The notes under the pieces: model-generated
What the model was told of the DNA's origin: nothing
The model's input: only the letters and a program-made list of their open reading frames with translations
Database searches by the model: none
From: Kofleriaceae bacterium
GTDB lineage: Bacteria; Myxococcota_A; Polyangia; Haliangiales; Haliangiaceae
Length of the DNA stretch: 41,458 nucleotides
Reading direction: 5' to 3'
Assembly: GCA_018058095.1 (NCBI GenBank)
Contig: JAGPCO010000068.1
Location: 1 to 41,458, forward strand
Position numbers and translations under genes: made by a program
Part shown: positions 1 through 41,458 of the stretch, in pieces
Position numbering within the stretch: the first letter of the stretch is position 1
How the letters are laid out: each line of letters begins with the position of its first letter

Positions 1-54
1 GGGGAGGGCGACGTGAGTGTGACGGCGGTGGTGGGGCGCCGGCCCTGTTGGTTC

Positions 55-60
55 TATAGT
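55..60 (+). promoter_or_regulatory. -10-like hexamer, putative leaderless promoter
   Basis: TATAGT ends exactly six bases before the ATG at 67. This spacing places the transcription start at or next to the start codon. No convincing -35 element is seen. The same TAnnnT-N6-start arrangement recurs at several other genes in the window. Confidence 0.45.
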
Positions 61-66
61 ACGGGC

Positions 67-1368
67 ATGCTGCGCCCCGCCACCGCCCAGGCGACCAGGA
101 CCTCGGTCCTGGTGCTGGTGCTGGCCGCGGCGCTGATGTGGGTCCGGGTCGCACGCGCTCAGGGCCCTGCCCTCGACGGTGGGCCGGGCCAGGTGGTGAC
201 CACGCCCCGGGCGCCGACCGCGACCCCGGCGCGGATCGCGGTCATCGACATCCGGGGTGACGGCGTCGGCGGCGAGCTGGCGCAGGAGCTGGCGGTCGCG
301 CTCGGCAAGCAGGCCGGGGTCACGTCCATCGCCGACCCGGCCATCGCCGCCGCCCTGGTCGGGCCCATCGTCGAGGAGGACACCCGGGCCATCGCCGACG
401 CCAGCCGGGCCCTGCAGGCGTCGCGCGACGAGCTGGCCCGGTTCGAGCGGGCCTCGGCGGTGGCGCAGGCGGCGCTCGGGCAGCGGCTGCTGTTCGACAC
501 CGCGCCATCCCCGGCCACCACCGCGCTGCTGGCCGACCTGGCCTTCGCCGAGGGCGTGGCCGAGCTGAGCGAGCCGTCCGACCGCGAGCGCGCGGGCGCG
601 GCGTTCGCCCTGGTCCACCGCCTGGTGCCCGGGCGGACGCTCGACCCGGCCCGCTACCTGCCGGAGATCGTCACCGCCTTCGCCGCCGCCGCCGCCGCGC
701 CGGCCGGGCGGGCCACGCTGGCGATCACCGGCGACGGCACGCTGTGGCTCGACGGGCGCGCCGTCGGCCCCAGCCCGGCCACCGTCAGCGTCGCCCCGGG
801 CGATCACGTGGCGATCGCGTTCGGGCCGGGCCGGCTGGCCCGCGGCGCCCGCATCAGCGTGCCGGTCGACGGCCTGGCCCAGATCAACCTGCCGGCGGCG
901 CCGGCCAGCCGGCAGGTCCAGACCGTGCGGGCCCGGCGCGCGCTCATCGGCGCCCCCGACGCCGCGACGCGGGCCACCGCCATGGTCGCCCTGGCCCGCC
1001 TCATCGGCGCCACCGCCGCCGTGCTGGTCACCCGCGACGGGCGCGGCGAGCTGGCGACCCAGCTGTGGCGCAACCAGGCGCCGGGCTTCGGCCAGGTCCG
1101 CACCGCGCTGCCCGGACCGGGGCGGGCCGAGGAGGTGCTGACCCCGCTGGTGCCGCCGCCGCCCGTGGTGGTGGTGCGGCCGCCGCTGCCGCCGCGGCCA
1201 CCGGTCCCGGCCGGGCCGCCGTGGTACCGGCGCCGCTGGGCCATGGCCTCGATGGCCGGCGGCGCCCTGGCGGCGCTGGCCACCACCATCGTGCTCATGA
1301 CCGGCCCCGGGCCCGACATCCCGGTCGAGACGAATATCTCCACCGCCGACCCGGCGCGGGCGCCGTGA
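67..1368 (+). CDS. Exported PEGA-like membrane-anchored protein
   Basis: A protein of 433 residues that I recognise only by architecture. From the ATG at 67 the N-terminus is a good signal peptide (hydrophobic core about residues 13-25, then ARA|Q). A central region around residues 220-280 has a PEGA-like beta pattern (TLAITGDGTLWLDGRAVGP, then VAPGDH). A proline-rich linker follows, and a C-terminal membrane segment lies about 30 residues from the end with a short tail. The likely location is the envelope, with most of the chain outside the cytoplasm. An in-frame GTG at 13 is preceded by GGGGAGGG at 1-8 and would add 18 residues, burying the signal peptide. I prefer 67 because of the signal peptide and the TATAGT six bases upstream. 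The stop overlaps the next start (GTGA), so translation of the pair is probably coupled. No enzymatic motif is seen. Confidence 0.75.
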   Translation: MLRPATAQATRTSVLVLVLAAALMWVRVARAQGPALDGGPGQVVTTPRAPTATPARIAVIDIRGDGVGGELAQELAVALGKQAGVTSIADPAIAAALVGPIVEEDTRAIADASRALQASRDELARFERASAVAQAALGQRLLFDTAPSPATTALLADLAFAEGVAELSEPSDRERAGAAFALVHRLVPGRTLDPARYLPEIVTAFAAAAAAPAGRATLAITGDGTLWLDGRAVGPSPATVSVAPGDHVAIAFGPGRLARGARISVPVDGLAQINLPAAPASRQVQTVRARRALIGAPDAATRATAMVALARLIGATAAVLVTRDGRGELATQLWRNQAPGFGQVRTALPGPGRAEEVLTPLVPPPPVVVVRPPLPPRPPVPAGPPWYRRRWAMASMAGGALAALATTIVLMTGPGPDIPVETNISTADPARAP

Positions 1369-2603
1369 CGGCGCGGCGCACGGACCGCCGACCCGGCGTG
1401 GGGCCCCTGGTGGCCACGATCGCCGTCGTGCTCGCGGCGACCGGCTGCGGCGGCGAGCCCGACCCGTTCCGCATCCGCTTCCGGCTGTCGCAAGGGCCGG
1501 CCTACTCCTGCCCGGCCAGCTCGTGTGACGGCGTGGCCATGACCTGCGACGCGGTCGCCGTCATCCGCATCGTCGATCCGGCCGACCCCGGCCGCGCCTT
1601 CGTGTCGGAGTGTATCGAGATCGACAACCCCGAGGACGTGTGTGACCTGGGTCGGGCCGACCTGCCGGCCGGGCTGATGGTGCCCGACCAGGAGCTCGAG
1701 GTGCAGATCGCGTTGTTCCCGCGCGCCGCGCTGATCGGGGCCAGCGGCGAGGTCGAGTGCCCCAGCGTGCTCGACTTCGGCCTGGCCGACGGCTTCCCGG
1801 TCAACGTCGCGCCCGCGCCCGCGCTGGGCGGCCGGACCTACGTCCACGCCGAGGACGGCGAGGCCGTGGTCGAGCTGGGCTGTGGCGACACCGAGCTGCT
1901 CGCCGGCGCGGCCTGCCGCGACGATCGTCGAGTCGAGGTGTCGGCCTCGGTCGACGACTTCGACAGCGGCGTGTTCGTGGCGCCGGCGGTGGCCGGCCTG
2001 CTCACGGTCCGCGTCGGAGAGCCGACCGCGCGCACCAACCCGATGACCGAGCAGATCGAGTGGACGCTCGACCCTGGCTCGACCGCGGCGCTGCCGCTGC
2101 GTGAGCTGGCCCCGGTGCCGAGCTGGAGCGACGTGGTCGAGCTGGCGCTGGGTGAGATCGCGTGCGTGCAGGTGCTGGAGGAGGCGCCGCAGGCGACGTC
2201 GGCGGTGGCGTGCAGCCGGGTCGCGGCCGGCGCGGCGCGGCTCGACCTGCGCGGCATCCGCCTGGCGCGCGGCACGCTGGCGCAGGTGCTGGCGGTGCTC
2301 GGCGAGCCGACCTTCCCCGAGCGCGGGCTGGTGGTCGGCGTCGTGCTCGACTACCTCGGCAACCCGTCGGCCGGCGCGGTGCTCACGCCGTCGGACGGAT
2401 CGGTCGCCTACCTGGCGCCCGACCGCCTCAGCCTCGGCGGAGGCGCCACCACCAGCAGCGGCATCTTCGTGTCGCAGGACGTGCCGTTCGACGCGACCTG
2501 GGCGGTGCAGTCGCCGGTGCCGGTCGAGGCGCTGCCGGTCGGCGGCCTCATCGTCGGCAAGGTCACCGTGCTGGTGGTGACCCTGCGCCAGGTGTCGATG
2601 TGA
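1365..2603 (+). CDS. Lipoprotein of unknown function
   Basis: A 412-residue protein beginning at the GTG that overlaps the upstream stop codon. The N-terminus is a type II signal peptide with the lipobox LAATGC (Cys28) followed by GGEPD. The mature part is acidic and carries scattered cysteines (CPASSCDG, MTCDA, SECIE, EDVCDLG). These suggest disulfides in an extracytoplasmic protein. The C-terminal part resembles a carboxypeptidase-regulatory or Ig-like fold (GVVLDYLGNPSAGAVLTPSDGS), a pattern common in myxobacterial surface lipoproteins. It sits in a three-gene operon with the membrane protein upstream and the unknown gene downstream, overlapping both by four bases. No family can be named with confidence. 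Confidence 0.8.
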   Translation: MTARRTDRRPGVGPLVATIAVVLAATGCGGEPDPFRIRFRLSQGPAYSCPASSCDGVAMTCDAVAVIRIVDPADPGRAFVSECIEIDNPEDVCDLGRADLPAGLMVPDQELEVQIALFPRAALIGASGEVECPSVLDFGLADGFPVNVAPAPALGGRTYVHAEDGEAVVELGCGDTELLAGAACRDDRRVEVSASVDDFDSGVFVAPAVAGLLTVRVGEPTARTNPMTEQIEWTLDPGSTAALPLRELAPVPSWSDVVELALGEIACVQVLEEAPQATSAVACSRVAAGAARLDLRGIRLARGTLAQVLAVLGEPTFPERGLVVGVVLDYLGNPSAGAVLTPSDGSVAYLAPDRLSLGGGATTSSGIFVSQDVPFDATWAVQSPVPVEALPVGGLIVGKVTVLVVTLRQVSM

Positions 2604-3457
2604 GCGGGGGCGACGCGACCCGGCGCTGGTATCGCATCGCCCTGGCCGACGAGGCCGGCGTGGTCGAGCGGGTCGCCGCCAGCGCCACCCACCTCGGCGC
2701 GGCGCTGGCGCTGGCGACCGCGCGCCGGCGCGGCGCCTGGCCCATCGCCGCCGCCAGCGCCAGCGCCGACGAGGTCCCGCTGGGCGACTCGATCGGGCGC
2801 GGCGTGGTCAGCCTGGGCCGGGTCGACGCGTCGGCGGCGCCGTCCAGCCGCTGGCCGACCGGGGTGCTGCCGCGGCTGGGCGACGGGCCGGTCCCGGCCC
2901 TGCACGAGGGCTACGCCCGCCACCCCGATCCCTCGCTGCTGGTGATCGAGGCGGTGCTGCACGGCGCGCGCGCGGCGGCCGGCTTCCTCGAGCTGGTCGA
3001 GCGCCTGCCGCGCGCCGACAACGTCGAGATCGCGTTGTGTGATCACTTCGAGAGCGGCGGCCGCCAGGTGTGGCTGACGCCGCGGCTCGACGTGCGGCGG
3101 GCGGTGCGGTTCCTCGACGACCACGACCTCGACCTGCTCGACAACGGCCACGTCGAGCTGTCGGTCTACCTGCGCGGCGAGCAGAGCACGCTGCGCCTGA
3201 CCGAGCACAAGACGCTGGTGTGGCTGGCGCGCGACCTCGGCACCGAGGCCCGGCTGGTCGCGGCGTTGACCGACCTCGGCCTGACCGAGGTGGCGCCGGC
3301 CGCGCTGTCGACGCCGGGCCGGCACGACCACCTGCACTACCGGCCGGCCGACAGCCGCGGTCGCGACAAGCTCACGACCCGGCTCGGCAAGCTCAAGCTG
3401 GTCGAGGTCGGCGCCGGCGCGGGCGCCACGCCAGCGCGTCCGGCCGGGGCGCGCTGA
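2600..3457 (+). CDS. Conserved hypothetical protein
   Basis: A 285-residue protein of unknown function starting at a GTG that overlaps the stop of the lipoprotein gene (GTGA). It has no signal peptide or membrane segment, so it is probably cytoplasmic. The middle is mixed alpha/beta with several His/Asp-rich patches (LCDHFESGG, FLDDHDLDLLDNGHVE, GRHDHLHYRPAD). None forms a motif that I can tie to a known catalytic site. The C-terminus ends in a low-complexity Ala/Gly/Pro tail. Overlap with two envelope genes suggests shared expression, but the link to their function is inference only. The gene converges on the decarboxylase gene with an 18-base gap. Confidence 0.75.
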   Translation: MSGGDATRRWYRIALADEAGVVERVAASATHLGAALALATARRRGAWPIAAASASADEVPLGDSIGRGVVSLGRVDASAAPSSRWPTGVLPRLGDGPVPALHEGYARHPDPSLLVIEAVLHGARAAAGFLELVERLPRADNVEIALCDHFESGGRQVWLTPRLDVRRAVRFLDDHDLDLLDNGHVELSVYLRGEQSTLRLTEHKTLVWLARDLGTEARLVAALTDLGLTEVAPAALSTPGRHDHLHYRPADSRGRDKLTTRLGKLKLVEVGAGAGATPARPAGAR

Positions 3458-3475
3458 GGCTCGGAGATCGATCTC

Positions 3476-4954
3476 TCAGGCGGCGGCGGCCACGGCGGCC
3501 AGCAGGTCGGCCAGATCGTGATCCTCGACCAGCGGGTTCATCAGGGCGCAGCGCAGCCATAGACGGCCATCGACGCGGGTGGTGACCAGGTAGAACCGGC
3601 CGTCCTCGAGCATGCGCTGGCGCAGGGCCGCGTTGTGGTGGTCGAGCGCGTCGGGGCCGAGCGCCGCGGCCGGCCGGTGCCGGAAGCACACGATGTTGGC
3701 CTCCGGCGCCTGCAGCAGCTCGAACCGCGGATCGGCGGCGACCTGGCCGGCCAGGGCCGCGCCGGCGGCGATCAGGCGGTCGACGATGCTGGCCAGGACC
3801 GGCGCGCCGTGCGCGCGCAGCGCCGCGTACAGCTCGAAGCTCATCGCCCGCTTGGTGCACTCGAGCGTGCGCAGCCCGGGGTTCCACCACTCGTCGTCGC
3901 CGCGATCGGCCGCGTACAGGTACGAGGCGTCCTGCGACAGCGCGCGGTAGCCATCGCCGCGTCGGGCCAGCAGCACCGCGGTCACCAGCGCCGGCATCAT
4001 CAGCAGCTTGTGCGCGTCCCACACCACCGAGTCGGCCCGGTGCAGGCCACGCACCAGGTGCCGGTGCTGGGCCGACAGCGCCAGGCTGGCGCCGTGGGCG
4101 CCGTCGACGTGCAGCCAGCAGCCCAGCTCGGCCGCGACGTCGGCCAGCTCGTCGAGCGGATCGAACGCGCCGGTCGCGGTCGAGCCGGCCGACGCCACCA
4201 GCGCGACCAGGCGCCGGCCGTCGGCGCGTGCGGCCAGCCCGGCGCGCCGGGTCAGGTCCGGGTCGAGCCGGCGCGCGCGGTCGGTGCCGACCAGGGTCAG
4301 GCCGGCCGCGCCCCAGCCCATCACGGCCACCGCGCGCGCCACCGAGTAGTGCGCCTCGGCCGCGCTCAGCAGCGTCGGCGCCGCCGCCGGGTCGGCGCCG
4401 GTGGCGGCGGCGCGGGCGACGCTGGCCTGGCGCGCCGCCAGCAGCGCGGTCAGGTTGCCGAGCGAGCCGCCCGAGGTGAGCACGCCGCCGCCGCCGTGCG
4501 CGCGGGTCGGCAGCCCGGCCTGCGCCAGCATCCAGTCGATTACCACGTCCTCGACCGGGACGGCGGTCGGGCCCATCTCGTACACCGCCATGCCGTTGTT
4601 GACGGTGGCGGCGACCAGCTCGGCCAGCGCCGCCACCGGCAGCGGCGGCGCGACCTGGTGGCCGACCGCGTGCGGGTGGTGCAGCTGGATCGATCCGGCC
4701 GCGAGCGCGGCGAGATCGGCGATGGCGTCGTGGCCGCCGTCGGCGCCGGCGCCGACCAGGTCGGGGATGGCGGCGCGCCCGGCCGCGGGCGCTTGCCACG
4801 GCAGGACCCGGCCGGCGCGGGCGTGGGCCGCGGCCAGCAGGTCGGCCAGGGCGTCGACCAGGCGATGGCCGTCGGCGCGGAACCGCTCGCTGTCGTACGC
4901 GCGCTGGATCGGCGCCGGGACCGGCCCGAGCCGGAGCGGATCGGGCGCGCTCAC
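3476..4954 (-). CDS. PLP-dependent group II amino acid decarboxylase-like protein
   Basis: This 492-residue protein belongs to the pyridoxal-phosphate group II decarboxylase family (glutamate/aromatic-L-amino-acid decarboxylase fold I). Visible landmarks are SGGSLGN (161-167, phosphate contact), HYS (His202, stacks on the cofactor ring), HVDGAHG (Asp284, binds the pyridine nitrogen) and WDAHK (Lys316, Schiff-base lysine). The length matches the family. The substrate cannot be read from sequence; an aromatic or acidic amino acid, or a cysteine-sulfinate-like substrate, is possible. The GTG start overlaps the stop of the ferredoxin gene (GTGA). It is the last gene of a four-gene operon with a DNA glycosylase and an exonuclease, an odd partnership. 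It is probably cytoplasmic. Confidence 0.9.
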   Translation of the reverse strand: MSAPDPLRLGPVPAPIQRAYDSERFRADGHRLVDALADLLAAAHARAGRVLPWQAPAAGRAAIPDLVGAGADGGHDAIADLAALAAGSIQLHHPHAVGHQVAPPLPVAALAELVAATVNNGMAVYEMGPTAVPVEDVVIDWMLAQAGLPTRAHGGGGVLTSGGSLGNLTALLAARQASVARAAATGADPAAAPTLLSAAEAHYSVARAVAVMGWGAAGLTLVGTDRARRLDPDLTRRAGLAARADGRRLVALVASAGSTATGAFDPLDELADVAAELGCWLHVDGAHGASLALSAQHRHLVRGLHRADSVVWDAHKLLMMPALVTAVLLARRGDGYRALSQDASYLYAADRGDDEWWNPGLRTLECTKRAMSFELYAALRAHGAPVLASIVDRLIAAGAALAGQVAADPRFELLQAPEANIVCFRHRPAAALGPDALDHHNAALRQRMLEDGRFYLVTTRVDGRLWLRCALMNPLVEDHDLADLLAAVAAAA

Positions 4955-5256
4955 CGGCCGGCCCGGCGCTTGCGGGTCACCACCTCGACGGTGACGTCGC
5001 CCTGCACCAGGGTGCGGCACGCCAGCCGGACCCGGGTCAGGTGGTAGACGTTGCCGAGGTGCCGGGTCTCCTCCTCGGTGAACGCCGCCAGCTGGTCGGC
5101 GCCGGCCACCACCTTGACCCGGCACAGGCCACACGTGCCCTTGCCGACACACGCGGTCTCGATGCCGGCGCCGACCCGGGCGCCGGCGTCGAACAGGCTG
5201 GTGCCGGGGCCGACCTCGCTGACCAGCCCGGTCGGCAGGAAGGTGACGCGGGCCAT
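4951..5256 (-). CDS. [2Fe-2S] ferredoxin
   Basis: A 101-residue beta-grasp ferredoxin. The cluster ligands are visible as CVGKGTCGLC (C-x5-C-x2-C) and a later RLACRT. The C-x5 spacing and the GKGTCG loop resemble the ferredoxin domain of corrinoid-protein reductive activases (RACo-like) and related stand-alone ferredoxins more than plant-type CX4CX2C proteins. The protein has no export signal and should be a cytoplasmic one-electron carrier. The ATG overlaps the stop of the glycosylase gene by one base and its own stop overlaps the decarboxylase start, so all are co-translated. Its redox partner is not apparent in the window. Confidence 0.9.
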   Translation of the reverse strand: MARVTFLPTGLVSEVGPGTSLFDAGARVGAGIETACVGKGTCGLCRVKVVAGADQLAAFTEEETRHLGNVYHLTRVRLACRTLVQGDVTVEVVTRKRRAGR

Positions 5257-5864
5257 CAGCGCGCCTCCGCGCCGGGGCCGCGCGGCGCCGACACCGCCGG
5301 GTGATCGCGCCACCAGAACCGCAGCGGCGCGGCCGCCCACGCCCCGGCATAGCCGACGCCGACGCGCGGGCCGACGGCGATGGCCGCGGCCGGCGGTCGG
5401 CGGTGCCGGACGAGCCGGAGCGATCCGGCGTCGGGGCCGGCCACCACCGCGCCGAGCTGGCGGCGGTCGATGCCGAGCACCTGCGTCACCTTGCCGGGGC
5501 CGCGCCCACGCCGCGGATCGTCGGCGTCGTCGCCCGCCGGCGCCGGCACCGGCGCCACCGCGCGGATGAGCACGGCGCCCGCCTGGCCAGGTCGGCCGGT
5601 CACGACGTTGAACATCTCGTGCACCCCATAACACAGGTACACGTAGGCCACGCCGGGGCGGCCGAACATGATCGCGCTGCGTCCGCGCGGCCCGAACCGG
5701 GCGTGGCTGGCCGCGTCGTCGGCGTCACCGTAGGCCTCGGCCTCGACGATCATGGCGGCGCGCCGGCGGTGCACCACGACGCAGCCGAGCAGGCCGCGCG
5801 CGACCCGGGCCGGCGCGCGCGCGAAGAACGCGATGGGCAGCGCGGCGGGCGCGGCCGCGCTCAT
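5256..5864 (-). CDS. DNA-3-methyladenine glycosylase (AAG/Mpg family)
   Basis: A 202-residue AAG/Mpg-type base-excision glycosylase that removes alkylated purines from DNA. The active-site pattern is clear: IVEAEAY (Glu43, equivalent to human Glu125; Tyr45, equivalent to Tyr127) followed nine residues later by His54, the counterpart of human His136. [21 protein letters not shown] and AVLIRAVAP are the usual core strands. Length is normal for bacterial members. The start overlaps the stop of the exonuclease gene (ATGA). Pairing with a predicted exonuclease fits DNA repair, but the ferredoxin and decarboxylase downstream do not obviously belong to that pathway. Confidence 0.93.
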
Positions 5865-6796
5865 CGCCGGGCCGCTCGCTCGCCCGGGAGGTCGCCGTCG
5901 GACGGGGCGTCGCCGTCGGGGTCGCGCTCGAGCTCACCCGGCGCCAGGGTGGCCGCGGCGCCGGCCAGGCCGCCGTCGCCGTCGGGCTCGGGCGGCTGGT
6001 CACGCCCGGGCGCCAGCAGGTGGTCGCGGTCGATGCCGGCGACGACCGCGGCCACGCGTGGGTCGTGGCCGAGCCGCTCCAGCAGGGCGTGGGCGGCGGC
6101 GTGGTACGGGCCCGGCGCCAGCGTGCCCTGCAGCAGCCGGAAGCGCAGGAACAGCAGCGCGGTCTGCACCACGTCGGCCAGGCAGTAGTCCTGGATGGCG
6201 CGCAGCTGCCCGGCCCGGTACAGGCCCTCGACCTGCGATCCGTCGACGCCGACCTTGCCCGGGAGCCCGACCAGGCGGGCCAGCGCGTCGAGGCTGCCGT
6301 AGCGGGTCGCGCCGTGATCGGCCAGCCAGTCGCACAGGTCGATGTGGCCGTCCTCGCTGTAGCGATAACGCACGCCGCGCTCGCGGTAGTACCAGGGCAA
6401 GGCGATGCCGTGGCACAACGCGCGCAGGGCGATGACCGGCAGATCGAAGATGCGGCCGTTGTAGGTCACCAGCACCGGCCGCGCCTTGCCGACGAAGCGC
6501 GACAGCTCGGTCAGGAGCGCCGCCTCGGTCCGATCGGCGCCGGCGCCGTCGTCGCGCCCGGGGCCGGGCCCGCCGGCGTCGACCGCGCCGTGCTCGGCGC
6601 CGCCGATCACCCCCAGCCGCTTGAGCCGGTAGTCGGCGTCGAGCCACAGGCAGCCGATGACGATGATGCGGTGGGCCCAGGCCGGCGGGAACGGCGCCTC
6701 GGTCCCCATCGGCGTCTCCGGCCGGACCCAGCGCGAGGTGTCGGGGATGGTCTCGAGATCGAGCACCAGGTATTCGGCACCGCGGTGGCTGGCCAC
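5861..6796 (-). CDS. Predicted 3'-5' exonuclease, PolB-exonuclease-like
   Basis: A 311-residue protein of the family annotated as predicted 3'-5' exonuclease related to the PolB proofreading domain (DNA_pol_B_exo2). Motifs of the DEDD fold are present: LDLETIP near the N-terminus (Asp and Glu metal ligands), [16 protein letters not shown] typical of this family, [13 protein letters not shown] (Exo II), and [10 protein letters not shown] (Exo III region). The annotated frame extends to a GTG at 6865, but I choose the GTG at 6796. It lies just before the conserved domain, and TATGGT sits six bases upstream of it. It is the first gene of a four-gene overlapping operon. The C-terminal 50 residues are Asp/Gly/Pro-rich and probably disordered. 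Confidence 0.87.
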
Positions 6797-6802
6797 GACC
6801 CG

Positions 6803-6808
6803 ACCATA
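6803..6808 (-). promoter_or_regulatory. -10-like hexamer for the exonuclease operon, leaderless type
   Basis: Read on the minus strand, TATGGT is followed by six bases and then the GTG at 6796. It lies inside the longer open frame, so if it is a promoter the longer start at 6865 is wrong. No Shine-Dalgarno site precedes 6796. Confidence 0.45.
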
Positions 6809-6938
6809 ACCGAGCGGGTGGGGCGCCCGGCCCGGGCCGATCCCAGCGGCACGAACGGTTTGCACGATCTGGACGATTATTTCGGGGTCCGGACCCCCGA
6901 CCCGGCCCGCAAGTAGGCGCCGTGTGAGCGAAATCCTC

Positions 6939-6966
6939 TTGTCGCCGCCGACGGCGCCGCCATAAT
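6939..6966 (+). promoter_or_regulatory. Putative sigma-70-type promoter
   Basis: TTGTCG (6939-6944), a 16-base spacer and CATAAT (6961-6966) resemble -35 and -10 boxes. They lie directly ahead of the ATG at 6977 and overlap the alternative ATG at 6965. A start near 6973 would give a leader of only a few bases. Confidence 0.4.
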
Positions 6967-6976
6967 GAGGGCCACC

Positions 6977-8659
6977 ATGACCCGCTCGGTTCGCTCGACC
7001 TCCGCGATCGCCGCCGGCCTCTCTTGCCTCCTGACCGCGCCGCTGGGGTCACGCGCCGGCGCCGGCTGGATCCGCGCCGCCGCCGCCGATGACGCGCCGG
7101 CCTGCCGCGTGGTCGAGGTGGCGCTGACCCCGGCCGCCGACCTGCAGCTGGTCGGCTGGATCGAGGACAGCACCGGCGCCTACGTCGACACCGTGTTCAT
7201 CACCAACAAGACCGGGCAGTACGGCCTCGGCAACCGGCCCGGCATCATGGAGTTCAACAGCGGGCCGCGCTGGCCGTACGGCGCTCGCACCACGACGCTG
7301 CCGGTGTGGGCCCACGCCCACGGCGAAGAGTTCCCGCTGGTCCACTTCCAGAACGGCAACGGCCTCGACGAGGGCAACGCGCTCGACAACGATCGCAACC
7401 TGAGCCACCCGTTCACCCAGTCGTCGCAGGAGACGATCTACTTCCGGCCGCTCCGGCCCGACGAGCCGGGCTGGGACACCGGCACCACCGCCTCGTTCGC
7501 GTACACCGACAAGGGCGAGGTGCACGCGACCTTGACCAGCAAGTACCCGCCGCGGGCCGACGTCATCCGCATGCCCGGGCTCGACAGCCCGTCGGTCGAC
7601 ATGTTCGAGGCGATGAACCCGTTCGACGAGGTGTCGCTGGCGACGCCCGCGGCCGGCGCGCCGTTCCAGGTCAGCTGGGCCATCCCACCCGACCTCGCCG
7701 CCGGCAACTACACGCTGGTGGTGGAGGCGGCCAAGGAGTTCGACCACAACGCGACGTACTCCGAGGCGGCCTACCCGCCGCCGAGCAACCTGTCCTGGTC
7801 CGAGTACGGCAAGCCGTACCGCGGCCAGCCGTCGGTGGTGTACCGCGTCCCGTTCGTGCTCGGCACCGAGGCGACCCGGGCCTCGACCGCGACCTACGCC
7901 GGCTACGGCGATCCGACCGGCGCCGACGGCACGGTCCGCCCGCCCGACGCGACCATCGACACCACCGTGCCTGGCTCGGGCGCGGCCCGCCTGCAGCTGG
8001 TGCCCGACGACGCTGGCGGCGACCTGTACCGGGTCCGGGTCGTGGCCCGGCCCGAGTTCGACGCCATGGCGCCGGGCGCGGCGACCGACCCGGTGGTGGC
8101 CCGGATCGATCATCGCTCGGTCGACCTGGTGTTCACCGCGCCCGGCGAGGACGGCGCGACCGGGCGGGTCACCGGCTACGAGGTGCGGTACCGCGCCGGC
8201 AGCCCAATCACCGCCGACAACTTCGCGGCGTCGAGCCCCATCGCCAGCACCATCGACCCCGAGCAGCCCGGCCAGGCCCAGAGCCTGACCATCGACGGCC
8301 TGCTGCCGCAGACCGACTACTACGTCGGCATCCAAGCCTACGACGACTGCCGCAACGTCGGTGCGCTCGTGGTCATCCCGTTCACGACGACGGAGCGTCG
8401 CATCGGCGAGGTCGACGCGTGTTTCGTCGCCACCGCCGCCTACGGCTCGAGCCTCGCCGGCGACGTCGAGATGCTGCGCCACGTGCGCGACGCGGTGCTG
8501 CGCCAGACCGTGGTCGGTGAGCTGGCGGTGGCCGCGTACTACACGTTCGGGCCGGCGCTGGCCGGAGTCGTCGGCGAGTCCGAGCTGCTGCGGGCGTCGG
8601 CCCGGGCCGCGCTGGCGCCGGTGGTCGGCAAGATCCGGCGCTGGGCCGTCGTCGAGTAG
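6977..8659 (+). CDS. Secreted fibronectin-III protein with CFI-box C-terminus
   Basis: A 560-residue exported protein. A signal peptide (hydrophobic stretch about residues 9-25) is followed by a beta-rich N-terminal domain. A fibronectin type III-like segment lies at about 385-470 ([13 protein letters not shown], then [11 protein letters not shown]). The C-terminus is the CFI-box module: Cys482 in [10 protein letters not shown], then LRHVRDAVL and a hydrophobic stretch [13 protein letters not shown]. This C-terminal domain recurs on secreted proteins of Myxococcota and some other Gram-negatives and may be a sorting or anchoring signal; its mechanism is not established to my knowledge. The N-terminal part contains [17 protein letters not shown] and may bind a ligand or metal, but I cannot name its family. 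ATG 6965 is an alternative start. Confidence 0.8.
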
Positions 8660-8684
8660 GCCGGCGCGGCGCCCGCGGCCGCGG

Positions 8685-9278
8685 CTACTGCGCGGCGACG
8701 GCGACGTCGCCCATCAGCTGCAGGCTGACCGTGTCGGTCGTGCCGCCACACAGGCGATCGACGCTGACCGTGCCGCTGACGCTCAGCGCGAAGCCGGCCG
8801 GATCGGCGCCGTCGTCACACAGGCCGCTGGCCTGGGCGGTGCCGACCGGCGCCGTCGGCGTGAGGTCGATCGTGCAGCCGGCCGTGCTGGCGATGAGGTC
8901 GACCAGCAGGGCGCCGGTCCCGAGCGGGGTCGCCTGATCGAACAGGTCCGGCCGCGGCACGCACAGGGTGATGAGGCCGGGCTCGATGCCGTCCTGGATG
9001 CCGGCGATGGTCAGGCTGATGACCCCGGCCGGCGCGTTGGGGTCAGGGCAGTCGTTGTTGGCGCCGGCCTGCAGCATCGTGTACCGGGCCTCGAACCCGT
9101 CGCCGAACACCCGCAGCCCGTCCGGCGGCGTGGCGCCGGGGCCGCAGTCGCCGTCGCCGTCGTCGCCCGGGCAAGCCGCCAGGGCCAGGCTCACGGCCAG
9201 CCCGAGGCCGAGGCCGAGCAGGCGGCGTGAGGGCGACGTCGCGCGGGTGGCGGAGGGCAGGGCGGCGGGCATGGTCAC
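8685..9278 (-). CDS. Lipoprotein of unknown function in the DUF3570 operon
   Basis: A 197-residue putative lipoprotein. The signal peptide ends in LALAAC (Cys36) followed by an Asp/Gly-rich linker (PGDDGDGDCG). The mature part is a beta-rich domain with six or so cysteines that could form disulfides. The GTG start overlaps the stop of the DUF3570 gene (GTGA), with an ATG two codons later at 9272 as alternative. The overlap makes it the third gene of the DUF4266-DUF3570 operon, so it may be a periplasmic or surface partner of the outer-membrane barrel. No recognised family. Confidence 0.78.
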   Translation of the reverse strand: MTMPAALPSATRATSPSRRLLGLGLGLAVSLALAACPGDDGDGDCGPGATPPDGLRVFGDGFEARYTMLQAGANNDCPDPNAPAGVISLTIAGIQDGIEPGLITLCVPRPDLFDQATPLGTGALLVDLIASTAGCTIDLTPTAPVGTAQASGLCDDGADPAGFALSVSGTVSVDRLCGGTTDTVSLQLMGDVAVAAQ

Positions 9279-10411
9279 TCCTCGAGGGGGACGGTCAGCG
9301 CGAGCTGGGCGACGATGGCGTTGCCGAACCGGTTGTACTGCAGCACGTACTCGAGCACACCCTCGACGCGCGCGCCGCCCCAGCGGCCGGACAGGCCGAA
9401 CGCCTCGCCCAGCGCCGCCAGCTTGGCCTCGACGGTGTGGGTGGTGAAGGCCGACAGCTTCTCGTCGTCGGTCAGGTGCGGCTGCATCACCGGATCGCTG
9501 GTCGGGTAGCGGTCCTGGTAGAAGTCGGCCGCGCCCTGGCGGTGGTAGCGATACCGCAGGCCGGCCTCGACGGTGTCACCCGCCGCTTGCACCAGCCGGA
9601 GCTCGGGCGTGTGGGCGACCACGCCCCAGGAGTCGGTGTAGAAGCGGTAGCTCGCGATCCACGTCGTGCCGGCGCGCGGCACGAAGCCGCGCCCGCTGGC
9701 GGCGACGGCGTGCCGGGTCCGGACGTCGGGGTGGCGCTCCATCACCAGGCCATCGAGGGTCACGACCGAGCGGTACGGGTTCTCCTGGAAGCCGCGCAGG
9801 CGGGCGACGTCGTAGGTCGCGCCGACCACGAGGTTGGGCCCGAGCAGGTGGCTGGCCGAGGCCGAGCCGAGCACGGTGCGCAGCTCGCCCGAGACGGCCG
9901 GGGCCAGGCCCTGCGCGCCGGCGTTGGACAGGTTGTCCTGGCCGTAGGCGGCGCCGGCGCCGAGGGTGAGGTTCTTCTCGGCCAGCTCGGCGTCGACGCG
10001 TACGCTGCCGAAGCGGGACTGGTAGTCGGGCTCGGTCGACAGCCGGGCCCGTCCGCCCAGGCGCAGGGTGTCGAGCGGGCCGACGCGCTGGCCGAGCAGC
10101 TGGTGGGCGTAGCCGGCGCCGACCTCGTACCGCCGCTCGGTGAACGCCTCGTCGTCGCTGCCGGCGGCGGCCGAGGCCGAGGTGATGGCGTCGAGCAGGG
10201 CGTGGCCGTCGACGCGGCCGCGCGCGCCGACGTCGACGCCGGCGTCGACCATGGGCTGCACGACGCGGGTCGCGCGCTCCTTGTAGTAGATGCCGCGCAC
10301 CGTGAGCGTGTCGTCGGCCCGGGCCGCGCCGGGCGCGACCAGCGACGACACCAGCGCGCCGATCAGGCCGAGCGCGGCGGGCCTGGCGAGGGCTGGCTCA
10401 GTTGCAGCCAC
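9275..10411 (-). CDS. DUF3570 family outer-membrane beta-barrel protein
   Basis: A 378-residue protein that I assign to the DUF3570 family from its signature just after the signal peptide (ADDTLTVRGIYYKERATRVVQP) and the YRFYTDSWGVVAHTPEL and YRYHRQGAADFY segments. Alternating polar/hydrophobic strands and the aromatic-rich body fit an outer-membrane barrel. The N-terminus is a signal peptide ending AARA|DD. Starts at GTG 10438 or GTG 10411 are possible; I use 10411, which overlaps the DUF4266 gene by 14 bases rather than 41. My recollection is that DUF3570 genes pair with DUF4266 genes, often near ApbE-type flavin transferases. No apbE lies in this window. Function is unknown. Confidence 0.85.
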   Translation of the reverse strand: MAATEPALARPAALGLIGALVSSLVAPGAARADDTLTVRGIYYKERATRVVQPMVDAGVDVGARGRVDGHALLDAITSASAAAGSDDEAFTERRYEVGAGYAHQLLGQRVGPLDTLRLGGRARLSTEPDYQSRFGSVRVDAELAEKNLTLGAGAAYGQDNLSNAGAQGLAPAVSGELRTVLGSASASHLLGPNLVVGATYDVARLRGFQENPYRSVVTLDGLVMERHPDVRTRHAVAASGRGFVPRAGTTWIASYRFYTDSWGVVAHTPELRLVQAAGDTVEAGLRYRYHRQGAADFYQDRYPTSDPVMQPHLTDDEKLSAFTTHTVEAKLAALGEAFGLSGRWGGARVEGVLEYVLQYNRFGNAIVAQLALTVPLEE

Positions 10412-10616
10412 AGCCGCCTCCGGGCTCGCCAGTGCCACCGTCGGCGCCCTCGCGCGAGCCGGTCTGGTGCTGACCGAACCGCGCCTCGCCGGCGTCGCGG
10501 TCCTGGGTCATCGAGCGGCGGGCCAGGTTCTCGCGCTGGTGGGCGCGGACGACGACGCAGCCGCTGCCGGCGCCGACACCGAGGAGGAGCGCGAGGGCCA
10601 GCGCGAGGGATCGCAC
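10398..10616 (-). CDS. DUF4266 family small lipoprotein with GGGCGCN tail
   Basis: A 72-residue protein starting at GTG 10616. It has a short signal peptide with lipobox GAGSGC (Cys20), the conserved-looking centre RENLARRSMTQDRD, then SREGADGGTGEPGGGCGCN at the C-terminus. This layout (lipobox, ENLA..M, SREG.GG, terminal GGGCGCN) is what I recognise as DUF4266. The two cysteines of the last four residues could bind a metal or be modified; that is speculation. The gene overlaps and precedes the DUF3570 barrel gene. TAGAAC seven bases before the GTG may be the -10 box of a leaderless transcript. Confidence 0.85.
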   Translation of the reverse strand: MRSLALALALLLGVGAGSGCVVVRAHQRENLARRSMTQDRDAGEARFGQHQTGSREGADGGTGEPGGGCGCN

Positions 10617-10623
10617 GCCTGCG

Positions 10624-10629
10624 GTTCTA
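10624..10629 (-). promoter_or_regulatory. Putative -10 box of the DUF4266 operon
   Basis: On the minus strand TAGAAC is followed by seven bases and the GTG at 10616. It matches four of six -10 consensus positions. No Shine-Dalgarno sequence precedes the start. Confidence 0.3.
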
Positions 10630-10761
10630 CCAGGCCAGGTCGCCGGTGAGAACGTGGCCTGCCGGTTTCTCGGCGCGCCGGCCTGGCCCGTGCGCTGGCG
10701 CACGCCCCGCGGCAGCCTGACGCGGGCGGCGGCGCAGGCGACGAGGGCCGATGGATCCAGG

Positions 10762-10767
10762 TATGTT
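10762..10767 (+). promoter_or_regulatory. -10-like hexamer, leaderless type
   Basis: TATGTT ends six bases before the GTG at 10774, the start that gives an ideal lipoprotein signal. No -35 box is evident at 16-18 bases. Confidence 0.42.
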
Positions 10768-10773
10768 CGGTCC

Positions 10774-12357
10774 GTGATCGGCGCACGGTGGCTCCTGGTG
10801 ATCGTCGGCCTGGCCGGGTGTGGCGCCGCGCCGCAGGTGGTGGCGCCGGGGCCGAGCCTCGAGCCGGCGCCGATCCGCCCGGAAGACCTCGACCTGACGC
10901 TGGCGCCCATCGCCCTGCAGGGCGGGGTGCTGACGCGGCCGGAGCTGGGGCGCCCACCGATGCTGCTGGTGGAGAGCCGGCGCAAGGCCACGCTGGTGGC
11001 GCGGCGCGAGGCGTACCAGCGGGCCCGCGCGCGCGGCCGGGCCGACGAGCACCGGCTGCTGGGGCAGGTGCTGGCGACCGAGCTGTACCAGGCGGCGGGG
11101 CGCGAGGCCCGCCCGGATCGCGAGCGCGCCCTGCTGGTCGAGGCGCGCCAGATCATCGGCGAGGTGGTGACCAGCGCCGGGGACAAGGTCGACGCCACGA
11201 TCCTGGCCATCGCCGCGGTGCACGACGTGATCGCCACCGACTGGCCGGCGGCGCGGGCCCGGCTGGCGGCGCTGGCGGCGCTGCCGGATGCGCCGGCCTG
11301 GGTCCGGGGCTGGCGGGCGTGGGCCGAGCTGCTCACCGAGGGGCAGGCCGCGGCGGTCGCGGCGCTGGCCGGCGCGGTGCCCGATCGCGCGCGCGCCGAC
11401 GAGGCGCTGGTGCTGGCCTGGGTCCGGTTCGCCAGCGGTGATCGGGTCGGGGCGTGGGCGGCGATGGCGGTCGCGGCCGCGGCCGGGCGCACGACGCGGC
11501 CGATCGAGCCCAGGCACCTGCTGTGGCTGGCCGGGCACGGCGGCGCCAGCGTGGCCGACGCGGCCGCGGTGATCCAGGCGCACGTCGGCGCCGACGCCGC
11601 CGCGGCGCAGGGGTTGCTGCTCGAGCTGGCGCCGGCGATGGCCGCGGCCGGGCGCTGGCAAGCGGCCATCGACGCGGTCGAGGTGTGGCGGCAGGCGGCC
11701 GCGGCCGGCGCCAGCGGGCCGCCAGCGGCGCTGGCGCTGGTGCAGCGGGTGGCGCAGGCCGAGTACGCGCTCCGGCTCGGCGTGCCGGCGACGGTGAGTG
11801 GCCTGGCCGAGCAGGCCCTGGTCGGCCTGGCCGCGTGCGGGGCTCGTTGTGACGACGACCGCCCTGACCTGCTGGCGCGGGTCCGGAAGATCGCCGACTT
11901 CTTCCATCGCGTGTACGTCACCAGCGGCGACGCGCGGTACCTGCCGGCGGCGCGGGTGCTGTACACCGGCCTGGTCGGCCCGGGGCCGGCGGCGACCGAT
12001 GCGGCGGCGGCGCGGGCCCAGCTCGACGAGAGCGCCCGCAACCTGGCAGCCGGCGCCGGGACCCACGAGCGCAGCGTGCTCGAGCCGCTGGTCGGGCTGC
12101 ACGCCGAGGAGGTGCGCGCCTGCTACGAGGCCGCCCTCCTCACCGCGCCGGCGCTGACCGGGGTGCTCGGCCTCGAGCTCCAGGTCGACGCGGCCGGCAC
12201 GGTGATCGGCGCGGCCACGGATCCGCCGCCGGGCGCGGCCGGCCTGGCCGCGGTGGCGGCGTGTGCCGAGGCCCAGGTCCGGACCTGGGTCTTGCCGGCC
12301 CGCACCCGCCCCGGGCTGACCACGTTGCGGCTGTCGGTCCAGCTGGCGCCGCGCTGA
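10774..12357 (+). CDS. Lipoprotein with AgmX/PglI-like C-terminal domain
   Basis: A 527-residue lipoprotein. The GTG at 10774 gives a compact signal peptide with lipobox GLAGC (Cys16). The longer frame upstream would spoil it. The body is Ala-rich and helical, probably tetratricopeptide-like repeats. The last 90 residues contain HAEEVRACYEAAL, then LGLELQVDAAGTVIGA and a final beta strand pair. That pattern matches the AgmX/PglI C-terminal domain, a TonB-C-like module frequent in Myxococcota, where AgmX and PglI were linked to gliding motility in Myxococcus. A motility role here is not shown. The gene diverges from the DUF4266 operon across 157 bases and converges on the TPR gene. Confidence 0.82.
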   Translation: MIGARWLLVIVGLAGCGAAPQVVAPGPSLEPAPIRPEDLDLTLAPIALQGGVLTRPELGRPPMLLVESRRKATLVARREAYQRARARGRADEHRLLGQVLATELYQAAGREARPDRERALLVEARQIIGEVVTSAGDKVDATILAIAAVHDVIATDWPAARARLAALAALPDAPAWVRGWRAWAELLTEGQAAAVAALAGAVPDRARADEALVLAWVRFASGDRVGAWAAMAVAAAAGRTTRPIEPRHLLWLAGHGGASVADAAAVIQAHVGADAAAAQGLLLELAPAMAAAGRWQAAIDAVEVWRQAAAAGASGPPAALALVQRVAQAEYALRLGVPATVSGLAEQALVGLAACGARCDDDRPDLLARVRKIADFFHRVYVTSGDARYLPAARVLYTGLVGPGPAATDAAAARAQLDESARNLAAGAGTHERSVLEPLVGLHAEEVRACYEAALLTAPALTGVLGLELQVDAAGTVIGAATDPPPGAAGLAAVAACAEAQVRTWVLPARTRPGLTTLRLSVQLAPR

Positions 12358-12507
12358 CCGCCGCGCGGGTGATCGCTTCGAGTGCCGGCTGCCCGGGGCT
12401 TCCGGACGTCCTGGGTGGTCGGCAGTGGACGTCGGTGGAAGGTCGCCAGGGAGAGCGATCAGGATCACGGTGTCGTTCCCGTTCAGGATCAACGGTCCCT
12501 CGCCCCT

Positions 12508-12536
12508 TAGCAGGATGCTGAAGAAGCATCCTGCTA
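12508..12536. terminator. 11-bp perfect hairpin between convergent genes
   Basis: TAGCAGGATGC (12508-12518) and its exact complement GCATCCTGCTA (12526-12536) flank a seven-base loop TGAAGAA. It lies in the 208-base gap between the convergent genes ending at 12357 and 12566. There is no long T-run on either strand, so it could be a bidirectional terminator or a REP-like dispersed element. Nothing else is recognisable in 12358-12565. Confidence 0.5.
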
Positions 12537-12565
12537 GTCATTTCCGCTGCGGCGGCGAGACGTCG

Positions 12566-14047
12566 CTACGGACGCGCGGTCGGCCGGCGCCGCGTCGCCG
12601 TCGGGCGCGCGGCGCGGACGGGCAGCGGCGGCGCGGGCAGCGGGCGCCCGGTCAGGCGCGCGGTGCGCTCGAGGTCGGCCACGATCTGCTGCGCGGTCCC
12701 GACCCGATCGGCGTCGACGGCGGCCACCGGCGCGCGGCCGGGCCGGTCCGACAGATCGAGGAAGCGGCGCAGCGCGCGGTAGCAGCGATCGAGATCCCCG
12801 AGCTGGCGGGCGATGGCCGCCGCGTTCCAGTGGTGGAGCGGATAGGTCGGGTCGAGCCGGGCCGCGCGGCGGAAGGCGTCGTCGGCACGCAGGTGCTGGC
12901 CGAGCGCGGCCAGGCAGGTGCCCAGGCTCGACCACACGTCGGCGTCGCCCGCGCAGCGTCGGGCGCACCGCTCGAGCATCGGCAGCGCCAGCGCGTGCTG
13001 GCCGCTGGCGAGCAGCTCGACGGCGCGGCCGTGCAGCGCGGCGTCGTCGGCGGCGCGATCCCGCGGCGACAGGTGATCGGCGGTGATGCCGAGCAGATCG
13101 CGGCCGAGGTAGTACGCCGGCGGCAGGGTGCGGCCGAGGCCGAGCGCGCCCCGCGCCGCGCCGACCACGCGCTCACGGGCCCGGGCCGCGGTCAGCGGCA
13201 GGCGGCGATATCCGGCCAGGCCGAGGCCACCGAGCAGCTCGCCGCGCAGGGCGTCGGCCGGCGCGTCGTCGAGGTACAGGCAGTCGGCCAGCGCGCCCTC
13301 GGCGTCGACCAGGACCGCGAAGTGGCGGAACGCGCCGATGGCGACCCGCTTGCTGGCGACGATGGCGCGCCGGCCGCTCGGGTGGACGTACATGGCCAGG
13401 GTCGAGGCCGGCCGCGCCGGCAGGATGCGATCGGCGGCGGCGCCGTCGGACGGCGTGGCGGCGGCGGCGCGTCGCAGGTCGCCGCGCAGCTCGGGCTCGA
13501 GGTCGAGCCGCGCCGCCAGCTCCCCGGCCAGCCGGCGCCCGCGCGCGGGCGACTCGTCGAGCATCGCGGCGATGACCGCGCGGGTCTCGTCGGCGTCGAG
13601 CTGCTCGACCATCAGCTGGGCGGCCGAGGCGACGTCGGCCGCGGTCTCGAGGTGGCGCGCGAGCTGGACGGCGGAGCGGCGCTGGACCGAGCCCGGATCG
13701 ACGAACTCCGGGTTGACCGGCGCCGCGTCGAGCGCGGCCAGCACGCCGAGCGCGGCGACCTTGCCGACGTCGTCGGTGGCGGCGCGCAGGGCGGCGCGGG
13801 CAGCGGCGATGACCCGGGCCGGGTGTTGCTCGGCCACCGCCAGCAGCAGGCCGCGGGCGACGGCGCGCCGGTGGTCGCACGGCCCGGTCAGCTCCCGGCA
13901 CAGCAGCGGGACCACGACCGGGCCGGCCCCGTCGACCAGCGGCAGCGCCGAAGCCAGCGCCAGGGTGGCGTCGGTGTCGTCGGTCGCGGAGCCGATCAGG
14001 CGGGCGAGGGTGCTGAGCCGCTCGAAGTCATGTCCCGCGCCGACCAT
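12566..14047 (-). CDS. TPR-repeat protein with HEAT-like N-terminal region
   Basis: A 493-residue, probably cytoplasmic protein without signal peptide. The N-terminal half is a run of Ala/Leu helices resembling HEAT or ARM repeats. A central beta-containing region (STLAMYVHPSGRRAIVASKRVAIG, split here by description only) may bind a partner. The C-terminal part carries about three tetratricopeptide repeats (ADVWSSLGTCLAALGQHLRADD, then DPTYPLHHWNAAAIARQLGDLD). The tail is basic and low-complexity. I choose ATG 14047 rather than GTG 14077: the latter lies in the operator palindrome, and TATGGT sits six bases before 14047. Function unknown; regulation by a dimeric repressor is likely from the upstream palindrome. 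Confidence 0.75.
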   Translation of the reverse strand: MVGAGHDFERLSTLARLIGSATDDTDATLALASALPLVDGAGPVVVPLLCRELTGPCDHRRAVARGLLLAVAEQHPARVIAAARAALRAATDDVGKVAALGVLAALDAAPVNPEFVDPGSVQRRSAVQLARHLETAADVASAAQLMVEQLDADETRAVIAAMLDESPARGRRLAGELAARLDLEPELRGDLRRAAAATPSDGAAADRILPARPASTLAMYVHPSGRRAIVASKRVAIGAFRHFAVLVDAEGALADCLYLDDAPADALRGELLGGLGLAGYRRLPLTAARARERVVGAARGALGLGRTLPPAYYLGRDLLGITADHLSPRDRAADDAALHGRAVELLASGQHALALPMLERCARRCAGDADVWSSLGTCLAALGQHLRADDAFRRAARLDPTYPLHHWNAAAIARQLGDLDRCYRALRRFLDLSDRPGRAPVAAVDADRVGTAQQIVADLERTARLTGRPLPAPPLPVRAARPTATRRRPTARP

Positions 14048-14050
14048 GAG

Positions 14051-14077
14051 GTGACCATACGTTAGGTGTATGGTCAC
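14051..14077. promoter_or_regulatory. Palindromic operator overlapping a promoter
   Basis: GTGACCATAC (14051-14060) and its exact reverse complement GTATGGTCAC (14068-14077) are separated by seven bases. The site overlaps the putative -10 box (TATGGT, minus strand 14059-14054) and lies within ten bases of the TPR gene start. TTGACC (minus strand 14088-14083) is a possible -35 with a 23-base gap to TATGGT, or 18 bases to TAACGT at 14064-14059. The size and symmetry fit a dimeric repressor of TetR type or similar. No regulator gene of that type is adjacent. Confidence 0.6.
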
Positions 14078-14245
14078 GGCGCGGTCAAGCCGGCACGGGG
14101 CGAATCCGGGTCAGACGTTGGCTGCCTCACCAGAACTACACGCGGTTGCCCCGCCCATGGGCGCAACGTCGTGTGACCTCCGGCGTTTTCGCTTTACTCG
14201 ATGCGCTCGATCGCGATGATCGGCCGCGATCCGAACGGAACCCGC

Positions 14246-14250
14246 GGAGG
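14246..14250 (+). promoter_or_regulatory. Shine-Dalgarno site of the PEGA protein gene
   Basis: GGAGG lies six bases before the ATG at 14257 and fixes this start. It contrasts with the leaderless-looking starts elsewhere in the window. Confidence 0.75.
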
Positions 14251-14256
14251 TAGCGA

Positions 14257-16154
<1,898 letters not shown>

Positions 16155-16158
<4 letters not shown>

Positions 16159-16895
16159 GCGACCTGTCGCTCGAGGCCAGCCTGGTGCTGGTCGGGGCGG
16201 GCCTGGTCGCCGGCTGGATCAACGCCATCGCCGGCGCCGGCGGCGTCGTCCTGGTGCCCGCGCTGCTGTGGATCGGCCTCGATCCCCACCAGGCCAACGG
16301 CTCGCTCCGGGTCGCCATCATCGCCGGCAACCTGGCCGCGCTGAGCGCGTTCCGGCGGGCCGGGCTGCTGCGCCGCGCCGACGTGGTGCGGGTGGTGCCG
16401 CCGGCGGTGCTCGGCGCGCTGGCGGGCGCGCTCACCGCGACCCACGTCCCGGCGGCCGTGCTCGAGCCGCTGCTGCTGGCCACCTTCGCCGTGGTCGTCG
16501 TCGCGGTGCTACGGCCGCCACCAGCGACCACCCCCGCCGCGCGCGCGCGCTGGCTCGGCCTGCTCGGCCTGCTCGGCGCCGGCTTCTACGGCGGCCTGGT
16601 CCAGATCGGCGTCGGCCTCATCCTGCTCGCGGTGCTGGCCGGCCTGATGGGGATCGAGCTGGTGGTGGCCAACGCGCTCAAGGTCGTGGCCACGCTGGCC
16701 TTCAACCTGGCCGCGCTCGGCGTCTACGTCGGCGCCGGCGAGGTCGTGTGGGCGCCGGCGCTGGTGCTCGCTGGCGGCGCGCTGGTCGGCGGCGCGCTGG
16801 GCGGGCGGATGGCGGTCCGGGGTGGCCGCCGGGTCATCCAGATCGTGGTGGTCGCCGCTGCCATCGTGGCCGCGGTGGTGACCGTGCTGCGCTGA
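16155..16895 (+). CDS. TSUP-family (TauE/SafE-like) permease
   Basis: A 246-residue polytopic membrane protein with about eight hydrophobic helices. The opening ...GLVAGWINAIAGAGGVVLVPALL and the mirrored second half (GLLGAGFYGGLVQIGVGLILL) are the duplicated signature of the TSUP/TauE-SafE family. Members export or import sulfur-containing anions and organic acids such as sulfite or sulfoacetate; the substrate here is not known. The GTG start overlaps the stop of the PEGA protein gene (GTGA), so the two are co-translated although no functional link is obvious. Length is typical. Confidence 0.9.
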
Positions 16896-16927
16896 CCGAT
16901 CGAGCCGGCGTGGCCTGCCCGGCGCGG

Positions 16928-20074
<3,147 letters not shown>

Positions 20075-20097
20075 GGCTGGCCGTGCAGGTCACGCGG

Positions 20098-21000
20098 TCA
20101 CGTCCGATCGACGACCTGGTCACCGTCGTACATCACCAGCTGGAGCTGACCGCCGCCGTCGCTGCGCAGCAGGTCGGCGCGCAGCCCGGCCTCGCGCAGG
20201 CGGGCGCGCAGGCGGCTCAGCGCCACGTCCCAGCGGTGACGCAGCTCGAGCGCGTCCACCTCGTCGCGCCACAGCTCGCGGGCCAGCGTCTCCCACCCGA
20301 CCGGGCCGCCGAACGCGACCAGCTCGGAGATGAGGCGCGCGCCGATGCCACCCACCGTGAGCACCGGCTGGTTGGCGCGGTGGATCTCGACCCCGTCGTA
20401 GTGCGCGATCAGGCGCAGCGGCGCCTCCAGGCCGCCGCCGCGCACGGTCGGCGCGTGCCCGGCCGCGGCCAGGTCGGTCAGGCACAACGTGACGGCTAGC
20501 TCGCCGACGGCGAAGCTGTCGCCGGGGGCGATCGGCTGGGGCGCGCCGTCGCCGATGCGGACCCGCCACTGCTCGTCGCTGACCGACCACAGGTGGGCGG
20601 CGGCGCCCGGCACGAAGCGCCCGACCAGGCGCGGCGGCGGGCCGGCGACGATGCTGGCGACCTGGCCAAGCGGGCGCACGCCCAGCCCGGCCGCCTTGAT
20701 CGCCAGCACCCGGGCCGGGGTGGTGACCTCCTCGACCACCAGGCCGAGCCCATCGGCCAGCTCGACCACCAGGCCGGTGGTCAGGCGCACCTCCGACACC
20801 GGCTTGCCGCGCACGCCGAGCAGCCGCCGCAGCGACAGCAGGTACAGCTCGCCCCGGCGCAGGCTGACCAGGGCGTGGGCTTCCGACACCCGGGGGTCGT
20901 CGAGCACCAGGGCCGCGGTGGCGACCCGGCCGATGAGGTCGCCCGGGCCGAGGTGGACCTTGGTCCCGTCGGGCAGGCGGAGCTGGACCTCGGCGCGCAT
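20098..21000 (-). CDS. FHA-domain protein with winged-helix C-terminus
   Basis: A 300-residue protein. The first 90 residues look like a forkhead-associated domain (GDLIGRVATAALVLDDPRVS, with SEAHA and a Leu-rich strand after it), a phosphothreonine reader. The last 100 residues match the OmpR/SARP-type winged helix (ELVAFGGPVGWETLARELW, then ALSRLRARLREAGL and a terminal hairpin). I place the start at ATG 21000, directly before the FHA domain; ATG 21033 is an alternative. There is no receiver domain. Directly upstream of a Ser/Thr kinase gene with a 23-base gap, it is a good candidate for that kinase's target, perhaps a transcription regulator. That role is inferred. Confidence 0.85.
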   Translation of the reverse strand: MRAEVQLRLPDGTKVHLGPGDLIGRVATAALVLDDPRVSEAHALVSLRRGELYLLSLRRLLGVRGKPVSEVRLTTGLVVELADGLGLVVEEVTTPARVLAIKAAGLGVRPLGQVASIVAGPPPRLVGRFVPGAAAHLWSVSDEQWRVRIGDGAPQPIAPGDSFAVGELAVTLCLTDLAAAGHAPTVRGGGLEAPLRLIAHYDGVEIHRANQPVLTVGGIGARLISELVAFGGPVGWETLARELWRDEVDALELRHRWDVALSRLRARLREAGLRADLLRSDGGGQLQLVMYDGDQVVDRT

Positions 21001-21159
21001 GGGCCTTGCTATCACGCCTGGGGACGCTCGCATGGGACGGCAACGCCGCAGGGCGGGGTGCTCATCCAGGCATCGGCCGGGGTGAGATCCGTGTGAGTGG
21101 CGGCGCGGCGTACCCTGTGGGTCGAGGTGGGGCCGGTCCGCGGCCTGCCGGGTGGCGGA

Positions 21160-22101
21160 TCAGGGCCAGGCGGTCGGCGCCGGGCCGCCGACGTGGGCGG
21201 GGCGGCCCCAGTCGCGGTGGCCCAGCACCTGGCCCTCGGCGCGGATGCGGGCGACGTCGTCGAGGTCGATCGTCGCCATCAGCCAGCCCGGGCGGTCGAG
21301 CTCCCCGCTGGCGACGACCCCGTCGGGCGGCAGGCCGCGATCGGGCGGGCAGAACACGTGGGCGGCGCCGACGTTGCGATCGACCGCGAGCGACCAGTCG
21401 GCGTTGCCGACGGTGGGGGCGGTGGCCACGAACAGCTGGTTCTCGAGCGCACGCGCCGCCGCCGCGACCCGGACCCGGTGGTACCCGGCGAGGCCGTCGG
21501 TGCAGCTCGGCACCAGCAGCAGCTCGGCGCCGGCGTCGGCCAGGCGGCGGCCGATGAGCGGGAACTCGGCGTCGTAGCAGATGGTGACGCCGAAGCGGCC
21601 GAAGTCGGCCTCGACCACCAGCTGGCGCTGGCCGGGCGCGATGCCCCACAGCTCGCGCTCGAACCGGGTCATCTGCAGCTTGTCGACGAAGGTGGCGGCC
21701 CCGGTCGGCGCGATCACCGCGGCCTGGTTGTGGTAGACGCGCTGGCCGGCGGCGTCGGTGCCGGCGATCGGCAGGCTGGGCCCGACCAGCCACAGGTCGT
21801 GGGCGCGGGCCAGGTCGACCAGGATCTGCTGGTAGTCGGGCACCAGCGCCTGCAGCGCCTCGAGCTGGGTGGCCAGGGCGGCGCGGGCAACGGCAACGTC
21901 CTCGCCGTCCGCGCCCGGGCGGACGCCGTCGTCGGGCAGCGCCGCCGTCAGCTCCATCGCCGCGTACTCCGGGAACAGGCACAGCCGGGCCCCGTCCTCG
22001 GTCGCCGACGCCAGCATGCCGTCGAGCTTGCGGCGCCACGCGGTCAACGAGCCGATCGGCTCGATCGGGTACTGGCAGCAGGCCAGGGTCAGCTGCCTCA
22101 T
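21160..22101 (-). CDS. Nitrilase-superfamily carbon-nitrogen hydrolase
   Basis: A 313-residue nitrilase-fold enzyme with a complete catalytic triad: Glu45 in FPEYA, Lys141 in VDKLQMTRFE and Cys175 in VTICYDAEFP. It should hydrolyse an amide or nitrile bond in the cytoplasm. The N-terminus (CCQYPIEPIGSLTAWRRKL) and FVDKLQMTRFERELWGI are characteristic of the branch that is often fused or adjacent to a GNAT domain. The ATG overlaps the stop of the acetyltransferase gene (ATGA). Substrate unknown. It closes a three-gene operon with the SnoaL-like and GNAT genes. Confidence 0.93.
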   Translation of the reverse strand: MRQLTLACCQYPIEPIGSLTAWRRKLDGMLASATEDGARLCLFPEYAAMELTAALPDDGVRPGADGEDVAVARAALATQLEALQALVPDYQQILVDLARAHDLWLVGPSLPIAGTDAAGQRVYHNQAAVIAPTGAATFVDKLQMTRFERELWGIAPGQRQLVVEADFGRFGVTICYDAEFPLIGRRLADAGAELLLVPSCTDGLAGYHRVRVAAAARALENQLFVATAPTVGNADWSLAVDRNVGAAHVFCPPDRGLPPDGVVASGELDRPGWLMATIDLDDVARIRAEGQVLGHRDWGRPAHVGGPAPTAWP

Positions 22102-22724
22102 GGCGTCGGCTCCCGGCGCGTGGCCCGCGCCTCCTTGATCCAGAACTGCATCGGCTTGGGGCTCTCGGTCCCGGCCGGATCGTCGAGGTCCTTCCAGCGC
22201 ATCTCGCCGCGCACGTCGGGCAGGGGCACGAAGCCGCGCCGGCGCCAGAACGGATCGAGCGGCTGGTAGGCGGCCGGCCGGCGCGGGTGGTCGGCCGGGC
22301 GAACCACGGCGCAGAACGTCATGCGCGCGAAGCCGAAGCGGGCCGCCGCCTCCTCGCGCCGATCGAAGAAGGCGTGGCCCAGGCCGCGCCCGCGCCAGGC
22401 CGGGTCGAGCACCGACTCGCCGAAGTAGTAGAGCTCGCCCGCGCGGTACCCGGCCTGCGTCAGCGGCGCGACGACGTCGCCCGAGTGTGCGGCCAGCGGC
22501 ATCGCGGTCGAGGCGCCGACGACCTCGCCGCCAGCCCGGGCCAGCACCACGGTGGCGTGTGGATCGGCGGCGTAGCCGCGCAGGTAGCTGGCCTCGTAGT
22601 CGAGGTCGCCGTCGTACAGGTACGGCCAGTCGCGGAACACGGCGATCCGCAGCGCGGCCAGCGCGCCGATCCACGGCGAGATCGCGTCGCCGTGCACCAC
22701 CAGCAGGTCGGCCGCGGCGGTCAC
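22098..22724 (-). CDS. GNAT-family N-acetyltransferase
   Basis: A 208-residue GNAT protein. The acetyl-CoA pyrophosphate loop RGRGLG is at 111-116 inside SVLDPAWRGRGLGHAFFDRR, with strand GELYYFGE before it. The N-terminal part (YDGDLDYEASYLRGYA) is typical of the GNAT branch paired with nitrilase-type hydrolases. The GTG start at 22724 follows the stop of the SnoaL-like gene by two bases. Its stop overlaps the hydrolase start (ATGA). It probably acylates a small molecule that the neighbours also handle; substrate not identifiable. Confidence 0.9.
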   Translation of the reverse strand: MTAAADLLVVHGDAISPWIGALAALRIAVFRDWPYLYDGDLDYEASYLRGYAADPHATVVLARAGGEVVGASTAMPLAAHSGDVVAPLTQAGYRAGELYYFGESVLDPAWRGRGLGHAFFDRREEAAARFGFARMTFCAVVRPADHPRRPAAYQPLDPFWRRRGFVPLPDVRGEMRWKDLDDPAGTESPKPMQFWIKEARATRREPTP

Positions 22725-22726
22725 CG

Positions 22727-23128
22727 TCAGCGCGAGACCTGGGCGATCCAGTCGCGCAGGTTGTAGTAGTTGCTGACCCGGGTGATGCGGCTGCGGCGGA
22801 CGGTGAAGAACGCGCCGCCGGGCAGGGTGTAGCGCTGGCCACGCGCCGGCGGCAGGCCCTCGTCGTCGCGCAGGTACTCGCCCTCCACCACGTACTCGGC
22901 GGCGAGCCGGCCGCCGCCGGCGCTGGCCAGGATGACGATGTCGCGCAGGTGCTCGCGGTAGCTGGTCGCCATGCGATCGAGGAAGGCGCGGAACTGGGCC
23001 CGGCCGACCTGGCGGTCGGACTGGTTGAGGTCGTGGCAGACGTCGTCGCTCAGCAGCGCGCACATCCCGTCCCAGTCGCCGGCGTTGAAGCGCTGGTAGT
23101 AGCGGCGGATCAGCTCGGGGTGGGTCAC
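22727..23128 (-). CDS. SnoaL/NTF2-like ketosteroid-isomerase-related protein
   Basis: A 133-residue single-domain protein of the NTF2-like superfamily. The opening HPELIRRYYQRFNAGDWDGM and the DVCHDLNQSDRQVGRAQFRAF segment match the ketosteroid-isomerase-related group commonly found with GNAT and nitrilase genes. I use GTG 23128; a TTG 18 bases upstream is less likely, and TATAGT sits seven bases before 23128. It is the first gene of the operon. Members of this fold bind small hydrophobic or polar ligands and some are enzymes; the actual ligand is unknown. Confidence 0.88.
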   Translation of the reverse strand: MTHPELIRRYYQRFNAGDWDGMCALLSDDVCHDLNQSDRQVGRAQFRAFLDRMATSYREHLRDIVILASAGGGRLAAEYVVEGEYLRDDEGLPPARGQRYTLPGGAFFTVRRSRITRVSNYYNLRDWIAQVSR

Positions 23129-23135
23129 GGCCGCG

Positions 23136-23141
23136 ACTATA
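23136..23141 (-). promoter_or_regulatory. -10-like hexamer for the SnoaL-GNAT-hydrolase operon
   Basis: On the minus strand TATAGT is followed by seven bases and the GTG at 23128, leaving no room for a ribosome-binding site. It is identical to the hexamer ahead of the gene at 67. Confidence 0.48.
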
Positions 23142-23231
23142 ACCAAGCGGCTCGCCTCGGCGACCCCGCGCCAGGAAAACTCGCCGTGACGTTCGCGCGA
23201 TCCGGAATTCTCGCAGCGGCGATCGCTCTGT

Positions 23232-23237
23232 TACCGT
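23232..23237 (+). promoter_or_regulatory. Possible -10 hexamer of the flavoprotein gene
   Basis: TACCGT ends six bases before the GTG at 23244. The match to consensus is weak, but the position is the same as in the other leaderless candidates. Confidence 0.3.
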
Positions 23238-23243
23238 GCCGCG

Positions 23244-24704
23244 GTGGAGCACGTCGACCTCTGTATCCTCGGCGCCGGCGCGGCCGGCGTGGCCGGCGCG
23301 ATCCGCGCCCATGACCTCGGCAAGCGGGTGGTGCTGGTCGACGGCGGGCCGCTCGGCGGCGCCGCCCTGTTCGACGGCGCGCTGTCGTCGAAGACGCTGT
23401 GGCACCTGGCCGGCGACTACGCCCGGGCCCGGCGGACCGACCGCGGCTACGACGGCTGCGCGGTCACCCTGAACTGGGCCGACGTGCGCGCCACCACCGC
23501 GGCGGCGTGCGCCGAGGCGCAGGCGCTGCTGGCGCAGCAGCTGGCGGCGCTCGGGCCCGGGCTGCGCCGGGTGTGCGGGCGCGGCCGGTTCGTCGACGCG
23601 CACACGGTCGAGGTGCGCGCCGACGATGGCGCGACCAGCCGGGTCCGGGCCGACCGCGTCCTCATCGCCGTCGGCTCCCGGCCGCGGGTGCCGCCCGGCC
23701 TCACCGTCGACGGTGAGTGCGTCGTCACCAGCGATCACATCGAGCGCCAGGCCACCCTGCCGCGCCGGCTGGCCATCGTCGGCGCCGGCGTGGTCGGGTG
23801 CGAGTACGCCACCATCTTCGCCATGCTCGGCCAGACCGAGGTCGAGCTGTTCGACCGGCAGGCCCGCATCCTGCCGTTCGAGGACGAGGACGTGTCGGCG
23901 GTGGTCGCGACCCGCTTCGGCCAGCTCGGCATCCGCGTCCATCGCCAGAGCAAGCTTACCGGCGCGACCCGGATCGGCGCCGAGGTCGAGCTGACCTGGA
24001 CCGACGAGGCCGGCCAGGCCCAGCGGGCCCGCTACGACCGCGTGCTGGTCGCGACCGGGCGGGCGCCGGCGCTGGCCCCGCTCGACCTGGCCGCGGCCGG
24101 CCTGGCCACCGACGACGCCGGCGCGCTGGTGACCGACGCCGGCCGCTGTCGGCCCGATCACATCTGGGCCGCCGGCGACGCCACCCCGGACCTCATGCTG
24201 GCCAACCTGGCCGAGATCGAGGCGCGCCACGCCGTCGAGGAGATGTTCGGCTACGACCCGGCGCCCATCGTGTACGAGGCGCAGTCGGCCATCTACTTCC
24301 TGTCGCCCGAGGTCGCCACCGTCGGCCTGGGCGAGCAGATGGCGCAGGCCAAGGGCATCCCGTACCGGGCCGCGGTGGTGTCCAACCGCCTGAGCCGCCG
24401 CAACCTGGCCATGCGCGCCACCGACGGCTTCGTCAAGCTGCTGGCCCGCCGCGACGGCCGCCTGCTCGGGCTGCGGGTGGTCGGCCCGCAGGCCGGGGCC
24501 TGCATCCAGGGCGTGGCCTTGCTCATCGGTCAGGGCGGCACGCTCGAGGATCTCGATCGCTCGGTCCACCCGCACCCGGCCGTGACCGAGGGGGTGCAGG
24601 AGGCGGCGCGCCTGCTGCTGGGGCGGTCGCTGTACAAGCCGGCGGCGATGGACGGCCTGTGCCGGGTCATCGAGGGCCGGACCCGCCAGGTCCCGAAGAT
24701 CTGA
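23244..24704 (+). CDS. Flavoprotein pyridine-nucleotide oxidoreductase lacking the redox disulfide
   Basis: A 486-residue member of the class I pyridine nucleotide-disulfide oxidoreductase family (dihydrolipoamide dehydrogenase / soluble transhydrogenase SthA branch). The FAD-binding GAGAAG is at 10-15. The NAD(P)-binding strand [14 protein letters not shown] and the second FAD motif IWAAGDAT are present, and the dimerisation domain ends with HPHPAVTE. The redox-active CxxxxC segment reads [14 protein letters not shown], with alanine at both expected cysteine positions (41 and 46). It therefore cannot use disulfide chemistry and may act as a transhydrogenase-like or other NAD(P)H oxidoreductase. 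The GTG start is chosen because the FAD motif begins at once. Confidence 0.88.
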
Positions 24705-24728
24705 GCGGCCTCGGTCCGGACCACGTTG

Positions 24729-24806
<78 letters not shown>

Positions 24807-24912
24807 GACCACGCTGCCCCAACCCGCCCCGGGCCCTTGACGCCGCCGCACCTCCTCGGATATCGCAGGTCCCGGGACTGCCCCGGGCAAAGTCCTTTGG
24901 CCGCGCAGACTT

Positions 24913-24918
24913 GAGGAG
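24913..24918 (+). promoter_or_regulatory. Shine-Dalgarno site of the ABC substrate-binding gene
   Basis: GAGGAG lies seven bases before the ATG at 24926 and fixes this start against the much longer upstream open frame. Confidence 0.8.
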
Positions 24919-24925
24919 AGCCGAG

Positions 24926-26437
24926 ATGAACATGCCGCGTCGCTTGCTACTGGGATGGACCGCCTCTGCCCTGATCGTCGCCAGCCTGGTGACGCTGGCC
25001 GGGTGCGACAAGATGGGTGGCGGCGGCAAGAAGAGCGACCCCGGCGCCGGCCCGGCCGGCGGCACGCCGACCACCGGCGACCTGGTCATCGGCCACTACG
25101 CGTCGATGACCGGCAAGGAGGCCACGTTCGGCGTGTCGACCGACCAGGGCATCAAGATCGCGGTCGAGGAGCGCAACGCCGCTGGCGGCATCAAGGGCCG
25201 CAAGATCAAGCTCATCACCGAGGACACCGCGTCCGACGCCGCCCAGGGTGGCACCGCGGTGACCAAGCTCATCACCCAGCACAAGGCGGTCGCCATCCTC
25301 GGCGAGGTCGCGTCGTCGATCTCGCTGGCCGGTGGCGACGTCGCGCAGAAGCTGGGCGTGCCGATGGTCACGCCGTCGTCGACCAACCCCAAGGTGACCC
25401 AGGTCGGCGACAAGATCTTCCGGGTCTGCTTCCTCGACGACTTCCAGGCCTGGGTCAACGCCAAGTTCCTGCGCGAGAACCTGAAGCTGAGCCGCGCCGC
25501 TATCCTGTACGACCAGGCCTCGGCCTACTCCAAGGGGCTGGCCCAGTTCTTCGACAAGTCGTTCACCCAGTTCGGCGGGACCATCGTCGCCAACGAGGCC
25601 TACACCGGCGGCAACCCCGACATCTCGGCCCAGCTGCAGAAGATCAAGACCTCGGGCGCCGAGGCGGTGTTCCTGCCCGGCTACTACAGCGACGCCGGCA
25701 GCTACATGCAGCAGGCCAAGAAGATGGGCCTGACCGTGCCGTTCGTCGGCGGCGATGGCTGGGACTCCGCCCAGTTGCTCAAGATCGCCGGCGAATCGGC
25801 CGAGGGTAACTACTACTCCAACCACTACTCGCCCGACGAGACCCGGGTCGAGGTGGTCGGCTTCGTCGACAAGTACAAGGCCAAGTGGGGCGCCACGCCC
25901 GACGGCCTGGCCGCGCTCGGCTACGACGCGGCCCGGGTCCTGTTCGACGCGCTCGAGCGGGCGCCGTCGACCTCGGGCAACGACGTCGCCGCCGCGCTGG
26001 CCGCGACCAAGGGCTTCTCCGGCGTGACCGGCAAGATCACGATCGACGGCAACCGCGACGCCCAGAAGAAGGCGGTCATCCTCAAGATCGTCGGCGGCAA
26101 GCCGACCATGGTCGCCAGCATCTGGCCCGAGGGTATGACGCCCGACGACGCGCCGACGCCGGCCGCGCCGGGCACCCCGCCAGCCGGCGCTGGCCAGGGC
26201 TCGGGCTCGGCGGCGGCGGCCCCGGCGGCGCCACCCGCGCCGGCGGCGGCGGTCCCGGCCGGGGCGGACGGCATGTCCGGCGGCGAGGGCGCCAGCGGCG
26301 GCGGCACCAGCCTGGGCAAGGGCGGCGCGCCGGTGACCGGCACCACCCGCGGCCGCGGCGCCGGCGGCGGCAAGAAGGCCGACTCGGCCGACCCCGATGA
26401 CGGCGGCGAGGCCGATCCCGACGACGGCGGCGAGTAG
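24926..26437 (+). CDS. Branched-chain amino acid ABC transporter substrate-binding lipoprotein
   Basis: A 503-residue periplasmic-binding protein of the LivJ/LivK type. It is a lipoprotein with lipobox LAGC (Cys27) followed by a Gly/Lys-rich linker. The binding domain spans about 50-403 (IGHYASMTGKEATFGVSTDQG, NAAGGIKGRKI, VPMVTPSSTNPKVTQ, GYDAARVLFDALE). It should deliver leucine/isoleucine/valine or a related amino acid to the permease encoded just downstream. Unusually, residues 405-503 form a roughly 99-residue Pro/Ala/Gly-rich tail ending in repeated DPDDGGEADPDDGGE, absent from typical LivJ. This tail may be surface-exposed or disordered. A Shine-Dalgarno site supports the start. Confidence 0.93.
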   Translation: MNMPRRLLLGWTASALIVASLVTLAGCDKMGGGGKKSDPGAGPAGGTPTTGDLVIGHYASMTGKEATFGVSTDQGIKIAVEERNAAGGIKGRKIKLITEDTASDAAQGGTAVTKLITQHKAVAILGEVASSISLAGGDVAQKLGVPMVTPSSTNPKVTQVGDKIFRVCFLDDFQAWVNAKFLRENLKLSRAAILYDQASAYSKGLAQFFDKSFTQFGGTIVANEAYTGGNPDISAQLQKIKTSGAEAVFLPGYYSDAGSYMQQAKKMGLTVPFVGGDGWDSAQLLKIAGESAEGNYYSNHYSPDETRVEVVGFVDKYKAKWGATPDGLAALGYDAARVLFDALERAPSTSGNDVAAALAATKGFSGVTGKITIDGNRDAQKKAVILKIVGGKPTMVASIWPEGMTPDDAPTPAAPGTPPAGAGQGSGSAAAAPAAPPAPAAAVPAGADGMSGGEGASGGGTSLGKGGAPVTGTTRGRGAGGGKKADSADPDDGGEADPDDGGE

Positions 26438-26482
26438 CGCCCGCGCGCGCCTGCCCCACCGCCCTTCGCCCCCGGCCCCGGC

Positions 26483-27403
26483 GTGAGCACCCTCCTCCAG
26501 ACCATCGTCAGCACGCTGTCGCTCGGCAGCCTGTACGCGCTGATCGCGCTCGGCTACACGCTGGTCTACGGCGTCCTCCGCTTCATCAACTTCGCCCACT
26601 CCGACGTGTTCACCGTCGGCGCCTGGTCGAGCGTGGTGATCGCCGGCGCCTTCGGCTGGGCCAAGACTGGCGCGCCGGCCTTCGCGCTGCCGGTGGTGCT
26701 GGTGCTGTCGATGGCGCTGTGCGCGGCGCTCGGCATCACCATCGAGACCCTGGCCTACCGGCCGCTGCGGCGGGCGCCGCGCCTCAACGTGCTCATCACC
26801 GCCATCGGCGTGTCGCTCTTCCTGCAGAACACCGGCCAGCTCAAGGCGGTGTTCGGCCCGTCGCCGACGCCGTCGGCCAAGCTGCTGGTCGACCACGAGC
26901 TGCTGACCGTGGCCGGCGTGCGGATCGGCCTGGTCGACGTGGTGGTCGTCGTGCTGGCCGGCGCGCTCATGCTCGGCCTCGAGCTGCTCATCTTCCGGAC
27001 CCGCCTCGGCCGGGCCATGCGCGCGGTGTCGTTCGACGAGCGGGTCGCGGCCCTGCTCGGGGTCGACGTCAACCGGGTGGTGTCCATCACCTTCGGCATC
27101 GGCTCGGCCCTGGCCGCGGCCGGCGGCGTCATCTACGCCCTCAAGTTCCCGTCGCTCGGCCAGCCGGCCGACGCCACCTGGGTCCTGCTCGGCCTCAAGG
27201 CCTTCGTCGCCGCCGTGGTCGGCGGCATCGGCAACGTGCGCGGCGCGGTGGCCGGGGCCATGCTCATCGCCGCCATCGAGAAGTTCGGCGGCGCGTACCT
27301 GTCGGCCTCGCTGCAGGACGTGTACGTCTTCGCGGTGCTCATCCTGATCCTGCTGTGGCGCCCGAGCGGCCTGTTCGGGCGCGCGGTGGTGGAGAAGGTA
27401 TGA
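26483..27403 (+). CDS. livH: Branched-chain amino acid ABC transporter permease LivH
   Basis: A 306-residue inner-membrane permease of the LivH family. The N-terminal LSLGSLYALIALGYTLVYGVLRFINFAHSD (shown in part by its key GYTLVYG and FINFAH) is diagnostic, as is GGIGNVRGAV near the C-terminus, the loop that contacts the ATPases. About eight membrane helices are predicted. The GTG start follows the substrate-binding gene by 45 bases. Its stop overlaps the livM start (ATGA). It forms the membrane channel with LivM. Confidence 0.94.
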   Translation: MSTLLQTIVSTLSLGSLYALIALGYTLVYGVLRFINFAHSDVFTVGAWSSVVIAGAFGWAKTGAPAFALPVVLVLSMALCAALGITIETLAYRPLRRAPRLNVLITAIGVSLFLQNTGQLKAVFGPSPTPSAKLLVDHELLTVAGVRIGLVDVVVVVLAGALMLGLELLIFRTRLGRAMRAVSFDERVAALLGVDVNRVVSITFGIGSALAAAGGVIYALKFPSLGQPADATWVLLGLKAFVAAVVGGIGNVRGAVAGAMLIAAIEKFGGAYLSASLQDVYVFAVLILILLWRPSGLFGRAVVEKV

Positions 27404-28572
27404 AGGCGCTGGCCGACCGCGTCGCCGGGCACCGCGGCCCGCTGTGGCGGGCCAGCCTGGCCTCGGCCTGGCCGCTGCTGGTCGGCATCGCCGTCGCCTT
27501 CGTGCTGCAGGCGGTGGTCGCGCCCGAGCTGGGGGCGTACTGGGCCCGCATCCTGCTCGACGTCGGCATCGCCATCGTGCTGGCGGTGTCCCTGGGCATC
27601 GTCAACGGCTTCGCCGGCCAGTTCTCGCTCGGCCACGCCGGCTTCATGCTGGTCGGTGGCTACACCGCCGGCGCGCTCACCTACTACGGCTCGATCAAGC
27701 TGTGGGGCAGCGCCGACCTGCACGGCGGCTTCCTCGGCAGCGGCGACCTCCTGTTCGTCAGCGCCTGCGTCGCCGGCGGCCTGGTCGCCGCCCTGGCCGG
27801 CCTGGTGGTCGGGCTGCCGTCGCTGCGGCTGCGCGGCGACTACCTGGCCATCGTCACCCTCGGATTCGGCGAGATCGTGCGCGTGCTGGTGACCGTGTCC
27901 GACGACGTGGTGTACCCGGCCGAGGCCAAGACCCAGGGCCTGTGGTCGCTGCTCGACAACCTGGGCGGCTCGCTCGGCTTCTCGCCCAAGCCGCCGTCGT
28001 ACGTGTCGGCCACGCCGTGGCTGGAGGCGACCGGCCACGCCGGGGTGTTCTTCGCCTACCTGTTCGCCGCCATCCTGGTCATCGTCGCCTACCGGCTCAA
28101 GACCTCGAGCAAGGGACGGGCGCTGCTCGCCGTGCGCGAGAACGAGATCGCGGCCGAGGCCATGGGCATCGACACCGCCCGCGCCAAGGTGTCGGCCTTC
28201 GTCATGGCAGCGTTCTTCGCCGGCATCGGCGGCGGCCTGTTCGCGCACGAGTTCGGCGTGACCCTGTCGCCGTCGAGCCTGGGCTTCCAGAAGTCGATCG
28301 ACCTGGTCATCATGGTCGTGCTGGGCGGCATGGGCTCGATCAGCGGCGCGGTGCTGGCCGCGGCCTTCCTGACCGTGGTGCCCGAGCTGTTCCGCGAGTT
28401 CGCGCAGTACCGGATGATCGTCTACGCGCTGGCGCTCATCGCCGTGATGATCCTGCGCCCGCAGGGGCTGTTCGGGCTCAAGGAGCTGTGGGAGCTCGGG
28501 CCGTGGCGCCGGCTGTTCCGGCTCGACCGGCCCACCTCGGCCACGGGTCGCGGCGGCGGAGGCCAGGCGTGA
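27400..28572 (+). CDS. livM: Branched-chain amino acid ABC transporter permease LivM
   Basis: A 390-residue inner-membrane permease. GFAGQFSLGHAGFMLVGGY and LRLRGDYLAIVTLGFGEI are LivM hallmarks. RENEIAAEAMGID and the LGGMGSISGAV loop mark the ATPase-coupling region. About ten membrane helices are expected. The ATG overlaps the livH stop and the end overlaps the livG start, so production is coupled. The C-terminus ends in a Gly-rich tail after the last helix. Confidence 0.94.
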   Translation: MKALADRVAGHRGPLWRASLASAWPLLVGIAVAFVLQAVVAPELGAYWARILLDVGIAIVLAVSLGIVNGFAGQFSLGHAGFMLVGGYTAGALTYYGSIKLWGSADLHGGFLGSGDLLFVSACVAGGLVAALAGLVVGLPSLRLRGDYLAIVTLGFGEIVRVLVTVSDDVVYPAEAKTQGLWSLLDNLGGSLGFSPKPPSYVSATPWLEATGHAGVFFAYLFAAILVIVAYRLKTSSKGRALLAVRENEIAAEAMGIDTARAKVSAFVMAAFFAGIGGGLFAHEFGVTLSPSSLGFQKSIDLVIMVVLGGMGSISGAVLAAAFLTVVPELFREFAQYRMIVYALALIAVMILRPQGLFGLKELWELGPWRRLFRLDRPTSATGRGGGGQA

Positions 28573-29443
28573 CCGCGCCGGCGCTCGAGGCGCGTGGCCT
28601 GGCCCTGGCCTTCGGCGGGCTCAAGGCGGTGAGCGACTTCTCCCTCGCCGTGCCGGCCGGCGGGCTGCACGGCCTGATCGGCCCCAACGGCGCCGGCAAG
28701 ACCACGGCGTTCAACCTGCTGACCGGCGTGTACCGGCCCGACGCCGGCGAGGTCCACCTCGGCGGGGCCCGGGTCGACGGCAAGAAGCCGTCGGTCATCG
28801 CCCGGGCCGGGCTGGCCCGCACCTTCCAGAACATCCGGTTGTTCGGCGAGCTGAGCGTGCTCGACAACGTGCGCACCGCCGCCGGCGTGCGCGCGCGCAG
28901 CGGCCTGGTCCGCAGCATCCTGCGCACCCCGCTGTACCTGGCCGAGGAGCGGGCCATCACCGAGCGCGCGCGCGAGCTGCTCGAGGTGCTGGGCATCGCC
29001 CACCGGGAGGGCGAGCAGGCCAAGAGCCTGCCGTACGGCGACCAGCGCCGGCTCGAGATCGCCCGCGCCCTGGCGACCGAGCCGAAGGTGCTCCTCCTCG
29101 ACGAGCCGGTCGCCGGCATGAACACCCAGGAGAAGAAGGAGATGCGCGGCCTCATCCAGTCGCTGCGCACCTCGTTCGGGGTCGCCATCCTGCTCATCGA
29201 GCACGACATGGGCCTGGTCATGGACATCTGCGAGCACATCACGGTGCTCGACCACGGCGTGACCATCGCCCGCGGCGTCGCCGCCGACATCCAGGCCAAC
29301 CCGGCGGTGATCGAGGCCTACCTGGGCGTGCCCGACGACGCGGTCGGCCACCCCGAGGCGGTCGTCGCCTTGCCGACCGACCTGCCGGCGCCGCTGGCGG
29401 GGGATCCGGATCCGTCGCGGGGCGACCGAGGGGAGGCCGGCTG

Positions 29444-29444
<1 letters not shown>
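28569..29444 (+). CDS. livG: Branched-chain amino acid ABC transporter ATPase LivG
   Basis: A 291-residue cytoplasmic ATPase. Walker A GPNGAGKT (38-45), the LivG-type signature LPYGDQRRLEIARAL (from 154), Walker B VLLLDEP (174-180) and the switch histidine in LIEHDM are all present. AGLARTFQNIRLF is also typical of LivG. The last 35 residues are an Asp/Pro-rich extension. The GTG start overlaps the livM stop. It drives import together with LivF. Confidence 0.95.
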
Positions 29445-30160
<716 letters not shown>

Positions 30161-30178
30161 CCCGCGGGCCGGGCTCGA

Positions 30179-30667
30179 TCAAGCCTGGGCCGCGTCGACC
30201 AGGGTCGGCTGCAGCACGCGGATCACCTCGGCCGGCGCGAGCTCGACCAGGAAGCCACGCGCGCCGCCGTTGATGAACAGGCGGGGCAGGGCGGCGATCG
30301 TGCGCTCGAGGTAGATGGGCATGGCCCGACGCAGGCCGAACGGGGAGGTGCCGCCGACCTGGTAGCCAGAGTGACGGTCGGCCACCTCCGGGGCACACGG
30401 GCTGACCGCGCGGGCGCCGATGGCTCGGGCCAGGGCCTTGGCGCTGACCTCGCGGTCGCCGTGCATCAAGATACACAGCGGCTGCTTGCGGTCGTCCTCG
30501 AAGATCAGGGTCTTGACGACCTCGTGCTCGTCGACGCCGAGCGCCGCCGACGAGGCCGCGGTGCCGCCGCGCGGCTGGTACGGGTAGGTGTGGGGCACGA
30601 ACGTCACCTTGGCCGCGCGCAGGGCGCGGATCGCCATGGTGACGGGGATGCGGTCCTTGTCGGCCAC
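30179..30667 (-). CDS. YbaK-type aminoacyl-tRNA deacylase
   Basis: A 162-residue protein of the YbaK/EbsC family, which hydrolyses mischarged tRNA such as Cys-tRNA(Pro). Recognisable parts are IPVTMAIRALRAAKVTFVPHTY at the start, KTLIFEDDRKQPLCILMHGDREVSAKALAR (in part), VGGTSPFGLRRAMPIYLE and LFINGGARGFLVEL. I choose GTG 30667 because family members commonly begin a few residues before PVT. TACCCT lies six bases upstream of it. ATG 30637 is an alternative. It converges on the livF end and diverges from the DmeF-like gene. Confidence 0.9.
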   Translation of the reverse strand: MADKDRIPVTMAIRALRAAKVTFVPHTYPYQPRGGTAASSAALGVDEHEVVKTLIFEDDRKQPLCILMHGDREVSAKALARAIGARAVSPCAPEVADRHSGYQVGGTSPFGLRRAMPIYLERTIAALPRLFINGGARGFLVELAPAEVIRVLQPTLVDAAQA

Positions 30668-30673
30668 CGCCGT

Positions 30674-30683
30674 AGGGTATCCT
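30674..30683. promoter_or_regulatory. Overlapping divergent -10 boxes
   Basis: On the minus strand TACCCT (30679-30674) ends six bases before the GTG at 30667. On the plus strand TATCCT (30678-30683) ends 12 bases before the ATG at 30696. The two hexamers overlap by two bases, so the deacylase and metal exporter genes may compete for polymerase. Confidence 0.35.
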
Positions 30684-30695
30684 GAGGCCGTTCCC

Positions 30696-31787
30696 ATGCA
30701 CGAGCACGACCTGTCCGAACATGTGCACCACCACGACGCGGTGGCCGAGCTCGGCCACGGCGAGCGGCGCACCCGGTGGGTCGTGCTGCTCACGCTGGTC
30801 ATGATGGTGGCCGAGCTGATCGTCGGCTGGTGGACGGGCTCGCTGGCGCTCACCGCCGACGGCTGGCACATGGCGACCCACGCCGGCGCGCTCGGGCTGG
30901 CCCTGCTGGCGTACTGGTACGCGCGGGCCCACGCCGGCAACGACGCCTTCACGTTCGGCACCGGCAAGGTCTACGCCCTGGCCGGCTACACCAGCGGCGT
31001 GCTGCTCATCGGGGTGGCCGGGTGGATGGCGGTGGAGGGGGTGGTCCGGCTGGTGTCGCCGCACGCGGTCGCGTTCGCCGAGGCGCTGCCGGTGGCGGTG
31101 ATCGGCCTCGGGGTCAACCTGGTGTCGGCCTGGCTGCTGCACGGGGCGGCTGGGCATGGGCACGGCGAGCACGAGCACGGGCACGATGACCATGACCACG
31201 AGCACGGGCACGGGCACGATGACCACGGGCACGGGCACGGGCACGGGCACGATGACCATGACCACGGGCACGGGCACGGGCACGGGCACGGGCACGGGGA
31301 CGGGCACGGGGACGGGGACCACAACCTGCGCGGGGCGTACCTGCACGTGGTGGCTGACGCGCTGACCTCGGTCCTGGCCATCGGCGCGCTGGTGCTAGGC
31401 CGCTACGCCGGGATCGCCGAGCTCGACGCCATCACCGGCATCGTCGGCGGCGTGGTGATCACCGTGTGGGCGGTCGGCCTGATGCGCCAGGCCGGCCGCA
31501 CGCTGCTCGACGTCATGCCGTCGCGCGCCCACGAGCAGCGGGTCCGGGCCCAGCTCGAGGCCATCGACGACGTCCGGGTCGCCGACCTGCACGTGTGGGA
31601 GCTGGGGCCGGGTCGGCGCGGCTGCGTGGTGTCGCTGGTGACCTCGACCCCGCGCCCGGTCGAGACCTACAAGCGGGCCATCCTCGACCGGGTCGCCATC
31701 GAGCACCTCACCATCGAGGTCCACTGCTGCACGCGCGGCCACGGTCCAGCCCCGGCGCCGGCGCAAGGCCCGGCCGAGGCGGCCTGA
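30696..31787 (+). CDS. DmeF-like cation diffusion facilitator (metal exporter)
   Basis: A 363-residue CDF transporter. The segment LALTADGWHMATHAGALGLALLAYWYARAHA and FTFGTGKVYALAGYTS (key residues D55, H58, H62) resemble DmeF, which exports Co(II)/Ni(II). HVVAD (217-221) is the second metal-site HxxxD. The N-terminus is His-rich (MHEHDLSEHVHHHD). Residues 153-209 form a very long His/Gly/Asp loop between helices IV and V, expected to bind metal ions in the cytoplasm. About six membrane helices, then a C-terminal domain with VRVADLHVWELGPG. Metal specificity is inferred from family resemblance. Confidence 0.9.
   Translation: MHEHDLSEHVHHHDAVAELGHGERRTRWVVLLTLVMMVAELIVGWWTGSLALTADGWHMATHAGALGLALLAYWYARAHAGNDAFTFGTGKVYALAGYTSGVLLIGVAGWMAVEGVVRLVSPHAVAFAEALPVAVIGLGVNLVSAWLLHGAAGHGHGEHEHGHDDHDHEHGHGHDDHGHGHGHGHDDHDHGHGHGHGHGHGDGHGDGDHNLRGAYLHVVADALTSVLAIGALVLGRYAGIAELDAITGIVGGVVITVWAVGLMRQAGRTLLDVMPSRAHEQRVRAQLEAIDDVRVADLHVWELGPGRRGCVVSLVTSTPRPVETYKRAILDRVAIEHLTIEVHCCTRGHGPAPAPAQGPAEAA
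31152..31322 (+). repeat. GGGCAC-rich coding repeat (His-rich loop)
   Basis: Imperfect hexamer repeats of GGGCAC interleaved with GATGACCAT units encode the histidine-rich metal loop of the CDF exporter. Such a stretch is prone to length change by slippage in six-base steps, which would keep the frame. Confidence 0.9.
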
Positions 31788-31806
31788 GCGGCGCCCGCGG
31801 ATCGGG

Positions 31807-31812
31807 TACGAT
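31807..31812 (+). promoter_or_regulatory. -10-like hexamer, leaderless type, for corA
   Basis: TACGAT ends six bases before the GTG at 31819. There is no Shine-Dalgarno sequence in the intervening bases. It lies in the 31-base gap after the metal exporter gene. Confidence 0.42.
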
Positions 31813-31818
31813 GCCGCT

Positions 31819-32868
31819 GTGAGCGAGCGCGACGACGAAGCCGAGATCGACCCCTCGGCCCTCGGCCAGGGCGACGTCGTCGCCCCGCCCAACCCCGATG
31901 ACCCGCTGGTCACGGTGGTGGAGTTCGACTTCCGCGCCAAGCAGCTGCGCAAGATCACGATCGACGAGGCCGCCCCGGCCATGGCCCGCGGCTGCTTCGT
32001 GTGGTTCGACGTCGACGTGGCCCAGGTCGACGACGCCCGCCAGCTGCTGGCCCGGCTGGCCCTGTGTGCGCCGGAGATCGTCGAGGACGCGCTCACCCGC
32101 GAGCCGGCCACCCAGATCGCGCGCTACGACGCCTACCTCCACCTGGTGCTGTCGGGCTGCCGCCTGGCCGGTCACAAGTTCGACCTCGAGCGGGTCGACG
32201 CGGTCATGAGCGAGCGCTTCCTGCTCACGCTGCACCGCGGCCAACCGGTGTTCCTCGAGGCCGTCCGCCGGTCCTACCAGGCCGACTTCCTGCGCTTCGC
32301 GCAGAGCCCGAGCTTCCTGCTGTACGAGCTGTGGGATCACCTCATCGACAACTACCTGCTCATCCACAAGCGGTTCGAGGAGCGGGTCGAGGAGGTCCAG
32401 GCCCGGCTCATCGGCCAGGTCGACGAGCAGGTGTTCGCCGACACCGCCGAGCTGTCGACCGACCTCCTGCACCTGCGCAAGGTCGTGCTGCCGGCGCGCG
32501 CGGTGCTGACCGACCTGTCGACCCGCAAGTCGCCGTTCGTCAGCGAGGCGACCCAGCCGTTCCTGGCCAACATGGTCGGCACCATCGAGCGCGTGCTGCA
32601 GGACGTGCTGGTCGACCGCGACATCCTGTCGAGCTCGATCAACAACTACATGTCCATGGTCGGCTACCGCACCAACCAGGTCATGAACCGGCTGACCGTG
32701 GTCAGCGTGGTGTTCCTGCCGCTGACCTTCCTGTGCGGGGTCTACGGCATGAACTTCAAGGTCCTGCCCGAGACCGAGTGGGAGTATGGCTACCTGGCCT
32801 TCTGGGGCCTGGTCGCGGTCATCACGTCGGGCCTCTTGTTCGTGATGCGGCGCAACCGGCTGCTGTAG
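31819..32868 (+). CDS. corA: CorA-family divalent cation transporter
   Basis: A 349-residue protein of the CorA family, which moves Mg(II), or Co(II)/Ni(II), across the inner membrane as a homopentamer. The defining YGMNF (GMN at 310-312) follows the first of two C-terminal helices, and the second helix ends in basic residues (MRRNRLL). The N-terminal cytoplasmic domain and long helix ([28 protein letters not shown], in part) are typical. It follows a metal exporter gene on the same strand by 31 bases. The pair may be unrelated in regulation, since a separate promoter is likely. Confidence 0.93.
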
Positions 32869-32891
32869 CCGCCGCGCCGCCTGCGCGCCGC

Positions 32892-33323
32892 TCAGCGGCC
32901 GAGGGCGGCCAGCTCGGCGGTCGAGAAGAAGAACGCGATCTCCTCGCGCGCGGTCTCGGGCGCGTCGGAGCCGTGCACGGCGTTGCGCTCGATGTTGGTC
33001 GCGAACTCCTTGCGGATGGTGCCGGCGTCGGCCTTCTCCGGGTTGGTCGCGCCCATGATCTCGCGGTTGCGCAGCACCGCGTTCTCGCCCTCGAGCACCT
33101 GGACGATCACCGGCCCCTCGGTCATGAACTTGACCAGGTCGCCGTAGAACGGGCGGTCCTTGTGCACGGCGTAGAACGCCTTGGCCTGGGCCTCGGTGAG
33201 GCGGACCATCTTGCTGGCCAGGATACGCAGGCCGGCGGCCTCGAACTTGGCGGTGATGCCGCCAATGCAGTTCTTGGCGACGGCGTCGGGCTTGATGATC
33301 GAGAAGGTGCGTTCGATGGCCAT
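32892..33323 (-). CDS. ndk: Nucleoside-diphosphate kinase
   Basis: A 143-residue Ndk that transfers the gamma phosphate between nucleoside triphosphates and diphosphates through a phosphohistidine. The active-site His117 lies in NAVHGSDA, and [12 protein letters not shown] and [15 protein letters not shown] are canonical. Length is standard. AAGGAG seven bases upstream supports the ATG. The gene converges with corA across 23 bases. Confidence 0.98.
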
Positions 33324-33330
33324 GGTGTGT

Positions 33331-33336
33331 CTCCTT
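33331..33336 (-). promoter_or_regulatory. Shine-Dalgarno site of ndk
   Basis: On the minus strand AAGGAG precedes the ATG at 33323 by seven bases, one of the strongest ribosome-binding sites in the window. Confidence 0.85.
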
Positions 33337-33406
33337 GGCGCAGGTAGGTACCAGATCCGGGCCCGGCTGCCAAAGGCCTGCCGGCCCTATCGGCGCCGGG
33401 GCGGTG

Positions 33407-34567
33407 CTACCGATCCAGTCCGACCCGGACCCGGACCGGCGTGACCGACGGGTCGGTCGTGAGGTCGCCGAGCTGCATGCGGTCGTTCTCGCCGAAGCAG
33501 TCGACGTGGCCCGCGGTCAGCACGCAGGTCTGGCCACAGCCGGCGGCGAGCTGGCTCACCGCCACCGTCGCCAGCGCCGGCACCAGCTGCGGCGTGCGCA
33601 CGTCGGTACCGACCTCGGCCTGGCCGACCTCGCCGTGGTCGTTGCGGCCCCAGCACCACACCTCGGCGCCGGCGCGGACGCAGGTGTGGAACCCGCCAGC
33701 CTGGACCTCCACCGCGGGCCGGCCGGGGCCGAACGGCGGGACCTGGTTCCAGTCGACCTGGGCCACCGTCGTTCCATCGCCGAGCTGACCGCTGTCGTTG
33801 CTGCCCTGGCACCACACCGTACCGTCGGCGGCGCGGGCGCAGGTGTGCATGTGGCAGCCGCCGGTCAGCTGGACGGCGACGCGCTCGTCGGGCAGCGGCG
33901 CGGGCGTCGGGGTGAGCGAGGGCTGCGCGCAGGTCCCGACGCCGTCCTCCAGCGGCGCACCCCAGCACACCGGCTGGCCGGCCACCAGCGCGCAGGTGCG
34001 CACGTCGGCCACCGACAGGGCGGTCGCGCCCGTGTCAGGCGCCAGCACCTGGGTCGGCTGCGCACGTGGGGTGGTGGTGCCATCGCCGACCGCGCCGCAC
34101 CGGTTTTCGCCCCAGCACCAGACCGAGCCGTCGACGAGCAGCGCGCACCAGTGCGCCTCACCGGCCGCGGCGGTGGTGACCGGCCCGGGCAGCTCGATGC
34201 GTCGCGGCGCCGGGTCGCCGGCGGCGGTCGCGGGCAGGTGGCCCCAGCACAGGAGATCACGCGCGGCCCCGGTCACCACACAGGTGGTGTCCTCGCCGGC
34301 GATGACCTCCAGCGCCGGGCCTGGCAGCGCGACCCGGGTCGGGCCCCGCGCGGTCGCCCGAGGCGGCCCGAGGGGATCGAAGCGGCCGTCGCCCCAGCAC
34401 CACACCTCGCCGGCCGCGGTGCGCGCGCAGCTGTGGCTGCCGCCACCCGACAGCTGGACCACCGGGTCGGCGCCGATCGGCCCAGCGGCGTCGGGCTCGA
34501 CCCGCGGCGCGAACTCGTGGCGGCCGCAGCCGAGCACGAGCAGGACCGCCGTGGCGCGCCACTTCAT
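33407..34567 (-). CDS. RCC1-repeat lipoprotein
   Basis: A 386-residue lipoprotein with lipobox VLGC (Cys14). The mature chain contains seven repeats ending in WCWG-like motifs: [66 protein letters not shown] and [17 protein letters not shown]. Seven units match the seven-bladed RCC1 propeller. The paired cysteines in each blade fit a disulfide-stabilised surface protein. I use ATG 34567, since the longer open frame upstream has no signal peptide. Such lipoproteins are common in Myxococcota; the ligand is unknown. Confidence 0.88.
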
Positions 34568-34607
34568 GCCGGCAGTGTCGCATGGCGCCAGGGGTGCGTG
34601 GGCCGGG

Positions 34608-35957
34608 TCAGTCGAGCGAGACCTGGACCGCGGCGGCGGTGCCGGCGCCCTCGAGGAAGTCGCCGGGGTCGGACACCACGAACAGGTCACCGCGGGCGCG
34701 GTCGTAGCCGCCGGGCACCACGAAGCCGGTCAGCGCCGCCGCCGACGCGAATGGATCCACGCCGGGGTCGAGGTCGGCCAGCTCGGGCGGCAGGGGCGGC
34801 AGCCGCACGGACGGGGCGCCGCCCGGGGCGGCGATGAGCCAGTCGCGCTGCGAGGTCTGATCGGCCAGGAGGAAGCGGACCTGGACGAACACGCCGTCGT
34901 ACGGCCGGCCGGTGGAGCCCACGGCCCACGTCACCTCGCGGCTGGCCTCGGCGTAGGTCGGCACGGTCGGCTCGACCAGCCGGACCGGGCCGACGTCGAA
35001 GCTGGTCGTCGTGATCGCGGCGCGCTGGTACAGGAGCTGACCGCCGTTGGGGATGCGGTCGATGACCCGGGTCACCCAGTCGGCGCCGGGCAGGTCGGCC
35101 TGGGCCGCGGTCGCGGTGAAGGCGCCGCCAGCGACAGTGCCGAAGCCACTGAGGCCGGGGATCGAGATCCCGCTGGCGCCGACGCGGATCGAGCTGTTGA
35201 GGCTGGTGAACTCGCCGCTATCGAGGCCGGTCACGGTGAAGGTGCGGCTCACCGCCGGCGTGAAGGTGCGGGCCGACAGGTCGAGCGTCCCGCTCGGCGG
35301 CAGCGTCTGCCCGGTGGCGAGGAAGCCGCCGGCGTGGCCACCCACGTCGTCGCGCGCGACCACCGCCACGTCGCTGCTGGTGCACGCGGTCGGCAGGTTG
35401 ACGCTCACCGGCGAGGTGGTGCCGGCGCCGTCGCCGCACTGGGTGTGGACCTCGTACACGTTGCCCTGGGCCGGCAACGCCGGCACCGCCACGTCGAGCA
35501 AGCGCGTGGGCGGCGAATCGCCGTACCGCACCCGCAGGACGTCGCCAGGCCGGGCCCCGAGCCACAGGTTGACGCGTTCGGCGCCGACCTCGGCCGCCAG
35601 CACCTTGCCGCCGAGCGGGAGGCTGGCGCGGGCCATGCCGCTGGCGTCGGTGGTCGTGACCAGCACCACCGCGTCGGCGGCGTCGAGGAACGCGACCCGC
35701 ACGCCGGCGAGCGGGCCGTCGCCGTCGGTGGCCACGAGCGTGACCTGCGGCGGGGGCGCGTCGGGCTCGGGCGTCGCGTCGGCGCCGGCGCGAGCGTCGG
35801 CCAGCCCTGGAGCGGCGTCGGCCAGGCCGCCGCCGTCGTCGCCACAGCCGAGCAGCCCGAGCGCGAGCAGGGCGGCTGCAGACGACGGGACCAGGGCGGG
35901 GCGAGGCGAGGTGCGGAGAGGGCGATGGCCAGGCGCGAGGCGAGGGGAGCTGGGCAT
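34608..35957 (-). CDS. Large lipoprotein of unknown function
   Basis: A 449-residue lipoprotein with lipobox LGLLGC (Cys38), then a D/A/P-rich linker ([13 protein letters not shown]) typical of myxobacterial surface lipoproteins. The next 80 residues look like a carboxypeptidase-regulatory-like beta-sandwich ([21 protein letters not shown], then [17 protein letters not shown]). The remainder is beta-rich with no recognisable catalytic motif. ATG 35957 is used; GTG 35978 is possible. It lies 40 bases upstream of the RCC1 lipoprotein gene on the same strand, so the two may be co-transcribed. The gap 35958-36104 to sucD holds no gene and only a weak inverted repeat. Confidence 0.8.
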
Positions 35958-36104
35958 CCTCTGATCGTGCGGGGGCACGGGCGGCCGCGCCTCTCACGAT
36001 CTCCTTACGGGTCGTCGCCGAGGTCGGTCAGCTGCCCACACCTGCCCGCACCGGGCGGCGGCCCAGGACCGCGGTGCGGCCCAGGCCTCGGGCCCGGTCG
36101 CGGA

Positions 36105-38173
<2,069 letters not shown>

Positions 38174-38180
38174 CGAGGAA

Positions 38181-38186
38181 CCTCTC
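38181..38186 (-). promoter_or_regulatory. Shine-Dalgarno site of sucC
   Basis: On the minus strand GAGAGG lies seven bases upstream of the ATG at 38173. Confidence 0.65.
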
Positions 38187-38259
38187 GCGGGGAGGACGAT
38201 CGCTTACCACAGCCGCCCCGGCCCGGCGGGGCCGCCGCCGCACAAAGCGGCCGCGGTGG

Positions 38260-38263
38260 TACG

Positions 38264-38265
<2 letters not shown>
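38260..38265 (+). promoter_or_regulatory. Possible -10 hexamer of the kinase gene
   Basis: TACGAT, identical to the hexamer ahead of corA, overlaps the ATG at 38264 and ends 10 bases before an in-frame GTG at 38276. If it is a real -10 box the protein starts at 38276 or later. Confidence 0.3.
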
Positions 38266-39835
<1,570 letters not shown>

Positions 39836-40134
39836 GGGCGGGGGCGGGCGAAGCGCGACCGAGGGCGCCGCGGTCAGCGCACGCCCCGACGCATCGGCTC
39901 CGGGGCGTCAAACGGTGGCGTAGACGTCGACGTCGCCGTCGCCGTCAAGGGTCACGTCCACGTCGACGACCAAGTCAACGTCAACGGGACAGCGTGCCAG
40001 CTGGCCTTCCTGCGACGTCTGGTTCGCCGACCACCTTGACGTCTACTTCGACGGCGACCTTGACGGCGACGGCGACGTGAACCTGATCGTCGACGCTGAC
40101 GTCGACGCTGACGTCGACGCTGACGTCGACGTCT
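39836..40134. repeat. Convergent intergenic region with long GTCGAC-rich inverted repeat
   Basis: This 299-base gap holds no credible gene. A perfect 21-bp inverted repeat (39930-39950 with 40058-40078) is nested inside a second 13-bp one (39922-39934 with 40122-40134). Three tandem copies of a 12-bp unit GTCGACGCTGAC lie at 40089-40124. The right arm ends one base before the stop codon of the barrel-like gene. The region may fold as a large cruciform or RNA hairpin and terminate both converging transcripts. Short open frames here only spell Asp-Val repeats and are rejected. Confidence 0.88.
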
Positions 40135-40794
40135 CTACCAGAGCGGGTACCAGTAGTACGCGGCGTGCAGGTGCACCTCCGCCAGATCCATGGCCGGGGC
40201 GCCCAGCGGCACGGCGTGGGTCACGCCGGCGGCGGCGCCGACGAGCCAGCGCGCGCCCAGCCGCACGTCGAGGCCCAGGCGCGCGGTCACCAGCAGGTCG
40301 AAGCTGAGCCCGGACGGATCGTCGTCGGCGATCACCGTGGTCCCGGTCTGCGGCAGCCGGTACGCGGCGTCGCCGCGTAGGCGGGCGCCGAGGCCGGCGC
40401 CCAGGTGCAGGGTGGGGATGACGGCGACGCCAAAGCGCCAGGTCGCCCCGGTGGTGAGCCGGGCCAGCCGGGTCGTGCGATCGAGGGTGAGGCCGCCGGT
40501 GGTGGTGCCGCCGACGGTGGCGGTAACGTCCTCGTACTGGGCCGCGCCGGCGCTGGCGAAGCCGAGCTCGCTGTCGAGCGCCAGCCGGTTGGACAGGCCG
40601 TAGGTGAAGCGGACCGCGCCGCCGACCACCGGCACGCTGACCGCGGCGTCGGCGCCGTCCTCGGCCAGCCGGGCCAGGCCGCCGACCGGCTGCAGGTGGA
40701 GCGACGCCTCGAACTCGTCGGCGCCGGCCGGCCCGGCGGCGCCGAGCACGGTCAGCACCAGGGCCATGGCCCCGGCGATGGTTGCGTCCTTCAT
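40135..40794 (-). CDS. Outer-membrane beta-barrel-like protein
   Basis: A 219-residue exported protein. The signal peptide is residues 1-25 (AGPAGA|DEF). The mature part shows alternating strands with many Gly/Leu/Thr and ends in AAYYWYPLW, a terminal aromatic as in outer-membrane barrels recognised by the BAM machinery. The size fits an eight-stranded barrel. ALRLDVRLGARWLVGAAAGV-type strands are seen but no named family. The ATG overlaps the stop of the upstream truncated gene (ATGA), so they form an operon. Confidence 0.8.
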   Translation of the reverse strand: MKDATIAGAMALVLTVLGAAGPAGADEFEASLHLQPVGGLARLAEDGADAAVSVPVVGGAVRFTYGLSNRLALDSELGFASAGAAQYEDVTATVGGTTTGGLTLDRTTRLARLTTGATWRFGVAVIPTLHLGAGLGARLRGDAAYRLPQTGTTVIADDDPSGLSFDLLVTARLGLDVRLGARWLVGAAAGVTHAVPLGAPAMDLAEVHLHAAYYWYPLW

Positions 40795-41458
40795 CGCAGC
40801 ACGATGCCGCGGCCGACCACCACGCGGCCGCGCCCGTCCGGACCCTCGACGGTCAAGGTCAGCGGCTTGCCCAGCACCTGATCGACCGCGCGCAGCACCA
40901 CGGCGGCGCGGCCGCGGCTGCCGGCGGCGACCACGCCGATGACGCCGTCGGCGGCGTCGAGCGCGCCCGAGGCCAGGCTGGCCGGGCCAGCGTGGCGGCC
41001 GCCGCCGGGCGAGGTCACCTCGACCTTGGCCAGCCGGTAGGCCGCGCCCGAGCGGTTCTCGATCTCGAACATCAGGTAGGCGTCCTCGCCGAGGAACACC
41101 GCGCGCTGGACGTGGACGATGACGTTGTCGTCGTTGCGCTCGCGCGCCGTGATCGCCACCGTCTCCATGCGCGCCAGCAGGCGGCGGGCGATGGTGCCGT
41201 CGGCGCGGTCACGCACCTTCTGGTCGAGCCCGGCCTTGGCGCGGTCGAGCTCGGCCTGCATCGGCGCGGTGCGCTTTTGCACCTCGGCCTCGACCGCGGC
41301 CCGGAACGCCTCGTCGGCGCTGCCAGCCTTGAACCGGACCAGCGTCAGCGCCGGCTGGCTGGCCGGCACCACCCGCAGGGTGACGTTGATCTTGATCGAG
41401 CCGGACGCCGTGGCCAGCGCGAGCGTGGCCGGCGCCGCCTTGGCGTTGGTCGGCCGCA
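40791..41458 (-). CDS. Truncated protein, possibly DUF2381-like
   Basis: The open frame runs to the end of the window, so the N-terminus is missing. Reading from the edge, the chain is beta-rich (TLALATASGSIKINVTLRVV), then a helical charged region (AEVQKRTAPMQAELDRAKAGLDQK), then a beta domain (YLMFEIENRSGAAYRLAKVEV). This order resembles DUF2381, a family first noted as a Myxococcus paralogue group, but the match is from memory and weak. A GTG at 41372 is in frame but probably internal, because the preceding residues continue the same beta pattern. It is co-translated with the barrel-like gene. Confidence 0.7.
   Translation of the reverse strand, partial: RPTNAKAAPATLALATASGSIKINVTLRVVPASQPALTLVRFKAGSADEAFRAAVEAEVQKRTAPMQAELDRAKAGLDQKVRDRADGTIARRLLARMETVAITARERNDDNVIVHVQRAVFLGEDAYLMFEIENRSGAAYRLAKVEVTSPGGGRHAGPASLASGALDAADGVIGVVAAGSRGRAAVVLRAVDQVLGKPLTLTVEGPDGRGRVVVGRGIVLR

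Follow-up and report, generated by a model that had tools for sequence, protein, structure and literature searches.

A DUF4266/DUF3570 operon of a Kofleriaceae bacterium as a candidate variant of an extracytosolic flavin electron-transfer module

The operon described here encodes a short DUF4266 lipoprotein, a DUF3570 protein and a Cys-rich lipoprotein, and raises the question of whether a pair of protein families associated with flavin-based redox chemistry may still serve it when the flavin attachment motif is altered and no flavin transferase gene lies nearby. The window, i.e., the whole stretch of 41,458 nucleotides that was analyzed, corresponds to contig 42 in an assembly of 227 contigs and 7.57 Mb. 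An earlier note on this DNA, made from the sequence alone, had called the system poorly described, but its two-gene core was described in 2021 as an ApbE substrate and a CXC protein, along with its gene neighborhood (Meheust et al. 2021, PMC8238504). According to the passages of that paper devoted to these families, the ApbE of Chlorobium luteolum attaches flavin to the organism's DUF3570 protein at two [ST]GA[ST] sites, the C-terminal CXC of DUF4266 is highly conserved and may redox-cycle, DUF4266 is present in 221 DsbD-type clusters, and the ApbE/Trx-like/DsbD neighborhood of DUF3570 and DUF4266 is already reported. The same passages give no structural location for the flavin, and our literature search found DUF3570, DUF4266 or their Pfam numbers named in this paper only.

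All three open reading frames lie on the minus strand in the tight order DUF4266, DUF3570, Cys-rich lipoprotein (Table 1), as the earlier note had it; of the span then given, 8685–10629, the lower end agrees with the gene boundary, but the upper end lies 13 bases upstream of the DUF4266 start codon. DUF3570 has, besides the start listed in Table 1, a second plausible GTG at 10411, within the codons for the DUF4266 CGCN tail, and the overlap between the two genes therefore amounts to 14–41 bases, depending on the GTG. For the third gene, an ATG at 9272 is a likelier start than the GTG and stands directly at the DUF3570 stop (GAG TGA CC ATG). Given these overlaps, the genes of the operon are likely to be translationally coupled.

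Table 1 Features of the DUF4266/DUF3570 operon, in window coordinates
Feature	Position	Strand	Start, stop and basis
DUF4266 lipoprotein, 72 aa	10398..10616	-	GTG 10616, stop 10398; PF14086 E=3.8e-16
DUF3570 protein, 387 aa from first GTG (10438)	9275..10438	-	PF12094 E=7.8e-33
Single flavinylation-like motif D83-A-I-T-S-A-S89	10172..10192	-	Alignments and motif survey; coordinates computed from residue numbers
Kofleriaceae-type lipoprotein, 197 aa from GTG 9278	8685..9278	-	Beside the pair in 20/20 Kofleriaceae-type loci

On one side of the operon lies a convergent gene (6965–8659, plus strand) whose product is a secreted FN3 protein that ends in a CFI-box domain (NF041770, E=1.7e-20). On the other side, the C-terminal part of a divergent gene product (10654–12357, plus strand) gives an AgmX/PglI-type match (NF033768, below cut-off); this gene is kept beside the operon in four related loci. 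A DUF2271-like match in the FN3/CFI-box gene (E=6.5e-5, residues 218–260) might have marked a second, linked ApbE substrate, but this idea was rejected because the match is partial and below the curated cut-off and the gene is convergent and outside the operon.

Profile searches assign both core proteins to the families proposed for them, far above the cut-offs: the DUF4266 protein matches PF14086 at 60.2 bits (curated cut-off 27) over the full length of the profile (1–50), and the DUF3570 protein matches PF12094 at 114.3 bits (cut-off 25) over profile positions 7–377 of 427. No solved structure was matched by sequence with either profile. The window DUF4266 has a GSGC lipobox with lipidated Cys20, a mature chain of 53 residues and a C-terminal GGGCGCN, the CXC of the family thus taking the form CGCN. 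CGC plus one residue closes 124/124 parsed copies and CGCN 120/124, and in 103 of the 124 the mature chain, counted from the lipidated Cys on, is exactly 53 residues long (range 50–57), counts that are not fully independent, some copies being the same contig met via two collections. The two points on which the earlier note had staked its observation, profile placement and conservation of the tail, have both come out in its favor; its suggestion that the tail might be a modification site has not, as the covalent modification that is known for this pair falls in DUF3570 and not in the tail.

The mature DUF4266 chain also contains one His (99%) and one Glu (100%) that are as conserved as the two tail cysteines. 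Such conservation would be expected if the CGC and the invariant His and Glu formed a copper or iron site, with the barrel moving or reducing metal at the surface, and iron transporters do co-occur with some DUF3570 clusters in the cluster descriptions of PMC8238504. However, no metal-transport gene was recognized among the recurring neighbors of the window clade, and flavin-driven metal reduction would be compatible with a flavin-based module, hence not a rival to it; we consider a role in metal handling as such quite unlikely.

The window copy departs from the published type in its DUF3570 protein. Measured against D-x-x-[ST]-G-A-[ST], which we take to be the canonical flavinylation motif, it carries one motif, DAITSAS, with Ser in place of Gly, and the second site is absent. 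In copies of the published, ApbE-linked type, both sites contain Gly (MSGAS...MTGAT), and this pair of [ST]GA[ST] motifs, by which a DUF3570-type ApbE substrate is recognized, is not found in the window protein; the acceptor, the preceding Ala and the upstream Asp are all retained (D83, A88, S89). Across 81 Myxococcota DUF3570s, Asp or Glu at position 1, Ser or Thr at position 4, Ala at position 6 and the Ser/Thr acceptor are each present in 81/81, and the Gly position is occupied by Gly in 33, Ser in 32, Ala in 13, Cys in two and Thr in one. The Polyangia clade of the window (20 rows, support 100/99) has the single site Dx[IV][ST]SAS and has lost the second one, and a second clade retains Gly at the first site but not at the second. 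Named genomes were scanned with a clade-only alignment, an alignment across all DUF3570 clades being too diverse, and D, I, [ST], S, A and S proved invariant in 43/43 named members of the window's clade, which argues that the acceptor is under selection. The paralogues in the same genome read DVVSGAT (contig C120, site-1-Gly clade), DAWTGAS (C13), and TSAS plus SAAT (C207). Upstream of the motif, L069/L208 (genome G359) also shows DFPSGAT, which looks canonical; it was set aside because it is not conserved in the sister genome G362.

Judged by the ApbE consensus, the substitution and the single site would speak against flavinylation of the window copy. In a fumarate reductase, a Gly-to-Ala change still permits about 50% flavinylation (PMC12052999), and no report of a flavinylation test of Gly-to-Ser was found in our literature search.

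DUF3570 lies near DUF4266 in 82 of the 84 Myxococcota loci read, and the association is therefore not a matter of chance. A neighboring apbE, described in the earlier note as frequent, does recur in the published clusters with DUF4266, DUF3570 and Trx-like genes (cluster descriptions in PMC8238504), but it was seen in only 16 of the 84 loci, and the window's clade has none within 5 kb at any of 20 loci. The same 20 loci have no small WCxxC protein within 5 kb (motif search, predicted ORFs only), and stray CxxCH matches occur in two of them. No DsbD was found among the Pfam-scanned neighbors of the operon, and neither the apbE nor the thioredoxin-like gene of a DsbD/ApbE/DUF3570 cluster is present at the window locus. 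CxxCH genes lie within 5 kb at 13 of 21 tandem-site loci and at seven of eight DxW loci (motif matches in predicted ORFs), and other DUF3570 clades adjoin genes for TlpA-like, MauG-like (propeller) or multihaem cytochrome proteins (5-, 9- and 10-haem). The suggested membership of an extracytosolic redox class is supported.

Two further observations concern other pairs. Genes for nine- and ten-haem secreted cytochromes are found close to pairs of other clades in three loci (L109:3902–6199, L116:9894–12359 and L068:9496–12630), which suggests that these barrels take part in haem-based electron transfer, and the neighborhood of the pair on contig C13 holds a DUF692-like gene (MNIO-type, by eye) and a DUF2271 gene with VDAVTGPT (L012:544–1458, 6402–6953).

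No apbE is present in the window, as had been noted before, and the only ApbE of the genome, which has a signal peptide, is encoded on another contig (C138), unlinked to the operon. The genome has four DUF4266/DUF3570 pairs, and no FMN_bind protein was found in it; it does encode a DUF2271 protein with canonical DAVSGAT and two DUF3570 paralogues with canonical sites, and its ApbE therefore need not serve the window copy. More widely, DUF4266 occurs in 139/379 Myxococcota genomes, with up to six copies each. Among 105 genomes of the class, 75 of the 77 with DUF4266 encode ApbE vs 16 of the 28 without; for genomes lacking both FMN_bind and DUF2271 the figures are 38/39 vs 6/18 (Fisher p=3e-7), all counts being uncorrected for shared ancestry. 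In six genomes (G023, G193, G345, G362, G375 and G377), ApbE is present, FMN_bind and DUF2271 are both lacking, and every DUF3570 is Gly-less; two of these genomes are 82–90% complete, so that a substrate may have been missed. A Gly-less DUF3570 has apbE beside it in three loci (L096, L097 and L104). These copies, the genome counts and the Gly-to-Ala result provide moderate support, short of proof, for the idea that Gly-less sites may be modified in trans. One genome (G330, 95% complete; L127, L145, L151 and L153) has several DUF3570s, one of them with canonical DVVTGAT, and no detectable ApbE, and it counts against the flavinylation reading.

AlphaFold2, run on the window DUF3570 with 42 clade relatives, confidently predicts a β-barrel (pLDDT 90.9, pTM 0.83) in which 16 strands were counted. 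The prediction has the marks of an outer-membrane barrel, i.e., an even strand number after a signal peptide and, in 39 of 43 clade members, a terminal Phe or Tyr, the usual C-terminus of such barrels; the window copy itself ends in Glu. The inter-strand gaps average 11.5 residues on one side and 5.0 on the other, and since both ends of such barrels are by the usual rule placed in the periplasm, the long-loop side would face outward. The motif lies in the hairpin joining strands 3 and 4, at this long-loop end, and 38 of the 39 invariant barrel residues fall in the motif-end half (binomial p=1e-8). In the model, the motif and nearly all invariant barrel residues would accordingly be gathered at the presumed outer mouth.

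Foldseek and VIA-align searches with the model matched only general barrels in the PDB, and matches to OccD/OccK, OmpG, BcsC, MtrB and other barrels were read as general barrel likeness, not kinship. That the matches are general porins and export barrels, and that redox genes are absent nearby in the window clade, would be in keeping with a plain porin or adhesin-like barrel accompanied by two lipoproteins and devoid of a redox role in this lineage. We regard this as very improbable; an invariant CGC tail and a flavinylation-like motif are hard to explain without chemistry at these sites, and sister clades adjoin cytochromes and thioredoxins.

A more serious alternative, albeit one that we consider somewhat doubtful, is that the window clade has lost the ApbE modification, and that D-x-I-[ST]-S-A-S shapes a pocket at the mouth for free flavin, a quinone or another small molecule. 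The conserved residues are spread across the outer loops in the manner of a binding pocket, the loss of Gly and the deletion of the second site are clade-wide, no apbE adjoins the clade's loci, and the canonical DUF3570 and DUF2271 proteins can account for the ApbE of the genome. However, the acceptor Ser and the S-A preceding it are fully invariant, ApbE is retained where the DUF3570s are all Gly-less, and apbE adjoins Gly-less copies elsewhere.

The third gene is, as had been surmised, a lineage-specific addition: the Cys-rich lipoprotein follows the pair in all 20 Kofleriaceae-type loci (L166–L185), and no other named locus was found to have it. Downstream of the lipidated Cys36, its invariant residues are Cys 45, 77, 106, 135, 154 and 177, and R109-P110-D111. 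The predicted structure is an all-β domain (pLDDT 83.9), and the six non-lipid cysteines fit three disulfides. No Pfam family was matched, and a fold search gave no usable relative (best E 0.25). This disulfide-rich protein is probably an accessory of the DUF4266/DUF3570 complex.

Weighing these data, we see an even chance that the operon is a variant DUF4266/DUF3570 extracytosolic flavin electron-transfer module, a stripped-down surface flavin/dithiol system that is flavinylated in trans. The exported ApbE would attach FMN to Ser89 before the DUF3570 protein is inserted in the outer membrane as a 16-stranded barrel, and the FMN would then sit at its outer mouth. DUF4266, lipid-anchored in the same membrane, would bring its C-terminal Cys-Gly-Cys to the barrel and swap electrons with the flavin by dithiol/disulfide exchange, much as Erv-type sulfhydryl oxidases do with their cysteine-pair shuttle tails, so that electron flow could link a thiol carrier in the periplasm to an acceptor outside the cell, with the three proteins of the operon presumably in contact.

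In a bolder version, which we think unlikely, the module would form a haem-free conduit: the 53-residue DUF4266 chain, anchored on the inside, would thread the barrel until its CGC meets the FMN at the outer mouth, ApbE would accept [ST]-S-A-S, and electrons would pass from periplasmic thiols to extracellular acceptors. The fixed length of DUF4266 would suit a chain that reaches or crosses the barrel; since short conserved domains often keep their length anyway, threading is a lead rather than a result.

What the present analysis adds is the survey of the CGC tail and of DUF4266 length, the barrel model, the clade with one Gly-less site and an ApbE in trans, and the extra lipoprotein. With the motif and nearly all conserved residues at one end, the model offers a specific and testable idea, surface electron transfer by flavin and thiols instead of haem. 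The Gly-less clade calls the assumed ApbE consensus into question, and motif-based counts of flavinylated proteins may therefore miss a large set in Myxococcota.

As far as the cluster descriptions in PMC8238504 allow a comparison, the window operon shares with the published clusters the two Pfam families side by side, the C-terminal CXC and the Ser/Thr acceptor of the motif, but differs in several respects: its cluster lacks both apbE and a thioredoxin-like gene, ApbE being encoded on another contig; the second flavin site is missing and the remaining one has Ser for Gly; and a Kofleriaceae lipoprotein is added. The likeness to the Erv/ALR sulfhydryl oxidases is one of analogy, in that electrons would move between a flavin and a flexible tail bearing a cysteine pair; the folds are unrelated. 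In Erv/ALR oxidases, FAD is bound non-covalently in a helical domain, and tail and flavin domain usually belong to one protein. The Mtr complex is among the structural matches to the DUF3570 model (Z 16.1), as one of many barrels, and the resemblance to MtrABC-type conduits is again by analogy only, i.e., an outer-membrane barrel with a redox partner at or through it; in those conduits, the electrons are carried by multihaem cytochromes.

Follow-up and report, generated by a model that had tools for sequence, protein, structure and literature searches.

A Flavoprotein Family with a Predicted Lipoamide Dehydrogenase Fold, a Conserved His-Glu Dyad and No Redox Cysteine Pair

The Flavoprotein Gene and Its Surroundings

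The window, that is, the whole 41,458-nucleotide stretch of Kofleriaceae DNA analyzed here, contains at positions 23244..24704 of the plus strand a single open reading frame that begins with GTG, is closed by a stop codon and encodes 486 residues. A codon-usage model, with the window as its training set, called the gene, and several orthologues begin at the same alignment position as the window protein. Promoter and terminator scans returned no result. Pfam searches assigned a Pyr_redox_2 domain to residues 5-324 (E 7.3e-44) and a Pyr_redox_dim dimerization domain (PF02852) to residues 349-455 (E 5.7e-27; 24288..24608, plus strand).

An AlphaFold2 model of the protein, for which the alignment input was 42 rows comprising the window and related-locus rows only, had a mean pLDDT of 94.3 and a pTM of 0.92. 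Nearly all of the top 50 Foldseek matches to this model were titled lipoamide dehydrogenase (Lpd), with TMq values of 0.89-0.92, and pairwise VIA-align comparisons gave close superpositions with 2qae (Z 47.6, rmsd 1.4, 457 residues aligned) and 6uzi (rmsd 1.6). The protein is a full-length, two-domain flavoprotein with a predicted Lpd fold. The original prediction that it is a homologue of the flavin disulfide reductases (FDRs) was thus borne out by both Pfam domains, by the FAD and NAD GxGxxG motifs and by the Lpd-like fold of the model.

Upstream and divergent from the flavoprotein gene, all on the minus strand, are genes for a SnoaL-like protein (22727..23146; 97 bases away), a GNAT acetyltransferase (22098..22724) and a carbon-nitrogen hydrolase (21160..22101). 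Beyond these are a 300-residue protein (20098-21000, minus strand) whose sole Pfam match at E 0.001 is an N-terminal FHA domain, and a 1048-residue protein (16928-20074, minus strand) that combines a Ser/Thr protein kinase domain at the N-terminal end with WD40 repeats at the C-terminal end. Downstream by 221 bases on the plus strand is a five-gene liv-type (branched-chain-amino-acid) ABC transporter operon (24926-30160) encoding a periplasmic binding protein, two permeases and two ATPases. The same transporter genes cluster two genes further on from the orthologue in locus L123.

The divergent pair of carbon-nitrogen hydrolase and GNAT genes was found at five of the 12 same-family loci at which the flavoprotein gene had been called (the window and L124-L127), and L128 has the hydrolase without the GNAT gene. 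The three nearest loci from the same genus (L119-L121) do not have the pair next to the flavoprotein gene; in L121 the contig ends after a single upstream gene. At three of the 35 loci (L131, L133 and L136) the flavoprotein gene had not been called, and these stand outside the neighborhood counts; at the remaining loci the flanks differ between lineages. Since the neighbors vary in this way, the genomic context names no substrate and we have drawn no pathway from it. At two loci (L141, 10504-11271; L144, 270-986) a divergent protein beside the orthologue resembles, by eye, a peroxiredoxin-glutaredoxin fusion.

Replacement of the Redox Cysteines

A pair of cysteines is the defining feature of the flavoprotein disulfide reductases, a textbook enzyme family. 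The best solved-structure matches to the window protein in phmmer searches were dihydrolipoamide dehydrogenases, including 1ebd (E 4.7e-55), whose motif GGVCLNVGCIPSK aligned with window residues 38-50 (23355..23393, plus strand) ungapped over the redox motif. In all three of the phmmer alignments to solved Lpd chains that were shown, G38-G39-A40-A41-L-F-D-G-A46-L-S-S-K50 lay ungapped on GGxCxxxxCxPSK. Ala41 and Ala46 therefore occupy both redox-cysteine positions, as had been claimed for this protein, and Ser48 occupies that of the proline. In the model, helix 39-63 runs continuously through the former redox motif.

Conservation was counted over 36 family rows, of which 35 include the motif, together with 16 SthA-like rows and, for the proline, 76 canonical rows. 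All 35 motif-bearing rows have Ala at position 46, and 34 of them have Gly at position 41, the exception being the window protein with its Ala. The state of the family is consequently Gly41...Ala46, not Ala...Ala, and Ala41 is a variant peculiar to the window protein. Leu47, Ser49 and Lys50 were each present in 35/35 rows, and Ser48 in 34/35 (Thr in L183), at a position that is Pro in 76/76 canonical rows. The constancy of the motif over the family rows means that it is neither a chance state nor a sequencing slip.

The window protein has nine cysteines (at 7, 72, 89, 111, 159, 186, 302, 420 and 473), just two of which show broad conservation: Cys186 (36/36) and, in the first FAD strand, Cys7 (32/35). 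Residue 454 is Cys in 26/36 family rows and Ala in the window protein, and there are other columns with partial Cys. We found no conserved column in the 36-row family alignment that could supply a replacement pair near the motif so, judged by sequence conservation, there is no displaced and still paired set of cysteines.

A search of the window's own genome with a Cys-pair pattern gave no matches, a zero that carries no weight, as the pattern was too narrow for the motif of L002 and the motif of L001 is masked by N. L001 (G000:C204), an Lpd-like gene of the same genome, has a run of N over its N-terminal part, including the redox motif.

Conserved Cofactor Motifs and the His-Glu Dyad

The FAD motif, the NAD motif and the C-terminal HPHPAVTE were all retained, in keeping with the original prediction (coordinates in this section are on the plus strand). 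In the FAD-binding GxGxxG at residues 10-15 (23271..23288), Gly10, Gly12 and Gly15 were found in 35/35 rows, and the second FAD-binding motif, Gly311-Asp312 (24174..24179), in 36/36. The NAD(P)-binding GxGxxGCE spans residues 180-187 (23781..23804), with Cys186 invariant in 36/36 rows; Cys186 is also frequent in the SthA-like rows (9/16). In the segment D204-R205-x-x-R208 (23853..23867), Asp204 and Arg208 were conserved in 36/36 rows and Arg205 in 35/36. Alignment to the Escherichia coli proteins Lpd, Gor and SthA placed Asp204 opposite the Glu by which Lpd discriminates in favor of NADH.

The HPHPAVTE segment at residues 442-449 (24567..24590) aligned on the HxHP...E of solved Lpd chains in phmmer, which holds the catalytic His and Glu of Lpd. 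His442, Pro443, His444 and Glu449 were each present in 35/36 rows. The sole row without the His444-Glu449 dyad (L028) has an unrelated tail beyond the end of the match, at window residue 436-437. Among other positions, Trp53, Asp58 and Arg67 were each conserved in 35/35 rows, and Arg391 and Arg411 in 36/36.

The loss of both catalytic cysteines would be in line with a pseudoenzyme, a degenerate Lpd retained for its fold or for partner binding. We regard this as very improbable, because the motifs for FAD and NAD, like His444 and Glu449 of the dyad, have remained near invariant among proteins with 41-71% identity to the window protein, and constraint of this strength argues against a dead enzyme.

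Family Boundaries and Distribution

Orthologues were identified in 34 of 192 related genomes, the window's own included, at 41-71% identity and at least 322 bits. The next best match after the family scored 222 bits at 37% identity and has an intact CxxxxC (L152). When a degenerate DNA pattern encoding GALSSKTxW was run over 377 genomes of the phylum, 25 matched, of which 18 had already been found in the 192-genome search, five were new and two were chance matches. The five new genomes (G194, G265, G392, G396 and G448) belong to three taxonomic families outside the 192-genome search. The two chance matches (G187 and G269) were rejected as carriers of the family, the stretch that was fetched having yielded no homologue. 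The pattern matched none of 299, 119 and 101 genomes in the phyla of G482, G478 and G479, respectively, and none of eight single genomes outside the phylum, zeros that are not proof of absence because an exact pattern can miss variants. A scan of genome contigs, in which 80 of 378 relatives were kept (27-36% identity), found the family motif in none of them. Among the genomes searched, the family was seen in one phylum only.

Phylogenetic analyses indicated that these proteins form a lineage of their own. A tree of 129 rows united the family's 35 rows with L151, whose motif region is missing, in a single clade with an SH-aLRT of 100, the stem of which measured 1.05 changes per column. The partial sequences L149 and L150, and duplicate loci, were left out. 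A tree of 59 rows, in which the E. coli proteins Lpd, Gor and SthA served as anchors, recovered the 19 rows of the family as one clade and the 13 rows of the SthA group as another, each at 100/100 (bootstrap/SH-aLRT). The phylogenetic comparison that had been proposed thus placed the family in one clade, separate from both SthA and Lpd. Within the same tree, SthA-like rows of the window's class grouped with rows named Polyangia and Polyangiaceae, which points to Myxococcota as the phylum.

Scores against curated profiles gave a comparable picture. All 11 members scanned singly fell below every NCBIfam cut-off listed for them, the models listed being the best 25 of 41 families for the window protein and those at E 1e-80 or better for the 10 other members. 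The top-scoring NCBIfam model was TIGR01350 (Lpd), at 296.7 bits for the window protein and 290.1-374 bits for the 10 others versus a cut-off of 408.8. The window protein scored 269.1 bits against TIGR02053 (MerA; cut-off 454.45), 232.9 bits against NF003585 (SthA; cut-off 465) and 229 bits against NF005883 (LpdA type; cut-off 479), for which two other members were listed, at 281.5 and 285 bits. Because Lpd is the best-scoring model, proteins of this family are at risk of being named dihydrolipoyl dehydrogenase, an activity that is not possible for them in the usual way.

Relationship to the Soluble Transhydrogenase SthA

The family resembles SthA/UdhA (NF003585) in having lost the dithiol and in having a similar NAD domain, with GCEYA common to both. 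In the 59-row tree the two were sisters at 94/79, so SthA is a possible sister clade, at a support that falls short of the mark (a star) by which the tree tool denotes a settled branch. This likeness raises the possibility that the family is a second type of soluble pyridine nucleotide transhydrogenase, exchanging hydride between NADH and NADP+ through FAD in either direction. We consider this unlikely. In its favor, the residues Cys186, Asp204, Phe212, Arg328 and Arg386 are the commonest or are frequent in the SthA-like rows too, Arg205 and Arg208 could hold a 2'-phosphate, and a search with the SthA model, at a threshold of E 1e-110, found nothing in the genome from which the window comes. 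In addition, the available text of PMC9460512 reports that E. coli SthA C45A, from which the last motif thiol had been removed, still passes 62% of NADH reducing equivalents to thio-NADP+.

Against this reading, the highest SthA-model score among 14 family members was 289.2 bits, far below the cut-off of 465, and 9 of the 34 family-bearing genomes also hold an SthA above that cut-off. The marks of SthA given in the available text of PMC9460512 are CXXXXT and YXXXXE, and both are absent from the family: there is no Cys at 41 and no Thr at 46, which is Ala in 35/35 rows, and position 444 is His in 35/36. In the SthA-like rows, the second Cys position is Thr in 16/16, residue 442 is Phe in 16/16 and residue 444 is Tyr or Phe in 14/16. 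SthA has Thr-x-Pro and has lost the dyad, whereas the family has Ala-Leu-Ser and has kept it.

We also considered the family as a simple replacement for SthA, and rejected this based on the co-occurrence of the two in the same 9 of 34 genomes. SthA was found in 59 of the 158 other genomes, a frequency that is not significantly different (Fisher p 0.32), so the distribution neither proves nor excludes functional overlap.

The original prediction had stated that SthA keeps one cysteine and that this family is a further step away. The first statement is correct for E. coli SthA (GGGCTHWGTIPSK), but the first Cys was present in just 4/16 SthA-like rows. The second is partly right, but SthA-family proteins without both cysteines occur in the same phylum: three proteins (L193, L187 and L188, from G164:C33, G106:C47 and G181:C185) pass NF003585 at 567.7, 540.3 and 557.1 bits, respectively, versus the cut-off of 465, with the motif GGAAVHTGTLPSK or GGAGVHTGTLPSK and neither cysteine. 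These three are presumed to be transhydrogenases without a thiol at the site. A Streptomyces avermitilis transhydrogenase with the motif SxxxxT is mentioned in PMC9460512. As most SthA-like rows also lack the first Cys, the double loss alone is not unique to the family; judged from the aligned residues, it is the combination of lost cysteines and kept dyad that separates the family from SthA.

Proposed Function

Since the window protein's relatives share the loss of cysteines, electron transfer from NADH to another acceptor is the probable role of the family. Our preferred reading, which we hold to be reasonably probable, is that the window protein is a dithiol-free FAD-dependent NAD(P)H:acceptor oxidoreductase of the Lpd fold that most likely passes electrons from NADH to a quinone-like acceptor. 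The named precedents, which are compared below, suggest reduction of FAD by NAD(P)H, the absence of disulfide reductase activity and a quinone-type acceptor, and the fold family suggests a soluble dimer, the location of the pocket and a role for the dyad. NADH, to which Asp204 at the specificity position points, would reduce FAD. In the absence of a Cys pair as relay, electrons would pass directly from the reduced FAD to an acceptor other than a disulfide, most likely one resembling a quinone, bound in the former disulfide-substrate pocket, where His444-Glu449 from the partner subunit may serve as the acid-base. A new substrate for this protein, as had been suggested, is possible.

Electrons on FAD might otherwise go to oxygen, the protein being an H2O2-making NAD(P)H oxidase or a redox sensor that changes shape with NADH. 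We consider this improbable, since the locus gives no hint of peroxide use, leakage to oxygen is a common side reaction of such flavins, and conservation of the His-Glu dyad suggests that protons are handled on a substrate. There are nevertheless precedents for such behavior in the available texts of two studies: coupling was lost in E. coli SthA C45A, which sends 37% of electrons to H2O2 (PMC9460512), and NADH-dependent H2O2 formation causes a structural change in the yeast protein Irc15p (PMC6296175).

The clade, with Gly/Ala and Ala at the cysteines, Ser at the proline and the dyad kept, offers a natural test of the purpose of the dyad without a thiol. We tentatively speculate, as a possibility we rate as rather doubtful, that it is an FDR-superfamily subgroup of its own (Gly/AlaXXXXAla with HisXXXXGlu) in which the disulfide pocket has turned into a site for direct exchange between FAD and a non-thiol metabolite, with the dyad as acid-base. 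To our knowledge, such an exchange using the retained dyad is not a known reaction in the FDR superfamily. FDR-fold enzymes without a dithiol are of a known kind, while the motif and spread of this family look new; the open-access literature that was searched yielded no bacterial clade of this type.

Comparison with Known Enzymes

The family shares with Lpd the fold, the domain order and the His-Glu dyad, and differs from it in lacking the CXXXXC pair and in forming a separate clade. Mercuric reductase (MerA) likewise has the same fold, the difference being that the family has no Cys pair in the site. A solved precedent for this fold with Ala at both Cys positions, as in the window protein, is the MerA C136A/C141A double mutant 4k7z, to which VIA-align matched the model with Z 45.0 and rmsd 1.9.

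Among enzymes whose cysteine pair is incomplete is Mycobacterium tuberculosis LpdA (Rv3303c type; NF005883, 1xdi), which, as described in the available text of PMC6296175, lacks one Cys and the His-Glu dyad and is active as a quinone reductase but not as a disulfide reductase. The family, by contrast, has neither cysteine and retains the dyad.

The closest likeness in published description is to Irc15p of Saccharomyces cerevisiae, which has Tyr and Ala in place of the cysteines and retains the dyad (PMC6296175). The second position is therefore Ala in both, while the first is Tyr in Irc15p and Gly or Ala in the family. According to the available text of that report, Irc15p accepts electrons from either NADH or NADPH, is active with menadione, DCPIP, ferricyanide and MTT, and is inactive with cystine, glutathione and lipoamide, with no disulfide reduction; the acceptors on record there are artificial ones. 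Irc15p is described as a microtubule-linked protein that originated as a duplicate of yeast Lpd1 (PMC6296175) and, because of this derivation, it serves as an analogy only for the dithiol-free, dyad-bearing bacterial family.
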